DNA of 64,000 nucleotides, taken from Gemmata massiliana (GTDB taxonomy: Bacteria > Planctomycetota > Planctomycetia > Gemmatales > Gemmataceae). How positions within the stretch are numbered: position 1 is the first letter of the stretch; each line of letters begins with the position of its first letter. The notes under the pieces were generated by a model. It was given only the letters and a program-made list of their open reading frames with translations. It did no database searches and was not told the origin of the DNA. Positions 1 through 64,000 of this stretch are shown in pieces. The stretch lies in contig NZ_LR593886.1 of the NCBI RefSeq assembly GCF_901538265.1, positions 3,456,843-3,520,842 on the forward strand, in the 5' to 3' direction. The position numbers and the translations under genes were made by a program.

Positions 1-1535
1 AAGATGCCACCGTCCGTCACGACGAGTGTGGCGGTGTTCGTGGTCGCGGACGAACTGAGCGTGCCTCCGCCGATTTCTTGCGCGGTTGCGGTTACCGATT
101 GGTTGAAATCGGCACCGAAGTAGTAACCGCCGGTGCTGTTCGCACCACCCGGGGTGCGAGCCGATATCTGAACGATGTATTTCGCATCCGCGGGGGCGTT
201 CGGGATCGCGATGCTCATGATGCCCGCACTGTTTGCGAGCACCTGGAATGCGATCGCATTCCCCTGTGCGTCGAACACCCGCATGCGCGGGTTCAGTGCC
301 CCGTCCGTGGACCAGACAACTACGTTTAAGGTCGCGGTTCCGCTTGCCGTTGCGGGAGAGTAGATCTTGTAGAAATCGGAGTCGGTCGCGTCCTCGATCG
401 ACCCGCGATACTGAACGTCGAACTGCCCAGTGCCCACAATCTCGAGGCGCCGGGCCGTCGTGAGGTTGAGCGCCGTTGCAAGGGTGTCGTTCGTGTGAGC
501 GTCCAGAACCGGCGGGGTCCGGAGCGGCTTGGCGGCCCGGTTGTTGGGGTCCGCGGTCAACCGATAGCCGCCGATCCCGAACACGTCGGAGGTCGCGCTT
601 TCGACCTTGATGAAGTACGTCGCGCCATCCGTGAGAGCGAGATTGAGAGTGATGTCGTTGTTAAACGAGTCCTGGGCCGCTGCGCTTGCGACGAGCTTCC
701 CGGTGGAGTCGTACACGCTCACCCGGGCCTGGAGGAGACTAAGCCCCTTGGCCTGGAGGGTGATCGTCGTCAGCGCCCCGGCCTTGAACTTGTAGCCGTC
801 CACGTCGCCGAGCGTGGTCAGGTCGCCGTCGGCGACGTAGGCCCCGATGGTCGCGTCCTTCAGCATCGCACTCGCGGTGGCGCGCGTGTCGTTCGGACCC
901 ACGAGGTCGAACTCATCGGGCAACCGGGCGCCGTACAGCGTCTGGAGCGCGGCAATATCGCTCGCGGTCAATTGGGTGTGGTAGGCGTACATCGCATTCG
1001 TGGCAGATCCCGGAGCGGTCGAGTGGTCCAGCCCGAGCGAGTGCCCCGCTTCGTGCAATGCGACTGAGAAGATGTCGTAGGCGCGGGCGACGTTGCCGAT
1101 CCGGTACGGGACCGCGCTACTGAACGTCACATCCCCTGCGAACGTAGTGCCGGTCCAACTGAACGGGGACGCGGCTGCGGCTTCGTCGGCCGAGATCGGG
1201 GCCGCGGCAATTCGGATGTCACCGAACCGGGCGTCGCCCTGGACCGCACCGACCGTGCCGAGCGCCTGGCCCCCGTCCGCGACGAGTCCGATGTTGATGT
1301 TGGCGTTCACGGCCCAGGTTTGGAACGCGCGGAGGATCTCGCGCTCCCAGGCGGTGGTCGTACCGGCCGCGGCGAGCGACGCGAACAGGCTACTCGGTCC
1401 GGTGGGTGTGGCCGTGCCGTCGGGCACGAAGCTCAGTGTCATGTGGCCGGGATCGGCCCAGGCAACACCGAACGAGCTGGGGAGTGAACGGTCTTCGAGT
1501 TGCTCAAACGCGCCGAAGCGGCGGGGCGAACGCAT
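1..1535 (-). CDS. Secreted matrixin-type metalloprotease with pre-peptidase-like domains (3' end outside window)
   Basis: The minus-strand frame is open from the ATG at 1535 to the window edge. The N-terminus reads MRSPRRFGAFEQLEDRSLPS, the basic 'LEDR' signature that planctomycetes place at the start of many exported or surface proteins. About 160 residues in comes HEAGHSLGLDHS, the HExxHxxGxxH zinc site of matrixin/metzincin proteases, followed by an NAMYAY segment that fits the Met-turn. Downstream are at least two beta-rich segments of roughly 100-130 residues (for example SDFYKIYSPA and ADAKYIVQISA) that resemble bacterial pre-peptidase C-terminal domains. It probably hydrolyses protein outside the cytoplasm. 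The gene runs divergently from the histidine kinase at 1929. The C-terminus is missing, so full length and anchoring are unknown. The start was chosen on the N-terminal motif; no strong ribosome binding site is present. Confidence 0.85.
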   Translation of the reverse strand, partial: MRSPRRFGAFEQLEDRSLPSSFGVAWADPGHMTLSFVPDGTATPTGPSSLFASLAAAGTTTAWEREILRAFQTWAVNANINIGLVADGGQALGTVGAVQGDARFGDIRIAAAPISADEAAAASPFSWTGTTFAGDVTFSSAVPYRIGNVARAYDIFSVALHEAGHSLGLDHSTAPGSATNAMYAYHTQLTASDIAALQTLYGARLPDEFDLVGPNDTRATASAMLKDATIGAYVADGDLTTLGDVDGYKFKAGALTTITLQAKGLSLLQARVSVYDSTGKLVASAAAQDSFNNDITLNLALTDGATYFIKVESATSDVFGIGGYRLTADPNNRAAKPLRTPPVLDAHTNDTLATALNLTTARRLEIVGTGQFDVQYRGSIEDATDSDFYKIYSPATASGTATLNVVVWSTDGALNPRMRVFDAQGNAIAFQVLANSAGIMSIAIPNAPADAKYIVQISARTPGGANSTGGYYFGADFNQSVTATAQEIGGGTLSSSATTNTATLVVTDGGI

Positions 1536-1928
1536 CTTTGGTCTCGCTGACAGGGCGAACGATTCGTTGGAGAAACGAACCAAACAGCGGAGTCACACGA
1601 ATTGAGGATAGACCGGTCCAGTGGAAGAAGTGTGCAAGATCGTAAGAATTCTCCGAAGTGCTGTCCGCGTACAAAATATTGTCTCCGCGTGAGACGAACC
1701 GTCGCGCACGGGAATAGAAATCGCGCCCCGTCGAACGGACCCTTCGAGCGAGGTACGGGTGACGCACAGGAGTGAGCGCGGAATTTATTCAACGTTCATT
1801 TTTCGTTTTCGCGCGGGCGGCGCGGAACGGGCGCGTGAGCTAAGAATAGGGTGATTCTCTCCGCGTGCTCGCCCGCACCTCTACAGTTCGGGAACGCGCT
1901 ACGCCCGCCGCGCCCACGAGTTCCCGCG
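1536..1928. other. Divergent intergenic region
   Basis: This lies between the minus-strand protease and the plus-strand kinase and must hold both promoters. A GTG at 1851 could start the kinase 26 codons earlier. No clear hairpin, repeat or recognisable operator was seen. Confidence 0.5.
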
Positions 1929-4520
1929 ATGCCCAGCGCCCTAACGTCACTTACCACAATCGTTCCCGTCACTGATGGTCTGCTCGCCCTGGCCGCTCTC
2001 ATCGGCACTTGGTTCGTTCTCACACAACACCGGCGCCCTGTTCCGGCCCGTACACTGGCCGCATTGTTCGGTGCGGTCGGGTTGGGGTTCGCGGGGCACG
2101 CTCTCTCGCCACTGATCGGCGCACGGGCCGTAATAGGTGTGGTCGGGTTTGGGGCCGTGCTCGCATGGGGCGCTGTCGTGCGTTTATGGTTCCACGTGCC
2201 GCCGCTACTCGCCGCACCTCCGGTCGTAGAAACCGGGACGGACCCGCAACTGCTGGACGTGGCTCTTGGGGCTTGCGGAGATGGTGTGGTGATCGCGACC
2301 ACCGACGAGCACGACGGGGTGCAGGTCGTGTACTCGAACGCGGCCTTTGAGCGCCTCACCGGGTACTCATGTGACGAGGCAGTGGGGCTGAGCCCCAGCG
2401 TTTTGGCGGACGAAGCGGACGGGCTGGCGGCGATCCGCGAGGCGGTCCGGAGCACTGCGCCGGTGCGCGTTGAGCTGCCCGGGCGCCGAAAGGACGGCAC
2501 GCGGGTGTGGGCCGAGTGGCAGATCGTTCCGGTGTCTGATGCCGAGGGTCGGCACACACACTCGGTCGCCGTGATCCGAGAAACGACCGAGCGCCGGCGC
2601 GCGGAGCAGGCCCTGCGCGAGAGCGAGGGACGGTTCCGCGGGCTGTTCGAGCAGGCGGCCGACGCGATTCTGGTGCTCGACCGGCACGGGCGGGTTGTCG
2701 ATGCTAATCATCAGGCGTGTCACACCCTCGGGCACGCGCGAGAGGAGTTGACGGCCCTGACCCTGGCCGACCTGGGCATGAAACCGGCTGCGGACCTGGG
2801 GCCGGGGGAAACGAGTACGTCGGAGAGCATCTACCGGCGCCGGGACGGCGCGGCGCTCGCGGTCGAGGTCCGGTACACGGTCATCGAGACCGGTGGGCGC
2901 AGGTTGCACCTGGCGCTGATTCGAGACGTGACCCGGCGGCGCCGTGCGGAACAAGCCCTGCGCGAGCGCGAGGACATGCTCCGCACGGTCATCACGCACA
3001 TCCCGTGTGGCGTGTTCTGGAAGAACCGCGATCTGGTCTACCTCGGGTGCAACGATCAGGTCGCGCGCGACCACGGGGCCATCGCCGCCGAAGATCTCGT
3101 GGGGCGGAACGATTTCGACCTCACGAACGTACATTCAGAGGCCACGTTTTACCGGGACTGCGACCAGCAGGTGATGGAGAGCGGGCAGGCGATCCTCAAC
3201 CTCGAAGAGTTCCAAACGCGCCCGGACGGTAGCCGCGCCACGCTCTTAACGAGCAAGGTGCCGTTACGGGACACGCGGGGACAGGTGGTCGGGGTGCTCG
3301 GGGTGTATCAGGACATCACCGACCGCAAGCGCCTAGAAGAGCAGCTCCGACAATCACAGAAGATGGAGGCGGTGGGGCGCCTCGCGGGGGGCGTGGCGCA
3401 CGACTTCAACAACCTACTCACCATCATTCGCGGGAACGCGGAACTGCTCCGCTCCCCGGCCGAGGACGCCGCAGCGTCCGCGCTGTTCGATGATCTCTTG
3501 CTCGCCGCCGATCGTGCGACAGCTCTGGTGCGCCAGCTCCTGATGTTCAGCCGGCGCCAGCCAGTGCGCGTCGAGATTCTCGATCTGAATGAGGTCGTTA
3601 CGACGGTTTCCGGGCTGCTGCGCCGGTTGCTCGGGGAGCACATCACGGTCGAAACGGCGCTCGCCCCGGTTCCGGTCACGGTCCGGGCCGACCGGAGCCA
3701 CCTGGAGCAGGTGATTCTGAATCTCGCGGTGAACGCACGCGACGCGATGCCCGGGGGCGGGACGCTTACCGTGGGTACCGTGGCGCTCGAACGTAAACTC
3801 GGCGAACCGCGGTTCGCGCGGCTCACGGTCACCGACACCGGAACGGGCATGACGGACGAGGTGAAGGGCCAGATCTTCGAGCCGTTCTTCACCACCAAGG
3901 GACCGGACAAGGGAACCGGGTTGGGGCTGGCGACGGTGTTCGGGATCGTCGAGCAGGCTGGCGGGCGGATCGGCGTCGAGTCCGAGCCGGGGGCCGGAAC
4001 CACGTTCCACGTCGAGCTGCCCTGGTGGGAGGGGAACGCCTCGGTGCTGGGGCGCACACCGGCCCCGCGGTCGCTCTCGGGGCGCACGGGGCGCGGAGTC
4101 TCGGTGCTCCTCGTGGAAGACCAGGACGCCGTCCGTCAGTTCGCGCGGCTCGCGCTCCGGACCCAGGGGCACGAGGTCCACGAGGCCGAGAACGGTGAGG
4201 CCGCGCTGGAACTCGCGAACAAGGGTACTCATTTCGACGCGATCGTGACCGACGTGACGATGCCGGGCATCGACGGGCGCGAACTGGCCGCCCGGATGCG
4301 CGTGCTCCGCCCGAACATCGCGGTGGTCATCATGTCGGGGTACGCAGCGGAATCCGAGCGCGTCGAACCGGTCGCGAACTCCGTGTTCCTGGCGAAGCCG
4401 TTCCCACCGGGGGATCTGTTCGAGGCGCTAAACAAAGCACTTCGGCTCGTTCACTGCGAACCGAAGTCGGCGGTGAGTTCATCGCATGGCCCCCCGCCAC
4501 CGGCGGTCATTCGGGCCTGA
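1929..4520 (+). CDS. Membrane hybrid histidine kinase: three PAS, HisKA, HATPase, C-terminal REC
   Basis: This is an 863-residue sensor kinase. The N-terminus has about three hydrophobic segments (residues 10-85), followed by three PAS domains at roughly 115-220, 230-337 and 345-467, each ending in the usual (T/D)xTERRRAE or DITDRKR linker. The HisKA box has VAHDFNNLL with phospho-accepting His near 491. HATPase motifs are NLAVNARDAMP, DTGTGM and KGTGLGLATV. A receiver domain closes the protein, with phospho-acceptor Asp near 775 (VTDVTMPG) and a conserved Lys in FLAKPF. ATG 1929 is preferred to GTG 1851 because it opens directly into the first membrane helix. No output regulator adjoins it, so phosphate may pass to an unlinked partner. 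The signal sensed is unknown. Confidence 0.92.
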   Translation: MPSALTSLTTIVPVTDGLLALAALIGTWFVLTQHRRPVPARTLAALFGAVGLGFAGHALSPLIGARAVIGVVGFGAVLAWGAVVRLWFHVPPLLAAPPVVETGTDPQLLDVALGACGDGVVIATTDEHDGVQVVYSNAAFERLTGYSCDEAVGLSPSVLADEADGLAAIREAVRSTAPVRVELPGRRKDGTRVWAEWQIVPVSDAEGRHTHSVAVIRETTERRRAEQALRESEGRFRGLFEQAADAILVLDRHGRVVDANHQACHTLGHAREELTALTLADLGMKPAADLGPGETSTSESIYRRRDGAALAVEVRYTVIETGGRRLHLALIRDVTRRRRAEQALREREDMLRTVITHIPCGVFWKNRDLVYLGCNDQVARDHGAIAAEDLVGRNDFDLTNVHSEATFYRDCDQQVMESGQAILNLEEFQTRPDGSRATLLTSKVPLRDTRGQVVGVLGVYQDITDRKRLEEQLRQSQKMEAVGRLAGGVAHDFNNLLTIIRGNAELLRSPAEDAAASALFDDLLLAADRATALVRQLLMFSRRQPVRVEILDLNEVVTTVSGLLRRLLGEHITVETALAPVPVTVRADRSHLEQVILNLAVNARDAMPGGGTLTVGTVALERKLGEPRFARLTVTDTGTGMTDEVKGQIFEPFFTTKGPDKGTGLGLATVFGIVEQAGGRIGVESEPGAGTTFHVELPWWEGNASVLGRTPAPRSLSGRTGRGVSVLLVEDQDAVRQFARLALRTQGHEVHEAENGEAALELANKGTHFDAIVTDVTMPGIDGRELAARMRVLRPNIAVVIMSGYAAESERVEPVANSVFLAKPFPPGDLFEALNKALRLVHCEPKSAVSSSHGPPPPAVIRA

Positions 4521-4672
4521 TTCGGTACACGAGAAAATTCGAGGCCGGATCGACACAGATTCAGTTGGATGCTTGTTGGCGCGGGCCGATTGGGGTGAGT
4601 GGGGCGCCCGCCCTGGGAGAACGCTTCCGGGCGCAAGAAGCTGTTCCACCGACTACACATTTCGGGCGGCAC

Positions 4673-5614
4673 TCACCCGCCCAGCCCCTCGAACAGCGGC
4701 GTGGACAGGTACCGTTCACCCAGGCTGTTCATGATTGTGACGATCCGCTTTCCGCGGAACTCCGGGCGCGCCGCAACCCTGGCAGCGGCGCACATGTTCG
4801 CCCCACTGCTAATGCCGACCATCAGCCCTTCTTCTTTCGCGAGCCGGCGCGCCCACTCGAACGCCTCGTCGTTGGTCACTGTCACTACTTCGTTCACCAG
4901 CTTCCGGTCAAGGTTTGGGGGCACGAAGCCGGGGCCGATGCCCTGGATCTTGTGCGGTCCGGGCGCGCCGCCACTCAGGATCGGTGAGTGAACCGGTTCC
5001 ACCGCGATCGCTTTGAAGTTCGGGTTGAACCGGCGCACGAACCGCGTCACGCCGGTAATGGTGCCGCCGGTGCCGACGCCCGCGACGATCGCGTCGATGT
5101 CGTGCCCGCTATCGGTCCAGATTTCCGGGCCGGTGGTCGCTTCGTGAACGGCCGGGTTCGCCGGGTTCTCGAACTGCTGCGGCATCCAGGCACCGGGCGT
5201 CCGCGCGACCAGCTCGTTGGCTCGCGCGATCGCTCCGCGCATGCCATCGGCTGCCGGCGTGAGTACCAGATGGGCGCCCAGTGCCCGCAGGAGCGCCCGG
5301 CGCTCCACGGACATCGATTCGGGCATCGCGAGTGTCAGCCGATAGCCCTTCGCCGCGCACACGAACGCCAGCGCGATTCCGGTGTTGCCGCTGGTCGGCT
5401 CAATGATGTGCGTGTCGGCGGTCACGATTCCGGTGCTCTCACCGGTCTCGATCATCGCCACTCCGATGCGGTCCTTCACGCTACTCAGAGGGTGGACGAA
5501 CTCGCACTTCGCGAACACGGTGGCGTGACCCGACGGAACGAGACGGTTGATGCGCACCATCGGGGTGTCCCCGACGGCGGCGGTAATCGCGTCGAACGTC
5601 TTCCCGCGTGGCAT
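4673..5614 (-). CDS. cysK: Cysteine synthase (O-acetylserine sulfhydrylase)
   Basis: This 313-residue PLP enzyme makes cysteine from O-acetylserine and sulfide in the cytoplasm. Lys47 in LSSVKDRIG is the Schiff-base lysine, TSGNTGIALA is the substrate and PLP phosphate loop, and GVGTGGTITGV is the glycine-rich phosphate-binding loop; all three are intact. The length is normal for CysK/CysM. It lies 15 bp downstream of an Rrf2 regulator on the same strand, so the two are almost certainly co-transcribed. This arrangement recalls the CymR-CysK regulatory pair of Firmicutes, but any protein-protein control here is inference. CysK versus CysM was not resolved beyond general similarity. Confidence 0.93.
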   Translation of the reverse strand: MPRGKTFDAITAAVGDTPMVRINRLVPSGHATVFAKCEFVHPLSSVKDRIGVAMIETGESTGIVTADTHIIEPTSGNTGIALAFVCAAKGYRLTLAMPESMSVERRALLRALGAHLVLTPAADGMRGAIARANELVARTPGAWMPQQFENPANPAVHEATTGPEIWTDSGHDIDAIVAGVGTGGTITGVTRFVRRFNPNFKAIAVEPVHSPILSGGAPGPHKIQGIGPGFVPPNLDRKLVNEVVTVTNDEAFEWARRLAKEEGLMVGISSGANMCAAARVAARPEFRGKRIVTIMNSLGERYLSTPLFEGLGG

Positions 5615-5629
5615 CGCCCGTCTCCGCCG

Positions 5630-6094
5630 TCAGATCCCGTCCCCGCCGACCAGTTCCAGGCTGAACAGCTCGCGGTCGTCGACGGGGGCGTTCCGGGACA
5701 CCTGCGCGAGCGTCGCGTTGTCCATGTACGACGCGGTTACGTTGCGGATGTCCAGGAGCACGCGGCGGAACCGGCACGTGGGCGCCTGGGTACACGGCTC
5801 GTTGTTCGAGATCGACACGCACCCGACCGGTGCGAGGATGCCGTCGAAATGGCGCACGACTTGGCCGAGAGTGATCCGTTCCGGTGGCAGCGCGAGCACG
5901 TCCCCGCCCATGCGCCCCGGCGAACTCTCCCCCCACCCCTGCGACTTCAGATCGAGCATGATGTGTTCGAGGAACTTCTTCGGCACGTCGTTCTGCTTGG
6001 CCAACTCGTTCATCGAGACCGGCCCCTGGCCCCGCCGGTCCACGAGCGCGAGGAGCACCCGGAGGGCGTAGTCCGTCTTGCGCGAGAGCCTCAT
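5630..6094 (-). CDS. Rrf2-family transcriptional regulator with three conserved-type cysteines
   Basis: This 154-residue winged-helix regulator begins MRLSRKTDYALRVLLAL, the canonical Rrf2 N-terminus. The recognition region is MNELAKQNDVPKKFLEHIM. Three cysteines, spaced C-x8-C-x5-C (VGC..EPC..PTC), sit where IscR, NsrR and RsrR carry their Fe-S ligands, so it may bind a cluster and sense redox state, NO or cysteine/iron status. The ATG at 6094 is chosen over an upstream ATG at 6175 because the longer frame would run through the palindrome at 6125-6167, and the family start aligns exactly here. It leads the cysK operon and probably regulates it and itself. Confidence 0.9.
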   Translation of the reverse strand: MRLSRKTDYALRVLLALVDRRGQGPVSMNELAKQNDVPKKFLEHIMLDLKSQGWGESSPGRMGGDVLALPPERITLGQVVRHFDGILAPVGCVSISNNEPCTQAPTCRFRRVLLDIRNVTASYMDNATLAQVSRNAPVDDRELFSLELVGGDGI

Positions 6095-6124
6095 CGGAAG
6101 TCCTGCCGCGAATGGAGGGGAGCG

Positions 6125-6167
6125 CAGAGGTCTAATATCGACTACGGGAGTCGATATTAGACCTCTG
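6125..6167 (-). promoter_or_regulatory. Perfect 19-bp inverted repeat upstream of the Rrf2-cysK operon
   Basis: Arms 6125-6143 (CAGAGGTCTAATATCGACT) and 6149-6167 are exact reverse complements around a 5-base centre. The element ends 31 bp before the Rrf2 start codon and is AT-rich in each arm (TAATATCGA), unlike its GC-rich surroundings. A position between promoter and regulator gene suits an operator for the Rrf2 protein. A hairpin in the 5' untranslated region is the alternative. Confidence 0.7.
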
Positions 6168-6248
6168 TACTGCACCCCGTCAACGAGCGCGGACCGACTC
6201 TGTTAAGTCGGAGCGGGTGGGGCAGGGGAGTGGGCAAGCGAAATGAAC

Positions 6249-6278
6249 AAGCCCACCGAAAAACTGTTCGGTGGGCTT
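6249..6278 (-). terminator. Hairpin downstream of the Met/Cys-rich gene
   Basis: A 12-bp perfect stem (AAGCCCACCGAA, 6249-6260, with 6267-6278) closes a 6-base loop. It lies 45 bp beyond the stop codon of the minus-strand gene and is followed on that strand by a weak T-rich stretch. Confidence 0.65.
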
Positions 6279-6323
6279 GGAACGCGGATCACCGGGGGAG
6301 AGTTCGGCGACCGGATCGGGCTC

Positions 6324-6782
6324 TCAGCACATGCAGCAGCACACCGGGGTGCCGCCCATCATCAGGCAGCACGCGCACCCGGACTTCATGCACATCATCA
6401 TGCAATCGCAGCACGCCTGGATCATGTCGCAGCACATCTTGTCGCCGCTGGTGCAGGTGACGCAGCACCCGTTCGCGGTCATCTCGACCTTGCACGCGCC
6501 CATCGTCATGTTGCAGCAGCACACGGTCATGCCGTTCATGGTGCAGCACATGCTACACATCCCGCCGGCCATCATGGTACACAGGTTCTGCATCATGACG
6601 CACGCGGCCGGGTCGTCGCACATGCACGTGATTTTCATCCCCCCGGCGCACTTCTCCATCTTCATTGTGCAGCGCGGGACCATCATCATGTTCGGGGCCA
6701 TGACCGGCATACCCATGCCCATCCCGGTCGCGGAGGACGAGGACGGCATTGCGGTCATCGGGTTCATCATCGCATTCACCAT
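6324..6782 (-). CDS. Extremely Met- and Cys-rich small protein, possible metal-binding
   Basis: This 152-residue protein contains about 36 Met and 29 Cys, over 40 percent of its residues. The first 35 residues are Met/Pro/Ser-rich (GMGMGMPVMAPNMMM). The remainder carries repeated MC, CC and CCC clusters such as CMCDD, MCSMCC, VCCCN, MCCD and CACC, ending PVCCCMC. Such density of soft ligands suggests binding of copper(I) or another thiophilic metal, by analogy with metallothioneins and Met-rich copper proteins; that function is inferred. A good ribosome site (GGAG, six bases before ATG 6782) and a downstream hairpin support a real gene. The opposite strand reads as a His/Ala-rich frame, rejected as a shadow. 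No homologue is recognised with confidence. Confidence 0.7.
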   Translation of the reverse strand: MVNAMMNPMTAMPSSSSATGMGMGMPVMAPNMMMVPRCTMKMEKCAGGMKITCMCDDPAACVMMQNLCTMMAGGMCSMCCTMNGMTVCCCNMTMGACKVEMTANGCCVTCTSGDKMCCDMIQACCDCMMMCMKSGCACCLMMGGTPVCCCMC

Positions 6783-7576
6783 GATCGTCTCCGGTTCGGT
6801 GGATTGGTACGGCCCGTGTTTGGGCTACTGCGGCGATTCTAAACTCTTGCGGTGCCGACGCAATTGCGACAACTTTGGTCGGGGTTACGTTTTGAGGGGG
6901 CGCTTGAGTAGGGGATCGCTCCGATCCGAGACGGTGCAATTCGTCATAACTGACGATGGAGAAATGACATTCGTGCAGAACCGAAAACGAGATTGGCTCA
7001 CTCAAAAGTGGTGGTGGTACTCATGCACTTTTTAACCCATTTTCTTGGATCATATGGCCTCGCAGTCCTAAACCTGACGTAGTGGAAGTGAAGATCGTGC
7101 GTATTCGTACAATCACGGCCCAAAATAGTTGACTATGGGAATCTGACTGGTAATAATATCATCGTGGTTCGGCCCCCGGCCGCTTCGATATCGCTCCGAG
7201 GGGAGAGGCGGAGCTTGAGTCGTGAGCGGTTCGGGCGGCTGAATCACAACGCTTCACAAATCAAACTTGCTCAAATTCTAAGTAGATATGCTGGTTTTTA
7301 TTTTTGTTTAAATATATTCTTGATCGTGTGATCTTCCGCGTCACGCGAACGGGTCGGCACAATTCTTGGCTGGAAGAACCCAGAAAACTGCTGGTTACTT
7401 TGCAACCCTCACACCAAGTTTGCCTTGCGGGTGAACCGGTGAACGCGGCTGCTTGTACCAGTCACTTGATCTGAATGTTGTCTAAATATAATCGAATTGT
7501 TATCTGCTAGTTGCAATTCTATTGGCCGCATCGTGGAAGAATTGTTGCTAGGCGAATCAAGATTTGTTGCGTGAAA
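6783..7576. other. Gene-free, partly AT-rich intergenic region
   Basis: About 790 bases lack a credible coding frame. Base composition drops sharply in AT content terms at 7240-7330 and 7450-7520, where runs such as TTTTTATTTTTG occur, unlike the GC-rich neighbours. It presumably holds promoters for the flanking genes. No repeat, RNA gene or integrase site was recognised. Confidence 0.4.
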
Positions 7577-7957
7577 ATGCCTGGAAATGAGCGGATACCA
7601 CGGGGAAATTTCCTTTCGAGACACCAAGTCGAGTTGCTTTCTCCAGCGGCGCGGTTACAATTGCTTCAGATAGATGACTATGGTTACTTGATTAGTGGTA
7701 ATTGCCGTGAGTCGCTGTCTGAGGGGCTTGTCATGGCTGAGCATCGATTTCGGGAACAACTTGCTCAACTTCACCCGGCATCGGTTTCGGTGTCCGCGTT
7801 TTGTGGAATGAGTGCGTTCGTCCCGTGTCCGATGTTCGCGTGGTTTGCTCCAAGTCAGCAGGCGCAGATTCAGGAGATCTACCGTATCGCGGCGGAACGC
7901 ACACGCGAGCAACTCCGTCCGAAGCGGAGCCGCATTCCGCAATTCTCACTGAACTGA
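7577..7957 (+). CDS. Hypothetical protein, 126 residues
   Basis: The protein begins MPGNERIPRGNFLSR and ends RSRIPQFSLN. It is soluble, without signal peptide or membrane helix. It has an amphipathic N-terminal half (HQVELLSPAARLQLLQ), a central hydrophobic patch with two cysteines (SAFCGMSAFVPCPMFAWF) and a basic C-terminus. The body (EIYRIAAERTREQLR) is probably helical. ATG 7577 is preferred because the upstream frame extension to 7511 looks non-coding. No strong ribosome site precedes it, but a terminator follows directly. The family is not recognised; codon use is less GC-biased than that of neighbouring genes. Confidence 0.55.
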   Translation: MPGNERIPRGNFLSRHQVELLSPAARLQLLQIDDYGYLISGNCRESLSEGLVMAEHRFREQLAQLHPASVSVSAFCGMSAFVPCPMFAWFAPSQQAQIQEIYRIAAERTREQLRPKRSRIPQFSLN

Positions 7958-7973
7958 TGACTGTTATATGCTG

Positions 7974-8016
7974 AAGCCCACTGTCAGTTGGCGGTGGGCT
8001 TTCTGTTAATTTTGTC
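7974..8016 (+). terminator. Rho-independent terminator after the 126-residue gene
   Basis: An 8-bp stem (AAGCCCAC 7974-7981 with GTGGGCTT 7994-8001) is followed by the T-rich stretch TCTGTTAATTTT, 17 bp after the stop codon at 7957. Confidence 0.75.
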
Positions 8017-8221
8017 TGGTATTTGCTGGTTTGTTTTATTCACACGCAATCGCTGGCAAATCTAAGTTGCACTTCTCGCTTCGATCCGGGTTAGCTTTCC
8101 CGTACTCGCACTGATTGCATCCGCTGGCGTATCACCAATTTCCGCGCTGCTTCTTTGCAGTACGCGGACGGTGATCGGTCGGATCGGCACGGCGCCTTCG
8201 TTCGGCGCGCGCGACGTAAGT

Positions 8222-8248
8222 GGGCCGCGCTACAAAAGTGCGCGGCCC
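8222..8248 (-). terminator. Possible hairpin terminator of the IS701-like gene
   Basis: A perfect 9-bp GC stem (GGGCCGCGC 8222-8230 with 8240-8248) lies 28 bp beyond the stop of the minus-strand gene. There is no clear T tract, so confidence is low. Confidence 0.4.
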
Positions 8249-8275
8249 GTTCGGGCGCTGAACCGAGGGCGCCGT

Positions 8276-9202
8276 TCAACTCACTGCGTGGGATGTGCCG
8301 GACGTTCGGAAGGGGGGCAAGTCGGTTCCGTCTTCTCCGCAGAGGAAGCCATACGCGGCGAACACCAGACTCACGTGGTGGTGCCAGCCGTGCCAGGCGC
8401 GGCCCTCGAAGTGGTCCAGCCCCAGTTCATTTTTGAGCCACTCGAATCGACGCTGCGCTCCTACGAGATGGGCGGTGAGATCCTCCCGTGCGACCAATCC
8501 GCGCGTAGTCAGTCCGTCCCGGAAGTCCGTTCCGCTGAAGTATTCGGCCTCACCAGTCACAATGCTGGGCACGTCACCCTCGTTACGCAGTTCGTCGATC
8601 AACCGCAACGCGATTGCGGCCTTCGTCGCCGGTCCGCGCTCGTCGGAGGGCAGCGCACGTTCGTCCGAGTCCGCGTGCTCGCGTAACCACGACGCCGGAA
8701 GGTACAGGCGCGCGGCAAGCGGGAAATATCCTGCTGGTCCGACCCGCGCAACGAACACCCCGACTTGGCAATTGATCTTCTTACCCAGCGATCGTGCGTA
8801 CTGGCGCTGGACCCCGACGGAGTGCCGACCCTTCTTGGTGAACACGCCGTCGTGTACGACCCAGACCGCGCCCGGATCGGGTCGCGGCGCGACGGCGAAT
8901 CGCCGAACTGCGCCGAGCAACCGGCGTGCGTCCCACGGGCTGTGGCTGACGAAGTGTTGGAGCGCCTGCGCGAGGTTCGATTCGACCATCATCACGCGCC
9001 CGGCCGCGGTCGCGATCGCCTCGACATTCTTGCGCTCGGTCCGTTCGAGAAGTCCCCGGACGTAGGCACGAAATCGCAAAAGTTGGTCGGACCGGTGAAA
9101 CACAGGTCGGAACGCGGACACGTACCCTTCAAACCGCGCCAACCGGTCGCCGGTGATCGGGGGTGTTCCTGTCGCGTCCTGCCGAACGCTGGTGCCTTCC
9201 AC
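8276..9202 (-). CDS. IS701-like transposase homologue, shortened and probably inactive
   Basis: The 308-residue protein matches the N-terminal and C-terminal parts of IS701-type DDE transposases. AYVRGLLERTERKN, KKGRHSVGVQRQYARS and NCQVGVFVARVGP belong to the first half. LKNELGLDHFEGR with WHGWHHHVSLVFAAYGFL is the typical C-terminal block holding the catalytic Glu. Family members usually exceed 400 residues. Here the segment between the second Asp region and the C-terminal block is largely absent, and the expected D-x-x-Y motif appears as TGEAEYF. The reading frame is otherwise clean. No flanking inverted repeats or target duplications were found. It may be an internally deleted remnant or a captured, repurposed protein. 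Confidence 0.7.
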   Translation of the reverse strand: MEGTSVRQDATGTPPITGDRLARFEGYVSAFRPVFHRSDQLLRFRAYVRGLLERTERKNVEAIATAAGRVMMVESNLAQALQHFVSHSPWDARRLLGAVRRFAVAPRPDPGAVWVVHDGVFTKKGRHSVGVQRQYARSLGKKINCQVGVFVARVGPAGYFPLAARLYLPASWLREHADSDERALPSDERGPATKAAIALRLIDELRNEGDVPSIVTGEAEYFSGTDFRDGLTTRGLVAREDLTAHLVGAQRRFEWLKNELGLDHFEGRAWHGWHHHVSLVFAAYGFLCGEDGTDLPPFRTSGTSHAVS

Positions 9203-9468
9203 TGCACACCTCTCGGCGATGTCGAATCGACAACGAGGCGAAGCGCTCGCTGTATTAGATTTTAATTATCTCTATGAATATGACAATAGTAGTAAATTGC
9301 GATGGGAGATAGCTCTGGGACGCTAACGCTCGTCTCACTTCGTCAAGTGGCTTCGAGAGTGGTCGAATTTTATTCGCGTAAGTTGTTTGAATTGTTAAAT
9401 TTGTGGATTTTACGCGAGAGTTCACTGCCGACTTGGGGAGAGTTCCTTTGAGGTCAGCTCATGATTGG

Positions 9469-9924
9469 TCAGGTCAGCCAGACGAGTAAGTGGCTGATGC
9501 CTTCGATCAACAAACCGACGGATAGCAATCCGACACCGATCCACGCACAACAGGCTGAGCGGCACGTCCATTCGCCCCAACGCCATCGGCTGATGCACGC
9601 GGCGCCTAGCGCCAGTAAACCGGCCGCAACAATGCGGCTGCCAGCGCCCGCCACTATCCAAATGAAGGCGCTCCCCGTGCGGCCGCCACCTGGGAAGACG
9701 AGGATTGTTTTCCCGGTGGCAATGCCCGTCATGCCCAACACCACAAGGAAGAAGTCCGAAAAGCAGAACCCCGTGTCCTCCCAGATCGGTGGACCCGGAT
9801 CCGCTGGCGACCTCGTGCGGTTGCTGCTTTGTGGTGGCTCCGTTCCATGCTCGCAGGGGTGGCCTCGGTTTCGTTCACACGCGGTTTTCCTAACGATACT
9901 TTGAGCATGACTAATTGGGCTCAC
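9469..9924 (-). CDS. Small hydrophobic protein, possible inner-membrane protein
   Basis: The frame begins with GTG at 9924 and encodes 151 residues. The first 50 are hydrophilic and unlikely-looking; the rest has three or four hydrophobic stretches (DFFLVVLGMTGIATG, FIWIVAGAGSRIVAAGLLAL, AWIGVGLLSVGLLIEGI). If real, translation may begin at the ATG at 9732, giving an 87-residue membrane protein. No ribosome site is convincing and no family is recognised. It is flanked by AT-rich, gene-poor sequence on both sides. Confidence 0.42.
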   Translation of the reverse strand: MSPISHAQSIVRKTACERNRGHPCEHGTEPPQSSNRTRSPADPGPPIWEDTGFCFSDFFLVVLGMTGIATGKTILVFPGGGRTGSAFIWIVAGAGSRIVAAGLLALGAACISRWRWGEWTCRSACCAWIGVGLLSVGLLIEGISHLLVWLT

Positions 9925-10379
9925 TACTTGTAGCCCGTTGCACCGGTTTCGGGACTGCTCCTGGCTGCGTGGCCTTACTTGACGGAGTAATCTCTGCGGC
10001 GCCTAAATCGGTGTCGGACCGGTTGACCCCATCGAGGCGGTCGGGTAGATTACAAATGCGATGAGTTTAGTGATCTATTTTGGAATCGAGTTGCAACAAA
10101 TTGACTGGAAAAGGATTGCGGCGTGACCCGACTGGCGGTTCGGTGATCGCGTTCGTGCAAAAACACGGGAAGAAGTGACCCACTTCCCGTTATCTGCTCG
10201 CACCGTTGGCGCGCTGAGTGAAGGAGAGAGCATTCGGCGCGCGGCCGTGAGATACATCATTGCTCGGTGGCGTTAGAGGAGCGCCGCGGGCGGTGCGAGC
10301 AGTTTTTTCACGCAATGTGATTGGAACGGGGCGGTGGGTTCTGGTGGACGTAACTGGAGAGTGAATCGAGGAGCTTGCG
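9925..10379. other. Intergenic region without visible features
   Basis: About 455 bases hold no convincing frame, repeat or RNA gene. The last 20 bases contain the ribosome binding site GAGGAG of the gene at 10380. Confidence 0.4.
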
Positions 10380-10577
10380 ATGGTCGCGCGCGTCGTGCTT
10401 TCTGATATGGGACAGGACGCGGTTCTCGGTGGGGACACCGAGGCACTCGTCGCCCGGCTCACCCGAGCCGCTTACGAAGTGGCCCTGCGCTACCGCCCGG
10501 ATCGGCCGTTCACCGAATTGGAACTTGCCCTGTGGCGTGAGATCCGCACCGTACTGAACGCGCCGGAAGCGACATAG
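10380..10577 (+). CDS. Small conserved-looking hypothetical protein, 65 residues
   Basis: The protein is a short, soluble, mainly helical polypeptide (MVARVVLSDMGQDAVLGG to LNAPEAT) with a central ARLTRAAYEVALRYR helix. A strong GAGGAG ribosome site seven bases before ATG 10380, GC-rich coding composition inside a non-coding neighbourhood and a hairpin 30 bp downstream all support it. Function is unknown. Small orphan proteins of this kind are frequent in large planctomycete genomes. Confidence 0.65.
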   Translation: MVARVVLSDMGQDAVLGGDTEALVARLTRAAYEVALRYRPDRPFTELELALWREIRTVLNAPEAT

Positions 10578-10607
10578 CCTTTTGGTGAAGAACGTGAAAC
10601 GAATAGT

Positions 10608-10632
10608 GGTCCGCTCCCGTTGCGAGCGGACC
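10608..10632 (+). terminator. Hairpin terminator after the 65-residue gene
   Basis: A perfect 9-bp stem (GGTCCGCTC 10608-10616 with GAGCGGACC 10624-10632) closes a 7-base loop, followed by a modest T-containing tail. Confidence 0.6.
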
Positions 10633-10799
10633 GCATCCATTTCTGAAGCACGCCGGTCGTTGCCTTTTCCCCACGCACTCGACTTGGTTTGCACCTTCGA
10701 CCCTTCTACCACTCCCATCAGTCGACCGCCGCTAACAGGTGTTGTTTGTGGTAGCATGGGCTACTGTAAAGCGAGCTGTGTCACGCGAAAGGTTCGGTC

Positions 10800-11528
10800 A
10801 TGCGCGTTCTGGTGACCGCCGGGCACACGGTGGTACCGATCGACGCGGTGCGCGTCATCAGCAACGGCTTCCGCGGGCGAACGGGCGTGAACATTGCCCT
10901 GGAAGCCCGCCGGCGTGGACATTGCGTTAATCTTTTGACTTCGGATTCCAATGCTTTTCGGCCCGCCAGCAACGAACCACTTCTAGCCGATTGCTGGAAA
11001 CTCGAACGCTACCGAACCTTTGACGACTTGCACGACGCGATGCGCCGGGCGATTGAGGGGAACCGCGTCGATATGGTGATTCACTCTGCGGCCGTGAGCG
11101 ATTACCGGGTCGAAGGCGCCTTCGTGCCCACCACGGGCGTTCAAACACTGGCGCAGATCGACACTGCCGGTGCGAGAAAGATCAAGAGTAACGAGCCGGA
11201 GTTGTGGCTGCGTCTCGTGCAGAATCCCAAACTGATTGACCTGATTCGCCCCCACTGGCACTTCTCGGGCATTCTGGTCAAATTTAAACTCGAAGTCGGG
11301 GGCGACGCACAACAATTGTTGGAGATCGCCGAGCTCTCGCGCGTCCACTCAACCGCGGACTTGGTCGTAGCGAATACGCTTAAAGGGCTAACATTTGTCG
11401 GGCTGATCGGAGGTCAGTACGTCCGGACGAGCCGCCGGGAACTCGCGACGCAACTTCTCGACGCGGTTGAGACTCTGGCCCGTGAACGAGCCGGAATGCG
11501 GGACGAATTCCGCGGAGAGCGCTCATGA
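10800..11528 (+). CDS. Stand-alone phosphopantothenoylcysteine synthetase (CoaB/DFP) domain protein
   Basis: This 242-residue protein has the CoaB fold: GHTVVPIDAVRVISNGFRGR corresponds to the nucleotide-binding GGTxEPID-VRxISN signature, and HSAAVSDYRVE to the AAAVADY motif. A late Lys/Asn-rich segment (VVANTLKG) fits the usual substrate region. CoaB joins cysteine to phosphopantothenate in coenzyme A synthesis, normally fused behind CoaC; no CoaC domain is present here. The first motif begins GHT rather than GGT, so catalytic competence is uncertain. Its stop overlaps the start of the argC-like pseudogene by four bases, implying a former operon. Confidence 0.8.
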   Translation: MRVLVTAGHTVVPIDAVRVISNGFRGRTGVNIALEARRRGHCVNLLTSDSNAFRPASNEPLLADCWKLERYRTFDDLHDAMRRAIEGNRVDMVIHSAAVSDYRVEGAFVPTTGVQTLAQIDTAGARKIKSNEPELWLRLVQNPKLIDLIRPHWHFSGILVKFKLEVGGDAQQLLEIAELSRVHSTADLVVANTLKGLTFVGLIGGQYVRTSRRELATQLLDAVETLARERAGMRDEFRGERS

Positions 11529-12446
11529 AGTCCGTGTACATTGCCGGGCGGTCGGGCGCGTCGGGGTTGGTGTTGCACGAATTGGTTCAGCGGCGCGAGG
11601 ACATTCGCCTTCTGTCACTGCCCGACGGTCGAACCCTCGATGGGGATCGGGAAGTTGAATTACTCAACGTTGCGGACGTTGCTGTTCTGTGCTTACCGCG
11701 TGCCGCTGCGGACGCGGCGCTGGGGCGCATCACCAACCCGAACGTCCGCGTCATTGACAACAGCACGCCCCGCAGTGCGGCGGACGGTTGGGTGTAGGCT
11801 TGCCCGAACTGTGGCCGGCGCAGCGCGCGGCCGTTTGGGAGGCGCGCCGGGTAAGTGGGCCGGGGTGCTTCGCAACGGGGGCGATTCTGGCGCTTCGGCC
11901 GCTTGTTGAGCGAGGCATTCTCGATCCCGACGCGCCGGTGTGCGTCCAGGCATCGGCGGGTACAATTCGGGCGGAAAGCGGATGGTCGAGTGGTTTGAGC
12001 GGACCACGGACAGCACCGTGCCACCCTCGGTTCAGGTACACGGTTTGACACTTGGCCACCCTCAAAGTGGCCGAAATCCAGCTTCATGCGGGGTTACAGC
12101 GCCCGCCCCTGTTTGTTCCCTGGGTGGGAAACTTCAGGCGCGGTACACTCGTCAGTATCCCGCTCCATCGGGACTGGCTGAGGTCACCCGCGTCGGTGCG
12201 CGAGACGCTTCGGGAGCACTTCGCTGGGGAGCGCTTGGTTTTCGTGCAGGTGAGGGGAGGGCTGACGAGTTCCGTGGCGTTACCGTCTGCTCCGGGGCCG
12301 GTATCGAACTGTTCGTGGAAGGAAACGACGATCACCTGCTACTCCTGGCGCGCCTGGACAACTTGGGAAAGGGGAGCGCCGTCGCTGCGGTGCAGAACAT
12401 GAACCTGCTTTTAGGGTGTGACGAATTCGTAGGGATCGAAGTTTAA
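11525..12446 (+). pseudogene. argC-like N-acetyl-gamma-glutamyl-phosphate reductase, multiply frameshifted
   Basis: Fragments of ArgC appear in order but in alternating frames. Segment 11525-11797 (YIAGRSGASGLVLHELVQR) ends at a TAG where GW-V-x-GLPEL should continue. Segment ~11797-11955 has GLPELWPAQRAAV and the catalytic-Cys motif SGPGCFATGAI. Segment ~11955-12050 has GYNSGGKRMVEWFE. Segment ~12050-12250 has GLQRPPLFVPWVGNFRRGTL. Segment ~12270-12446 has LARLDNLGKGSAVAAVQN. At least four frame changes are needed, so no functional enzyme can be made. Its final TAA is shared with the target duplication of the mobile element starting at 12448. Decay may predate or follow that insertion. Confidence 0.88.
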
Positions 12447-12447
12447 A

Positions 12448-12473
12448 CTGTTCTTTCCGTGACATTCTGTGTC
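12448..12473 (+). repeat. Left terminal inverted repeat of the DDE element
   Basis: CTGTTCTTTCCGTGACATTC and the following bases match the reverse complement of 15111-15136 at about 23 of 26 positions. The TTTAAA duplication lies immediately outside. Confidence 0.85.
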
Positions 12474-12556
12474 AGGCGGCCAAGTTGAGCAGGCGTTCGG
12501 CGGCCGCCTGGATTTCCCGCTCGCTCGCCCCGGGGTGTAGAGCCGCCCGGATTTGT
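12472..12556 (-). pseudogene. C-terminal fragment of a DDE-family transposase
   Basis: On the minus strand the frame reads IRAALHPGASEREIQAAAER followed by LLNLAA and a TGA at 12474-12472 that overlaps the terminal repeat. This is the expected C-terminus of the transposase whose N-terminal part survives at 14331-15061. It is cut at 12556 by the IS256-family element. Confidence 0.7.
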
Positions 12557-13966
12557 GGGCTGGTCCTGAATCTTGTGTCAGGGGGATGGGTTGGCTATTA
12601 CCCAGTCCTCGTACCTGACGGAGATTCCCACAATGGATGCGATCCTCAAGAGCCAAGCCGAGCACCTGGCCCGCGAGATGGGGACCCGGGTCACCACTCT
12701 GGACGACCTCAACGGTCTGATGCGGGCCATGATGACGACCGCGCGGGAGCGCATGCTCAACACCGAGATGGACGTCCACCTCGGACGACGGACCGAGACG
12801 ACGGTCACCGACAACCCAACGCCCGACGCACCGACAACCAACGCGACCGAACGTGTCTCCGCGGCTCCCAAGAGCCGTCGCAACGGGCATTCGCAGAAGA
12901 CCGTCAGCGGCGATCTGGGCGACCTCCAACTGCGCACCCCGCGGGACCGCAACGGCACCTTCGAGCCGCAACTGGTCGCCACGGGGCCGCGCCGGCTCGA
13001 CGGGTTCGATGAGAAGATCCTGGCCCTCTACGCCAAGGGCCTGACGACCCGCGACATCCAGGACATCGTGAAGGATCTGTACGGCGTGGAGGTGTCACCG
13101 GCGCGGGTCTCGGAGATCACCACCGACCTCGATGCCGAGGTCACCGCGTGGCGCACCCGGCGGCTCGAAGGGGTGTGGCCGATCGTGTACCTGGACGGCA
13201 TCGTGGTCCACGTGCGGGGCGAGAACGGGCGCGTTTCGCCGCACACGATGTACGTCGCGATCGGCGTGAACCTCCAGGGCCGCAAGGAGCTCTTGGGCCT
13301 GTGGCTGAGCGAGGCCGAGGGCCCCAAGTTCTGGCTGTCGTGCCTGACGGACCTGAAGAGCCGCGGGGTGAGCGACATGTTCGTGGTGTGCGTCGACGGG
13401 CTCTCGGGGCTCCCCGAAGCGATCCGCGCGGCGTTCCCGCGGACGAAGGTGCAGCTGTGCATCGTGCACCGGGTGCGGGCGGCGCGGAAGTACGTGACCG
13501 ATTCGGACAGCCGTGAAGTCGCGGCCGACCTGAAGACGATCTACCCGTCGGCGACGGTCCTCGAAGCGGAAGAGGCGCGGGAGACGTTCGCGACGAAGTG
13601 GGACGCGAAGTACCCGACGATCGTCAGGCCGTGGCGCGCGACGTGGGCGGACATCGTCACGCGGTTCGAGTTCCCGGGGGCGATCCGCAAGGCGATCTAC
13701 ACGACCAACGCGCTCGAGTCGGTGAACCGCGTGATCCGGACGTTCACGCGGAACCGGAAGCCGTACCCGAACGCGGGGCGCGCGCGGAAGTTGGTGTACC
13801 TGGCGATCCACGAGGCGTCAAAGACGTGGACCATGCCGATCGTGGGGTGGAAGGCGGCGCGGAACCACTTCGCCATCGTGTTCGAGGGCCGCATGCCTAC
13901 GCGGCCCCCGAACTGACCTGCAACCGATGTGCCCGACCTACCTGACACAAGAATCTTTACAAGCCC
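12557..13966 (+). mobile_element. IS256-family insertion sequence
   Basis: The element is about 1.41 kb with imperfect terminal inverted repeats: left end GGGCTGGTCCTGAATCTTGT from 12557 and right end, reversed, GGGCTTGTAAAGATTCTTGT from 13966, both continuing into GTCAGG. It encodes one intact transposase. The flanking 8-9 bases differ (left GGATTTGT, right GTACGCGG), so no target duplication survives. The two flanks come from different broken transposase genes, which suggests a deletion or recombination after insertion. Confidence 0.85.
12633..13916 (+). CDS. IS256-family (mutator-type) transposase
   Basis: This 427-residue transposase carries the DDE triad at Asp188 (IVYLDGIVVHV), Asp255 (VVCVDGLSG) and Glu362 (YTTNALESVNRVIR), with the family C-signature LCIVHRVRAARKYV between the second Asp and the Glu. 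The N-terminal region (MDAILKSQAEHLAREMG, LGRRTETTV) matches the DNA-binding half of mutator transposases. ATG 12633 is chosen because the frame upstream overlaps the left inverted repeat. The gene is intact and the element may be active. Confidence 0.93.
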   Translation: MDAILKSQAEHLAREMGTRVTTLDDLNGLMRAMMTTARERMLNTEMDVHLGRRTETTVTDNPTPDAPTTNATERVSAAPKSRRNGHSQKTVSGDLGDLQLRTPRDRNGTFEPQLVATGPRRLDGFDEKILALYAKGLTTRDIQDIVKDLYGVEVSPARVSEITTDLDAEVTAWRTRRLEGVWPIVYLDGIVVHVRGENGRVSPHTMYVAIGVNLQGRKELLGLWLSEAEGPKFWLSCLTDLKSRGVSDMFVVCVDGLSGLPEAIRAAFPRTKVQLCIVHRVRAARKYVTDSDSREVAADLKTIYPSATVLEAEEARETFATKWDAKYPTIVRPWRATWADIVTRFEFPGAIRKAIYTTNALESVNRVIRTFTRNRKPYPNAGRARKLVYLAIHEASKTWTMPIVGWKAARNHFAIVFEGRMPTRPPN

Positions 13967-14165
13967 GTACGCGGTCGGGGGCCGATCGAGGCACCCGAGT
14001 ACCTGGCACTCCGGGGCCCCGGTGCCGGGCCACCCACGTGGCCGCGGTGACCCGATGCACACCCCGGAACGCGACCACGTCCTTCTGTGACCACCCCGCG
14101 GCGACACGCCGCACCGCCAGCATGCGACGCGCCTCCAACTCGGCTAACGTTCCTTTGCTCCTCAT
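13967..14165 (-). pseudogene. IS630-like transposase N-terminal helix-turn-helix, truncated
   Basis: The frame from ATG 14165 reads MRSKGTLAELEARRMLAVRR then VAAGWSQKDVVAFRGVHRVT and ATWVARHR, a helix-turn-helix domain like the N-terminus of IS630-type transposases. The right end of the IS256 element interrupts it at 13966, after which the frame continues only into a chance stop. No catalytic domain remains. Confidence 0.65.
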
Positions 14166-14239
14166 ACCCAGCTACTTATAAACACGCCCGCAACTGAGGA
14201 GCTTTGCGCTCCTGCGCGGCATTGGCCATTCCGCTTCGG

Positions 14240-15061
14240 TCATCGGTCGCCCTTTGGAACCGCTCCCAGCATGACCGATCCGGCGCACGGTGCAAGCCGC
14301 GACTCGGGGTTTAGACGCGGAGTCCATATCCTGTTCTTTCCGTGACGTTCTGTGTCAGGCAGCCCGATCAGAGGCTTCAGGAGCGCGGCCCTGGCGTAGG
14401 CCCCGTCGGCCACCACCCACACCGGCTTTCCCAGGAAGCCCAGCCACACCTTCGCCCACCGCACCAACTCGACGGCCAACTCCAGTTTGGTCCGGAACGC
14501 CGGCCGGTGCTTCGGGGCGATGCTCGCGAGGTTCTTCTGTCGGACGTACAGCCGGGCCAGCAGCGGGAGGGCGATCGCGCCCCACGTCGGGTGGGCGGCG
14601 AGAAGGCCGAGGACGACCCACACGTGCCCGTACACGAACGGGCCGTTGGCCGGCCCGGGGCACGGGTTGTGGTGGGCCCCGGCCCCCTGGACGTGCGGCC
14701 CGTACCGCTCGGTCGGCGCGTCATCCAGGGCGAACACGAGCCGGGTGGCGCCGGTCACGAGCGGCTTGACGACGCCGTGGGCCCGGTGGGCGGCGATGAG
14801 GTCCGTCCGCTTCCCGGCGCCCGAGACCGTGGTGTCGCACGGCCGGAACGCGTCCGACAGCCCGCCCGCCCGGATCCAACTGGTGACGGTCCGCCGCCCG
14901 CGGGCCAGGATCGCCCCGACGAGCAGCCCGGCCAGGCGCGGGGCCGACCGCGGGTCGAGGGCGGAGGCCCGTCTGGAAAACCAGTGGCACGAGGTCGGAA
15001 GCGGATGCGATGATGGCGTGGCCGAGTCCGTCCGGGGTCGGTGGACGTGTGGTAACGCCAT
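14240..15061 (-). pseudogene. DDE superfamily transposase, C-terminal half missing
   Basis: The N-terminal two thirds match a planctomycete DDE transposase family: RLAGLLVGAILARGRRTVTS, VFALDDAPTERYGPHVQGAG, HHNPCPGPANGPFVYGHVWV and KPVWVVADGAYARAALLKPL, which contain the expected Asp residues. At 14352 the coding sequence runs directly into an internal copy of the element's terminal repeat (14331-14356). The last 35 or so residues are therefore out of family and the catalytic Glu region is lost. The missing C-terminus resembles the fragment at 12472-12556. It cannot transpose on its own. Confidence 0.78.
14331..14356 (+). repeat. Internal extra copy of the DDE element left terminal repeat
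   Basis: CTGTTCTTTCCGTGACGTTC and the following bases repeat the left end at 12448 with one mismatch in 26. The bases just outside (CATATC) do not match TTTAAA, so this copy has no target duplication of its own. Confidence 0.8.
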
Positions 15062-15110
15062 CGTCCCGGACGGGCCGGCACCCGTCTACACCTCGCCGGT
15101 CAACCCCTCA

Positions 15111-15136
15111 GATACAGAATGTTGCGGAAAGAACAG
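15111..15136 (-). repeat. Right terminal inverted repeat of the DDE element
   Basis: The reverse complement begins CTGTTCTTTCCGCAACATTC. The TTTAAA duplication at 15137-15142 follows immediately. Confidence 0.85.
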
Positions 15137-15142
15137 TTTAAA

Positions 15143-15798
15143 TCGAGCAATCACGACCTACACAGAAAAACTATGCTCACCGCACATTTCCTGCAACGGA
15201 ACACTTCTGCTCTCAATTCGCAGTGCCAATCGCTTCGCTCGTGAGCCCGGGATTTCAGCGGCGCATTTCACGACCAAAAGTGATTTGGGATCATGGGAAG
15301 CTCGTACTTATCCGCGATTGGTTCGGCTCGGTGAGCGTTTATCGCTCCGACGAACCGGCAGTTACTGTTGCGTGCTGGGGTCGCAGTGCGTTTTCCGGCT
15401 CGTGCCTGTAGTCGGTGGTTTCCGCTTTCAAGTACGTGTTGGCACTGTGGCAGGATCAGAGCATACTAATTCGGTGGAATGGATAGCTAAAACCGCGCGT
15501 TCTCGGCCTGCTATGGATACGCTCACTCGCTCAGGAGATCGTGATGTTAAATTCTGCCGTGAAATGAATTTATTGTTTATGAAATAGTATGAATCACACG
15601 TTCGAGATTCCCGCTTGGCGCGCTGTCCGATTGCGGTTGTAATCCTATGAGCACGCTGGGACGGGAGATGCGCTCCGCCGGCGTCCGGTCCGGTGCCGGT
15701 TTCGCCCCACTCTTTTGTGACTATCAATTGTCACAACGCCTCTCGGACCGCCGTACCCTGCTCCGAAACCGCCTGCTCTCCGTATCGACGGTGGTGAC
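15143..15798. other. Intergenic region after the composite element
   Basis: About 650 bases between the element and the kinase at 15799 contain no frame resembling a known protein, no hairpin and no RNA gene that I can support. The final 100 bases must hold the promoter of the phosphorelay operon. Confidence 0.4.
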
Positions 15799-18210
15799 GT
15801 GAATTTGACCGTGTTCCAGAAGGGGTTGGTTCTCATTGCCCTGCCCCTGCTGTTGCAACTCGTCTTCGTTCTCGCGGCCGTGCGATTGCAGCGCGACCAC
15901 GAAGATGCTGAGCGGTGGGCCGCGCACACCAAGAACGTGATCGCCCGTACTCACGAGATCCACGGCACCGTCGCGGACGCCCACGCCTCGGTCCGTGGGT
16001 ACGTCATTTCGGGTGACCAGAGTTTCGCACAGCCCTTTCGGGACGCGCTCCGGAATTTACCGCAACAGTTCGACGAGCTCGACGAGTTCGTGAGGGACAG
16101 CGCAGAACAGGCCGAACGCGCCCGGGTGCTCCGGGACCGGGGGAACGGCTTGTTCGTGTGGCAGCGGGACATTGAGAACTTGCTTCAGGGGGGGGCCACA
16201 GAAGAGGCCGTCAAGCGGGTGCAGACCGGGCGCGGGAACGTGCTCATGGCCGAGTTCCGTCAGGGAGTGAAAGCGTTCTTGGACGAGGAAGAGCGCCTCG
16301 ATCGGGAGCGCGGTGTCGCACTCGAGCGGTCGCGCACCCGGCTCAATCGGTTGTTCATTTTTGGGGGGCTCGCGGTCGTTGCGAGCACGTTCGCTCTCGG
16401 CTTCGTGTTCCACCGGAGCATCGCGCGCCGGTTCGCTGAATTGGAGGCCAACGCGCACCGGTTAGCGGCGGGTAAGGTGCCCACCGCCCCGCTGGAGGGG
16501 AACGACGAGATCGCCAGCGCCGACCGCGCGTTCCGGGAGATGGCCGCCGAACTGACCCGGGCGTCGGAGCAGGCCCGGGATCTGTATGACAACGCCCCGT
16601 GCGGGTACCACTCGGTCGACCAGGACGGGGTGCTCGTCGCGGTCAACCGAACCGAGTTGGAGTGGCTCGGGTACGAGGCCGACGAGGTGATCGGGCGCAG
16701 GCGGTTTGTCGATCTGGTGGACCCGAACAGTCGCGCCGCGTACCAGCGCGGGTTCGACCGGGTGCGGGAAGAGGGCGCGGTCGTCGGCGTCGAACTCGAT
16801 CTGGCGCGCAAGGACGGGACCACGTTCCCTGTTTTGGTCAGCTCTTCGTCGGTCCGTGGTTCCGACGGGCGCTACTTGCGCAGTCGCACGATGCTGACCG
16901 ATCTGACCGAGCGGAAGCGCGCCGAGGATGAGGTCCGGCGGTTGAACACCGAACTGGAAGAGCGGGTGCGGACCCGGACGGCCGAACTGGGCCGGACGAA
17001 CGCAGCTCTGCGCGAGGAAGAGGCGCTATTTCGCGGTGCGTTCGACACCACGAACATGGCGATGGTGCTGACGGACCTCGACAACCGTTTCATCCGCGCA
17101 AATGCCGCCTTCGCTCGGATGTTCGGGTACGCGAAATCGGACGAGGTGCTGGGACTGGGGTTGGCCGACGTCACCCACCCGAATCACTTGGACGAGAGCC
17201 TCGATCGCCGGGCGGTGCTCCTGGCAGGGACGAGCGACCACTTCCAAATGGAGAAACAGTATCGACACAAGGACGGGCACGTCTTGTGGGGGCTGACGAA
17301 CGTGGCCCTGGTCCGCGGCCCGGACGGGCGCCCGCTGATGTACGTGGGCCAGGTGCAGGATATTACCGAGCGAAAGGCGGCTGAGTTGGCCGTCCGGGAG
17401 CGGAGTGCGGCGCTGGCCGAGGCGAACCGGGATCTGGCCCAAAAGAACACCGAGAACGAGATGTTCGTGTACAGCGTGTCACACGATCTCCGGTCCCCGC
17501 TCGTGAACCTCCAGGGGTTCAGCAAGGAACTGGAGAAGGGGTGCCAACAACTGACCGCCCTGGTCAACGAAGAAAGTGTTCCCCCGGACGTTCGGACCCG
17601 GGGGCGGGCGCTGCTCGAAGGAAAAATGGCCAAATCGATCGGATTCATCCAAACGGCCGTTCTCCGGCTGAGCGGGATCATTGATGCCCTGTTACGTCTA
17701 TCTCGTGTCGGCCGAATTGAATATCGTTGGGATGTCGTTGATGTGAGTCGGATCGTCGCGCAGGTCGTGGGTGCTGCCCAGGGCACCATCGCCGAGCGCG
17801 GGGCGACCGTCCGGGTCGGCGACCTGCCCACCGCGCGCGGCGACCGAACCGCGCTCGAACAACTGTTCGGGAACCTGATCGGGAACGCCCTGACCTACTT
17901 GGACCCGGCCCGGCCCGGGGTGATCGAGATCGGGTGCCTGCCGCTGGGAACGGCGGACGTTCCCAGCGGGTTCCGGACCTATTTCGTGCGGGACAACGGA
18001 TTGGGGATCGCCCCGGTACACCGCCAGAAGATCTTTCAGGCGTTCCAGCGAGCACACCCGGGGGTCGGGTCCGGAGAGGGGTTGGGGCTAGCGATCGTCG
18101 CCCGTGTCGCGGAGCGCCACCACGGGCGCGTCTGGGTCGAGTCGCACCCCGGTGCGGGCAGCACGTTTTTCGTTACCCTCCCTGTACCCGGGGACGCGAG
18201 CACGCGGTAG
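15799..18210 (+). CDS. Membrane sensor histidine kinase: CHASE3-like, HAMP, two PAS, HisKA, HATPase
   Basis: This 803-residue kinase starts with a GTG. Membrane helices lie at about 9-27 and 185-205 and bracket a 150-residue periplasmic helical domain containing SVRGYVISGD, typical of CHASE3 sensors. A HAMP segment (to ~255) is followed by PAS domains at ~265-375 and ~410-530, joined by a coiled coil (RRLNTELEERVRTRTAELGR). HisKA has YSVSHDLRSPLVNLQGFS with His near 562, and HATPase motifs include DNGLGI and GEGLGLAIV. This layout resembles phytochrome-like kinases that signal to small Rcp1-type regulators, and exactly such a regulator follows 27 bp downstream. The ligand is unknown. Confidence 0.92.
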   Translation: MNLTVFQKGLVLIALPLLLQLVFVLAAVRLQRDHEDAERWAAHTKNVIARTHEIHGTVADAHASVRGYVISGDQSFAQPFRDALRNLPQQFDELDEFVRDSAEQAERARVLRDRGNGLFVWQRDIENLLQGGATEEAVKRVQTGRGNVLMAEFRQGVKAFLDEEERLDRERGVALERSRTRLNRLFIFGGLAVVASTFALGFVFHRSIARRFAELEANAHRLAAGKVPTAPLEGNDEIASADRAFREMAAELTRASEQARDLYDNAPCGYHSVDQDGVLVAVNRTELEWLGYEADEVIGRRRFVDLVDPNSRAAYQRGFDRVREEGAVVGVELDLARKDGTTFPVLVSSSSVRGSDGRYLRSRTMLTDLTERKRAEDEVRRLNTELEERVRTRTAELGRTNAALREEEALFRGAFDTTNMAMVLTDLDNRFIRANAAFARMFGYAKSDEVLGLGLADVTHPNHLDESLDRRAVLLAGTSDHFQMEKQYRHKDGHVLWGLTNVALVRGPDGRPLMYVGQVQDITERKAAELAVRERSAALAEANRDLAQKNTENEMFVYSVSHDLRSPLVNLQGFSKELEKGCQQLTALVNEESVPPDVRTRGRALLEGKMAKSIGFIQTAVLRLSGIIDALLRLSRVGRIEYRWDVVDVSRIVAQVVGAAQGTIAERGATVRVGDLPTARGDRTALEQLFGNLIGNALTYLDPARPGVIEIGCLPLGTADVPSGFRTYFVRDNGLGIAPVHRQKIFQAFQRAHPGVGSGEGLGLAIVARVAERHHGRVWVESHPGAGSTFFVTLPVPGDASTR

Positions 18211-18237
18211 GCGATTCTTTTTGTTCAGGGAGTATCA

Positions 18238-18687
18238 ATGGTCGAGCGCGAACTGGTTATTCTGCTCGCCGAAGACGACGAGGGGCACGCCTACTTGGTG
18301 CAACAGAACCTGCTTGATGCGGGGCTGGCCAATATGGTCGTTCACGTGAAGGACGGGCAGGAGGCGCTCGACTACATCCGGTGCGAGGGCGCGTACCAAG
18401 CGCGCATGCCGAACGGCCCGCTGCTGCTGTTGCTGGACATTAACATGCCGCGCGTGGACGGGATCGAGGTGCTGCGCCAACTCAAGGCGAACCCGAAGAC
18501 GGACGAGTTTCCGGTGATCATGCTGACCACCACTGACGACCCGCGCGAGGTCAAACGGTGCTACGAGCTGGGGTGCTCCAGTTACGTCACCAAGCCGGTC
18601 GAGTACGACCGGTTCGTCGAGGCGGTTCGGCGCCTCGGGCTGTTCCTCGCGATCGTGAAAGTGCCCCGAGAAGACGACCGGGCGTAG
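18238..18687 (+). CDS. Single-domain response regulator (Rcp1-like)
   Basis: This 149-residue protein consists only of a receiver domain: acidic pocket LAEDDEGHAY, phospho-acceptor Asp67 in LLLLDINMPRVDG, Thr in MLTTTDD and Lys in SYVTKPVEYD. With no output domain it probably shuttles phosphate or acts by protein contact. The DDEGHAYLVQQNL opening and DYIRCEGAY insert are typical of regulators paired with phytochrome-type kinases. It sits between two kinases with gaps of 27 and 16 bp, so the three genes form one operon. Confidence 0.93.
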   Translation: MVERELVILLAEDDEGHAYLVQQNLLDAGLANMVVHVKDGQEALDYIRCEGAYQARMPNGPLLLLLDINMPRVDGIEVLRQLKANPKTDEFPVIMLTTTDDPREVKRCYELGCSSYVTKPVEYDRFVEAVRRLGLFLAIVKVPREDDRA

Positions 18688-18703
18688 CTGGAGTTGATTT
18701 GAG

Positions 18704-21001
18704 ATGACAGTTTCCCTTGCTGCTGCTGCCCCCAACGTCATTACGGCTGCCACCGTTTTGGTCGTTGAGGACGATTTGGGAATCGCCGAACTCGAGCGCG
18801 GCCGGCTCGAAGAGGCCGGGTACAACGTGGTGCTCGCCGCGACCGCGGAAGAGGCACTGGTTGAAGTTACGAAGGGGGCGGTCGACCTCGTGCTCCTCGA
18901 CTACCGGCTCCCCGGTGGAACGGACGGGTTAGACTTCTATGCCCGCGCGAAGGCCGCCGGGTACGACCTACCGGTCATCCTGGTGACCGGGTTCAGTAAC
19001 GAGGCCACTGTGATTCAGGCGCTGCGCGTCGGGGTCCGGGACTTCGTCACCAAATCCCTGGAGTACCTCGACTACCTCCCGGAAGCGGTCGCCCGGATCT
19101 TGCGCCAAGTGGGGACCGAGCGCCGACTGGCCGAGTCCGAGGCTCGGCTGACCGGGATCATTGAGTCGGCGAAGGACGCAGTGATCGTGGTCGAAGAGAA
19201 CCGGCGCATCAGCCTGTTCAACCCGGCCGCGGAGCGCATGTTCGGGTGCCCGGCGGGGCGCGCGATGGGACGCCCGCTCACCGACTTCATCCCGAACGAA
19301 TTCGTCTCTTCGGGCGCGGACGATTCCGAGTCCGGCTCCCTGTCGAGTCGCATCCGGTCGGGCACGCGCGGGCGCCGGGCCAACGGCGAGGAGTTCCCGC
19401 TGGAAGCGACCGTTTCGCGCGGCGAGGTGGCCGGGAGCCGGTTTCACACGGTGGTCGTGCGGGACGTCACGGAACGGAACCGAGCCGAGGAAGCGCTGCG
19501 CCGGAGCGAGGCGCTCCTGCGCCAAGCCGAGAGCATGGCGCATGTCGCCGGGTGGACCTATGACGTGCGCAACGGTGAGTACGTCAGCTCGGAAGAGGGC
19601 AGCCGGATCTGTGAGTGCATCCCCGGGCCGCACGTCGGTGAGGAGTTGGCCCGTAAGGTCCACCCGGACGACCGGGCGCGCGTGGAGGCGGCGCTGCGCC
19701 AGGCCCTGGCCGGGACGCCGTTCGAGATCGAGCACCGGCTCGTCGTCGGTGAGCGCACCAAATGGGTCAACGTGCGCGGGGAGCCGGCGCTGGACGCGGA
19801 CGGGCACATCGTGGGGATCATCGGGGTCACCCAGGACGTGACCGAGCGCAAGCGCCTGGAGGAACAGTTCCGTCAGGCCCAGAAGATGGAAGCGTTCGGA
19901 CAGCTCGCGGGCGGCGTCGCGCACGACTTCAACAACCTCCTCACCGTCATCAACGGGTACTCGGACCTGCTCCTCCCCACCACCTCCGCGGCGGACCGAC
20001 CCGCTCTCGACGCGATCCGCGACGCGGGCGACCGCGCGGCGGCGCTGACCGCTCAGCTCCTGGCGTTCAGCCGCCGCGCGGTGCTGGAGCCGAAGGTTCT
20101 GGACCCGAACACGGTGATCGCCGAAACCGGGCGCCTGCTCCGGCGCCTGATCGGGGAGGACATCATCCTGGTTACCTCGCTCGACCCGGCCCTAAGCCGC
20201 GTGCGCGCGGACCCTGGGCAGTTGGGGCAGGTGCTGATTAACTTGGCGGTGAACGCGCGCGACGCGATGCCGCGCGGCGGGCGCCTGACCATCGAGACCC
20301 GGGACGTCGAACTAGACGAGGAGTACACCCGACTGCGCGCGGGGGTGCGCCCGGGGCGCTACGTAATGACCGCGGTCGCCGATACCGGGACCGGGATGAC
20401 GGAGGAGGTGAAGGCCCGGATCTTCGAGCCGTTCTTCACCACGAAGGGGGTCGGGAAGGGGACCGGACTGGGACTGGCCACCACTTACGGGATCATCAAG
20501 CAGAGCGGCGGGCACGTCGAGGTGTACAGCGAACTCGGCGTCGGTACCACGTTCAAAGTCTACCTCCCAGTGGTCGACGGACCGTCCGCGAACGCGCCGG
20601 CCGAAACGGTCGTGGTGCGAGGCGGGACAGAGTCCGTACTCCTGGTCGAAGATCAGGTGGACGTGCGGACGTTCGCGCTGCTCGCGCTACAGACCTATGG
20701 GTACGCGGTGACGCCCGCGGTCGACGGCCGGGACGCGGTGAACCTGGTCGCGGGCGGTACGCCGGTGGACCTGCTCGTAACCGACGTCGTAATGCCCGGG
20801 ATGAGTGGCCGCGAGTTGGCCGAAATTCTCAGACGACAGAACCCGGGGCTGAAGGCGCTGTTCACGAGTGGGTACACGGACGATGCTGTGGTGCGCCACG
20901 GGGTTCTGGACGCGGACGCCGCGTTCCTCCAGAAACCGTACACCCCAATGGCCCTCGCGCGCAAGGTGCGCGAGGTACTCGACCGGCACCCGGAGGGGTA
21001 A
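18704..21001 (+). CDS. Hybrid histidine kinase: REC, two PAS, HisKA, HATPase, REC
   Basis: This 765-residue cytoplasmic protein has an N-terminal receiver (Asp66 in LLDYRLPGG), PAS domains at about 145-255 and 270-380, HisKA with VAHDFNNLLTVI and His near 407, HATPase (NLAVNARDAMP, DTGTGMTEE, KGTGLGLATTYG) and a C-terminal receiver (Asp near 694 in VTDVVMPG). The input receiver can be charged by the upstream membrane kinase or its REC partner and could gate the kinase core; this makes a multistep relay plausible. The kinase core closely resembles that of the kinase at 1929, indicating paralogy. The gene ends 39 bp before a convergent YCII gene. Confidence 0.93.
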   Translation: MTVSLAAAAPNVITAATVLVVEDDLGIAELERGRLEEAGYNVVLAATAEEALVEVTKGAVDLVLLDYRLPGGTDGLDFYARAKAAGYDLPVILVTGFSNEATVIQALRVGVRDFVTKSLEYLDYLPEAVARILRQVGTERRLAESEARLTGIIESAKDAVIVVEENRRISLFNPAAERMFGCPAGRAMGRPLTDFIPNEFVSSGADDSESGSLSSRIRSGTRGRRANGEEFPLEATVSRGEVAGSRFHTVVVRDVTERNRAEEALRRSEALLRQAESMAHVAGWTYDVRNGEYVSSEEGSRICECIPGPHVGEELARKVHPDDRARVEAALRQALAGTPFEIEHRLVVGERTKWVNVRGEPALDADGHIVGIIGVTQDVTERKRLEEQFRQAQKMEAFGQLAGGVAHDFNNLLTVINGYSDLLLPTTSAADRPALDAIRDAGDRAAALTAQLLAFSRRAVLEPKVLDPNTVIAETGRLLRRLIGEDIILVTSLDPALSRVRADPGQLGQVLINLAVNARDAMPRGGRLTIETRDVELDEEYTRLRAGVRPGRYVMTAVADTGTGMTEEVKARIFEPFFTTKGVGKGTGLGLATTYGIIKQSGGHVEVYSELGVGTTFKVYLPVVDGPSANAPAETVVVRGGTESVLLVEDQVDVRTFALLALQTYGYAVTPAVDGRDAVNLVAGGTPVDLLVTDVVMPGMSGRELAEILRRQNPGLKALFTSGYTDDAVVRHGVLDADAAFLQKPYTPMALARKVREVLDRHPEG

Positions 21002-21039
21002 ACCGGAAAGGTTCGTGACCCGTCGCACCGTTCTGAGAT

Positions 21040-21342
21040 CTACAACTTTCGGGTCGGGTTGTGCGCGGTTTCGCCCGCGACGGTCGTCCACTCGCGCACG
21101 CGCCACCGCGTCACCAAGCCGTTTGTCACATAGGGGTCGCTAGTTGCGAACGCTTCTACAGGGTCGGGTGAGTCACATTTGAAGAGTAGCACGGCCCCGT
21201 CGGGCGGGTCGGCGAGCGCCCCCCCGAGCACCAATTCCCCGCGATCCGCAGCGGCCCAGGCGTGCGCCAGGTGTGCGGCACGTAGCGGAACGCGCCGGTC
21301 CACGTAATCCGGAGCCACGTCGTAAAAGAGCAAGTAGTGCAT
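21040..21342 (-). CDS. YCII-related (YciI family) protein
   Basis: This 100-residue protein begins MHYLLFYDVAPDYVDRRVPL and contains HAWAAADRGELVLGGALADP, the His-x-n-Gly core of the YCII fold. The fold is a small alpha-beta barrel seen in dehydrochlorinase-like or regulatory proteins; the activity is rarely known. ATG 21342 matches the family start, and the longer frame to 21531 would add 63 residues of unlikely sequence. It converges with the kinase operon. Confidence 0.8.
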   Translation of the reverse strand: MHYLLFYDVAPDYVDRRVPLRAAHLAHAWAAADRGELVLGGALADPPDGAVLLFKCDSPDPVEAFATSDPYVTNGLVTRWRVREWTTVAGETAHNPTRKL

Positions 21343-21545
21343 CGCATCACCCGCACAAACGGAACCACCGAAAAGGCCGCTTCCTGAACCGCGTGCGCGC
21401 GAAAAGCGGCGCGGTTCGGCCTCCATCGTCGCGTACTGCGGGCCGATATTCCACACTGTTCCCGAACGCGACCCGCGGTCGCAGTTGGGAGCGAACCGGT
21501 CACGACGACCGGTACTCCGATCGCCCTCCACGGAAGGACCGTTCC

Positions 21546-21647
21546 ATGTACAAAATCCTCCTCGCGATCCTTTTGGCCGCCGTTACCTTCACCTCCGTCT
21601 CGGGGTGCCGTACCGCTTCGTCGGGCAGTTGTAACTGCGGTCGCTAA
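21546..21647 (+). CDS. Tiny lipoprotein-like peptide, 33 residues
   Basis: The frame encodes MYKILLAILLAAVTFTSVSG followed by CRTASSGSCNCGR. A Lys-containing start, a hydrophobic core and VSGC form a complete lipoprotein signal with Cys21 as lipidation site, leaving a mature peptide of only 13 residues. GGAAGGA seven bases before ATG 21546 is a good ribosome site, and a strong hairpin follows 21 bp after the stop. Such entericidin-like small lipoproteins occur in many bacteria. Function is unknown. Confidence 0.7.
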   Translation: MYKILLAILLAAVTFTSVSGCRTASSGSCNCGR

Positions 21648-21668
21648 ACGTTGGCCATTAATGATTTT

Positions 21669-21697
21669 GGGCCGCGCGAACGTGAATCGCGCGGCCC
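21669..21697 (+). terminator. Hairpin terminator after the small lipoprotein
   Basis: A perfect 11-bp stem (GGGCCGCGCGA 21669-21679 with 21687-21697) closes a 7-base loop. There is no marked T run. Confidence 0.65.
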
Positions 21698-21939
21698 GGC
21701 TTCGCGCCCCGCCTCACACACACTTGTCACTTTGTTATTCCGTCTTCGTCGGGTGAATTTCGTTCCGCGGTGGCCCACGGCCTTATTGATCGGAACCGAA
21801 AGCTGGTACGCCCGGCCGAATTCTTGTGCGCACTTCAAGCGCCGCGTTCGTGCGCCCGCTCGGGCCGGTTGACAGCCCCTTTATTGTGCCCCACCGTTGC
21901 GTATCCCCGTGTTCTTGCACCGCCAAACGGGTGCGAAGG

Positions 21940-24072
21940 ATGGCCTCGGTGTCAGTCACGTTATCCGCCCAAAGTCCGACCCCGAGCAACTCCCGGTCCC
22001 GCCGGCGCGACGCGGTCCTCGCGACCGTTCTCGATCCGCGCCGGCTCCCGACGCCGCCCGCCGTCGCGCTCCAGGTCGTGAGCGCCGCGAGCCGCCCGGA
22101 CTGCAATCCTAACGAGATCGTTCGTCTGCTCTCGCAAGACCCGGCCCTTTGCGCGAAGCTGCTGAAGGCGGTCAACTCGTGCCTGTACGGGCTGAGTAAG
22201 CCGATCGCCTCGCTGGAGCGCGCGATCACGGTGCTGGGTCTCGGCCCGGTCCGGTCGCTGGCGCTCGGGCTGTCGCTGCCCGCGATCAAGACCGGCCCCG
22301 CGGACCCGGAAACGCGGGCCTACCAAATTACGTCCGTCGCCGGGGCGATTATCGCGCGCGACCTCTCCGCGCGCACCCCCCGCTCCTCGCCCGCCGACGA
22401 CATGGTCGCGGGTCTGCTCCGGGACATGGGCGCGGTGCTGCTCCAGCAAACGTACCCCGATGCCTGGCGCGATATGACGGAGCGCTGGGGCGACCACCTG
22501 CTCGCGCAGGCGTGCGAGGCCGAGGAAGAAACGTTCGGTATCAACCACGCGGACGTGACCGCCGAACTGCTCTCGATCTGGAAGTTGCCCCCGGAAATCG
22601 TCCAGCCGATCCGCTTCCACCACAACCCGGAACAGCTCGCCGGGGCCGCAAAAGCGGTCAGTCGGCGCGCCGAACTGCTCTACTTCTCGGGCCTGCTCGC
22701 GAGCCTCGACACCGTGGTGCGGCACCCGACCGTTCTCGAATACGTACTCGACGTGGCCCGCACTCAATACGGGCTGCCGAAGCCCGAACTCATTCGGTTC
22801 ATGCGCGGGATCGTTCCCAAGATCATCGATTTCGGCGAGCTACTGAACCGCGACGTGCGCGACTGCCCGAACTTCGCGGAAGCGCTCACGGCGGGCGGAC
22901 AGGAACTGGTGAACCTCGCGGTGGAGACGAACCGCACTCGACTCAGCGGCGCGGTACCCACGTCCGGCGTGCGCCAGATTCCAGTTCCTGGTGGTGTGGT
23001 GCCCCCGTCCCAGGCGCGCTCGGCGCCAGCGCCCGGTGGCCAAGTACCCCAGTCACACGCGCGTCCGGCACCAACTCCGGCCCCGTCCGGGCACGGAACC
23101 TCTCCTCAGCCCGCGCCCCAGTCACAAACACAGTACGACGTTTGGTCCTCGGCCGGGGCCACGCTCGATGCGGGCACCGGTCGGCGCGCGGCAGGGTCCA
23201 AATCTGGTCCCACGCTGCCCGAGTTCCGCCCCGGGTTCCTCGAACAGTTCCCGGTCAGCGGGTGCCAGTTGGGGGACTACGAACTGCGCGAGATTCTCGG
23301 ACGCGGGGCGATGGGGATTGTGTTCAAGGGATACGAACCGAGTTTGGCCCGGTTCGTAGCGATCAAGATGCTCGCGCCAGAAACGTCGGCGGACCCGCGG
23401 GTCCGGGAGCGGTTCGCGCGGGAGGCTCGGGCGGGTGCGGCGGTCCGGCACGAAAACGTGGTCACCATCTACGCGGTGCGCGAACTCGGGGGCATCTCGT
23501 ACCTCGCGATGGAATACGTCCAGGGCGTCGCACTCGACCGGTATATCGAGAAGAAGAACCCGCTGCCCGTTACCACCATTGTCCAACTCGCGCGCCAGAT
23601 CGCTCTCGGTCTGGCCGCGGCCCACAAGCGGGGCATCATTCACCGCGATATTAAGCCCGCAAACATCATCCTGGAATACGAGACGAACACCGCGAAGATC
23701 GCCGATTTCGGGCTCGCGCGGAACGGGGCCGATGGCGGCAACTTGTCGCAAACCGGGGGGCTGATCGGTACGCCCTACTTCATGGCCCCGGAGCAAATTC
23801 AAGGGCAACCCGCGACCGTGGCCTCGGACCTGTTCAGTCTGGGCGGTGTGTTGTATTCGCTGTGCACCGGTATCCCGCCGTTCCCGGAGAAATCTCTGGC
23901 CGCGGTCCTCTACGCGGTGTGCTCGGCGGAACCGAAACCGATCTACAAGCTCCGATCGGACATTCCGCAGTGGCTCGAAGACGTGGTGATGAAGCTCCTG
24001 AGCAAAGATCCCACCCAGCGGTTCAAGAACGCTTCCGAGGTCGCAGACGCGCTTATCAAGAGTACGCACTGA
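21940..24072 (+). CDS. HDOD domain fused to a Hanks-type serine/threonine protein kinase
   Basis: The N-terminal part (about residues 20-260) is an HDOD domain: RLPTPPAVALQVVSAASRPD, LSQDPALCAKLLKAVNS and GLLRDMGAVLLQQTYP are typical. A Pro/Ser/Gln-rich linker of about 120 residues follows (KVPSHTR-like repeats of QVPQSHARPAP). The kinase domain has GRGAMGIVFKG, VAIKMLAP, IIHRDIKPANII (catalytic Asp near 570), ADFGLARN and GTPYFMAPEQI, so it should be active. HDOD proteins often transmit cyclic-di-GMP or stress signals, so the fusion probably couples that sensing to phosphorylation. No transmembrane helix is present. The start is uncertain: ATG 21940 or the 21826 codon 38 residues upstream. 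Confidence 0.9.
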   Translation: MASVSVTLSAQSPTPSNSRSRRRDAVLATVLDPRRLPTPPAVALQVVSAASRPDCNPNEIVRLLSQDPALCAKLLKAVNSCLYGLSKPIASLERAITVLGLGPVRSLALGLSLPAIKTGPADPETRAYQITSVAGAIIARDLSARTPRSSPADDMVAGLLRDMGAVLLQQTYPDAWRDMTERWGDHLLAQACEAEEETFGINHADVTAELLSIWKLPPEIVQPIRFHHNPEQLAGAAKAVSRRAELLYFSGLLASLDTVVRHPTVLEYVLDVARTQYGLPKPELIRFMRGIVPKIIDFGELLNRDVRDCPNFAEALTAGGQELVNLAVETNRTRLSGAVPTSGVRQIPVPGGVVPPSQARSAPAPGGQVPQSHARPAPTPAPSGHGTSPQPAPQSQTQYDVWSSAGATLDAGTGRRAAGSKSGPTLPEFRPGFLEQFPVSGCQLGDYELREILGRGAMGIVFKGYEPSLARFVAIKMLAPETSADPRVRERFAREARAGAAVRHENVVTIYAVRELGGISYLAMEYVQGVALDRYIEKKNPLPVTTIVQLARQIALGLAAAHKRGIIHRDIKPANIILEYETNTAKIADFGLARNGADGGNLSQTGGLIGTPYFMAPEQIQGQPATVASDLFSLGGVLYSLCTGIPPFPEKSLAAVLYAVCSAEPKPIYKLRSDIPQWLEDVVMKLLSKDPTQRFKNASEVADALIKSTH

Positions 24073-24865
24073 TCGAATTTGCCAAAATAAACTGTGCGCT
24101 AACTTCACACCCAAGAAGCTTTTAGGAATTTCTTCGCTGAAAAAGACGCGCCTGTACCAGAATTTTGTTGCGTCTCCGGGAAGGTGCGGTAATTTACTAA
24201 GTGGCGAACCGATTGATAGTCGGCTCTATCGGTGCCTCACTTCTATCTATCCTTAGCCGACGGTGAGGAGTACATCTGATGACAGGTGCTACTAATCTCC
24301 TCTCTAATACCGAGTCGCCGCCGGGCATTTAAGGACTGCACGCCACCGGTCATTTTGAGGTTCAGTCGAGCAAGTGAGGCGTTATTCCGGCTCTCGCCTC
24401 CTGCTGATGTTCGTAAACCTCTGTGACCTGACGCGACAGTCGTTAGCGTTCTTTTGATTTAATCCGAATACACAATTTGCGCCGGAATACGCAACTCGAT
24501 ATTCGAGTAAGGGTCAATTGACCTTCCCGCATTGAGGAGCCGAGTGAGATCGCCCAATCAGGCTCTCAAATGGGATCAATGAAATGGGGCGCTGAATTGT
24601 TCAGCGCCCCAATTTCGTTTGTCGGTCACATCCCGAACTCGCATCGTTCACCCGACCCGGTACTTCATTTCCCGACCCCAATCACATTCGCTCGCAATCT
24701 ACGGACAAGCCCGATGCAGAAGCTGGCGCTCTGGTCCGCGACCGGACCGGATATGTGAAGGCGCCGGTCACGAACCAAAAGCAACCGGATGATGCTTGCG
24801 ACTGGTCGGACCGTAGATTCAGATTGAGCGCCCGCCCCGTGTTACATCCCCGCGAGTGCCTCCCA
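24073..24865. other. Intergenic region with one hairpin
   Basis: About 790 bases lack a convincing gene. The only clear element is the hairpin at 24586-24610. A stretch around 24120-24500 is less GC-rich than the flanking genes. A small untranslated RNA ending at the hairpin is possible but unsupported. Confidence 0.4.
24586..24618 (+). terminator. Strong hairpin with T-rich tail
   Basis: A perfect 11-bp stem (GGGGCGCTGAA 24586-24596 with 24600-24610) around a 3-base loop is followed by AATTTCGTTTG. It lies 510 bp after the HDOD-kinase stop, so what it terminates is unclear. Confidence 0.6.
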
Positions 24866-25768
24866 ATGATTAAGCTCGGCATCCTCGACTTCGACACGTC
24901 GCACTGCGTCGAGTTCACCAAGAGGCTGAACCACATCGGCAAGGACGCGGAACAGTTCGTGGAGGGGGCGAAGGTCGTGATCGGGTGCGCGGGGGAATCG
25001 AAGCTATCGCCCGAGCGCATCGAGGGCTACGCCAAGGAGATGAAGGGGTACGGGGTCGCGCTCGTCGACAAGCCCGCCGACATGATCGGCAAGGTGGACG
25101 GGGTGCTGATCGAGGCCGTGGACGGAACCGTTCACTACGAGCGTGCCAAGCCGTTCCTCGAAGCCGGTGTTCCGTGCTTTGTCGACAAACCCTACGCCTG
25201 CTCGCTCACTGACGCGAAGAAGATCGCGGATTTGGCCGCGAAGAAGAAACTCTCGCTGTTTTCGTCGTCGTCGCTCCGGTACGCGCCGGAGGTGGTCGAG
25301 TACGCGGCGGACGCGAAGCACGGTAAAATCGCGGGTTGCGTGGTGTACGGACCCGCGTCCCACTCGCCCATTCCAGAACGCAACGCGGGGCTGTTCCACT
25401 ACGGCATCCACGCGGTCGAAATGCTCTACACGCTCATGGGGCCGGGGTGCAAGCGCGTCACCTGCACCAGCGAAAAGGGCGCGGACATCGTCACCGGCCA
25501 GTGGGCCGACGGGCGCGTGGCGAGCGTCCGCGGCACGCGCGCCCCGGCGACCGGGTTCGGCTTCACGGCGTTCGCCGAGAAGGGCGTCCAGGCGGTCACG
25601 GTGCCGAGCAAGTTCATCTACCGCGAGTTGCTCAAGAAGGTCGTGGAGATGTTTAAAACGGGGAAGGCCCCGCTGGACATCGCCGAAACGATCGAAATCG
25701 TTGCGTTCATCGAGGCCGCGAACCGGAGCGGCGCGAACCACGGGACCGGCGAAACCGTTAAAGTGTGA
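24866..25768 (+). CDS. Gfo/Idh/MocA-family oxidoreductase
   Basis: This 300-residue protein opens with MIKLGILDFDTSHCVEFTKR, a variant Rossmann start, and has FLEAGVPCFVDKPYACSLTD, the family's E/D-K-P motif with catalytic-type Lys. HYGIHAVEMLYTLMGPG is the usual substrate-side motif with a conserved His. Family members use NAD(P) to oxidise or reduce sugars and inositols. The glycine-rich loop is atypical, so cofactor binding may differ. ATG 24866 fits the family start. The next gene, a sugar-transporter-like MFS protein 120 bp on, suggests a common catabolic role. Confidence 0.85.
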   Translation: MIKLGILDFDTSHCVEFTKRLNHIGKDAEQFVEGAKVVIGCAGESKLSPERIEGYAKEMKGYGVALVDKPADMIGKVDGVLIEAVDGTVHYERAKPFLEAGVPCFVDKPYACSLTDAKKIADLAAKKKLSLFSSSSLRYAPEVVEYAADAKHGKIAGCVVYGPASHSPIPERNAGLFHYGIHAVEMLYTLMGPGCKRVTCTSEKGADIVTGQWADGRVASVRGTRAPATGFGFTAFAEKGVQAVTVPSKFIYRELLKKVVEMFKTGKAPLDIAETIEIVAFIEAANRSGANHGTGETVKV

Positions 25769-25888
25769 CCCGCGCCCGCCCGAACGGTCTCTTTTCTCTG
25801 GCAGTGGTATCGGGCGGTTGATACACTCGCCCGGCACGGCTTCGTTTTTTCACTCGCACGTACCGACCCTCTCAACACGGAGACGCTA

Positions 25889-27487
25889 GTGAGTAGCGCG
25901 TCCTCTCCCGGTAATTCTCCCGGCCGGAACGAGAAAATTCTCTTCTGGGCCAGCTTTTTCACCCTGATCGCGGCCGGTATGGGGTTCTCCATTCGGTCCG
26001 ATATCATCGCAAATTGGGGGAAGGACTACGGATTCACCCAAACAGAACTTGGCCAAGTCACAGGGATGGGGCTAGCCGGGTTCGGCGTCGCGATCATCTT
26101 CTTCAGCTTCGTAACCGACCTGTTCGGGTACGGAGTGCTGATGGTGTTGGCGTTCCTCCTTCACTTGATCGCGGTCCTCACGACCCTGGCCGCGCCATTC
26201 GCGTTCCAGAGTAGCGGGAAGGAGGGCGCGTACTGGTGCTTGTTCATCGGACAGTTCACGTTCTCGCTGGCGAACGGAACGTGTGAGGCCGTCATCAATC
26301 CGTTGACCGCGAGCCTGTTCCCCAAGAACAAGACGCACTGGTTGAACATTCTTCACGCCGGGTGGCCCGGTGGGTTGGTCCTTGGCGCTCTGGTGGGGCT
26401 GGGGCTGAACCAGGTGGGTGGGATCGGCTGGCAGATCCGCTGGGGGATTGTGCTGCTGCCGGTGCTCGTGTACGGCGCGATGATGTTCGGTCGGAAGTTC
26501 CCGCACTCGGAGGCCAAGTCTTCGGGTGTTCCGGTCGGCACGATGATTATCACCCTGCTGTCTCCGATCCTGTTGTTCCTGTTCGTGTTGCACGCGCTGG
26601 TCGGGTACGTCGAACTCGGCACCGATAGCTGGATCGTGGACATCACCAAGGCCGTGCTCGCCAGCCCGGACAAGGCACTATTGGCCTTCATCTGGACGAA
26701 CGTGCTCATGTTCACGCTGCGGTTCTTCGCTGGGCCGATCGTCGAAAAGATCAACCCGGTTGGGCTTCTGTTCATCAGTGCCGTGCTGGGCGTGGCCGGG
26801 TTGTGGATGCTCGGACAGTCGTTTACCGACTCGATCTGGCCGTGGATGGCCGCTGTCACGGTCTACGGGATCGGGAAGACGTTCTACTGGCCCACGCTGC
26901 TCGGGGTGATCTCCGAACGGTTCCCGAAGGGCGGCGCGCTCGCGCTGGGTGTGAGCGGCGGGATCGGAATGATCTCGGCCGGGTTGCTCGGTGGTCCTGG
27001 GATCGGGTTCGAGCAGGATCTGTACGCGAGCAAAAAGCTTCAGGACAACAGCCCCGGTACTTACGAGCGGTACAAGTCGGGTGCGGAGAACGGGTTCCCG
27101 ATTCCGGGCATCTTCCCGAAGGTGGTCGGGCTGGACGGTGCGAAGAAGGGCGTCCTGATGGACAACGGCGAGCAACTTGCCGCGGACCTTGCAAAACTCC
27201 AAAGCGCCGGCAAGAAGGACGAGAACCTGGAGAAGCTCAACGCCTGGTGGCAAACCGCCAAGTCTCACGCCGAAGAGGACAAGCCGCGCGTCCAGGAGTC
27301 GAATATTGTGGGCGGCAAGTCCGCCCTGGAGGTCACCGCTCTTGTCCCCGCGGCCCTTGCGGTTGGGTTCCTACTGCTGATCCTCTACTTCATGGCAACG
27401 GGCGGGTACAAGCAGGTCCACCTGGAAGCGGCCCGGCCCAGCGGTCGCCCTGCCGGGGGCGCCGATGCTGGAGATTGGGGTCGGTAG
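25889..27487 (+). CDS. MFS transporter with a large loop before the last helix
   Basis: This 532-residue protein has about twelve hydrophobic helices, beginning FWASFFTLIAAGMGFSIRSD and including FGVAIIFFSFVTDLFGYGVL. Between the penultimate and last helices lies a hydrophilic insertion of about 110 residues (GIGFEQDLYASKKLQ to SNIVGGKSALEV), charged and probably helical. Transport of a sugar or related organic solute is likely from the family and the adjacent oxidoreductase, but the substrate is not shown. The GTG start has GGAG nearby (ACACGGAGACGCTAGTG). A hairpin follows the stop. Confidence 0.85.
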   Translation: MSSASSPGNSPGRNEKILFWASFFTLIAAGMGFSIRSDIIANWGKDYGFTQTELGQVTGMGLAGFGVAIIFFSFVTDLFGYGVLMVLAFLLHLIAVLTTLAAPFAFQSSGKEGAYWCLFIGQFTFSLANGTCEAVINPLTASLFPKNKTHWLNILHAGWPGGLVLGALVGLGLNQVGGIGWQIRWGIVLLPVLVYGAMMFGRKFPHSEAKSSGVPVGTMIITLLSPILLFLFVLHALVGYVELGTDSWIVDITKAVLASPDKALLAFIWTNVLMFTLRFFAGPIVEKINPVGLLFISAVLGVAGLWMLGQSFTDSIWPWMAAVTVYGIGKTFYWPTLLGVISERFPKGGALALGVSGGIGMISAGLLGGPGIGFEQDLYASKKLQDNSPGTYERYKSGAENGFPIPGIFPKVVGLDGAKKGVLMDNGEQLAADLAKLQSAGKKDENLEKLNAWWQTAKSHAEEDKPRVQESNIVGGKSALEVTALVPAALAVGFLLLILYFMATGGYKQVHLEAARPSGRPAGGADAGDWGR

Positions 27488-27497
27488 TCGAAGTTAA

Positions 27498-27525
27498 GTA
27501 CCCGCTTGTATTAACGAGCGGGTAC
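27498..27525 (+). terminator. Hairpin terminator after the MFS gene
   Basis: A perfect 9-bp stem (GTACCCGCT 27498-27506 with AGCGGGTAC 27517-27525) begins 11 bp after the stop. Confidence 0.65.
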
Positions 27526-27600
27526 TGCCAGATTGCGGAGTTTCGGCGGCGCGAGGGTGTTCCCCTTGTCACTTCCGCCCTCCGCCGGTGAAATAGCGGC

Positions 27601-28404
27601 GTGATACTAACCGACACGCAAACCGGCACGCGCACGTTCACGTTCCTCGGCACTGGCACCTCAATGGGGGTGCCGATGCTCGGTTGCGACTGCCACGTCT
27701 GCACCTCCGCGAACCCCAAGAACCACCGCTACCGCTGTTCGGTGCTCATCAGTACCGCCGCGGGGCACATCCTGATCGACACCGCTCCCGAGATGCGGCT
27801 GCAACTGCTCCGCGAGAACATCAAGCTCGTCAGCGCGGTCGTGTACACGCACTACCACGTCGACCACCTGTTCGGGCTCGACGACCTCCGCGTCTTCCCG
27901 GTCAAACTCAACGGCCCGCTCCCGATCTACTGCACCGACGAGACGGAAGAGATCATCCGCCAGGCGTTCGCCTATGTTTTTGCTCCCGGGAGCGAGGATC
28001 TGCCAGTCGGGATGGTTCCGCGCCTCACGCTCCAGCGGATCGACGAGCGCCCGTTCGAGGTGCTGGGGCAGCGGTTCACCCCGATCCCGCTCGTCCACGG
28101 GCGATTCAACGTGTTCGGGTTCCGCGTCGGGGAAGTCGCGTACTGCACTGACGTGAGTGGCATCCCGGACCGGAGTTGGCCGCTCCTGGAGAACCTCGAC
28201 GTGCTCGTGATCGACGCACTCAAGCCGGGCAAGCCGCACCCGTCGCACTTCAACGTGGAGCAAGCACTGGAGGCCATCGAGCGCATTAAACCGCGCCGGG
28301 CGTACTTCACGCACATGGCTCACACGATGGAGTACGACGAACTGATGCGCACGCTCCCGAAGGGCGTCGAGCCGGCCTACGACGGGCTGAAGTTCACGTT
28401 TTAG
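27601..28404 (+). CDS. MBL-fold metallohydrolase, PhnP-like
   Basis: This 267-residue protein contains FLGTGTSMGVPMLGCDCHVC, the N-terminal Cys-rich signature shared with PhnP-type phosphodiesterases, and the zinc motif YTHYHVDHLFGLDD (HxHxDH). Further ligands are in PLVHGRFNVFG and YCTDVSGIP, and the C-terminal THMAHTMEYDEL supplies the last His. PhnP cleaves cyclic phosphoribosyl phosphate in phosphonate use; no other phn genes are nearby, so a general phosphodiesterase is as likely. The start codon is GTG. It is followed 35 bp later by the nucleotidyltransferase gene. Confidence 0.87.
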   Translation: MILTDTQTGTRTFTFLGTGTSMGVPMLGCDCHVCTSANPKNHRYRCSVLISTAAGHILIDTAPEMRLQLLRENIKLVSAVVYTHYHVDHLFGLDDLRVFPVKLNGPLPIYCTDETEEIIRQAFAYVFAPGSEDLPVGMVPRLTLQRIDERPFEVLGQRFTPIPLVHGRFNVFGFRVGEVAYCTDVSGIPDRSWPLLENLDVLVIDALKPGKPHPSHFNVEQALEAIERIKPRRAYFTHMAHTMEYDELMRTLPKGVEPAYDGLKFTF

Positions 28405-28439
28405 TTCGTCCGCCCGTTCCTGCACTGAAAAGAGGTACG

Positions 28440-29819
28440 ATGACTTCCCCCCCCGCCGAACTCGCCGCCCGCCTGCAAACCCACGGGCAGGAACACGCAC
28501 TGCTCGGCTGGGATTCGCTTACCTCAGAGGCCCGCACGACCCTCGTTCAACAGCTCGAAGCCCTCGATCTTGCGGAACTCGCCACACTGCGCGAACGAGC
28601 CAACGCAACTGAAGCTCTCCCCACGCAGTTCGAGCCGGTTCCTATTACCCCTGCTACGTTCACGGCGGAAGAACGGGCGCGCGGTGCGGAGGCGCTCCGG
28701 CGCGGCGAGGTCGCGGCGCTGCTCGTCGCCGGCGGGCAGGGGAGTCGACTCGGGGCGCTCCAACCGAAGGGGATGTTCCCGGCCGGGGCGATTTCGGGCG
28801 CGCCGCTCTTTCAGATCCACGCCGAGAAGGTGCTGGCCACGGGCCGCCGGTACGGGCACGCGGTCCCGCTCCTCATCATGACCAGCCCCGCGACGGACGC
28901 CCCCACTCGCGTGTTCTTCGCCGAAAATAACAATTTCGGACTCGCGCCCGAACAGATTACCTTCTTCCAGCAGGGCACGATGCCCGCGGTGTGCCCGCGC
29001 ACGGGGAAGCTTCTTTTTGAGGCTCCCGGTAAGCTCTTCCTCAGCCCGAACGGGCACGGCGGGACGCTTACCGCGCTGGCCGATAGCGGCGCACTCCGGG
29101 CGCTCGTCGCACGCGGAGTGAAGCACGTTTCGTACTTTCAGGTCGATAACCCGCTGGTAAAGGTGCTCGATCCCGGGTTCATCGGGCGCCACATCGCGGC
29201 GAACTCCGAAGCATCGTCGAAGGTGGTGGGGAAGACCGCGCCGGGGGAGAAGGTCGGCGTGCTGGTATCCGCGAACGGGCGCTGTTCGATCATTGAGTAC
29301 ATGCTGCTGCCCAGGCCCCTCGCCGAGGAACGCGAGCCGACTGGCGAACTCCGGTTCCGCGCGGGCAGCCCCGCGATCCACCTGTTCAGCGTGGCGTTTC
29401 TGGAGCGCGTCACGCGCACGGCGGCCGGATCGCTGCCGTACCGGGCCGCGCTCAAGGCGGTCGCCCACTTCGACCCACAAACTGGCCAGAGCGTTCCCAC
29501 ACCGAAGGAACCGAACGCGGTGAAATTCGAGCGCTTCATCTTCGACGCGCTGCCGCACGCGGACCGGTGGCTCGCGGTCGAAACGCTGCGGGCCGAGGAA
29601 TTCGCGCCGATCAAGAACGCGAGCGGGGCGGACTCGCCCGAAACCGCACGGGCCGCACAAATCGCACTGCACACGGACTGGCTCCGGCGCGCCGGGATCG
29701 ATACACACGGCCACGCGGTCGAGGTGTCCCCGCTGTTCGCGCTCGACGCGGAACAACTCGCCGAAAAACTCCGCGGCAGTGAACCCGTCAAGATTGTCGA
29801 ACCGACAGTATTTAAGTAA
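28440..29819 (+). CDS. UDP-sugar pyrophosphorylase of the eukaryotic UAP type
   Basis: This 459-residue enzyme resembles UDP-N-acetylhexosamine pyrophosphorylases. The nucleotide loop is LLVAGGQGSRLGALQPKGMF with the conserved G-x-G-S/T-R-L and P-K-G. NGHGGTLTALADSG and YFQVDNPLVKVLDPGFIG are the characteristic UTP and metal-site motifs, and AIHLFSVAFLE and KFERFIFDALP complete the family pattern. It would make UDP-GlcNAc or UDP-glucose from the sugar 1-phosphate and UTP, feeding envelope polysaccharide. Bacteria more often use GlmU or GalU, so this type is notable. It precedes manC by 48 bp, suggesting a nucleotide-sugar operon. Confidence 0.88.
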   Translation: MTSPPAELAARLQTHGQEHALLGWDSLTSEARTTLVQQLEALDLAELATLRERANATEALPTQFEPVPITPATFTAEERARGAEALRRGEVAALLVAGGQGSRLGALQPKGMFPAGAISGAPLFQIHAEKVLATGRRYGHAVPLLIMTSPATDAPTRVFFAENNNFGLAPEQITFFQQGTMPAVCPRTGKLLFEAPGKLFLSPNGHGGTLTALADSGALRALVARGVKHVSYFQVDNPLVKVLDPGFIGRHIAANSEASSKVVGKTAPGEKVGVLVSANGRCSIIEYMLLPRPLAEEREPTGELRFRAGSPAIHLFSVAFLERVTRTAAGSLPYRAALKAVAHFDPQTGQSVPTPKEPNAVKFERFIFDALPHADRWLAVETLRAEEFAPIKNASGADSPETARAAQIALHTDWLRRAGIDTHGHAVEVSPLFALDAEQLAEKLRGSEPVKIVEPTVFK

Positions 29820-29867
29820 TGAGACCGGGCGCGGAACTCCTTTGCGCCCCACGGAACGGATCTCCCC

Positions 29868-30956
29868 ATGCTTCACGCGATGATAATGGCCGGCGGCGGC
29901 GGAACGCGGTTCTGGCCCCGCAGTCGCACGAAACGGCCCAAACAGTTCCTCACGTTCAGCGGGGACCGCACGCTCCTCCAGAGCACGGTCGATCGCGTCT
30001 CGGCGCAGATTCCGCCTGAGCGGACCTGGGTCATCACGGGCGAACAGTACGCCGCGGAAACCGCGGTCCAGTTGCCCGAGTTGGCTCACGACCACATCAT
30101 CGGAGAACCGGAGGGGCGCGACACGGCCCCGTGCGTGGGTCTGGGGGCGGCCATCATTCACAAGGCCGACCCGAACGCGACCATCGCCGTGATGCCCGCG
30201 GACCACGTCATCGAGCCGGAGCGCGAGTTCCAGCGTGCGCTCCACGCGGCCGAGCAGTTCATCGCGGACGCGCCGGACAAGCTCGTGACGTTCGGCATCC
30301 GCCCGACGTTCCCCTCGACCGGGTACGGGTACATCAAGCGCGGCGAACCGGCCGGCACGCGGCAGGGCGTTTCGGCGTTCCGCGTCGCCGAGTTCAAGGA
30401 GAAACCGCAGTTCCCGCAAGCCGAGGAGTTCGTCGCTAGCGGCGCCTACGACTGGAACAGCGGCATCTTCGTGTGGAAGCCGGTCACGATTTTGAACGAG
30501 TTGCGCGTCCGGAAGCCCGAGATCCACGCCGTCGTGACTCGAATCGCAGCTTCGTGGGGTACATCCTCGTGGCCCGAAGCGCTCCACACGTCGTATCACC
30601 AAGCCGAAAAGAAGAGCATCGATTACGCCGTGATGCAGGGGGCTGCGGCAGACGGCAACGTGCTCGTGTTGAGCGCGCCGTACACCTGGGACGACGTGGG
30701 GAGTTGGCTCGCACTTGAACGCCGAAACCCGCAGGACGCCGACCACAACACTGTTCAGGCACTCCACTGCGGCATCGAGACGAGCAAGTGCGTGATCGTC
30801 GGCGACCCCGGCCAGCTCATCGCGACTTACGGCGTGAGTAACCTGCTGATTATCCAGAACGGCAACGCGATCCTCGTCGCCGACCGCAAGCACGAAGACA
30901 AGGTGAAGGAAATCGTGGACGCACTGAAGAAGACCGGGCGCGGGGAGTATACGTGA
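29868..30956 (+). CDS. manC: Mannose-1-phosphate guanylyltransferase
   Basis: This 362-residue nucleotidyltransferase makes GDP-mannose from mannose 1-phosphate and GTP. The signature MIMAGGGGTRFWPRSRTKRP KQFL (split at the Lys) is intact, as are EPEGRDTAPCVGLGAA, VMPADHVIEPE and FKEKPQ. The later WNSGIFVWKP and YTWDDVGSWLAL are typical of ManC-type enzymes. It lacks the C-terminal isomerase domain of bifunctional forms. Its stop overlaps the GTG of ruvX by four bases, giving likely translational coupling. Confidence 0.92.
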   Translation: MLHAMIMAGGGGTRFWPRSRTKRPKQFLTFSGDRTLLQSTVDRVSAQIPPERTWVITGEQYAAETAVQLPELAHDHIIGEPEGRDTAPCVGLGAAIIHKADPNATIAVMPADHVIEPEREFQRALHAAEQFIADAPDKLVTFGIRPTFPSTGYGYIKRGEPAGTRQGVSAFRVAEFKEKPQFPQAEEFVASGAYDWNSGIFVWKPVTILNELRVRKPEIHAVVTRIAASWGTSSWPEALHTSYHQAEKKSIDYAVMQGAAADGNVLVLSAPYTWDDVGSWLALERRNPQDADHNTVQALHCGIETSKCVIVGDPGQLIATYGVSNLLIIQNGNAILVADRKHEDKVKEIVDALKKTGRGEYT

Positions 30957-31570
30957 GTTCGGAACCTACCCCCCCGGCCCCCTTCCCTGAAGGGAAGGGG
31001 GAGAATGAGTCTTCGCAATCGAAGGACGCTGAACGAGTCTCAGTGGCATCTTTCTCCCCCTTCCCTTCAGGGAGGGGGGCCGGGGGGGTAGGTTCGTCCC
31101 GGGGCGCCCTCCTCGGCATCGACTACGGCACCAAGCGCATCGGGATCGCCGTTTGCGACCCGGACCGCGTGATCGCGTCGCCGGTAGGCACGCAGGCGAA
31201 CGACGCGGGAAAGCAAGCGTTCTTCGCGGATTTGGTCGCGCGTTCCAAGTTCGTGGGCATCGTCGTCGGTCTTCCGCTCCACGCGAGCGGCGAGGAAAGC
31301 CCGATGTCGCGCGAGGCGCGGGCGTTCGCCCAGTGGCTCGCGGACCTCGCGAAACTGCCGTTCGTGATGTGGGACGAGCGATTCACGTCGTCGGCCGCGG
31401 AGGACGTTTTGCGCGAAGCGAAGCTGACCCAAAAGAAGCGCAAGGCGAAGGTCGATCGGGTCGCGGCGCAGATGATCTTACAGGGCTACCTCGATGCCGG
31501 GTGCCCCCCCTACGGCAGCGATTCCGGCGAAAGCGGTTCCGACCCAACATCGGTCCCCGCACCGAATTGA
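30953..31570 (+). CDS. ruvX: RuvX/YqgF-family Holliday-junction resolvase-like nuclease with repeat-encoded N-terminal extension
   Basis: This 205-residue protein contains the YqgF fold: ALLGIDYGTKRIGIAVCDPD with the first catalytic Asp, IVVGLPLHASGEES and WDERFTSSAAEDVL with the later acidic residues. It takes part in 16S rRNA 5' end maturation and possibly recombination. The family normally starts at the LLGIDYG strand. Here 48 residues precede it, encoded by a 134-bp inverted repeat (30962-31095) inserted in frame just after the GTG start. The extension is Pro/Gly/Ser-rich and looks disordered. Alternatively the true start could lie downstream in the repeat, but no ATG or GTG with a ribosome site is obvious before the core. 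Confidence 0.85.
   Translation: MSSEPTPPAPFPEGKGENESSQSKDAERVSVASFSPFPSGRGAGGVGSSRGALLGIDYGTKRIGIAVCDPDRVIASPVGTQANDAGKQAFFADLVARSKFVGIVVGLPLHASGEESPMSREARAFAQWLADLAKLPFVMWDERFTSSAAEDVLREAKLTQKKRKAKVDRVAAQMILQGYLDAGCPPYGSDSGESGSDPTSVPAPN
30962..31095. repeat. 134-bp inverted-repeat (MITE-like) element inside ruvX
   Basis: Arms of 44 bases (30962-31005 and 31052-31095) are reverse complements except at one position. They enclose 46 bases of unrelated sequence. The arms begin GAACCTACCCCCCCGGCCCC and end AAGGGGGAGAA. The element stays open in the ruvX frame. Its structure resembles small non-autonomous elements; no transposase or target duplication was identified. Confidence 0.85.
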
Positions 31571-31671
31571 AACTCGCCGCAATTTGTCTAAATTACTTCC
31601 CGCGGGTGGTTCCCCCTCTCTTTCTTGCGCCACCCTTCGCGCCACCTAACTCACGGCACGAGGACGTCTGC

Positions 31672-34230
31672 ATGGCCGGCCGCTCTATCCGCTCGTTCAC
31701 GGTTCTGCCCCGCCTCCCCGACCGCCTCCGTCCGCTCCAAGCACTCGCGTACAACCTCTGGTGGTGCTGGAACGCGGACGCGGTCGCGCTGTTCCGGCGC
31801 GTGAACCCGGACCTGTTCGAGGCGCTCGACCACAGCCCGATCCGCCTACTCGGGGCAACCGACCAGAGCCGCTTCGAGGAACTCGAACACGACGACGGGT
31901 TCCTGGCGCACATGGACCGCGTGGCGGAGGCGCTCGACCACTACCTGAAGGCCCCCACGTGGTACCAGGAGCACCACAGCGGAGACAGCGCCCAAATCGC
32001 GTACTTCTCGGCCGAGTTCGGCATCCACGAGAGCGTGCCCGTGTACTCGGGCGGCCTGGGCGTGTTGGCCGGCGACCACCTCAAGAGCGCGAGCGACCTC
32101 GGCCTCCCGCTCATGGGCATCACGCTCATGTACCGTGAGGGGTACTTCCGCCAGTACCTCAACGTGGACGGCTGGCAGCAGGAGCGGTACCCGGAGAACG
32201 ACTTCTTCACCCTACCGCTCACACCGGAACTCGATTCCGCCGGCGCCCCGCTCACGGTTACGGTGCCGCTCCCGGGGCGCGAGGTCGCACTGCGCGTGTG
32301 GCACATCCAGGTCGGGCGCGTCCCGCTCTACCTGCTCGACGCGAACATTCCGCAGAACAAGCCGGAAGACCGCGCGATCACGGCACAGCTCTACGGCGGC
32401 GACCAGCACACACGCATCCAGCAGGAAATCATCCTCGGGATCGGCGGCATCCGGGCGCTGCGCGCGATGGGCAAGGTGCCCACCGTGTGCCACATGAACG
32501 AGGGGCACGCGGCGTTCACCGGGCTGGAGCGCATCCGGCTCCTGATCGAAGACGAGGGGCTGGACTTCGCGACCGCTTACGAGGCCGTGAAAGCCGGGAC
32601 GTGCTTCACCACGCACACCCCGGTGCCCGCGGGCAACGACTCGTTCCCTGTGCATATGGCCGAGCAGTACCTCGGCGACTACGCGGCCAAACTGGGGCTC
32701 GACCGGAACGCGCTCGTCGCGCTGGGGCGCCAGCACCCCGGTAACGAGCAGGAGCCGTTCGGGATGACGGTTCTGGCGCTCAAAGTGGCCAACGTGTCCA
32801 ACGGTGTGAGCAAACTGCACGGCAGCGTGTCGCGGCGGATGTGGAAAGAACTGTGGCCCGAACTGCCCGCCGGCGAGGTGCCGATCACCAGCATCACCAA
32901 CGGCGTCCACACGCAGAGCTGGCTCGCGCCGGAGTTCGCACAGCTCTACGACCGCTACCTCGGCATCCAGTGGGAGGAGCGCCCGACCGACTTCGCCATT
33001 TGGAAGCGTGTAGAGCACATCCCGGACGGCGAATTGTGGCGCACGCACGAGCGCGGGCGCGAGCGGCTGGTCGCGCTGGCCCGAACACGCTTGCGAGCCC
33101 AGCTCAAGCGCCGCGGGTCTCCGCCCTCGGAAGTGGAGGGGGCCGACGAGGTGCTCGACCCGGACGCGCTGACGATCGGGTTCGCGCGCCGGTTTGCGAC
33201 GTACAAGCGCGGCGACCTCATTTTCCGCAACGCGGAGCGCATCGCGGCCCTGGTGAATAGCAAGGACCGCCCGGTGCAGTTCATCTTCGCGGGCAAGGCC
33301 CACCCGCAAGACCGCGGCGGTAAAGAGTTGATCCAGCGCGTGGTGCAGCAGTCGCGCAAGCCCGAGTTCCGCAAGCGCGTCGTGTTCATCGAGGACTACG
33401 ACATGAGCGTCGCGCGGTACCTCGTGCAGGGCGTGGACGTGTGGCTCAACAACCCGCGGCGCCCGCTCGAAGCGTCGGGCACGAGCGGCATGAAGATTTG
33501 CGGCAACGGTGGGCTAAACCTGAGCATCCTCGACGGCTGGTGGGTCGAGGGGTACGACGGTGACAACGGCTGGGCGATCGGCGCGGGCGAGGAGTACACG
33601 GACCTCGCGTACCAGGACGAAGTCGAGAGCCGCGCGCTGCTCGACCTCATCGAGCAGGACATCGCACCGACGTTCTACAAGCGCGACGCGGGCGGGCTCC
33701 CGCGCGAGTGGATCCGGCGCATGAAGCGCTCGATCATGAGCCTCGTGCCGGTGTTCAACACGAACCGGATGGTGGAGCAGTACACCGAGCGGTGCTACGT
33801 GCCGAGCCACCGGCGCGCGGCGAAGCTGAGCGCGAATCATCTCCAGGGCGCGAAGGAACTGGCCGCGTGGCGCCGGCGCGTGGGGGGCGAGTGGGGCCAG
33901 GTGCGCATCGAGGCCGTGGACGCCCCGGCGGGCGAGGCGCTCCGCGTGGGTGCCACGTTCCCGGTAAAGGTGCGAGTCAACCTTGGCACCCTGCGCCCCG
34001 ACGACGTCGAGGTCCAACTGTGCTACGGCGTACTCGACGCGATGGGTGACATCGCCGACCCGAAGTCGCTTCCGCTGGAGTCGAACGGCTCCGCGAGCGG
34101 GTCGAGCGTGCTGTTCGCGGGCGAAGTGCCGTGCCGCGCGAGCGGTCAGTTCGGGTTCGGGGTCCGCGTGCTGCCGAAGAACGCGAACCTGCCGCACCTG
34201 TTCGAGCCGGGTATGGTGACGTGGGGCTAA
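31672..34230 (+). CDS. glgP: Alpha-glucan (glycogen/maltodextrin) phosphorylase
   Basis: This 852-residue enzyme releases glucose 1-phosphate from storage alpha-glucan. AYNLWWCWNADA and IAYFSAEFGIHESVPVYSGG place it in the shorter bacterial/archaeal alpha-glucan phosphorylase group. The PLP site EASGTSGMKICGNGG retains the cofactor Lys, and the glycogen-site region RFATYKRGDLI is present. ATG 31672 is chosen since GAGG precedes it and the domain starts there; the frame is open upstream within ruvX but is not coding. It follows nucleotide-sugar genes, suggesting linked sugar-phosphate metabolism. A tRNA gene follows 122 bp downstream. Confidence 0.93.
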   Translation: MAGRSIRSFTVLPRLPDRLRPLQALAYNLWWCWNADAVALFRRVNPDLFEALDHSPIRLLGATDQSRFEELEHDDGFLAHMDRVAEALDHYLKAPTWYQEHHSGDSAQIAYFSAEFGIHESVPVYSGGLGVLAGDHLKSASDLGLPLMGITLMYREGYFRQYLNVDGWQQERYPENDFFTLPLTPELDSAGAPLTVTVPLPGREVALRVWHIQVGRVPLYLLDANIPQNKPEDRAITAQLYGGDQHTRIQQEIILGIGGIRALRAMGKVPTVCHMNEGHAAFTGLERIRLLIEDEGLDFATAYEAVKAGTCFTTHTPVPAGNDSFPVHMAEQYLGDYAAKLGLDRNALVALGRQHPGNEQEPFGMTVLALKVANVSNGVSKLHGSVSRRMWKELWPELPAGEVPITSITNGVHTQSWLAPEFAQLYDRYLGIQWEERPTDFAIWKRVEHIPDGELWRTHERGRERLVALARTRLRAQLKRRGSPPSEVEGADEVLDPDALTIGFARRFATYKRGDLIFRNAERIAALVNSKDRPVQFIFAGKAHPQDRGGKELIQRVVQQSRKPEFRKRVVFIEDYDMSVARYLVQGVDVWLNNPRRPLEASGTSGMKICGNGGLNLSILDGWWVEGYDGDNGWAIGAGEEYTDLAYQDEVESRALLDLIEQDIAPTFYKRDAGGLPREWIRRMKRSIMSLVPVFNTNRMVEQYTERCYVPSHRRAAKLSANHLQGAKELAAWRRRVGGEWGQVRIEAVDAPAGEALRVGATFPVKVRVNLGTLRPDDVEVQLCYGVLDAMGDIADPKSLPLESNGSASGSSVLFAGEVPCRASGQFGFGVRVLPKNANLPHLFEPGMVTWG

Positions 34231-34352
34231 TCGAGCATCGGGCGAGCCACCGGTAAACCCCGCCCACGATGTCAAGGTACCGGCACTTTCCTGCTGGGAA
34301 CGCCGGTGCCTTGACATTGACCGTTCAACCGCCTAAAAAATCGTTAGAATTC

Positions 34353-34425
34353 GGCCCTATCGTCTAGTGGCCTAGGACGTGGCCCTCTCAAGGCCAAAAC
34401 TCGGGTTCAAATCCCGATAGGGTCA
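34353..34425 (+). tRNA. tRNA-Glu (anticodon CTC)
   Basis: A 73-nt cloverleaf is visible: acceptor stem GGCCCTA with TAGGGTC (one G-T pair), D stem GTCT/GGAC, anticodon stem TGGCC/GGCCA around loop CTCTCAA giving anticodon CTC, and T arm TCGGG-TTCAAAT-CCCGA. No CCA is encoded; TCT follows. It reads GAG codons. A strong terminator lies 23 bp downstream. Confidence 0.93.
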
Positions 34426-34448
34426 TCTGAACGTTCGGACAGAACGCA

Positions 34449-34504
34449 ACCGGAGCGGACGGAATCGGGCACCTTATCCGATTCCGTCCGCTCCGGTCTT
34501 TTTT
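34449..34504 (+). terminator. Very strong rho-independent terminator after tRNA-Glu
   Basis: A 20-bp perfect stem (34449-34468 with 34478-34497, ACCGGAGCGGACGGAATCGG) is followed by CTTTTTTAC. It also lies just past the stop of the convergent PQQ-propeller gene. Confidence 0.92.
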
Positions 34505-34547
34505 ACATCCACTTCCGACTGAATCGGTTCGTGTCGCGTAGCGGCAG

Positions 34548-35927
34548 TTACTTCGCCAGGCTCACGCAGATGAGTTCCTTGTCGTTGCGCGCGAACACGC
34601 ACTTGTTGGCGAACGCGGGGTGCATCCACACCACGAGGCGCCCGTTCCCGGCCATCGTGTTCGTCGGCTCGATGATGTGCGCGCGGTCGATCTCCTCGTA
34701 CCCCTTCGGCGTCAGCTTCGCGATGATGAGGTCGCCCTGCTCGTTGAAGAGGAAGTAGCGATCGCCCTGCGGGATCAGGAAGGCGAGGCTCCAGCGCTCC
34801 TTGCCGTCCGGTTCGGGGTCCGCGGCGATCTTCTCGGGGGTGCGTTTCCCGCGCGTCGCGAGCATGGACTCCCACACGCGCTTGCCGGTGTTCGTCTCGA
34901 TGCACCGCAACTGCCCGTAACTGCACACGCCGTAAACGTTATCGCCGACGATGACGGGCGTCGCCATGATCGAACTCAGGTCGGTGGTGAGGTCCGGCGT
35001 CTCGCCTTTCGCCTTGCTCTTCCACACGATGTCGGCCTTATCCGCGCCCACTTTCAACAGCATCGAGCCGTTGTAAAACGAAGTGATGAACAGCTTGTCG
35101 TCCCCGACCTTCCGGGGCGTCGGCGCGGTGAGTGCGTAGCGCACGTCAAAGTCCACGCGCCAGAGGCGCTTACCGGTTTCGGGCTCCAGCCCGAGGACGG
35201 CCCGCGTGTGCCAGATGATGAGCTGGCGCTTCCCGCCGAATTCGTAGATCATCGGCGGGCTGTAGCCGAAGTCGCCTTGGCAGCTCTGGCTCGCCCACAG
35301 CTCCTTACCGGTTTTCTTGTCGAACGCGATCACGAGCCGGTCGTCCGACCCGCCGGCCAGACAGATGAGTTTGTCGCCATCGACGAGCGGGTGCGACGAG
35401 AAGCCCCACACGGGCAGTGAAGCGTTGTAGTCCTTCATGAAGTTCTTCGACCAGACGACTTTGCCGTCTGCTGCGCTGAGTGCCTTCAAGTCGCCCATCG
35501 CGCCGAGCGTGTAAACCAGGTCACCGTCCACCGTGGGCGTGCAACGCGGGCCGGCGGCGTAGCTGATCGTGTATTCGGCCGGGTAATCGATTGCCCACAC
35601 CTTCTTACCAGTGGCCGCGTCGAGACACTGCACTCGCTCTTTGCCGGACACCTTCCCTTTGGCGAACCCGCTCTCCGGTAATTTGGCGTCGGCGGCCGGC
35701 ACGAGATCGAGGAGGAATACCTTGCCGTTCGCGACCGCGGGTCCGGCGTAGCCCACACCGACTTCCGTCTTCCAGACCTGCTTCGGCCCGCCTTGTGGGA
35801 ACTTCTCGACCAGATCGGTTTCGCGCCACACCCCGTCCCGCTTCGTGCCCAACCACTGCGGCCAGTCTTCGGCCGTGGTAGCGCCCGCGCTCGCGACAGT
35901 TACGACCAGGCTCCAGAATAATCGCAT
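34548..35927 (-). CDS. Secreted PQQ-like beta-propeller protein
   Basis: This 459-residue protein has a signal peptide (MRLFWSLVVTVASAGATTAE) and then repeated propeller blades with the motif family LDAATGKKVWAI, LSAADGKVVWSKN, FDKKTGKELWAS, LEPETGKRLWRV and IETNTGKRVWES. Such WD40/PQQ-type propellers act outside the cytoplasm as scaffold or quinoprotein-like modules and are very abundant in planctomycetes. Quinone-binding residues could not be verified, so enzymatic activity is unproven. It converges on the tRNA-Glu terminator. Confidence 0.88.
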   Translation of the reverse strand: MRLFWSLVVTVASAGATTAEDWPQWLGTKRDGVWRETDLVEKFPQGGPKQVWKTEVGVGYAGPAVANGKVFLLDLVPAADAKLPESGFAKGKVSGKERVQCLDAATGKKVWAIDYPAEYTISYAAGPRCTPTVDGDLVYTLGAMGDLKALSAADGKVVWSKNFMKDYNASLPVWGFSSHPLVDGDKLICLAGGSDDRLVIAFDKKTGKELWASQSCQGDFGYSPPMIYEFGGKRQLIIWHTRAVLGLEPETGKRLWRVDFDVRYALTAPTPRKVGDDKLFITSFYNGSMLLKVGADKADIVWKSKAKGETPDLTTDLSSIMATPVIVGDNVYGVCSYGQLRCIETNTGKRVWESMLATRGKRTPEKIAADPEPDGKERWSLAFLIPQGDRYFLFNEQGDLIIAKLTPKGYEEIDRAHIIEPTNTMAGNGRLVVWMHPAFANKCVFARNDKELICVSLAK

Positions 35928-35952
35928 GACGCCTCCTGTGGATGTCGCAGTA

Positions 35953-36140
35953 AAGAGCGGTCGCGGATTAACACAAAATACACACAGACCTTCCGCTCTG
36001 TGCTACGAACGCCGGCCGTTCCGCGGCGTGAACGGCATTGAATGTACGGCTCTTCGCCCCGGAGGGGCCGTCTGACGTAGCACAGGGCGGAAGCCCTGTG
36101 CCTATTAGTTTCCGATCCGCGTTAATCCGTGGCCGCTCTT
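35953..36140. repeat. 188-bp inverted-repeat element upstream of ffh
   Basis: Terminal arms 35953-35972 (AAGAGCGGTCGCGGATTAAC) and 36121-36140 pair at 18 of 20 positions. A second nested pair, TTCCGCTCTGTGCTAC (from about 35991) and GTAGCACAGGGCGGAA (from about 36077), pairs with one mismatch. The element fills most of the gap between the PQQ gene and ffh. No coding capacity or target duplication is seen. It may also affect ffh transcription. Confidence 0.75.
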
Positions 36141-36262
36141 GAGACCATACCCGGCGAGAACGGCTCGGCTTTCGGTCCCGTTGAACCCGACTCGGCATTA
36201 TCTTAAAGTAATCTGTCGGTTTCGCGTCGGCACGCTTCGTTTCCCGGTTCAGGCGGTAGCGC

Positions 36263-37708
36263 ATGTTTGAAGGCATCACGAAGTCGCTCGGCGAGGCGCT
36301 CAAGAAGCTCAAGGGGCGCGGGCGCTTGACCGCCGAGAACGTCAAGGACGGATTGCGCGAGGTGCGCCGGGCGTTCCTCGAAGCCGACGTTAACTTCAAC
36401 GTGGCCAGCGACTTCATCGCCCGCGTCGAGGCCAAGTCGCTCGGCCAGGACGTGCTCGCGAAGGTGGACCCGTCCGAGCAGATCGTCAAGAACGTTTACG
36501 AAGAGCTCGTGGCCCTCATGGGGCCGGTGGATCACAAGATCCCGCAGCGCTCGGACCGCCCCGTTGTCCTGATGCTCTGCGGTCTCCAGGGTTCCGGTAA
36601 GACGACCACAGCGGCGAAACTCGCACTAACGCTAAAAGGCCAGAACCGCAAGCCGATGCTCGCGGCAGCCGATTTGCAGCGCCCCGGTGCGGTCGAGCAG
36701 TTGAAAACGCTCGGCGAGCAGATCGGCGTACCGGTCTATAGCGAAGCCACGAACCCCGTCGACGTGTGCCGCAACGCGGTCGCACAGGCCAAGCGCACGC
36801 TCTGCGACATCGTGATCCTGGACACCGCCGGCCGGCTCCAGATCGATGCGGACTTGATGGCCGAGCTTCAGCGCATCGACAAATTGGTGAAGCCGGACGA
36901 GTGCTACCTCGTCGTGGACGCGATGATCGGCCAGGAAGCCGCGAATGTTGCGAAGGCGTTTAACGACGCCCTCGAACTGAATGCCTGCATCCTGACCAAG
37001 CTCGACGGTGACGCACGCGGTGGTGCCGCGCTCTCGATCAAGGGGGTTACCGGCGTACCGATCAAGTTCGTCGGTATGGGCGAGAAGGTCGATAAGCTCG
37101 AAGACTTCGTCCCCGAACGCATGGCCGGGCGCATCCTCGGCCAGGGCGACATGATGGGGATCGTCGAGAAAATTGCGAGCATCCAGCAGGAAATGTCGCA
37201 GGAGGAACTCCAGCGACAACAAGAGGCGATTCAGAAGGGTAACTTCACGCTCGACGACTTCCGCAAGCAGTTCGAGCAGATCGCCAAGATGGGCATGAAG
37301 GACATGATTAGCCGGATGCCCGGCATGTCCGAGATGATCCCCGCGGGCGAAGACCCAGAAGTCGCGCTGAAGCGCGTCCAGGGCATGATCGACTCGATGA
37401 CCAAGAAGGAGAAAGCCGACCCTGACATCATCGATACCCCGCGCCGGCGCCGCATCGCGAAGGGGGCCGGCGTCGAGCCGCACGAGGTGAACCAGTTCCT
37501 CAAGCAGTTCGCCCAGGTCCGCGTGCTGATGAAGCAGATGGCGTCGATGTCGCTGTGGCAGCGGCTGAAAATGGTCACGGGTATGGGTAAGATGGGGGCG
37601 TTCATGCCCGGTGGTATGGACAACATGAAGCTCAAAGGCGATACCGGGCACCGCAAGAGCGCCAAAGAACGCGCCGACGAGCGGAAGAAGAAAAAGAAGC
37701 GCCGGTAA
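36263..37708 (+). CDS. ffh: Signal recognition particle protein Ffh
   Basis: This 481-residue GTPase binds 4.5S RNA and nascent signal sequences and delivers ribosomes to FtsY at the membrane. The N domain is followed by the P loop CGLQGSGKTTTAAKL, the insertion-box motif AADLQRPGAVEQL, DTAGRLQID, and TKLDGDARGGAALS. The Met-rich M domain spans residues ~300-440 (MGMKDMISRMPGMSEMIP, MTGMGKMGAFMPGG region). The length is normal. It heads the conserved ffh-rpsP-trmD-rplS cluster. Confidence 0.97.
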   Translation: MFEGITKSLGEALKKLKGRGRLTAENVKDGLREVRRAFLEADVNFNVASDFIARVEAKSLGQDVLAKVDPSEQIVKNVYEELVALMGPVDHKIPQRSDRPVVLMLCGLQGSGKTTTAAKLALTLKGQNRKPMLAAADLQRPGAVEQLKTLGEQIGVPVYSEATNPVDVCRNAVAQAKRTLCDIVILDTAGRLQIDADLMAELQRIDKLVKPDECYLVVDAMIGQEAANVAKAFNDALELNACILTKLDGDARGGAALSIKGVTGVPIKFVGMGEKVDKLEDFVPERMAGRILGQGDMMGIVEKIASIQQEMSQEELQRQQEAIQKGNFTLDDFRKQFEQIAKMGMKDMISRMPGMSEMIPAGEDPEVALKRVQGMIDSMTKKEKADPDIIDTPRRRRIAKGAGVEPHEVNQFLKQFAQVRVLMKQMASMSLWQRLKMVTGMGKMGAFMPGGMDNMKLKGDTGHRKSAKERADERKKKKKRR

Positions 37709-37956
37709 CCGCCCCTGTAGGCGAGGCTTGCTTGCAGGCGCAAATGCAGCTACTGAAAGAAGTTGCGATAGTCGTCTGATCTGTCGGCTTTACCCGCCGT
37801 TCTTGCGGGCGGGGTTCACCTGCAAGGGACGATGCAGTCGCGGCTCACCACTCGCGTGGGCCGGTTCGCCAAATTCGTCTCTGGGCGTGGTCAATTCTTG
37901 CCCCCATTGCTATCATTCCAGTTCTTCTGCGAATTGTTGGGTTGAGGGGATTTTCC

Positions 37957-38289
37957 GTGGCTGTTCGCATCCGAATGAAGCAAATGGGCCGGACGCACCG
38001 GCACTACTACCGAATCGTGGCCATCGACCACCGCCAACCGCGCGACGGCAAGGTGATCGAAGAACTGGGCACCTACGACCCGCACGTCAAGGAAAAGGGC
38101 GACCGCGTTACGCTCCTTCCGGAGCGGATCAAATACTGGAAGAGCGTTGGCGCGAAGGCGTCCGAGCACTGCGAAGCGATCTTCAAGAACTTCATGAAGA
38201 AGTGGGAAGACATCGAAGCGGCCAACTCTGCGAAGGCCGCCGAAGAAGCTGCGAAGAAGGCTGCTGAGGCCACCGCGCCCACCGGCTGA
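37957..38289 (+). CDS. rpsP: 30S ribosomal protein S16
   Basis: This 110-residue protein begins (M)AVRIRMKQMGRTHRHYYRI, the S16 N-terminus, with the internal LGTYDPHVKEKGDRVTLLPE and the typical IKYWKSVGAKASE. The C-terminal 30 residues are Ala/Lys-rich. GTG 37957 is selected since GAGGGGA lies seven bases before it and the protein then aligns with the family; a TTG five codons upstream is less likely. It starts 249 bp after ffh and is followed 9 bp later by trmD. Confidence 0.96.
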   Translation: MAVRIRMKQMGRTHRHYYRIVAIDHRQPRDGKVIEELGTYDPHVKEKGDRVTLLPERIKYWKSVGAKASEHCEAIFKNFMKKWEDIEAANSAKAAEEAAKKAAEATAPTG

Positions 38290-38297
38290 ATTGCGCC

Positions 38298-39056
38298 ATG
38301 AACCGGACGATCCGCTTCGACGTGCTCACGCTGTTCCCCGGCATTTTCGACGGGTACGTGCGGCAGAGCCTCCTCGAAGACGCGATCCAGGCCGCACGGG
38401 TTCAGGTCCACGCCTGGAACATGCGTGACTGGACCCAGGACAAGCACCAGCGGGTGGACGACCGGCCCTTCGGCGGCGGCCCCGGTATGGTGTTGATGGC
38501 CCAACCGGTGATAGACTGTGTTCAGGCGGTGCAGCAGAAGGCTGACCCGCCCGGCAAAGTGGTGATGCTCACGCCCGCGGGCGAGCGACTCACGCAGCGA
38601 ACCGTCGAGAAGCTCGCCCAGGAGCCGCGATTGTTGCTCCTGTGCGGCCGGTACGAGGGGTTCGACGACCGCATCCGGCACCTGCTGAACCCGTGGGAGA
38701 TCTCCGTCGGGGACTTCGTGTGCAACGGCGGTGAAGTCCCCGCGATGGTGCTGATCGACACGGTCATTCGGCTGATTCCCGGGGTGCTGGGACACGAACA
38801 AAGCGCCGCGGACGAGTCGCACAGCGAGGACGGGCGGATCGAGTACCCGCAATACACGCGGCCCCGTGTGTTCAACGGGCTAGAAGTGCCGGAGATTCTC
38901 CTGAGCGGGAATCATCAAGCGGTTGCGAAGTGGCGGCGGGAGCAGAGCGAACTGCGGAGCCGCAAAGACAGTACCCCTCGTGACGCTGGCCCGCAAACCG
39001 GTGGAAACGAGAGCACTGGACGGGAAGCCGGTGCCGCACAAAATAAACCGAGTTGA
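38298..39056 (+). CDS. trmD: tRNA (guanine-N1)-methyltransferase
   Basis: This 252-residue SPOUT methyltransferase modifies G37 of tRNAs that read codons beginning with C, preventing frameshifts. Key motifs are FDVLTLFPGIFDGY, DDRPFGGGPGMVLMAQP, LCGRYEGFDDR (part of the AdoMet knot) and WEISVGDFVCNGGE. YTRPRVFNGLEVPEILLSGNH is the RNA-binding segment. The last 35 residues are low-complexity. It follows rpsP directly; rimM, often between these genes, is absent here. Confidence 0.96.
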   Translation: MNRTIRFDVLTLFPGIFDGYVRQSLLEDAIQAARVQVHAWNMRDWTQDKHQRVDDRPFGGGPGMVLMAQPVIDCVQAVQQKADPPGKVVMLTPAGERLTQRTVEKLAQEPRLLLLCGRYEGFDDRIRHLLNPWEISVGDFVCNGGEVPAMVLIDTVIRLIPGVLGHEQSAADESHSEDGRIEYPQYTRPRVFNGLEVPEILLSGNHQAVAKWRREQSELRSRKDSTPRDAGPQTGGNESTGREAGAAQNKPS

Positions 39057-39100
39057 TTCAAACGCGCGCGACACGCGCAGCGGAAAGGTAAAGGTGGGCT

Positions 39101-39607
39101 ATGCTCTCGCCCCTCATGCAGATAGTCGAAAGCGGTAACGTTAAGAGCGACATCCCCGAGTTCCAGGTCGGCGACCGGATCGAAGTTCACCAGAAGATCC
39201 TGGACGGCGCCAAGGAGCGCGTTCAGGTGTTCGAGGGCGACGTGATCGCCCTGAACCACGGCGGCGCCCGCGAGACGATGACCGTGCGCCGGTTGGTGCA
39301 GGGCGAGGGCGTCGAGCGCATTTTCGCGATCCACTCGCCGCGCATCGCGAAGATCGTGGTGAAGAAGGCCGGTATGGTGCGCCGGGCCAAGCTGTATTAC
39401 CTGCGTGATCGCGTGGGTAAAGCGACCAAGATCCGCGACGACGTCAAGCGTCAATCGCAGATCGACATCTCCTTGAAGCAAGCCGCCGAAGTCGCAGCGA
39501 AGGCCGCACAAGAGGCCGCTGCCGCCGCAACCGCCGCGGGTGGCGAGAGCAAGTCGGCCAAGAAGAAGCGCGAGCGCAAAGAAGCCGAGGCCGCCAAGAA
39601 GAAGTAA
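39101..39607 (+). CDS. rplS: 50S ribosomal protein L19
   Basis: This 168-residue protein contains the L19 core: IPEFQVGDRIEVHQKILDG, RVQVFEGDVIALNHGG, GVERIFAIHSPRIAKIVV and RRAKLYYLRDRVGKATKI. A C-terminal tail of about 50 residues is Ala/Lys/Glu-rich (AAEVAAKAAQEAAAAAT), longer than in Escherichia coli. AAGGTGGG precedes the ATG at 39101; a second ATG five codons on (39116) is also possible. It follows trmD. Confidence 0.96.
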   Translation: MLSPLMQIVESGNVKSDIPEFQVGDRIEVHQKILDGAKERVQVFEGDVIALNHGGARETMTVRRLVQGEGVERIFAIHSPRIAKIVVKKAGMVRRAKLYYLRDRVGKATKIRDDVKRQSQIDISLKQAAEVAAKAAQEAAAAATAAGGESKSAKKKRERKEAEAAKKK

Positions 39608-39610
39608 GCC

Positions 39611-40075
39611 GTGGCCGGCACCGATCCTGCAAACGCGAACGAGGAACCGCCAACCGGCGGTTTCTCTCGTTGGCGGTGGTGGAAACGGTGGTTCGGCCGG
39701 CGCAGCGAGCGGGCGGCGGCCAAGTACATTCGCAAGCTGGGGTACAGGCTCCTCGCGGCGAACGTTTCGGACCGCGAGGGCGAACTCGACCTACTCGCAC
39801 TCGACGGCCAAACGCTCGTGATCGTTGAGGTCCGTTCGACGTCCAGTGATCGTGACGACGCGATCAACCAAACCGCCGCCTCGGTGGACCTCCGCAAGCA
39901 GCGGAAGATCACCGAGGCGACGTCGCGTTTCCTAGCCCGTCGGCGGCTGTTGGGGAAGATCGCGGTGCGGTACGATGTGCTCGTGATCGCCTGGCCGGAG
40001 CACGCACGCGAACCTACCGTCCGGCATATCCCTCATGCTTTTGAGTCCACCGGACGCTTCCAGTTCTTTACATGA
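39611..40075 (+). CDS. yraN: YraN family endonuclease-like protein (UPF0102)
   Basis: This 154-residue protein has SERAAAKYIRKLGYRLLAAN and REGELDLLALDGQTLVIVEV, the predicted nuclease-fold motif E-D-x-n-VEVR of the UPF0102 family, followed by RKQRKITEATSRFLARRR. The first 33 residues are a Pro/Trp-rich extension. The GTG start lies three bases after rplS, so the genes are co-transcribed. Biochemical activity in this family is poorly defined. Confidence 0.85.
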   Translation: MAGTDPANANEEPPTGGFSRWRWWKRWFGRRSERAAAKYIRKLGYRLLAANVSDREGELDLLALDGQTLVIVEVRSTSSDRDDAINQTAASVDLRKQRKITEATSRFLARRRLLGKIAVRYDVLVIAWPEHAREPTVRHIPHAFESTGRFQFFT

Positions 40076-40080
40076 AAACG

Positions 40081-40183
40081 GTTTCACCGCAGAGGGCACA
40101 GAGGGCGCGGAGAAAGACATCGAGTTCTAAGTTCCAACCCCAGATGTTTTTCTCCGCGCCCTCTGTGCCCTCTGCGGTGAAAC
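40081..40183. repeat. 103-bp perfect inverted repeat between yraN and tyrS
   Basis: Arms 40081-40115 and 40149-40183 are exact 35-base reverse complements (GTTTCACCGCAGAGGGCACA at the outer end) around a 33-base centre. The element starts five bases after the yraN stop and ends 18 bases before the tyrS ATG. It could fold in RNA and attenuate read-through. The structure suggests a dispersed MITE-like element. Confidence 0.85.
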
Positions 40184-40201
40184 CTCTTGTCGGAGTCTGT
40201 C

Positions 40202-41446
40202 ATGTCCGCGTTCCCCCCGGTTGACGAGCAACTCGCGGTGATTTTGCGCGGCGCCGCGCAAACCGAAACTGCAGCCGAGCTCAAAAAGAAGCTCGAAAAG
40301 AGCCGCGAAACGGGGAAGCCGCTCCGCGTCAAGTACGGCATCGACCCGACCGGGTTCGACGTTCACCTGGGGCACACCGTTCCGCTGCGGAAACTGCGCC
40401 AGTTTCAGGAACTCGGCCACACTGCGGTGCTCATCATCGGTACCGCGACGGCCGCTGTGGGCGACCCCAGTGGGCGCGACGCGAGCCGCCAGGGGCTGAC
40501 GCCCGATCAGATCGAGAAGAACGCGCAGACTTACCTGACGCAGATCGCGAAAGTCGTCGATGTGACGAAGGCCGAAGTGCGCCCCAACGCGGAGTGGTTC
40601 TCGAAGTTCGGCTTCGCGGACGTGTTGCGCCTGCTCGGGCACACGACGATCCAGCGAATGATCGAGCGCGACGACTTCACGAACCGCATCAAAGCCGGCA
40701 CCGCGATCTACCTGCACGAGTGCCTGTACCCGCTCATGCAGGGCTGGGACTCGGTCGAGATCCGGGCCGATGTGGAACTCGGCGGCACAGAACAGCTCTA
40801 CAACCTGATGGTCGGGCGCGATTTACAGCGCGCGTCTGGTCAGGAGCCGCAGATTTGCCTCACAATGCCTATTCTTCGCGGTACCGACGGCGAGAAGAAG
40901 ATGGGCAAGAGTGTCGGGAACTACATTGGGCTAAGCGAACCTGCGAAGGACATGTTCGGCAAGACGATGCGGATTCCCGACGCGCTGATGAAAGAGTGGT
41001 TCGAGTTGCTCACGGACCGGTCGGCTAAGGAGGTCGCGGAGATCGTCGCCGGGCATCCGAACGAAGCGAAAAAGCTCCTAGGCTCGGACATCGTGACATT
41101 CTACCACGGGAGTGCCGCTGCCGCCGAAACGATTGGCGACTGGAACAAGCAGTTTTCCCAGCGGCTAGACCCGGACCAAATCCCGCTGTTGCTTCTGAAA
41201 TGTGAACTCCAGGACGGGTTTTTCGATGCCGCGCAACTCCTGATTGAACTGGGTCTTTGTAAGAGCAAGAGCGAGGCAAGAAGGAAGATTCAAGAGGGTG
41301 CTGTCAACTACGGCCCGGATCGAACTCGGGTCGAGGGAATTGGCGCGATGATACCAGTCACAGACAGGATGATCGTGCGTCTCGGTCGCCGGGTGGTCCA
41401 GGTTCAACTTGAAGTCGCAGATGTAAACTCGAACGATCTGAACTAA
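40202..41446 (+). CDS. tyrS: Tyrosyl-tRNA synthetase
   Basis: This 414-residue class I synthetase charges tRNA-Tyr. The HIGH-type motif is FDVHLGHTVPLRKL, the KMSKS-type motif is EKKMGKSVGNYI, and YLHECLYPLMQGWDSVEI with GGTEQLYNLMVGRDLQ are tyrosine-pocket motifs. A C-terminal S4 RNA-binding domain (LIELGLCKSKSEARRKIQEG) closes the protein. ATG 40202 is chosen over a TTG five codons earlier, which falls at the edge of the repeat. The HLGH form is typical of the TyrZ-like subgroup. Confidence 0.95.
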   Translation: MSAFPPVDEQLAVILRGAAQTETAAELKKKLEKSRETGKPLRVKYGIDPTGFDVHLGHTVPLRKLRQFQELGHTAVLIIGTATAAVGDPSGRDASRQGLTPDQIEKNAQTYLTQIAKVVDVTKAEVRPNAEWFSKFGFADVLRLLGHTTIQRMIERDDFTNRIKAGTAIYLHECLYPLMQGWDSVEIRADVELGGTEQLYNLMVGRDLQRASGQEPQICLTMPILRGTDGEKKMGKSVGNYIGLSEPAKDMFGKTMRIPDALMKEWFELLTDRSAKEVAEIVAGHPNEAKKLLGSDIVTFYHGSAAAAETIGDWNKQFSQRLDPDQIPLLLLKCELQDGFFDAAQLLIELGLCKSKSEARRKIQEGAVNYGPDRTRVEGIGAMIPVTDRMIVRLGRRVVQVQLEVADVNSNDLN

Positions 41447-41551
41447 TCATGTCATTGAGAGCCGCGACCGGCGGGGAATAAGCCTGTCACCTTCATTTGA
41501 AGTTGTTAGCTTGTTTCCTGTCGATCGCGGCCTAGTAGCCTGTATTTTGAC

Positions 41552-42955
41552 TTATTTCTCCTTCGGCATCAGGTTCATTGCAGCAAGGCTCATCGTTCGC
41601 ACCCCGGTGCGGATGCTCGGTTCGGGTACTGGCGCGTATGCGTCGGTGTGCATTCCCGGGAGTGCGGGGGCGCCGGGTTTCTGGGCTGCGGCAAATTTCT
41701 CTTTCGAGATCGTGCCCAAGAAGTACATGAAGGTCGGCGTTTTACCCTCCGAGAAGCGCCCGAAGTCTTCCGCGCCCATCACTGGCTTGCGGTTCCCGCG
41801 CACGTTCTCGGCTCCCAGAATCTCGCGAAACAGGGCGCCGCACTTCTGGGCGAGAGGCACGTCGTTGTAAGTCGCGGGGGTGAACTCGTCCAAGCTCACT
41901 TTGACTTCCGGTGGCGGAGCGTTCGCGCCGATGGCCGCGGCCTTTGCGATGCGGTCAATGGCTTTCAGCACGCGGTCGCGTGTCGCGTTGGTCGTAGTGC
42001 GGACCGTGAGTTGGAGCTTCACTTCGTTCGGGATGATGTTGTGCTTCGTACCGCCGTGGATCGACCCGACCGTAACCACAACCGGGTCGAGCGGGTCCGT
42101 TTCGCGGCTCACGATGGTCTGTAGGTCGAGGATGATTCGCGCCGAAAGGACGATTGGGTCAATGGTTACGTGCGGAGATGCGCCGTGCCCGCCTTTCCCT
42201 TTCACGAGAATGTCCACCGTGTCGGAGTTGGCCAGTGCGAGTCCCTCGCTATACCCGAGCGAACCGGCCGGTTGCAGCGGGTCGGAGTGCAACGCGAGTG
42301 CGTAGTCGGGCTTCGGGAACTTGGTGTACAGTCCCGCATCAAGCATTTGCTTCGCTCCCGCGACGATCTCCTCCGCGGGCTGGGCCACGAACACCACCGT
42401 TCCGCTCCAGTGGTCTTTCATCGACGCGAGCACGCGGGCCGTACCGGTCCAACTCGTCATGTGGACATCGTGACCGCAAGCGTGCATCACGCCGACCTCG
42501 TTCCCGTCGCGGTTCTTCGTCTTCACCTTGCTCGCGTAACTCAATCCCGTTTGTTCGATGATCGGCAAGCCGTCCATATCGGTGCGAATCAGCACGACCG
42601 GACCAGGGCCGTTCTTCAGTACCGCAACGACACCGTTTCCGCCGAATTTCTCGGTGATCTCGTAACCCGCTTTCTTCATTTCTGCCGCTAATCGCTTGGA
42701 CGTGTTTACCTCCATCAGTGACAGCTCTGGGTTCGCGTGGATGTGCTGGTAGAGCGCGACGAGGTCTTTGATCTCGCCGTCGAGCTTCTTATCCACTTCT
42801 GCGAGGCGCTCTTTCACCCAGCCCGCGGGCGGATTCGGTTGCGCTTTCGCACCGGGTTGTGCGGGTTTGTCGGGAGCCTCCCGACGCGGTTCGATACCGG
42901 AAACAGCGAGACTAACAGTTAGAACCACGAGCGCGGAAAGTCGGCGGGCCAGCAT
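41552..42955 (-). CDS. Secreted M20-family amidohydrolase/peptidase
   Basis: This 467-residue protein starts with a signal peptide (MLARRLSALVVLTVSLAVSG) and a Pro-rich spacer. The M20D-type catalytic core has RTDMDGLPI, MHACGHDVHMTSW (metal ligands), QPAEEIVAGAKQML (Glu pair), GKGGHGASPH and the late GAEDFGRF. It probably hydrolyses N-acyl amino acids or short peptides in the periplasm. Hippurate hydrolase and N-acetyl-diaminopimelate deacetylase are the nearest functional classes. It is monocistronic. Confidence 0.9.
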   Translation of the reverse strand: MLARRLSALVVLTVSLAVSGIEPRREAPDKPAQPGAKAQPNPPAGWVKERLAEVDKKLDGEIKDLVALYQHIHANPELSLMEVNTSKRLAAEMKKAGYEITEKFGGNGVVAVLKNGPGPVVLIRTDMDGLPIIEQTGLSYASKVKTKNRDGNEVGVMHACGHDVHMTSWTGTARVLASMKDHWSGTVVFVAQPAEEIVAGAKQMLDAGLYTKFPKPDYALALHSDPLQPAGSLGYSEGLALANSDTVDILVKGKGGHGASPHVTIDPIVLSARIILDLQTIVSRETDPLDPVVVTVGSIHGGTKHNIIPNEVKLQLTVRTTTNATRDRVLKAIDRIAKAAAIGANAPPPEVKVSLDEFTPATYNDVPLAQKCGALFREILGAENVRGNRKPVMGAEDFGRFSEGKTPTFMYFLGTISKEKFAAAQKPGAPALPGMHTDAYAPVPEPSIRTGVRTMSLAAMNLMPKEK

Positions 42956-43100
42956 GATCGGACCTTTCGCGATGAGAGCGTAATTGTGAGCAACAAGCGC
43001 GGAAAAGGAGAGGATTTGGGCTTAGAGCGTCACTTGGCGGGTGTACACTAGATGTAGGCACCTTCGTACTTGCTTTAGCTACCACCTTGGAGTAACACCA

Positions 43101-43292
43101 ATGTCTGCCAAGACACTGACAGTACAGCAGCGGAAGTCCATTTTCCACGCTCTAGTTGACGTGCAGGACGCACGTACCGTGACGATTGCGGACTCCAAGA
43201 AGGAGATCGCGTCGCGGTACCATATCACGAAGGAACAGGTGGAACTGATTGAACGGGAAGGACTTGCGAAGGACTGGCCGCCTCTGGCGTGA
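43101..43292 (+). CDS. Small helix-turn-helix-like protein, 63 residues
   Basis: The protein MSAKTLTVQQRKSIFHALVD ... EREGLAKDWPPLA is short, charged and helical. Its second half (KKEIASRYHITKEQVELIER) looks like a sigma-region-4 or antitoxin-type helix-turn-helix. GGAG lies nine bases before ATG 43101, and a perfect hairpin follows eight bases after the stop. It may be a small DNA-binding regulator; no partner gene is adjacent on the same strand. Confidence 0.7.
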   Translation: MSAKTLTVQQRKSIFHALVDVQDARTVTIADSKKEIASRYHITKEQVELIEREGLAKDWPPLA

Positions 43293-43300
43293 GTGGGATA

Positions 43301-43327
43301 GCGGGTTCGTACTCGACACGAACCCGC
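43301..43327 (+). terminator. Hairpin between the small HTH gene and the zinc transporter operon
   Basis: A perfect 10-bp stem (GCGGGTTCGT 43301-43310 with 43318-43327) closes a 7-base loop, placed between convergent genes and usable in both directions. Confidence 0.7.
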
Positions 43328-43349
43328 GGCCGTGAGCACAAAACGAGAA

Positions 43350-44120
43350 TCAGCTTCCGAACCGGTGCGGGAACATGTGAATTTCCGCGCCGAAGACCAG
43401 TGACATGTTGATCGGTGTAAGAATCTCGTTCGGCGAACCCTGGCATTGGATCGCGCCGCTACGAAGGCACAACACTTCGTGGGCGTAAGTCTGCACCATG
43501 TTCAAGTCGTGCGACACAAGCAGAACCGTTACTCCCGTCTCGCGATTGATCGTCGCGATCAGCTCGTAAAACTTCTTTTGATCCTTGAAGTCGATCCCGG
43601 CCGCTGGCTCATCGAGTAACAGCAACTCGGGCTGTGGTTCGAGCGCCAGTGCGAGCAATACGCGCTGGAGTTGTCCGCCGGACAGCCCCTCAACGGGAAC
43701 GTCCAGGCAGTTCGCTACCTCCACGCGCTCCAGCATCTCCCGGCTCTTGGCCGCGACCTTCTTGGAAATGCCAAAAAAGAGCGGGCGCCGCGAGAGCGTG
43801 AGCGCAAGGAAGTCGCGGACGGTCAGCGGTAAGCGGGCGTCGAGTGTGAGGCGCTGGGGCACGTACCCGATGGCTTCCGGGTACGGCTTCGAGTGGTCGT
43901 GCCCGCAGTGGAACTTGATCGTTCCCTTGTGCGGGTATTCGTTCACCAGCGCGCGGAGCAGGGTGGTCTTCCCGGACCCGTTCAGCCCGATCAGCGCGGT
44001 AATGGATCCGCGCGCGATGTTGGCAGTGACCCCGCGCAGGATCGGCTTACCCCCCAGTTCGACGCGCAAATCGCTGAGGGAAACGAGGGGGCGGACGACG
44101 ACCGGAAGAGCCAGACTCAT
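43350..44120 (-). CDS. znuC: Zinc/manganese ABC transporter ATP-binding protein
   Basis: This 256-residue ATPase has Walker A (GLNGSGKTTLLRAL), Q loop (YVPQRLTLDAR), ABC signature (VEGLSGGQLQRV), Walker B (LLLLDEPAAGID) and H loop (LLVSHDLNM). Its placement overlapping the binding-protein gene by four bases (44117-44120) defines a metal-uptake operon powering import of zinc or manganese. No permease gene is present downstream before the convergent terminator. Confidence 0.88.
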   Translation of the reverse strand: MSLALPVVVRPLVSLSDLRVELGGKPILRGVTANIARGSITALIGLNGSGKTTLLRALVNEYPHKGTIKFHCGHDHSKPYPEAIGYVPQRLTLDARLPLTVRDFLALTLSRRPLFFGISKKVAAKSREMLERVEVANCLDVPVEGLSGGQLQRVLLALALEPQPELLLLDEPAAGIDFKDQKKFYELIATINRETGVTVLLVSHDLNMVQTYAHEVLCLRSGAIQCQGSPNEILTPINMSLVFGAEIHMFPHRFGS

Positions 44121-45121
44121 TTCATCTTCTCGGCGAGTTTATCGAGGTTTTCCCGCATCTTGCGCTCGTACCAGTCCGGTTTCAGGTCTTCGGGCCGTAC
44201 CGTTTCGAGCGTATCGAACTCGACCAGTTCGGCGTCTTTCACGCCCTTGGCGACCAGTTCCTTGCGCAGCGCTTCGCCCGCGGTGCTCGTCGAGTATTGC
44301 GGTTCGGTCGCGATCAGCCGAACGGGTGCGTCCTTCTTGGTGCAAACGTCGATTAGCTTCTTCATCTCCTTCGCGTCCGGTTCTTGACCGGGGGTCTTCG
44401 TCAGCACTTCCTTCACTCGGATTTTGTACCCCTTCGCGAAGTACGCGAGCGAGTCGTGGAACGTGACGAGTCGGCGATCTTCCTTGTCCTTGAGCTTGTC
44501 CAACCCGTAGGTCTTGAGGGCATTGAGCTTCGTGACGTAAGCGGCGGCGCGGGACTCGTAACCGGCGGCGTGGGCCGGGTCTGCGGCCTTCAGTTCGCCG
44601 CGGATGATATTGACCAGCATGATCGCGTGATCGGGGCCGAGCCACACGTGCGGATCGATACCGTGGTCGTGTTCGCCCTCGTGGTGCTCGTCGTGGTTGC
44701 ACCGCCCTTCTTCCAGGCAGTCCTTACTGAGCTTTTCGCCGAGTTCGATGACCTTGAGTTTGCTGTTCCCGGAACCCTTTTTCATCTTGTCGGCTTTCTG
44801 TTCGTCCAGACCCAAGCCAACAACGAAGAACAGGTCTGCCTTGGTAACGAGTTTCACGTCCGCTTCGGTCGGGTCGAAGTCGTGCGGCCCCTTGGAGGTC
44901 ATCACGTTCTTCACAACCGCGTCCTCGCCCGCAACGTTGGTCGCGAAACAATACAGCGGCGCGAAGGACACGACGACTTTCGGCCCGGGGTGCTCGGGCC
45001 ACGTCGCGTCACTGATCGTGTTCGAGCTGCCGCAACCGACGAGCAGCAACGGGAGCCCCGCTACGACCGCGCCCATGAGCACTGATTTGAGCCAGAACTG
45101 TCCGCTGTTCATGAGTCGCAC
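44117..45121 (-). CDS. znuA: Zinc-binding lipoprotein of an ABC importer
   Basis: This 334-residue protein has a lipoprotein signal ending LLLVGCGSS. KGPHDFDPTEADV holds the first ligand His, a His/Asp/Glu-rich loop CNHDEHHEGEHDHGIDPHVW marks zinc-type solute-binding proteins, and VTFHDSLAYFAKGY and a late EPQYS complete the family A-I pattern. It captures metal in the periplasm and delivers it to the permease. Start 45121 (ATG) or an ATG three codons on are both possible. It is the first gene of the operon. Confidence 0.88.
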   Translation of the reverse strand: MRLMNSGQFWLKSVLMGAVVAGLPLLLVGCGSSNTISDATWPEHPGPKVVVSFAPLYCFATNVAGEDAVVKNVMTSKGPHDFDPTEADVKLVTKADLFFVVGLGLDEQKADKMKKGSGNSKLKVIELGEKLSKDCLEEGRCNHDEHHEGEHDHGIDPHVWLGPDHAIMLVNIIRGELKAADPAHAAGYESRAAAYVTKLNALKTYGLDKLKDKEDRRLVTFHDSLAYFAKGYKIRVKEVLTKTPGQEPDAKEMKKLIDVCTKKDAPVRLIATEPQYSTSTAGEALRKELVAKGVKDAELVEFDTLETVRPEDLKPDWYERKMRENLDKLAEKMK

Positions 45122-45374
45122 TCCCTCGGAGCGGGCAGGGATAACATCGTAATACCGCGGTCATTGTACCACGGACCTCGTTTGAAGACAAGGTACCGGG
45201 AACCGGGAAACTCGTGTTGCACTTGTGAGTTTTTGAGCCACCCGAGTGTGCCGGTTGTGCCGGTATTTTGGAGAGCCTGCGCGACGCGGGAGTTCTTGTC
45301 GAGTTTTGGTTGAAGTGCGTGTTCCAGCCGTGCCGATTCACCGTAAGTGGCATCGACCGCGCCGGGAGTGTCGC

Positions 45375-45590
45375 GTGACGCAAGAGCTTAACGTTCTCGC
45401 TCTGATTAAGGGCACCGAGCGGTTCATCTTCGTCTACGACGATGACAGCAAGGCCGCGCTCATTGATGATATTCGCGACAAGGCGGCCGATCCTGCGGTG
45501 GCGCTGAACTGGTTCGACGCCTCGGTGCTGACCGAGCGCGTGCGCAACCCGCAGGCCGAGCCGGACCCGGCTGACCTGATCGGCGAGTGA
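45375..45590 (+). CDS. Small conserved hypothetical protein, 71 residues
   Basis: The frame from GTG 45375 encodes (M)TQELNVLALIKGTERFIF followed by VYDDDSKAALIDDIRDKAAD and an acidic tail ending DPADLIGE. GGGAG seven bases upstream supports the start. Predicted structure is alpha-beta with no membrane segment. Proteins of this type occur as short, conserved orphans in planctomycete genomes, but no function is known to me. It precedes the recombinase by 70 bp on the same strand. Confidence 0.65.
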   Translation: MTQELNVLALIKGTERFIFVYDDDSKAALIDDIRDKAADPAVALNWFDASVLTERVRNPQAEPDPADLIGE

Positions 45591-45660
45591 CCCCGAGCCG
45601 TTTCGTAGTTGGAGCAGGGCGGCCCCGACCGGACAATCCCACCAGGAGCCGCAACGGAAC

Positions 45661-46602
45661 GTGCGGCGCCGGTGCTCGCCCGGACGGGACGCAGCTTTGA
45701 CGCTCGAAACAGGGCTCGCCGAGTTCCTCACCCACCTCGGTCTGGAAAAGAACGCTTCCGATAAGACGGTGAAGTCGTACCGCGAGGATCTCTCGCAGGC
45801 GCTCCAGTACGCACGCGACCACCTCAAGAAATCCCAAATCGATCCCACGGACTGGACCACTCGCTTGGTGCGCTCTTTCGTCGCGTGGCTCCACGAACAG
45901 GGCTACGCGAAGAGCACCATCGCCCGGCGCCTCGCCGCCGTGCGCTCGTTCGGGAAGTACCTGTGCCGGCAGGGTGTGCTCGAATCGAACCCGGCGCAGG
46001 CGCTGCGCGGCCCCCGGCAGGACAAGAAGCTCCCGCACTTCTTGACTCTCGCGGATATTCAAAAGTTGTTGGTTGCGCCCCCGGACAGCGATTGGGCGGG
46101 GCGGCGCGATCGCGCCATGCTAGAGGCGCTCTACGCTTCGGGGATTCGTGTTTCCGAGCTGGTTGGGCTCGACCTTTTGAGCGTCGACCTCAACGATGGA
46201 GTCATCACGGTTCGGGGCAAGGGCAAGAAAGAGCGGCTCGCACTGTTGGGGCCGGACGCCATCAAATCGATCTCGCGGTGGCTCGAAGACCGCTCGGCCC
46301 TGCTCCATCGAACCGGCAAAGACACACAAGCGGTGTTCCTGAACAACAAGGGCGGCCGGCTGACCACTCGCAGCGTCGGCCGGTTGCTGGAAAAACACCT
46401 GAAGACCGCAGGCCTCGACCCGCGAACCAGTCCGCACACGTTGAGACACAGCTTCGCGACTCACATGTTGGACGCGGGCGCCGACATTCGCGGGGTTCAA
46501 GAACTGCTCGGGCACAAGAGCCTGGCGACGACACAAGTTTACACACACGTTACTACGCAACGACTCCAGAAGAGCTACCAGAAGGCCCACCCCCGGTCGT
46601 AG
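45661..46602 (+). CDS. Tyrosine recombinase XerC/XerD
   Basis: This 313-residue integrase has an N-terminal SAM-like core-binding domain (EFLTHLGLEKNASDKTVKSY) and a catalytic domain with Arg in YASGIRVSELVGL, Lys in VRGKGKKERL, HTLRHSFATHML, LGHKSLATTQ and nucleophile Tyr in QVYTHVT. It should resolve chromosome dimers at a dif site with a partner Xer protein. The start may instead be TTG 45697. XerC and XerD cannot be distinguished here. No phage or integron genes adjoin it. Confidence 0.9.
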   Translation: MRRRCSPGRDAALTLETGLAEFLTHLGLEKNASDKTVKSYREDLSQALQYARDHLKKSQIDPTDWTTRLVRSFVAWLHEQGYAKSTIARRLAAVRSFGKYLCRQGVLESNPAQALRGPRQDKKLPHFLTLADIQKLLVAPPDSDWAGRRDRAMLEALYASGIRVSELVGLDLLSVDLNDGVITVRGKGKKERLALLGPDAIKSISRWLEDRSALLHRTGKDTQAVFLNNKGGRLTTRSVGRLLEKHLKTAGLDPRTSPHTLRHSFATHMLDAGADIRGVQELLGHKSLATTQVYTHVTTQRLQKSYQKAHPRS

Positions 46603-46746
46603 AGGGGCGAGGGGACGGTCTTCGGGTTCCGTTTTAGCGCCGCCTTTATTTGAGACTGCGCCCGCGGTGTGGGGGCGCAACGGGGCAGTACCGAACGGAG
46701 TTCGGCGCTAAGTTGTTCGTGTCGATTGGCACCAGGGGTTCGCTTC

Positions 46747-47919
46747 ATGATTAGTCCCTTTTCGCGTCTGTGCGCCCTCTTTCCGCTCGTGACTGCCGCT
46801 GCGCTCTGGCACGCGCTCCCCGCCGCCGCGCAGCCCGCTCGTCCGGCCCAGGTGACCTGGAGAACCGATTACAACACGGCCCGCAAGGAAGCGCAAGACA
46901 AGGGACTGCCGCTGCTCGTTGTCGTCGGGACCGAGGACTGCTTTTACTGCCGCAAGCTCGAAGCCGGGCCACTCAAAGACCCGGCGCTCGCGCCGCTCCT
47001 CGCCACCGGGTACATCCCACTAAAGCTCGACGCCCGGCGCACCCCGGAACTGGCGAAAGCGCTGAAGGTGCAGTTGTACCCCACAACCGTGCTCGCCGGT
47101 CCGGACGGGAAGATCCACTGCTTCATTGAGGGCTACGTCGAAACCGAGCGCCTTGCCGAGCAGATGAAACGCACGGTGACCGCGGTCGCCACCGCGGACT
47201 GGGCCGCGCGCGACTTCAACGAGGCGTCGAAAGCCCTGGGCGCGAGTGACTACCCGCGTGCCGTCACGCTCCTGAAAGGCATCGCGAAGGATGCCGGGGA
47301 CAAGCCCGTGGGCGTGAAGGCGAAACAGATCCTGGGCGACGTCGAGAAGGTCGCGGCCGGGAAACTGGCCCAAGCGAAGCAACTCGAACAACGCGGCCAG
47401 ACTCAAGAAGCAATGGACGCGCTCGCAGAGGCCGTTCGCACCTACGCCGGCACGCAGGCCGCTTCGGACGCGGCTCTGGCGCTCGCGGGGCTGAACGACC
47501 GCCCGGAAGTGCTCCAACAGCGCCGGTTCCGGGTCGCACGGGACATGCTCGCGGTGGCCCGGGACGACTTCCGCTCCGGGCGCCTGTACGACTGCATGCA
47601 GAAGTGCGAGCAGATCGCGGGTGCCTACTCCGAGTTGCCCGAGGCGAAGGACGCAAGCACGCTCCTCGCGGAGATTCGCGGGAACCCGGAACGGCTCGCG
47701 AAGGCGTGCGACCAGATGAACGACCGTACCGCGGCGATGTACATGGCGCTTGCCGATTCGTGGTCGAAGAAGGGTCAGGACACCGAAGCCGCGATCTGTC
47801 TGAAGAAAGTGGTGGCATTGTGCCCGAACACGCGGCACGCGGACATCGCTCAGGCGGAACTGACGAAGATCCAGAGTAAGACGAGCCCCGCGGTTCCCGC
47901 CAGTCTGGTTCGGCCGTGA
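46747..47919 (+). CDS. Exported thioredoxin-fold protein with helical repeat domain
   Basis: This 390-residue protein has a signal peptide (MISPFSRLCALFPLVTAAAL ... AAAQ) and a thioredoxin-like domain with active site GTEDCFYCRKLE (CxxC) and cis-Pro region QLYPTTVLAGPDGK. After residue ~150 comes a TPR-like helical part (AKQLEQRGQTQEAMDALAEA, LADSWSKKGQDTEAAICLKK). It probably acts in periplasmic disulfide handling or as a protein-binding scaffold. It ends just before a long perfect terminator. Confidence 0.82.
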   Translation: MISPFSRLCALFPLVTAAALWHALPAAAQPARPAQVTWRTDYNTARKEAQDKGLPLLVVVGTEDCFYCRKLEAGPLKDPALAPLLATGYIPLKLDARRTPELAKALKVQLYPTTVLAGPDGKIHCFIEGYVETERLAEQMKRTVTAVATADWAARDFNEASKALGASDYPRAVTLLKGIAKDAGDKPVGVKAKQILGDVEKVAAGKLAQAKQLEQRGQTQEAMDALAEAVRTYAGTQAASDAALALAGLNDRPEVLQQRRFRVARDMLAVARDDFRSGRLYDCMQKCEQIAGAYSELPEAKDASTLLAEIRGNPERLAKACDQMNDRTAAMYMALADSWSKKGQDTEAAICLKKVVALCPNTRHADIAQAELTKIQSKTSPAVPASLVRP

Positions 47920-47932
47920 GGTAACCTGAGAA

Positions 47933-47999
47933 GAGCGAGTACGGTAAAAGCACAACACCAGGGAGCGTCTCTGGTGTTGTGCTTTTACCGTACTCGCTC
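47933..47999. terminator. 29-bp perfect hairpin between convergent genes
   Basis: Arms 47933-47961 and 47971-47999 are exact reverse complements (outer end GAGCGAGTACGGTAAAAGCA) around a 9-base loop. The hairpin lies between the stops of the thioredoxin-like gene and the PpiD-like gene and can terminate both. The arms contain CTTTTACCG, a weak T run. Confidence 0.88.
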
Positions 48000-48003
48000 G
48001 TTA

Positions 48004-50844
48004 CTAATCGCGTCCGCCGGACTTAGCGTTGTCGTCCAGCCTCTTCTTCTGTTCTTCCGTTTCCGCGTACTTGAACTCTTTCTTCAGCAACTCGACCACC
48101 GACTGGCGCGACTTGCGGTATGCCTCAAACATGTAGTTCCCCACCACCCCGCGAGCTGGGGCACCGGGCACGAAGGCGGCCTGTTTGAAGTCGTCGGGCG
48201 ACTTCAGGTCGCGCCGGATGAGCGTGGCGACGTAGTACGTATCCTTCGGGGCGTCGTGGAGCACGATGACTGTCTTGGCGGGCTTGTCGCGGTTGTCGAT
48301 CAGGCCGTTCAGCATCTCCTGCGTCGGGTACGGGATGTTTGCCGATTCGGTCAGAGTGAACGGCCGGACGCGGCCCCGCAAATTGAACCCGCCGCCCCCC
48401 TGGAGCATTTGTTGGAGTTCGGCCTGGCTCATGTTCGCCAGGTCGACCGGGGCGAGCGGGCACACGTCGTTGAGAGCGAACATCTTCACACGGTTGCGAG
48501 CCTTTTCGCCGCTGGCCGCGGCGTCTCGCAGAAGGGTATCAAATTGCTCGTTCAGAATTTGCGTGACGAGAACAGCATCGGTTTTGGAGCTGTTGCGGAT
48601 CGCGTCGGCGATCGCGTTGGCTCGCTGGCTGGCCAGTTCACGTGCCTTGGTCTGTTTCCACGCAGCCTTCACGGTCTCCTGGGCGGTGGTGATGGTTGTC
48701 GGCTTCGCCGGCACCTCTTCGGTCACCCAGTAGATGTAGTTCGGGCGACCGTCCTCGTGCGCCTGGGGGACGTCCTCGGGGTACGAGTGGGCGAGATAAG
48801 CACCGGTCGTCGGGACGTACCGCGGGGCCTGGCTGTTACGGTCGACGGTCCAGAAGAACGTGCGCCCGAACGGGACGTACTTGTTGCCGCCGTGGGCGCC
48901 CCGGGCACCCAGGAGCCCTTCTTTTTGGGCCTGCACGAGCGGGAACAACCCGGGGTCTTCTTCCAGCGACCACTCGTCGCGCGCGGCGGTCGAGGAGCCG
49001 AACTGGGCGCCCGCCTTGGTCAACCCACGAGCCTCGCGGAACTCCTTCACGTACTTCTCGATCGCGGCTTTATCTTTCGGTTTACCCTTCTCGGACAGCT
49101 TGTCCATCTCTTCGATGAACCGGGCCAGGTCGCCCTTTTCGGTCGACGCGGTCGGGTCGATGAAGTTACTCCGCGCGCCGTAAACGAGCGCCTTCGTCCG
49201 GTCCTTGACCGCGGTCTTCAGCAGCTCCGGGCGCATGGTTTCGATCGACAGCGGTTTCGGAACGGCCAGTTCCGCGCTCGCGGCGGCACCGATGCTGGTT
49301 TGGAAGAACCCCGGGCCGGGAAGCGCGCCGAACAGCGGCAGCCCGACCTTGATGCGGTCGCGGATCTCGTAGGCGATCGGGGCGCCCATCGCGACCGACG
49401 CGCCAACGGCCGGGTGACCGAACGGGGCCGATTGCCCGGCCATCCCGCCGAGCAGGGCCGCCATCGTTCCCGGGCGCACGGTGCTCGTCGGCAACAAGTC
49501 ACGGGAGAAGAAGGTGCCGCTCGCGTATTCGTTGCGGACCTGGCGCTTGAAGTCGGACTCGTACTGGCTGTACGCGGCATCTACGGCCGGTTCCTTGAGC
49601 ACGAGCGGCGCGGTCGCGGCCATCGCCCACCCGCCGCCGGCGCCGGGGAGCGGTACGCTCGTCATCCCAGACGCCTTCGCCATCACCTCGCCGATCTTCA
49701 ACTGCTCGGTCGCGAGCTTTTCGTAGTACGGTTCCGTGCCGGTGACCGCGAACCAACTGATCGCGAGCTTACGCGGCTCCTTGAACCCGAACGTCTCCTT
49801 GGCCGGGTTCGGTTCGTTGTTCTGGAAGCTCTTGTACAGGTCGTTGAGTTCGGTTTTGCTCGGCTCGCCCTGAACTTTGTCGAGGAACGCCAGCGAGGGC
49901 ACCGCGATCAGTTCGTAGGTCGCCGGGCTGCACTGTTCCCGGTAGTACTCGAACATTTCGTAGGGCGTGCTGAAGACCGGTGCGGCGATGGAAGTGGTTT
50001 TGGCTTGCGGCCCCAGAACGGCGATCTGTGCCGTGCGCACCTTGAACTCGGTCGCGAGCGCGTCAAGGCAGGCGTCTGCGGTGAACCCCTCGTGCTCGCG
50101 CAGCCGCTTACTGACCTCGACATCGGAGCGCGGGGTCCAGAAATTATAAAGCTCACGGTTCAACAACACCTTAACGTCATCACGGGTGAAGTTGATGCCG
50201 AGCTGATCGGCTTTCTTTTCCCACAGGAGGAACTCGATCGTGTCCCGGTCGGTCCGGCTCGGTGCGTTCGTGAAGTAATGGGTGCCGTCCATTGCCTGAC
50301 GGTGCGCTTGCAGGTCCATGATTGCCCGAAGCGCACGAGCCGCGTCCTTGTCCTCGGGCTTGGCGGACTGGGATTCGAGCGTGAACGCGACGAGATTTTC
50401 GGCATCGCGGAGCATCTGGCGCGGGCTCTTACCCCCGAACAGCGGGCTGTCCAACATTTGCGGGTTGCCGCGGATTAGGCCCATAAGCGATTCGGCTTCG
50501 CGAACTTTGGTCATCATCTCGCGGCCGGCTTCGCTCAACTTGCTCTGTTGTTGGTTCGTGTACTCCTGCACGGACCGCGCGGTTTCGTCCGCGGCGAGTG
50601 CCATAAAAGTGTTCGCCATTACACGGGTGCGACGGACACGTGTGAGGTCCGTGCTCTTCACGCTGGAGCCGTCGATCTTGCAAACGGCATCACCCCGGCC
50701 GCGTGCCCCGAGCCACCGCGCGGCGCGCTCGAAGAAGTCGTTGGCGCCGAACGACAGCGTGAACATGATCATGATGAAGACGGTCAGCACCGCGAACAGC
50801 GCCTTTTGGTTCCGTCGGAAAATATTGAACGGATTGTAGGCCAT
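48004..50844 (-). CDS. Membrane-anchored PpiD/SurA-like periplasmic folding protein
   Basis: This 946-residue protein begins MAYNPFNIFRRNQKALFAVL with one N-terminal transmembrane helix and a large exported domain, matching the PpiD/SurA_N architecture (VCKIDGSSVKSTDLTRVRR is the usual first beta strand and helix). The body is helix-rich, with a second region near QEYTNQQQSKLSEAG, a central Gly-rich loop (PLPGAGGGWAMAATAPL) and a C-terminal segment (ETVKAAWKQTKARELASQR) typical of such proteins. Canonical parvulin isomerase motifs could not be recognised, so it may be a chaperone without isomerase activity. It is about 1.5 times the length of Escherichia coli PpiD. Confidence 0.75.
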   Translation of the reverse strand: MAYNPFNIFRRNQKALFAVLTVFIMIMFTLSFGANDFFERAARWLGARGRGDAVCKIDGSSVKSTDLTRVRRTRVMANTFMALAADETARSVQEYTNQQQSKLSEAGREMMTKVREAESLMGLIRGNPQMLDSPLFGGKSPRQMLRDAENLVAFTLESQSAKPEDKDAARALRAIMDLQAHRQAMDGTHYFTNAPSRTDRDTIEFLLWEKKADQLGINFTRDDVKVLLNRELYNFWTPRSDVEVSKRLREHEGFTADACLDALATEFKVRTAQIAVLGPQAKTTSIAAPVFSTPYEMFEYYREQCSPATYELIAVPSLAFLDKVQGEPSKTELNDLYKSFQNNEPNPAKETFGFKEPRKLAISWFAVTGTEPYYEKLATEQLKIGEVMAKASGMTSVPLPGAGGGWAMAATAPLVLKEPAVDAAYSQYESDFKRQVRNEYASGTFFSRDLLPTSTVRPGTMAALLGGMAGQSAPFGHPAVGASVAMGAPIAYEIRDRIKVGLPLFGALPGPGFFQTSIGAAASAELAVPKPLSIETMRPELLKTAVKDRTKALVYGARSNFIDPTASTEKGDLARFIEEMDKLSEKGKPKDKAAIEKYVKEFREARGLTKAGAQFGSSTAARDEWSLEEDPGLFPLVQAQKEGLLGARGAHGGNKYVPFGRTFFWTVDRNSQAPRYVPTTGAYLAHSYPEDVPQAHEDGRPNYIYWVTEEVPAKPTTITTAQETVKAAWKQTKARELASQRANAIADAIRNSSKTDAVLVTQILNEQFDTLLRDAAASGEKARNRVKMFALNDVCPLAPVDLANMSQAELQQMLQGGGGFNLRGRVRPFTLTESANIPYPTQEMLNGLIDNRDKPAKTVIVLHDAPKDTYYVATLIRRDLKSPDDFKQAAFVPGAPARGVVGNYMFEAYRKSRQSVVELLKKEFKYAETEEQKKRLDDNAKSGGRD

Positions 50845-51076
50845 TACTATTCCTCACTTTGCGGCGCCCGTCGGGCGCCGACCGAAGGCCGGGGGGTTGA
50901 CAGCCTTCGTAGCACTGTACTAAGGGTGATGGGCGCTTTCGGCCCCATCCGACATTCGACCGGTTCATCGATTGTAGTGATTGTGCTTTACGGAACAATT
51001 GGAAACGGACCTGCAGTTCGCCCCTCTAATAAGGGGTGATTGTCGCCCACGACAACAGTTGACGGAGTAACCGAGA

Positions 51077-54037
51077 GTGCCGACTCCCAAGAAAAACGCG
51101 GCAACCGATAAGCCCGCGGCTGCCAAGAAGCCTCGCACCAAGAAGGCCGCTGCCCAGTCCCCGGCCGCCGACGCCCCCGATGCGCCCACGAAAGCCGCGC
51201 CGAGCGGCCCGCGTGGGAACTACGACCTTGTCGTCGTCGAGTCGCCCGCGAAGGCCAAGACGATCAACAAGTACCTCGGGCCGAACTTCCGGGTGCTGGC
51301 GAGCTACGGCCACGTCCGCGACCTCGACACGAAAAAGAAGAAGGGCGAGGACATCGCGGGCATCGACATCACCAACGGGTGGAAGCTCCGCTACACCGTG
51401 GACGACGGCAGCAAGGACTCCGGACGTGGCGGGCGCAAGTTCCGGACTGCAAAGGAGATCCTCGCCGAGATCGGGCGCGAAGCGGCGAAGGCCAATCACG
51501 TCTATCTGGCGAGCGACCCCGACCGCGAGGGCGAGTCGATCGCGTGGCACATCGCCGACGAACTCAAGCTGCCCGACGAGCGGACGTTCCGAATCCGGTT
51601 CAACGAAATCACGAAGAACGCGGTGAACGCCGCGCTCTCGAATGCGGAGAAAATTAACGACCTCCGCGTCGCGGCTCAGGAAGCACGCCGGGCGATGGAC
51701 CGCGTCGTGGGCTTCCCGCTATCCAACTTGCTCGGCAAGAAGGTCGCGAACAAACTGAGCGCGGGCCGCGTGCAGTCGGTTGCGGTCAAACTGATCGTGG
51801 ACCGCGAGCGCGAGATCGAGGCATTCAAGACCGAAGAATACTGGAAGATTACCGCGCTGCTTTCGGCACCGGGAGTGAACATCCCGTGGACCGCTGATCC
51901 CGCGAAATCCAAGATTTTCGCGAAGAAGAAGACCGAAGTTGCGAAACCGGTCGCGTGGCACAAGCCAACCGAAGAGGACACGCAGGGCGACGACGAACCG
52001 GTCGTGGACACCGAAACCAGTGACGTGCCACCCGAACCCGGTGAGGCCGCAGCGCCCGCCGCGACGGACGGCGCCGGCATCCCCGCGCCGCCGAAGGATT
52101 CGTTCCTCGCGAACTTGGTGAAGTGGGACAACGCGGAGCCGAAACTCACGAATGAAACCGAAGCGGACGCGGTCGTAGCCGCGCTCGCCGGGGCGCCGTT
52201 CGTCGTGACGAAAGTGGAGCAGAAGGACCGGGTCGACCGGCCGCTCGCACCGTTCACCACGAGCACGCTCCAGCAGCAGGCCAACGCTCGCATGAAGTTC
52301 AGCGCCAGCCGCACGATGCAGACGGCGCAGAAGCTGTACGAGGGCATCGAGTTGACGGGGATGGGCCAGACGGCGCTCATCACCTACATGCGTACCGACA
52401 GCACGCGGGTCTCGAACGACGCGCTCGCGGCGGTGCGCGATTTCATCAAGGCAGACGCGCGACTTGGAACGAACTATCTACCTTCTGCGCCAAACACTTA
52501 CGCTTCCAATAAGGGTGCGCAGGAGGGCCACGAGGCGATCCGGCCGACGGACGTAACCATCACCCCAGCCCGGGCGCAAGCCGCGGGGTTGGGCGGCGAC
52601 CAACTCCGGCTCTACGAACTGATCTGGAAGCGGTTCGTCGCGAGTCAGTGCGTGCCCGCGAAGCTCAAAGTGACGACCTACGACATCACCGCGGGACGCG
52701 GGCTGTTCCGGGCCAGCGGGCGCGTGATCGCGTTTGACGGCTACCGCCGGGTGCTCCCGCCGGTCGGCAAGCAAGAAGACGCGGAACTCCCGCCGGTGAA
52801 AGAAAAGGACGTGCTGAACCGGCTCGACCTGTTCGAGAGCCAGCACTTCACGCAGCCGCCGCCGCGCTTCAACGAAGGCTCGCTCGTGAAGGCGCTCGAA
52901 AAGGAAGGCATCGGCCGGCCGAGTACCTACGCGAGCATCATTAGCACGATTCAGAAGCGCGGGTACGTGACGCAGGACCGCGGGCGGTTCTTCGCCACCG
53001 AGATCGGGAAAGTGGTGACGGACCTGCTGGTGAAGCACTTCCCGGACATCATGGACCTGAAGTTCACTAGCCACTTCGAGGACGAACTCGACGAGATCGA
53101 GACCGGGAAGTTCAAGTACCGGGAAGTCCTCGACGAGTTCTGGGGGAAGTTCTCGCCGACGCTGAAGAAGGCCGACAGCGAGATGCCGGTGGCCCGCGAA
53201 CTGACCGGCGAAATGTGCCCGAAGTGCGGCAAACCGCTGCAAAAGCGGTACAGCGCCACGACTGGTGGGTTCTTCATCGGGTGTACCGGCTACACCGACG
53301 ATCCGGCCTGCAAGTACATCCAGCCCCGGCCGGGCGAGGCCGAGCGCGAGGGCCCGACGACGACGGACATCGTGTGTCCGGCGTGCGGCAAGTTCATGAT
53401 CCGCAAGGTCGGGCGGTTCGGCGTGTTCTATACGTGCGAGGGGGCGCCGGACTGCCCCACGACGATGAACGAGAACGCGGAGGGCGTGCGCACGGTCACC
53501 GCGCTCCCGACGAAGCACAAGTGCCCGAAGTGCGAGAAGCACAACCTGCTCCTCAAGGAGAGCAAGGCGGGCAAGAAGTACGTCCAGTGCCCGGACACGA
53601 AGTGCAAGTTCATCTCCGACGCGGACGCGGACGGCGCGCCGGTGAAGCCCGCGGACACGGGGATCGCGTGCGAGAAGTGCGGCAGCCCAATGGTCATCAA
53701 GGTCGCGTGGCGCGGGCCGTTCCTCTCGTGCAGCGGGTACCCGAAGTGCCGCAACGCGAAGTCGATCAACGCGGAGCTGAAGGAGAAGCTGAAGGACATC
53801 CTCCCACCGATGCCCGAGAAGACCGAGAAGAAGAAAGAAGAAATGCCGGCGGTGGAGATCAGCGACACATGCCCCGAGTGCGGGGCGTCGATGAAGCTGA
53901 TGAAGTCGCGCTTCGGCCCGGGGTACTATCTCGGGTGCTCGAAGTACCCGAAGTGCAAGGGCAAAGGCAAGATGACGCCCGAGCTCCAGGCGAAGATCGA
54001 TGCCGCAACTGCGGCACAAGCTCCAGCCGCAACGTAG
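51077..54037 (+). CDS. topA: DNA topoisomerase I with five zinc ribbons
   Basis: This 986-residue enzyme relaxes negative supercoils. The TOPRIM domain begins YDLVVVESPAKAKTINKYLG and has the acidic SDPDREGESIAWH triad. The active-site Tyr is near residue 437 in LITYMRTDSTRVS. The C-terminus carries five four-Cys zinc ribbons (MCPKCGKPL, VCPACGKFM, KCPKCEKHN, ACEKCGSPM, TCPECGASM). An insertion of about 80 residues near 272-355 is Glu/Pro/Ala-rich (DTETSDVPPEPGEAAAPAAT) and interrupts the core; the N-terminal 45 residues are Lys/Ala-rich. The start is GTG. A long perfect hairpin follows. Confidence 0.95.
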   Translation: MPTPKKNAATDKPAAAKKPRTKKAAAQSPAADAPDAPTKAAPSGPRGNYDLVVVESPAKAKTINKYLGPNFRVLASYGHVRDLDTKKKKGEDIAGIDITNGWKLRYTVDDGSKDSGRGGRKFRTAKEILAEIGREAAKANHVYLASDPDREGESIAWHIADELKLPDERTFRIRFNEITKNAVNAALSNAEKINDLRVAAQEARRAMDRVVGFPLSNLLGKKVANKLSAGRVQSVAVKLIVDREREIEAFKTEEYWKITALLSAPGVNIPWTADPAKSKIFAKKKTEVAKPVAWHKPTEEDTQGDDEPVVDTETSDVPPEPGEAAAPAATDGAGIPAPPKDSFLANLVKWDNAEPKLTNETEADAVVAALAGAPFVVTKVEQKDRVDRPLAPFTTSTLQQQANARMKFSASRTMQTAQKLYEGIELTGMGQTALITYMRTDSTRVSNDALAAVRDFIKADARLGTNYLPSAPNTYASNKGAQEGHEAIRPTDVTITPARAQAAGLGGDQLRLYELIWKRFVASQCVPAKLKVTTYDITAGRGLFRASGRVIAFDGYRRVLPPVGKQEDAELPPVKEKDVLNRLDLFESQHFTQPPPRFNEGSLVKALEKEGIGRPSTYASIISTIQKRGYVTQDRGRFFATEIGKVVTDLLVKHFPDIMDLKFTSHFEDELDEIETGKFKYREVLDEFWGKFSPTLKKADSEMPVARELTGEMCPKCGKPLQKRYSATTGGFFIGCTGYTDDPACKYIQPRPGEAEREGPTTTDIVCPACGKFMIRKVGRFGVFYTCEGAPDCPTTMNENAEGVRTVTALPTKHKCPKCEKHNLLLKESKAGKKYVQCPDTKCKFISDADADGAPVKPADTGIACEKCGSPMVIKVAWRGPFLSCSGYPKCRNAKSINAELKEKLKDILPPMPEKTEKKKEEMPAVEISDTCPECGASMKLMKSRFGPGYYLGCSKYPKCKGKGKMTPELQAKIDAATAAQAPAAT

Positions 54038-54058
54038 GGCGGTTGGCTTCCCAAAACG

Positions 54059-54120
54059 TAACGCGACGAGGGCCGGGGACGCGAAACTGATACTTCGCGT
54101 CCCCGGCCCTCGTCGCGTTA
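54059..54120. terminator. 27-bp perfect hairpin between topA and a convergent gene
   Basis: Arms 54059-54085 and 54094-54120 are exact reverse complements (outer end TAACGCGACGAGGGCCGGGG) around the 8-base loop ACTGATAC. It lies between the topA stop and the stop of the minus-strand gene at 54130. Confidence 0.88.
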
Positions 54121-54129
54121 ACTGTCACT

Positions 54130-54636
54130 TCACGTCGTGTAGAACGACGGCAATCGCGGCCACAGGTACAAGCTGACCATCATGCAACCGGCGACGACGG
54201 CCGCGAGTCCGCCGATAAGCATCGAGAACACGGCCAGCGAGTTACCGCCGAACTTCCCGCCGGTCCGCTCGATGGCCCGCATCGCTGCCCCACCCGCGAC
54301 CGCCGCGCCGATGCCGAGCACGAACGGCAGCACGTAAGCGAGGATCTGCACCGTGTAGTTCACGATCTTCGACCGCTCGGTAGCGGCCAGCACCTTCCGA
54401 TCGATCCGCTCACCGAACACGCTCGTCTCGCCACTCACCCACTGGCGCTCGACCCACGATCCCGGTTGCGCGGGCAACCCGGCCGCTCCGCGGGCCTCGC
54501 GGAGCGGGGCGCCCGCGATGTGCTTTTCGGCGTGCATCGACCCGTAGAACGCCAGGGTGCAGGCGATGACCGCCGTCACGATGCTGAATTTGGCCATGCC
54601 GTGAGCCGGCGCGCCGCGTGTCGATCCCGTCACCAT
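54130..54636 (-). CDS. Small inner-membrane protein, unknown function
   Basis: The 168-residue protein has hydrophobic segments near FSIVTAVIACTLAFYGSM, ILAYVLPFVLGIGAAVAGGA and LAVFSMLIGGLAAVVAGCMM, giving three likely helices with a soluble region between the first and second (HAEKHIAGAPLREARGAAG). GAGG ten bases before ATG 54636 supports that start; ATG 54597 (MAKFSIV) is an alternative. It is divergent from the MFS gene at 54716. No family is recognised. Confidence 0.6.
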   Translation of the reverse strand: MVTGSTRGAPAHGMAKFSIVTAVIACTLAFYGSMHAEKHIAGAPLREARGAAGLPAQPGSWVERQWVSGETSVFGERIDRKVLAATERSKIVNYTVQILAYVLPFVLGIGAAVAGGAAMRAIERTGGKFGGNSLAVFSMLIGGLAAVVAGCMMVSLYLWPRLPSFYTT

Positions 54637-54715
54637 CTGGGTGTGTCCTCGCTGGCTTGGTGCGTCGCGGTCGGGTAAGGTGTGCGAGGCCCACCCTCCC
54701 CCAACCCGGCCGCAC

Positions 54716-55996
54716 ATGAGTACCCTCCCCACCGCTCCAATCACTTCACCGTGGCGCTGGTGGGTGTGCGTTCTGTTGATGCTTGCAACCGTCATCAACT
54801 ATATGGACCGCATGGCTTTGAACCAGATGGCGAAGGAGATCAAGGGGGCGTTCGCGTTAACTAACGAGCAGTACGGCTGGCTCGAAAGTGTGTTCTCGCT
54901 GGCCTTTGCGATCGGGGCCATTGGCACCGGCTTCGTCGTGGACCGGGTGAGCGTGCGGTGGGTGTACCCGTTGATGGTGGTGGGCTGGTCCGTCGCGGGC
55001 GTCTTGACGGGTTTTGCCACTTCGTTCGGCGTGCTCCTCACCTGCCGGTTCGCGCTCGGGCTGTTTGAAGCCGGGAACTGGCCGTGCGGCATCCGCACCA
55101 CGCGCGCGGTCCTGCAACCGGCCGAGCGATCGTTCGGCAACTCGCTGTTTCAGAGCGGAACCGCACTCGGTGCGGTCATTACTCCGCTCATGGTGCTGGC
55201 ACTTCTGCGCCAGGCCGAAGTGACCGGCGCGACGGATTCGTGGCGCTTACCGTTCCGCGTGATCGGCTGCTTGGGGTTGGTGTGGGTCGCGCTGTGGTTC
55301 GTGACCGTACCTCAATGGATGCTCCAGCCTTCTGATGCCGTTGGTGCGCCTGCGCACCAAGGCGCGACGCGCTTCGTGGACGTGTTTCGCGACCGGCGGT
55401 TCTGGGCACTTGTCGCGATGGTAATGGCTGTGAATTTTACATGGCACGGGTATCGAACGTGGTTGCCACTGTACCTTCAGGAGCAGCGCGGCTACTCGCG
55501 CGAAGCGATGAGCGGGTTCACCACGGTGTACTATCTCGTCGCGGACGTCGGTTCATGGACTGTTGGCCTCCTCACACTCGTGCTGTGCAAACGGGGGCTG
55601 GCTCTTCACGTGAGCCGGTTGCTCGCGTTCGCCGGGTGCGCATTACTCACGATCTGCACCGTGAGCGTCCCATTTCTACCGGACGGATGGGCGCTTCAAA
55701 CGGGATTGCTCGCGGTCGCGTTCGGGGCGCTCGGCTTGTTCCCAACGTACTTCGCGCTGACGCAGGAGCTGTCGTCGCGGCACCAGGGAAAGGTCACCGG
55801 TACACTCGGGGCGTGTGCGCACCTCTCGTTGTTCGTCGTGTACCCGATTGAGGGATGGATTTGCGACGTCACGAAGTCTTACGAATGGGTGCTCGGCGGG
55901 GTGGGGGTGTTCCCATTTCTTGCGCTCGTAGTAACTGTTGCGTTGTGGCCACCGAGGAAGGAGCCTCCCCCACCTTCGGTAGAAGCGGGCACGTGA
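54716..55996 (+). CDS. MFS transporter of the anion:cation symporter type (ExuT/GarP-like)
   Basis: This 426-residue protein has twelve predicted helices. WRWWVCVLLMLATVINYMDR and ALNQMAKEIKGAFALTNEQY are the start of the ACS/hexuronate transporter group, and FALGLFEAGNWPCGIRTTRA with RSFGNSLFQSGTALGAVITP is its second signature. Substrates in this group are sugar acids such as galactarate or hexuronates. The precise substrate is unknown. The C-terminus is Pro-rich. Confidence 0.87.
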   Translation: MSTLPTAPITSPWRWWVCVLLMLATVINYMDRMALNQMAKEIKGAFALTNEQYGWLESVFSLAFAIGAIGTGFVVDRVSVRWVYPLMVVGWSVAGVLTGFATSFGVLLTCRFALGLFEAGNWPCGIRTTRAVLQPAERSFGNSLFQSGTALGAVITPLMVLALLRQAEVTGATDSWRLPFRVIGCLGLVWVALWFVTVPQWMLQPSDAVGAPAHQGATRFVDVFRDRRFWALVAMVMAVNFTWHGYRTWLPLYLQEQRGYSREAMSGFTTVYYLVADVGSWTVGLLTLVLCKRGLALHVSRLLAFAGCALLTICTVSVPFLPDGWALQTGLLAVAFGALGLFPTYFALTQELSSRHQGKVTGTLGACAHLSLFVVYPIEGWICDVTKSYEWVLGGVGVFPFLALVVTVALWPPRKEPPPPSVEAGT

Positions 55997-56070
55997 ACCG
56001 AGATGGTATCCCACGCGGTGAGCGGTACTTTGGGGATTCACCAGCGATAACCAAAGAGGTGGGCCGACAG

Positions 56071-56550
56071 ATGTCCGATGCGAAGTTTGAAGAGTGGCGG
56101 GAACTGTTCGGCAAGGCCATCAATGCGCCAGAGGTGGTCACGTTTCTGGCGAAATACCCAGAACACAAGGTCGATAAACCAAGCGACGGGCGCCAGCACA
56201 TCGTGGCCAAAAAACACGGGCTGGAACTGGTGTTTGGTCTGCCCGATGGTTCTCACGCGGGGGGACGATCGGCGCACCTGCGGGTACTCATCACCGCTTT
56301 CTTGAACTCCGAAGCCGTCCCTAAATTCAAATCGTTTGCTGACCTGCCGCTCGGCTTGACCTTTACCGACGGACACGACGCGCTCACCGCGAAACTCGGT
56401 GCCCTGGAGCGCGTGTGGACGGCCGACGGCGGTGCAGTGCGCTCCGCCCGTTGGCGAATTGGTGACTTGTTCCTCGACGCCGATTACCGGGCGGACCAGT
56501 CGGGGACCAAGATATTCACCCTGATGATCCCGACCGTGGTCAAATCCTGA
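56071..56550 (+). CDS. Hypothetical protein, 159 residues
   Basis: The protein begins MSDAKFEEWRELFGKAINAP and continues as a soluble alpha-beta polypeptide with GLELVFGLPDGSHAG, a conserved-looking LPLGLTFTDGHDALTAKLGA and a strand-rich C-terminus (GTKIFTLMIPTVVK). GAGGTGG upstream of ATG 56071 supports the start. The pattern is reminiscent of small immunity or SMI1/KNR4-like proteins, but I do not recognise the family. It lies after an MFS transporter and before a convergent aminotransferase-like gene. Confidence 0.6.
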   Translation: MSDAKFEEWRELFGKAINAPEVVTFLAKYPEHKVDKPSDGRQHIVAKKHGLELVFGLPDGSHAGGRSAHLRVLITAFLNSEAVPKFKSFADLPLGLTFTDGHDALTAKLGALERVWTADGGAVRSARWRIGDLFLDADYRADQSGTKIFTLMIPTVVKS

Positions 56551-56575
56551 ATCTGATATTCATTGACCGCCGACG

Positions 56576-57925
56576 TTATGCGCGACTAAACGCGGGTCGG
56601 CGCTCGTCCTTTTCGGTCGTGATTTCTGTGGTCGGTTCGTCGACTGAGTCATCGTTCGCGGGCGGGGTTGGCGTGGTCGGGTTCCGCAACCGGTCCACGA
56701 ATGCGGCCAGGCGATTCAGCCCTTCGCGGAGCCGGCCTTCATCGGCTGCGAAACTCACGCGGATGTGCCCCGCACCGCTCGGTCCGAACGCGCCGCCCGG
56801 ACCGACCAACACGCGCTCTTCTTTCAGCAACTTCTCCGCGAACGTGCGGCCGTCGACGTTCAGGTTCGACACCGGCACCCACACGAAGTACCCGCCGCCG
56901 GGCTGTTCCGGTTCGAGCTTCATCGCACGTAGGCGATCAAGCGTGTATTGCCGCTTCGCGTTGAACCGCTCGCTCAGGTCTGTTGCTACCGTTGGTTCGG
57001 CGAGCAACCGTGCGGCGGCCTGTTGGCACACGGGGGGAACGTAGGGCGCGGTCAGGTTGGCGGTGAGCTGACATGCGCGGACGAGGTGGCGCGGGCCCGC
57101 GAGCCACCCGACGCGCATTCCGGGTTGTCCGAATTCCTGTGACACCGACCCGGCCGTGAGCGTGAGCCGGTCCGCCCCTGGCATCGCGGCCAGAGTTCGG
57201 GCTCTATCGGGCCGGAACGCGGCGAACGATTCGTCGAAGTACACGAGCACCCCGTACCCACCCGCAATCCAGGCGATGTGTTCGAGGTCTTCGTTCGCGA
57301 GACACCCGCCCGTGGGGTTGCCGGGGTCGGAGAGCACGAGCATCTTCGCGCCGCGCATCGCGCGCTCGAAGGTGGCGGCGATGTACCGGCACCGACCGTC
57401 CTCGATCCACGTCGGCACCCACCGCACGTTCGCGTGCCGGGACTTCGTGCCCAGCGCGAAGAGCGGCGAACACGGGTCGAACATCACGACGCGGTCGCCG
57501 GGGTTCACGAACGCATCGAGCGCGGCCGTGAACGCGGCCGTGGCGCCGTGTGTCGCGAGGATGTCTGTGGACGGGTTGATGGTGCGCCCGGTGGTCTGGT
57601 AGCGGTCCGCGATGATGCGGGCCAGAACGGGGAGCGTGGTGGGCACGCGGCCGGGCGCGGAGAACGCATCGGTGCGCCCCACGCTGACGGCCCCGCGTGC
57701 GGGCGGCGCGTCCGGCGTGGGCTGGTTCAGATCGAGAATATCGAGGTTCGGGACGTGCGGAATCACCGCGGGATCGAGCAATTCATCCAGCGGCGCGGCC
57801 AGCACGCGGTCCGAATAGTATTTGAGGTACGCAGTTCCGCCATCGGTGAGGCGCCGGGCGCGCGGGGTGAACCGTGCGAGCCGCGTGCGGACCAGCAGCT
57901 TCGTGAGCCAAAAGGGAATTGCCAC
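56576..57925 (-). CDS. PLP-dependent aminotransferase homologue lacking the catalytic lysine
   Basis: The 449-residue protein is a class I/II aminotransferase-fold protein: ATHGATAAFTAALDAFVNPG, LVLSDPGNPTGGCL (PxNPTG-like), YGVLVYFDESFAAF (DxxY/E region) and GMRVGWLAGPRHLV. At the expected S-x-S-K motif the sequence is GSVSQEFGQPGMRVGW, placing Gln263 (codon CAG at 57139-57137) where the Schiff-base Lys should be. GTG 57925, with GGAGG seven bases upstream, is the start. The C-terminal 40 residues are Pro/Asp/Glu/Thr-rich. Catalysis by the normal route seems impossible; a regulatory or binding role is more likely. Confidence 0.82.
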   Translation of the reverse strand: MAIPFWLTKLLVRTRLARFTPRARRLTDGGTAYLKYYSDRVLAAPLDELLDPAVIPHVPNLDILDLNQPTPDAPPARGAVSVGRTDAFSAPGRVPTTLPVLARIIADRYQTTGRTINPSTDILATHGATAAFTAALDAFVNPGDRVVMFDPCSPLFALGTKSRHANVRWVPTWIEDGRCRYIAATFERAMRGAKMLVLSDPGNPTGGCLANEDLEHIAWIAGGYGVLVYFDESFAAFRPDRARTLAAMPGADRLTLTAGSVSQEFGQPGMRVGWLAGPRHLVRACQLTANLTAPYVPPVCQQAAARLLAEPTVATDLSERFNAKRQYTLDRLRAMKLEPEQPGGGYFVWVPVSNLNVDGRTFAEKLLKEERVLVGPGGAFGPSGAGHIRVSFAADEGRLREGLNRLAAFVDRLRNPTTPTPPANDDSVDEPTTEITTEKDERRPAFSRA

Positions 57926-58124
57926 GCTGGGGCCTCCGTGCACGGGTGGGTATGGGGATTGTGCCAGAACGGGTGCCCTCATGTAAAGGCCGGCTGAAGT
58001 TGAGGGGGAACGCGCTCGATGGTGCTGAGCAGGGGTGGGGCTTTTCGCGAGAAATTCAGTGGAAGCCCCGCGCGGTTCCGGGCCTCTACTCTTCGGGACA
58101 AACGTACTTCCGCAAGGTTTCGTT

Positions 58125-60299
58125 ATGGCACACGAACCATCAACCGCGATCCTCGATCCGCTTCGGCGGCTCATTTCGCGACAAACGGGTAACGCACTCA
58201 CCGACGCGCAGCTTCTGGAGAATTTCGTTTCGCGCCGCGAGGAGGCGTCGTTCGAGGTGCTCGTTTGGCGGCACGGGGCGATGGTCCTCGCGCTCGCTCA
58301 GCGCGTGCTCCGTGATTCGCACGCGGCGGAAGATGCGTTCCAGGCAACGTTTCTTGTGTTCGCGCGAAAGGCCAAGTCGATCGGCCGCGGCGAGGCGGTC
58401 GCGTGCTGGCTCTATAAGGTCGCGTACCGGATCGCCGTTCGCCTGCGCGCTCGGGCTGTGGAGCGGCAACTCGGAACCGAACCGGCGGACGAGTTCCCGG
58501 CTCCCGAAGTACCTACGGACGCCGAGTGGCGCGATCTGCGACCGGTTCTTGATGACGAGATCGCGCGCTTACCGGAGAAGTACCGCGCGCCGTTCGTTCT
58601 CTGCTATCTCGAAGGCCGCACCAACGAAGAGGCCGCAACACAACTCGGTTGCCCGAAGGGAACCGTGCTGTCGCGCCTCTCGCGCGGGCGCGAACGCTTG
58701 CGGGAGCGGCTCTCGCGCCGCGGAATCGCGCTCACGGCCAGCGCGCTGGCTGTCTCCATTTCTCGAAACGCAGCCACGGCGACCGTTCCACCAACTCTGG
58801 TGCCGACCGCAGTCAACGCCGCTATCCCGTTTGCGGCAGGGAAAGCGGTAAGTGAACTGGTTCCCGCACACGTCGCCGCTCTCACCGACGGAGTGTTACG
58901 CGCGATGACGTTCAGATACGTTAAGACCGCAGCGCTCGCTCTGGTGTCGCTTGTCGTGCTAGGGAGCGGGGTTACTTGGGCGGCCTTCGCCGGTGGTAAC
59001 GCGCACGAATCGGGCGAGCCGCTGGTGCTGGTCGCGGAGTCGAACGGGCCGCCGACCGGGGAGGCCAAGGTCGTCCCGCCCGTCGAGCCTGAGCACCCCG
59101 CTCCGCCCATTCAGGGGCGAGTGACAGACATTGCGAAGGATGGGAAGTCAGTCACCATCACCAGCGTTGCGTATGAATGGTACGGCAGAAACCGCCTCCC
59201 AGAAGTCCCAGAACCAAGGGTGGTAGTGGTCAAATTGAGTGACAAAACGGTGGTGACATATCAAGACGTCGGTATGAATGGAGCAAAACTCACGAGAGGC
59301 TATTCGGCGTATGTCGAGTTTGTCGCGGGTGCAAAGGATGTTGCGGCCGCCATCTCGCTTACCGGGACAATGGAACGGCCGATGAACGGTGGCGCTGTCG
59401 GGCGTGTCGATACGGTCGCGGATGATGGGAAATCCTTCTCACTGGAGGTGCCCGGATATAGTTCCAATCCTGCGCTTACCCCTAATTCTTTCCTCCCTTA
59501 CCATTTGGTCCCACCTCTTCAGCGCGATAGAGCGTCGAAGATCGACGTTCCCTTCGACGATAAGACGGTACTTTCATTCTCAGACGTTCCGAAGGGCGGG
59601 GCTAAAATTACCCCTAATTACCGCGTACAAGTGGTGTACGCGGACGATGGAAGAACCGCCGGCAAAGTGTACTTCGAGGGCCGACTGGACTCGAGTGGAC
59701 GCGAAGCGAACCGTCCAGATGTTGCAAACACTGTCTGGGATGTCTGGCCCGGGCCTAACCTCGCACCGGTAGACGGGAAGCCATCAGATATCGCCGGCAT
59801 TGTCATGCGTGTCGCCGACGGCAAAGCCATTGTGGTGGAAGTTCCTCCCAAACCATCGGCAGAAGCTCCGACGCGGGTTGCGGTCTACTTGACCGACAAG
59901 ACCGCCGAAGTGTTCCGTGACGTACCGCTCGACGGTGCGAAAGCCGCACCGGGCATGCAAGCGCAAGTGTGGCTCGCGGACGGATCAAAGGACACCGCCG
60001 CGAAGGTGACGTACACCGGGACCACGCCCGATCGTTGGACGATCGTGACCGGGAAAGTCGTTACAGTGGCGAAGGATGGTAAATCGTTCACGGTAGAATC
60101 GCCTCCGCCCAAACGTGGTGACGCGGGCAAACGCACGGAGGTGAAACTCGTCTCGCTCACGAAAGTGACATTCAACGGGGTCGGGCCGGGAGAAGCCAAA
60201 GTGACGGAAGGGCTTAACGTTTACGCTCGGATGCTCGATGATTACCCGGACACGGCCGCCGGAATCACCTTCACGAAAGACGGCTTTACGCCCCGATAA
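58125..60299 (+). CDS. ECF-type sigma factor fused to membrane helix and extracytoplasmic repeat domain
   Basis: Residues ~30-95 (SFEVLVWRHGAMVLALAQRV, AEDAFQATFLVFARKAKSI) form sigma region 2 and ~130-190 (LPEKYRAPFVLCYLEGRTNE, GTVLSRLSRGRERLRERL) region 4. A transmembrane helix near 265-290 (TAALALVSLVVLGSGVTWAA) is followed by a Pro-rich spacer and about four repeats of roughly 80-100 residues, each with DGKS-x-x-E, then DKT..F.DVP-x-GA, then T-A-x-V-x-F/Y-x-G. Planctomycetes are known for sigma factors with long C-terminal extensions. The design suggests a sigma factor that senses an external signal itself, perhaps through proteolysis or tethering. ATG 58125 is preceded by AAGG. Confidence 0.88.
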   Translation: MAHEPSTAILDPLRRLISRQTGNALTDAQLLENFVSRREEASFEVLVWRHGAMVLALAQRVLRDSHAAEDAFQATFLVFARKAKSIGRGEAVACWLYKVAYRIAVRLRARAVERQLGTEPADEFPAPEVPTDAEWRDLRPVLDDEIARLPEKYRAPFVLCYLEGRTNEEAATQLGCPKGTVLSRLSRGRERLRERLSRRGIALTASALAVSISRNAATATVPPTLVPTAVNAAIPFAAGKAVSELVPAHVAALTDGVLRAMTFRYVKTAALALVSLVVLGSGVTWAAFAGGNAHESGEPLVLVAESNGPPTGEAKVVPPVEPEHPAPPIQGRVTDIAKDGKSVTITSVAYEWYGRNRLPEVPEPRVVVVKLSDKTVVTYQDVGMNGAKLTRGYSAYVEFVAGAKDVAAAISLTGTMERPMNGGAVGRVDTVADDGKSFSLEVPGYSSNPALTPNSFLPYHLVPPLQRDRASKIDVPFDDKTVLSFSDVPKGGAKITPNYRVQVVYADDGRTAGKVYFEGRLDSSGREANRPDVANTVWDVWPGPNLAPVDGKPSDIAGIVMRVADGKAIVVEVPPKPSAEAPTRVAVYLTDKTAEVFRDVPLDGAKAAPGMQAQVWLADGSKDTAAKVTYTGTTPDRWTIVTGKVVTVAKDGKSFTVESPPPKRGDAGKRTEVKLVSLTKVTFNGVGPGEAKVTEGLNVYARMLDDYPDTAAGITFTKDGFTPR

Positions 60300-60465
60300 C
60301 TTGGGGTATTGGGAAACGTGATTAAACTGCGGGTAAGTGTTCGTTCCGTCACAGGCGGCGCGGACACCTGCCCGCACACTTTTTTGGCACATTCGGCGGC
60401 ACTCGGGAGCGCAACTCGTTCCCGCGCTCGCGTTCCCCGCGTGTCAATGCCTATGATGACCCTAT

Positions 60466-61686
60466 ATGACCGACACTGTACTCATCGTGGACGACGAGGA
60501 ATCCGTCCGCCGGACGTTCCAGGAGTGGCTCACGACCTCGATGCCGGACGCCCGCGTGTTCGCGGTCGCCGATTCCGAGTCGGCCCTCCGGATCGCGAAC
60601 GAGCACGCCGTTGATCTCGCGGTTCTCGACTGGAACCTCGGGTCCGGGAGCGACGGGTTGCGCCTGCTCGAAGACCTCGTCGAGTTCCAACCGGACGTAG
60701 TCGCCATCCTCGTGACCGGGTTCGCGCACCAAGCGACGCCGCTCGACGCGCTCCGCATGGGCGTGCGCGACTACATCGATAAGAACCAGGACTTGAACCG
60801 CGAGACGTTCGTCGCGGCCATTCGCCGGCAACTCGATCGCATCCGCCCCGTCAAACAGCAGCGCGAACTGAACCACCGGCTCGCGACGTTCCGCGAGGCC
60901 GTCGAGAAGGTGCTGCCGATCGTACAAACGTCGGCCGCGTTCAACGACCCCGTACCGCTGCCGGCCGCGGTGAAGTCGCTCCTCCGGTTCGTGATTCGCG
61001 GGACGCGGGCCGTGGACGGGGCACTGATCGTGCGCCATACGGCGGCCGACGGTACCGAGTCGACTGTGGCTTACGGGGCCGACGGCGTCCCGCTCCCCGC
61101 GCCGCCGGTATCGTTCGGAAAATCGCTCGCCGCGAGTGTCATCAGTTTCCAGAAGCCGGTCGCGCTGGACGCATCCGACTCGGACGCGCTTGGTTCACTA
61201 GAACTGTTCCCGTTTGAAGCGAACCGTTCGTGTATCCTGGCCGCCCCGCTCCGCGTCGCGACGGATACAGTCGTGGTCGTGGAACTGTTCGATAAAGCGG
61301 CGCCCGGGTTCAGCGACGACGACCGGCGCCTCGTCATGTCCGCGGCCGAACTCGGAACAGACCTGCTGCGCCAGGCGGTCGCGGAGCGGCAAACACACAA
61401 ACTGCTGTTCGATGCGGTCGATGCGGCACTCAAGGCGACCTCAGACTTTAGCACCGCGCCGGCTCCCGCCCCAGACACGAGCGCGCCGCTCTCTTCGGTC
61501 ATGGCCAAGCTGAAGGAGGGACTGGGCGCGGACTCGAACGCGACCGCCCCGCCGGACACCACGCTGCGCCTAGTCGAAGCCGTGCGCGCCATCGCCGTGA
61601 AACACGGGCCGAGCGCGGTAGAGCACTGCGTCAGGGCGGTTAACGACCTCCGCGCACTCCTCGACGAAATCACCGGCAGCGCATGA
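60466..61686 (+). CDS. Response regulator with GAF-like domain
   Basis: This 406-residue protein has an N-terminal receiver (IVDDEESVRRTFQEW; Asp55 in AVLDWNLGSGSDG; Lys in DYIDKNQDL). A coiled segment leads to a GAF-like domain of about 150 residues (ALIVRHTAADGTES, CILAAPLRVATDTVVVVELF, FSDDDRRLVMSAAELGTDLL). The C-terminal 100 residues are Pro/Ala-rich and then helical (LVEAVRAIAVKHGPSAVEHC). There is no DNA-binding domain. The next gene, an intracellular subtilase, overlaps its stop by four bases, so the two probably act together. Confidence 0.85.
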   Translation: MTDTVLIVDDEESVRRTFQEWLTTSMPDARVFAVADSESALRIANEHAVDLAVLDWNLGSGSDGLRLLEDLVEFQPDVVAILVTGFAHQATPLDALRMGVRDYIDKNQDLNRETFVAAIRRQLDRIRPVKQQRELNHRLATFREAVEKVLPIVQTSAAFNDPVPLPAAVKSLLRFVIRGTRAVDGALIVRHTAADGTESTVAYGADGVPLPAPPVSFGKSLAASVISFQKPVALDASDSDALGSLELFPFEANRSCILAAPLRVATDTVVVVELFDKAAPGFSDDDRRLVMSAAELGTDLLRQAVAERQTHKLLFDAVDAALKATSDFSTAPAPAPDTSAPLSSVMAKLKEGLGADSNATAPPDTTLRLVEAVRAIAVKHGPSAVEHCVRAVNDLRALLDEITGSA

Positions 61687-62648
61687 TTGAGAAGGGCACA
61701 TTTGACGGAACGGCTACGATCAACGAGACCGAAGAGCGGTTCGTGTGCGAGCTGCGTCCTACCGAGGCTGTTCACCCCGTCCGGCACGCTTCCGGTTCGT
61801 TTTCTGCTGGAACTCTGATGATCGAAACGGCCCCCACAGTGTTCGACGAGATCTTCGCCCGGTTGACCCCGAACAGCATCTTCCAGGATGCCCGGGCCAC
61901 CGGGGAAGGGATCGCCGTTGCCGTGATCGACTCCGGCGTGGAACGCGCCGTACTCGAAACGAAGTTCCGCGGCGCGGGCACGTCGATCCAGCGCATCGAG
62001 GGCGCGGTGTTCCGCCCGAGCGGGCCGCCGCTCGAGTACACTGGCCACCAGTCCTCGCCGCACGGCACCACCGTCGCGGACATCGTTCTGACACTCGCGC
62101 CGCGGGTGAAGCTCTACTCCGCCGACGTGTTCGGTCCGACCGGGTCGTGTGAAGTGGAAACGGTGATCGCTGCACTGCACCACGCGATCGACGTGTGGAA
62201 AGTGAAGGTGATCAACCTCTCGCTCGGGGTGCCCGAACACAAACTGCAACAACTCCCGCGGCGCCAGCAGTTGCAGCGGGCGATCGAGGAGGCGTACTTT
62301 CGCGATGTGCTGGTGTTCGCCGCCGCGCACAACGAGCACCCGCTAACGCGGAGCTACCCGGCCGCGTTCGCCCCGCCGCTCATCTCGGTGGACAAGGGGC
62401 TGTTCGACGACCCGTTGCGCTTCGCCTACAAGTTGAGTGAACAGGTCGAGTTCCAGGCGCACAGCCGCGGGTACCTCGGCCCGTTCGCCCGCGAACCGGC
62501 CACGAGTTGGGCGACCCCGCACCTGGCCGGGATCGCGGCGCGCATCCTTTCGTTGAAGCCGGACCTGAAGCCGTTCGAGATCAAAACGATCCTGTACTGG
62601 CTGTTCCGCAGCGGGGGGAACGGTCACGCACCCGGGGCACCGGTGTAG
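61683..62648 (+). CDS. Intracellular S8-family (subtilisin-like) serine peptidase
   Basis: This 321-residue protease has the catalytic triad Asp83 (AVAVIDSGVER), His127 (QSSPHGTTVADIVL) and Ser275 (ATSWATPHLAGIAA, with SWATP in place of the usual SMATP). The oxyanion Asn lies in VFAAAHNEHP. No signal peptide, prodomain-like cleavage site or transmembrane helix is evident, so it is probably cytoplasmic. Coupling to the REC-GAF gene suggests proteolysis controlled by phosphorylation or a small molecule. Its 3' end overlaps the convergent repeat-companion gene by 25 bases. Confidence 0.85.
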   Translation: MIEKGTFDGTATINETEERFVCELRPTEAVHPVRHASGSFSAGTLMIETAPTVFDEIFARLTPNSIFQDARATGEGIAVAVIDSGVERAVLETKFRGAGTSIQRIEGAVFRPSGPPLEYTGHQSSPHGTTVADIVLTLAPRVKLYSADVFGPTGSCEVETVIAALHHAIDVWKVKVINLSLGVPEHKLQQLPRRQQLQRAIEEAYFRDVLVFAAAHNEHPLTRSYPAAFAPPLISVDKGLFDDPLRFAYKLSEQVEFQAHSRGYLGPFAREPATSWATPHLAGIAARILSLKPDLKPFEIKTILYWLFRSGGNGHAPGAPV

Positions 62649-63415
62649 GGATCGTGGAACCTCTGACGGAGTGCCCCCACCGCGACGGCACTGATGGGGT
62701 TCGGGTACCAACTGATCTGTGCCAGCTCGTTCAGCGTGATGGAGTCGAGGAGCGCATAGGCGCCACGCTCGGTCACCGCGTTTCCCGCAAAATGGAGTGC
62801 GCGCAACCGCTCGAATACAGTGGCGCGAGCGAGTGCTTCCAGCCCCACATCGGTCATCTCCACGCTACTGAGAACCAAAGACGCTACGTTACGAAGGTTC
62901 GCGCACTGCGCGACCTGAGACGCCCCCTCGTCGCCGATCGTACCCGCGAGACGGAACCATTCGACCCGGGTGAAATAGGGGCAGGTGAGGATTTTCGGGA
63001 GCGCTTTGGTCGTAACGCGATTCACGTCCAGAATGGTCACGGGAGCGGCGGTGAAGATCTGGTCAGCGCGCTGCTGAATCGCTTTTGCACTGGCACAAAC
63101 GGTGGTCGGGAAGCCGCGCTGCCAGCTCCAGGGCCAACTCACGCCCGGGATCTTGGGTAACTCTTTCAGCCATCGCTCGTGATAACCTGCGAACGTGGTT
63201 GCCAAAAGCTGAGAGTGCGTTCGCACGGCCTCCGGTTCTCGGCGGGCGAAAGCAATTTCGTGCCGGATGTACGAGGCACGAACTGTTGCTTCATACGATT
63301 TACGGCCCTGGTACACGCCACTTTCTTCGAGCCAGTCGGCGTAAGCGAGGCGCGGCGTGTCTTCCTGCGGATGCTCACAGATCGCGCGGAACAGGGCTTC
63401 GCCATCGCCGGTCAT
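62624..63415 (-). CDS. TIGR02996-type repeat-companion protein with leucine-rich-like repeats
   Basis: The N-terminus MTGDGEALFRAICEHPQEDT followed by PRLAYADWLEESG is the domain widespread in Gemmata-like planctomycetes that sits in front of repeat proteins. Residues ~125-250 carry leucine-rich-like units (LRNVASLVLSSVEMTDVGLE, LRALHFAGNAVTERGAYALL). The protein has 263 residues. A scaffold or protein-interaction role is likely; the exact function is unknown. It overlaps the end of the convergent subtilase gene. Confidence 0.85.
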   Translation of the reverse strand: MTGDGEALFRAICEHPQEDTPRLAYADWLEESGVYQGRKSYEATVRASYIRHEIAFARREPEAVRTHSQLLATTFAGYHERWLKELPKIPGVSWPWSWQRGFPTTVCASAKAIQQRADQIFTAAPVTILDVNRVTTKALPKILTCPYFTRVEWFRLAGTIGDEGASQVAQCANLRNVASLVLSSVEMTDVGLEALARATVFERLRALHFAGNAVTERGAYALLDSITLNELAQISWYPNPISAVAVGALRQRFHDPYTGAPGA

Positions 63416-63439
63416 GGCCGCACATCGTTTCGTTTGGAC

Positions 63440-64000
63440 TCACTTGGTCTCGCCACGCAGTTCGAGTACCGCGGTGCCGAACGCCCGGCCGATTTTGCAC
63501 ATGGTCTTCGCGCTGCCGAAGTAGTGGTACGGGTAATCGCTGCCCACTTTGTTCCATTCGTCGAGGTTCTCGCGCCAGCCCTTCTTGAACACGGCCTCCG
63601 CATCGGTGTCCCAGAACGCATCCGTTTTCACCAGCGCGACGTCCCCGCGGAACTCGGGCACGTTCATAACGGCAGCCTGGGCGTCCTTGAATTTCTTGAT
63701 ATTCGTGCTCGGGTTTGCACCCTCCACACCCATTTGCCCGACCACGAACGGGAGCTTCGGTGCCTTCAGATCTTTGCGCACATCACGAATGAAGTGCGCG
63801 AGATTGGCCGCGTATTCGGCGGTCGCGTCCGCACTAATCATGTCGTTCCAACCCTGAAACCACACGAATCCGGCGATCTCGTATCCCTGATCCGCGTAAT
63901 CCGGGAAGTGTTTCTTCGGGTTTGTGAGCGTGTCACTCACTTCGCTGAGCATGGCCCGGTACGAGTCCCCGAACGGTTTCTTCACGTCGTCGAGCGTCGC
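63440..64000 (-). CDS. SASA-domain carbohydrate esterase (sialate O-acetylesterase-like), 5' end outside window
   Basis: The minus-strand frame is open to the window edge and ends at 63440. It contains GFVWFQGWNDMISADATAEY, the GDSL/SASA-type block (usual motif W-x-Q-G-E-S/N), and FVVGQMGVEG, TDAFWDTDAEAVFKKGWREN and YHYFGSAKTMCKIGRAFG, the C-terminal part with the catalytic-type HYFGS His. Such exported esterases remove acetyl groups from polysaccharides and are numerous in planctomycetes. The N-terminus with signal peptide and catalytic Ser lies beyond 64000, so this is a partial gene. Confidence 0.78.
   Translation of the reverse strand, partial: ATLDDVKKPFGDSYRAMLSEVSDTLTNPKKHFPDYADQGYEIAGFVWFQGWNDMISADATAEYAANLAHFIRDVRKDLKAPKLPFVVGQMGVEGANPSTNIKKFKDAQAAVMNVPEFRGDVALVKTDAFWDTDAEAVFKKGWRENLDEWNKVGSDYPYHYFGSAKTMCKIGRAFGTAVLELRGETK

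Follow-up and report, generated by a model that had tools for sequence, protein, structure and literature searches.

A Gemmataceae aminotransferase-fold protein without the Schiff-base lysine: a probable pseudoenzyme with a conserved C-terminal tail

To our knowledge PLP fold-type-I enzymes have few inactive relatives, and LCB1, the best known, partners an active twin. LCB1 (SPTLC1) of serine palmitoyltransferase carries no PLP lysine and pairs with LCB2, according to the accessible part of PMC3794620. In the sugar 3-dehydratases ColD, E1 and SpnQ a catalytic His replaces the Lys (accessible part of PMC8987622), while the MocR regulators contain an aminotransferase-like sensory domain (accessible part of PMC5320631). 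The accessible parts of these three articles and of PMC6522883, where the word 'pseudoenzyme' occurs in the reference list only, do not describe the family reported here. No described member of the family was found in the literature searched, a body of work outside which most subscription journals fall.

The window is the whole stretch of DNA that was analysed, 64,000 nucleotides from Gemmata massiliana. It contains, within a 10.1-Mb genome, a gene for an aminotransferase-fold protein together with the following features:

57925 to 56576, minus strand: coding sequence of the Lys-less aminotransferase-fold protein (P0001), GTG start, 449 amino acids, stop codon at 56578 to 56576
57937 to 57933, minus strand: ribosome-binding site GGAGG, 7 nt 5′ of the GTG
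57746 to 57925, minus strand: family-specific N-terminal 60 residues (PFWLTKLLVRT..., then YYSDRVLAAP)
56681 to 57745, minus strand: aminotransferase fold, residues 61-415, from Pfam, the AlphaFold model and superposition on 1gd9
57139 to 57137, minus strand: Gln263 (CAG) at the position of the Schiff-base lysine, from the codon and from alignments
57233 to 57235, minus strand: Asp231, counterpart of the Asp partnering the cofactor ring nitrogen
56759 to 56761, minus strand: Arg389, equivalent of the substrate-carboxylate Arg
56579 to 56680, minus strand: C-terminal tail, residues 416-449, with a Pro/Glu-rich linker
56579 to 56596, minus strand: terminal peptide PAFSRA, the end of the window gene
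58125 to 62648: divergent ECF-sigma-like gene, then response-regulator-like and subtilase-like genes

PF00155 (Aminotran_1_2) is the single Pfam-A match of the protein at E ≤ 0.001 (E 7.3e-36, residues 98-406), and its score of 124.5 bits against a curated cut-off of 19.7 places it in that family by homology. Comparison with solved structures by phmmer aligned SVSQEFGQPGMRVGW with GFSKTFAMTGWRLGF of 1gd9, with Gln263 on the Schiff-base lysine; SVSQEFG pairs gap-free with GFSKTFA of 1gd9 and the Gln stands opposite the Lys. The initial annotation had been made from the sequence of this stretch, and its central observation, a CAG codon for Gln in place of the Schiff-base lysine at 57139-57137, was borne out, as were the aminotransferase assignment and the strong ribosome site with an intact frame of 449 open codons. 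The nine lysines of the window protein were inspected and none takes the catalytic place. K194, the best kept of them within the 30-member clade to which the window protein belongs (27/30), adjoins the NPTG strand and is also present in Lys-bearing relatives; it is followed by K9 (25/30) and K161 (22/30). Measured against a working PF00155 enzyme, the protein lacks the Schiff-base lysine, having Gln263, and possesses the ring-nitrogen Asp (D231) and the carboxylate Arg (R389), which we take to correspond in role and numbering to D222 and R386 of AspAT.

The AlphaFold model, built with 38 sequences, has a mean pLDDT of 84.6 and a pTM of 0.84, with pLDDT below 50 at residues 424-449, 75-79 and 265-268, the last directly after Gln263. 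Alignment of the model with 1gd9 by VIA-align gave a Z of 44.2 and an rmsd of 2.4 over 372 aligned residues (model range 39-416), and the 50 PDB structural matches listed are aminotransferases and related PLP enzymes. A search of viral structures returned 21 matches at E ≤ 0.001, the named ones being mostly PLP-type enzymes. Helices are predicted in the N-terminal segment at residues 5-13, 21-27 and 31-36, with no strands in the first 60 residues, and the segment is recognisable in most Lys-bearing and Lys-less members, being divergent in L042, L152, L039 and L087. An amphipathic membrane helix at the N-terminus was considered and rejected, the hydrophobic moment of residues 4-21 being no greater than that of shuffled sequences in 9/9 members tested.

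To define the family we searched 397 genomes drawn from the class with a profile of 25 members, counting matches above 300 bits as full-score. Such matches were present in 51 of the 397 genomes, 50 of them in Gemmataceae and one outside (Pan216), and the family is thus almost confined to Gemmataceae. All 50 have a single match above 300 bits (95 Gemmataceae genomes, up to 18 candidates scored in each). The lysine has been lost in 40/51 family genomes and kept in 11/51; the lysine is also present in two lower-scoring relatives (L042 and L152, 232-250 bits), whose N terminus differs. L072 of Zavarzinella formosa is a Lys-bearing ortholog. The residues that replace the lysine across the family are Gln, His, Pro, Ala, Gly, Tyr, Ile, Val, Trp or a gap. 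The site is occupied in the window clade by Gln in 22 members, Ala in 2, Pro in 2, and Tyr, Gly, His and a gap in one each, and in the Lys-less members outside it by Ile/Val in 7, Trp in 2 and Tyr in 1. In L129 there is a one-residue alignment gap at the equivalent of residue 263, for which a Pro is an alternative reading.

Within the genus of the window, 17/19 genomes carry the gene, with no match at 1e-66 in G010 (rated 100 % complete) and G015 (68 %). Gln is present in 16 of the 17 members found, the window protein included, and His in one (L030). The codon is CAG in the window gene and CAA in the 98 %-identical L017, and Gemmata sp. IIL30 (L046) also has a 98 %-identical gene. Recurrence of the Gln in 16/17 same-genus members, as CAG or CAA, excludes a sequencing error for practical purposes. 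As 40/51 genomes lack the lysine and its replacements are varied, the common feature of the family is the absence of the lysine and not the Gln as such, although a local constraint on the nearly fixed Gln (16/17) is possible within the genus.

How many times the lysine was lost was addressed with two trees. L043 and L077 (both partial; L077 has the Lys) and L090 were left out of the alignment, and L001, L004, L006, L007, L153 and the near-copies L017, L081 and L082 were left out of the 58-row tree. Parsimony counted four Lys/no-Lys changes on the 58-row tree, in which several deep forks are open and L041 forms a long branch, and two on a thinned 41-row tree without L041. Support for the window clade was 88/97 (29 of its 30 rows, 58-row tree), and the 41-row tree places the Trp pair inside it. 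A single Lys-less clade was not rejected (AU p 0.268 with 58 rows and 0.28 with 41 rows). Parsimony therefore suggests two to four separate lysine losses as the cheaper reading, a single loss not being rejected.

The genomic neighbourhood was compared using gene names (cupin, STN, SMC, FlgI, FolC, SmpB, ECF-sigma, response-regulator, subtilase) assigned from sequence alone. Downstream, 15/52 members have a convergent cupin gene at 1.3-4 kb and 20/52 an STN-type gene at 1.0-6.8 kb. One or both lie within 7 kb downstream in 26/52 members, whose residues at the lysine position span K, Q, H, A, G, W, Y, I and V; the figure is a lower bound, the flanks being unequal and in some cases short, with as little as 1.5 kb on the downstream side. 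Neither was seen within 7 kb in the other 26/52 loci, and no neighbour is common to all. L068 is the only Lys-bearing member with cupin/STN within 7 kb; L069 has the pair at ~10 kb, and the remaining Lys-bearing members show neither gene in the flank examined. In the Ile/Val members (7/7) the end of an SMC-like gene is 0.1-0.2 kb ahead of the family gene; in the Lys-bearing L042 and L152 such a gene abuts or overlaps it, the overlap being in L042 as called. On either side of the gene, in different members, Lys-bearing and Lys-less forms thus have neighbours in common; this favours orthology over distant paralogy, and the SMC-like gene upstream both in the Ile/Val group and in L042 and L152 favours a separate loss in that group. 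The window subclade (L009, L017, L018) has no cupin, STN or SMC neighbour in the flanks examined. Upstream there is a divergent ECF-sigma-like gene, at ≤ 0.2 kb in L009, L018, L019, L020 and L025 and at 1.8 kb in L017, which suggested no mechanism.

Several further features of gene order were observed. A co-oriented SMC-like gene is directly upstream in L040, L080, L133, L135, L137, L081, L082, L042 and L152, preceded by an FlgI-like gene where the flank reaches. The ECF-sigma/response-regulator/subtilase-like trio of the window is also found upstream of the ortholog in L017, L018, L019 and L020.

Nei-Gojobori estimates of dN/dS ranged from 0.042 to 0.396 in 15 ortholog pairs, 11 in the window clade and 4 in the Ile/Val group, some dS values being high (3.15 in one pair, for which the ratio is rough). 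The protein is accordingly conserved although its catalytic residue is not. Columns were compared between 26 Lys-bearing sequences (12 from the family and 14 ordinary aminotransferases) and 40 Lys-less ones. Fixed in all 26 and still fixed in 40/40 are G127, P151, P201, P204, G206, D231 and G273; R389 is present in 25/26 and 40/40, and L332 in 25/26 and 39/40. K263 falls from 26/26 to 0/40, the phosphate Arg R271 from 26/26 to 32/40 and G97 from 26/26 to 27/40. S260 is fixed in 40/40 Lys-less sequences, in which 19/351 columns are invariant, and N203 is kept in 23/30 window-clade members. Retention of Arg271 in 32/40 and of N203 in 23/30 indicates a cofactor site that is partly eroded. The Tyr usual at 234 is already Phe in 7/12 Lys-bearing family members, and changes to the classical site had therefore set in without loss of the lysine.

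The window clade is further distinguished by its C-terminus, a feature absent from the initial annotation. A Pro/Glu-rich linker of variable length is followed by the ending [P/A]xFSR[V/A/S/T] in 29/30 window-clade proteins, the sole exception (L065) probably being frame-shifted in its assembly. The ending occurs in 0/22 other family members and in 0/500 neighbouring ORFs of at least 200 codons. The idea that an FSR ending is a general Gemmata signal was rejected: the pattern PxFSR[AV]-stop matched the genome 12 times and its reversed control 7 times, and 9 of the 12 have a Trp at the stop position or no FSR residues. Three of the 12 are true FSR[AV]-stop readings, among which the window gene is the only one to end a gene; the other two (L168, L170) lie out of frame inside other genes and end no frame of at least 20 codons.

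Outside the FSR clade an Ala-Ala C terminus, reminiscent of ssrA-type degradation tags, was observed in 14/22 members (L038, L035, L074, L069, L037, L068, L152, L042, L135, L133, L080, L040, L081 and L082) compared with 21/500 neighbouring ORFs. It is present in 8/12 Lys-bearing members, and 6 of the 14 are near relatives in one group. Two types of conserved C terminus seem to occur in the family.

We consider it probable that the window gene encodes a pseudoenzyme which has retained a ligand pocket and acts through protein contacts of its N-terminal segment and tail. By analogy with its relatives the aminotransferase-fold protein is presumably a homodimer, in which no internal aldimine could form and of which transamination would not be expected. 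The pocket of Arg389, Asp231 and Ser260 could hold a ligand non-covalently, candidates being an amino or keto acid, PLP/PMP or a PLP-amino-acid adduct. Contacts with other proteins would be made by the family-specific N-terminal segment and, in the window clade, by the putatively disordered tail ending in FSR[VA]. Selection for a role that needs no internal aldimine is well supported, as the lysine is absent, purifying selection is evident and the change is common to the lineage. To this extent the initial suggestion of selection for a non-catalytic role holds; its corollary that the Gln itself had been selected is not supported, since the site varies among orthologs. PLP or ligand sensing, which had also been proposed, fits the retained Asp231, Arg389 and Ser260, although conservation of Asp231 and Arg389 may instead reflect folding, and the conserved tail is as suggestive of protein contacts as of sensing. 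In a more specific form, which we offer tentatively and which may well not hold, a Gemmataceae-specific pseudoenzyme would detect an amino-acid-like ligand in a pocket that is either cofactor-free or loaded non-covalently, and would signal through FSR[VA] as a docking peptide, having arisen in a family with several independent lysine losses.

Loss of the lysine is by itself no proof of inactivity, as His replaces it in the working PMP enzymes ColD and E1. The protein could still be an enzyme of this lysine-independent PMP/PLP kind with another residue as base, and the conservation of Asp231, Arg389 and Ser260 in 40/40 Lys-less sequences, the His at the site in L030 and the precedent of ColD, E1 and SpnQ with His for Lys (accessible part of PMC8987622) would all agree with it. 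However, that His is confined to 1/30 clade members and is absent from the window protein, orthologs carry Ala, Gly, Pro, Ile, Val, Trp, Tyr or a gap at the site, and the nine lysines of the window protein provide no substitute, lysines being the only residues examined as a replacement base. With the phosphate Arg271 lost in 8/40 and N203 varying in 7/30 clade members as well, we regard such an enzyme as unlikely. A non-catalytic subunit that joins an active aminotransferase in a heteromeric PLP enzyme, as LCB1 (SPTLC1) does with LCB2, is decidedly unlikely. LCB1 is a known fold-type-I precedent (accessible part of PMC3794620) and the window genome (G000) offers 14 other PF00155 matches, but the five other aligned aminotransferases of G000 are < 29 % identical, no Lys-bearing family paralogue was found in the same genome (95 genomes, up to 18 candidates each) and no aminotransferase gene is conserved alongside among the loci listed.

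The conserved tail end (29/30 clade members) also weighs against a pure metabolite sensor or store with free PLP or a PLP-amino-acid adduct as its ligand and an incidental tail. Its pocket residues would be accounted for, and MocR regulators do have an aminotransferase-like sensory domain (accessible part of PMC5320631); the protein, however, contains no DNA-binding or output domain, Pfam giving PF00155 alone, and we hold this to be very improbable. That the gene is a neutral leftover or in decay is scarcely credible, being already disfavoured and contradicted by the data: the lysine is gone, its position drifts and the same-genus G010, rated 100 % complete, has no match at 1e-66, but dN/dS is 0.04-0.40 in 15 pairs, the frame is intact behind a strong ribosome site, 17/19 same-genus genomes keep the gene and 29/30 clade members keep the tail end.

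If the pseudoenzyme reading with several independent discards of the lysine were true, the ancestral Lys-bearing protein would already have had a non-catalytic job. With 40 Lys-less and 11 Lys-bearing genomes, each with one full-score copy, the constraint kept and the tail gained can be compared directly. Annotation of family members as aminotransferases on the basis of their fold is probably wrong for most of the family.

Judged from its sequence, the family would belong to a known kind, the pseudoenzymes of PLP fold type I, as an undescribed variant. With class I/II aminotransferases (PF00155, e.g. 1gd9 of Pyrococcus) the window protein shares the common fold over residues 39-416, the NPTG motif, Asp231, Arg271 and Arg389, whereas it is without the Schiff-base Lys, has Phe for Tyr at 234 and Ser for an aromatic residue at 153, and carries an extra N-terminal segment and C-terminal tail. 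GntC, the (S)-gamma-hydroxy-L-arginine cyclodehydratase (NF041364), is the top NCBIfam model for the window protein and likewise for all six relatives scanned, but at 183.8 bits the window protein falls below the cut-off of 415, as do the relatives (162.4-240.3 bits), and it has lost the catalytic Lys. ColD, E1 and SpnQ, as portrayed in the accessible part of their source, resemble it in having an aminotransferase fold with the Lys replaced, although the replacement there is a catalytic His and here a Gln that is variable among orthologs. LCB1 is likewise a PLP-enzyme homologue without the PLP lysine, yet it is described as pairing, within one cell, with a closely related Lys-bearing protein to form a heterodimer, whereas no second full-score family member was seen in the window genome. 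The MocR/GabR regulators similarly use the aminotransferase fold outside catalysis; in the accessible account they bind PLP and carry a DNA-binding domain, in contrast to the window protein, in which Pfam finds no such domain.
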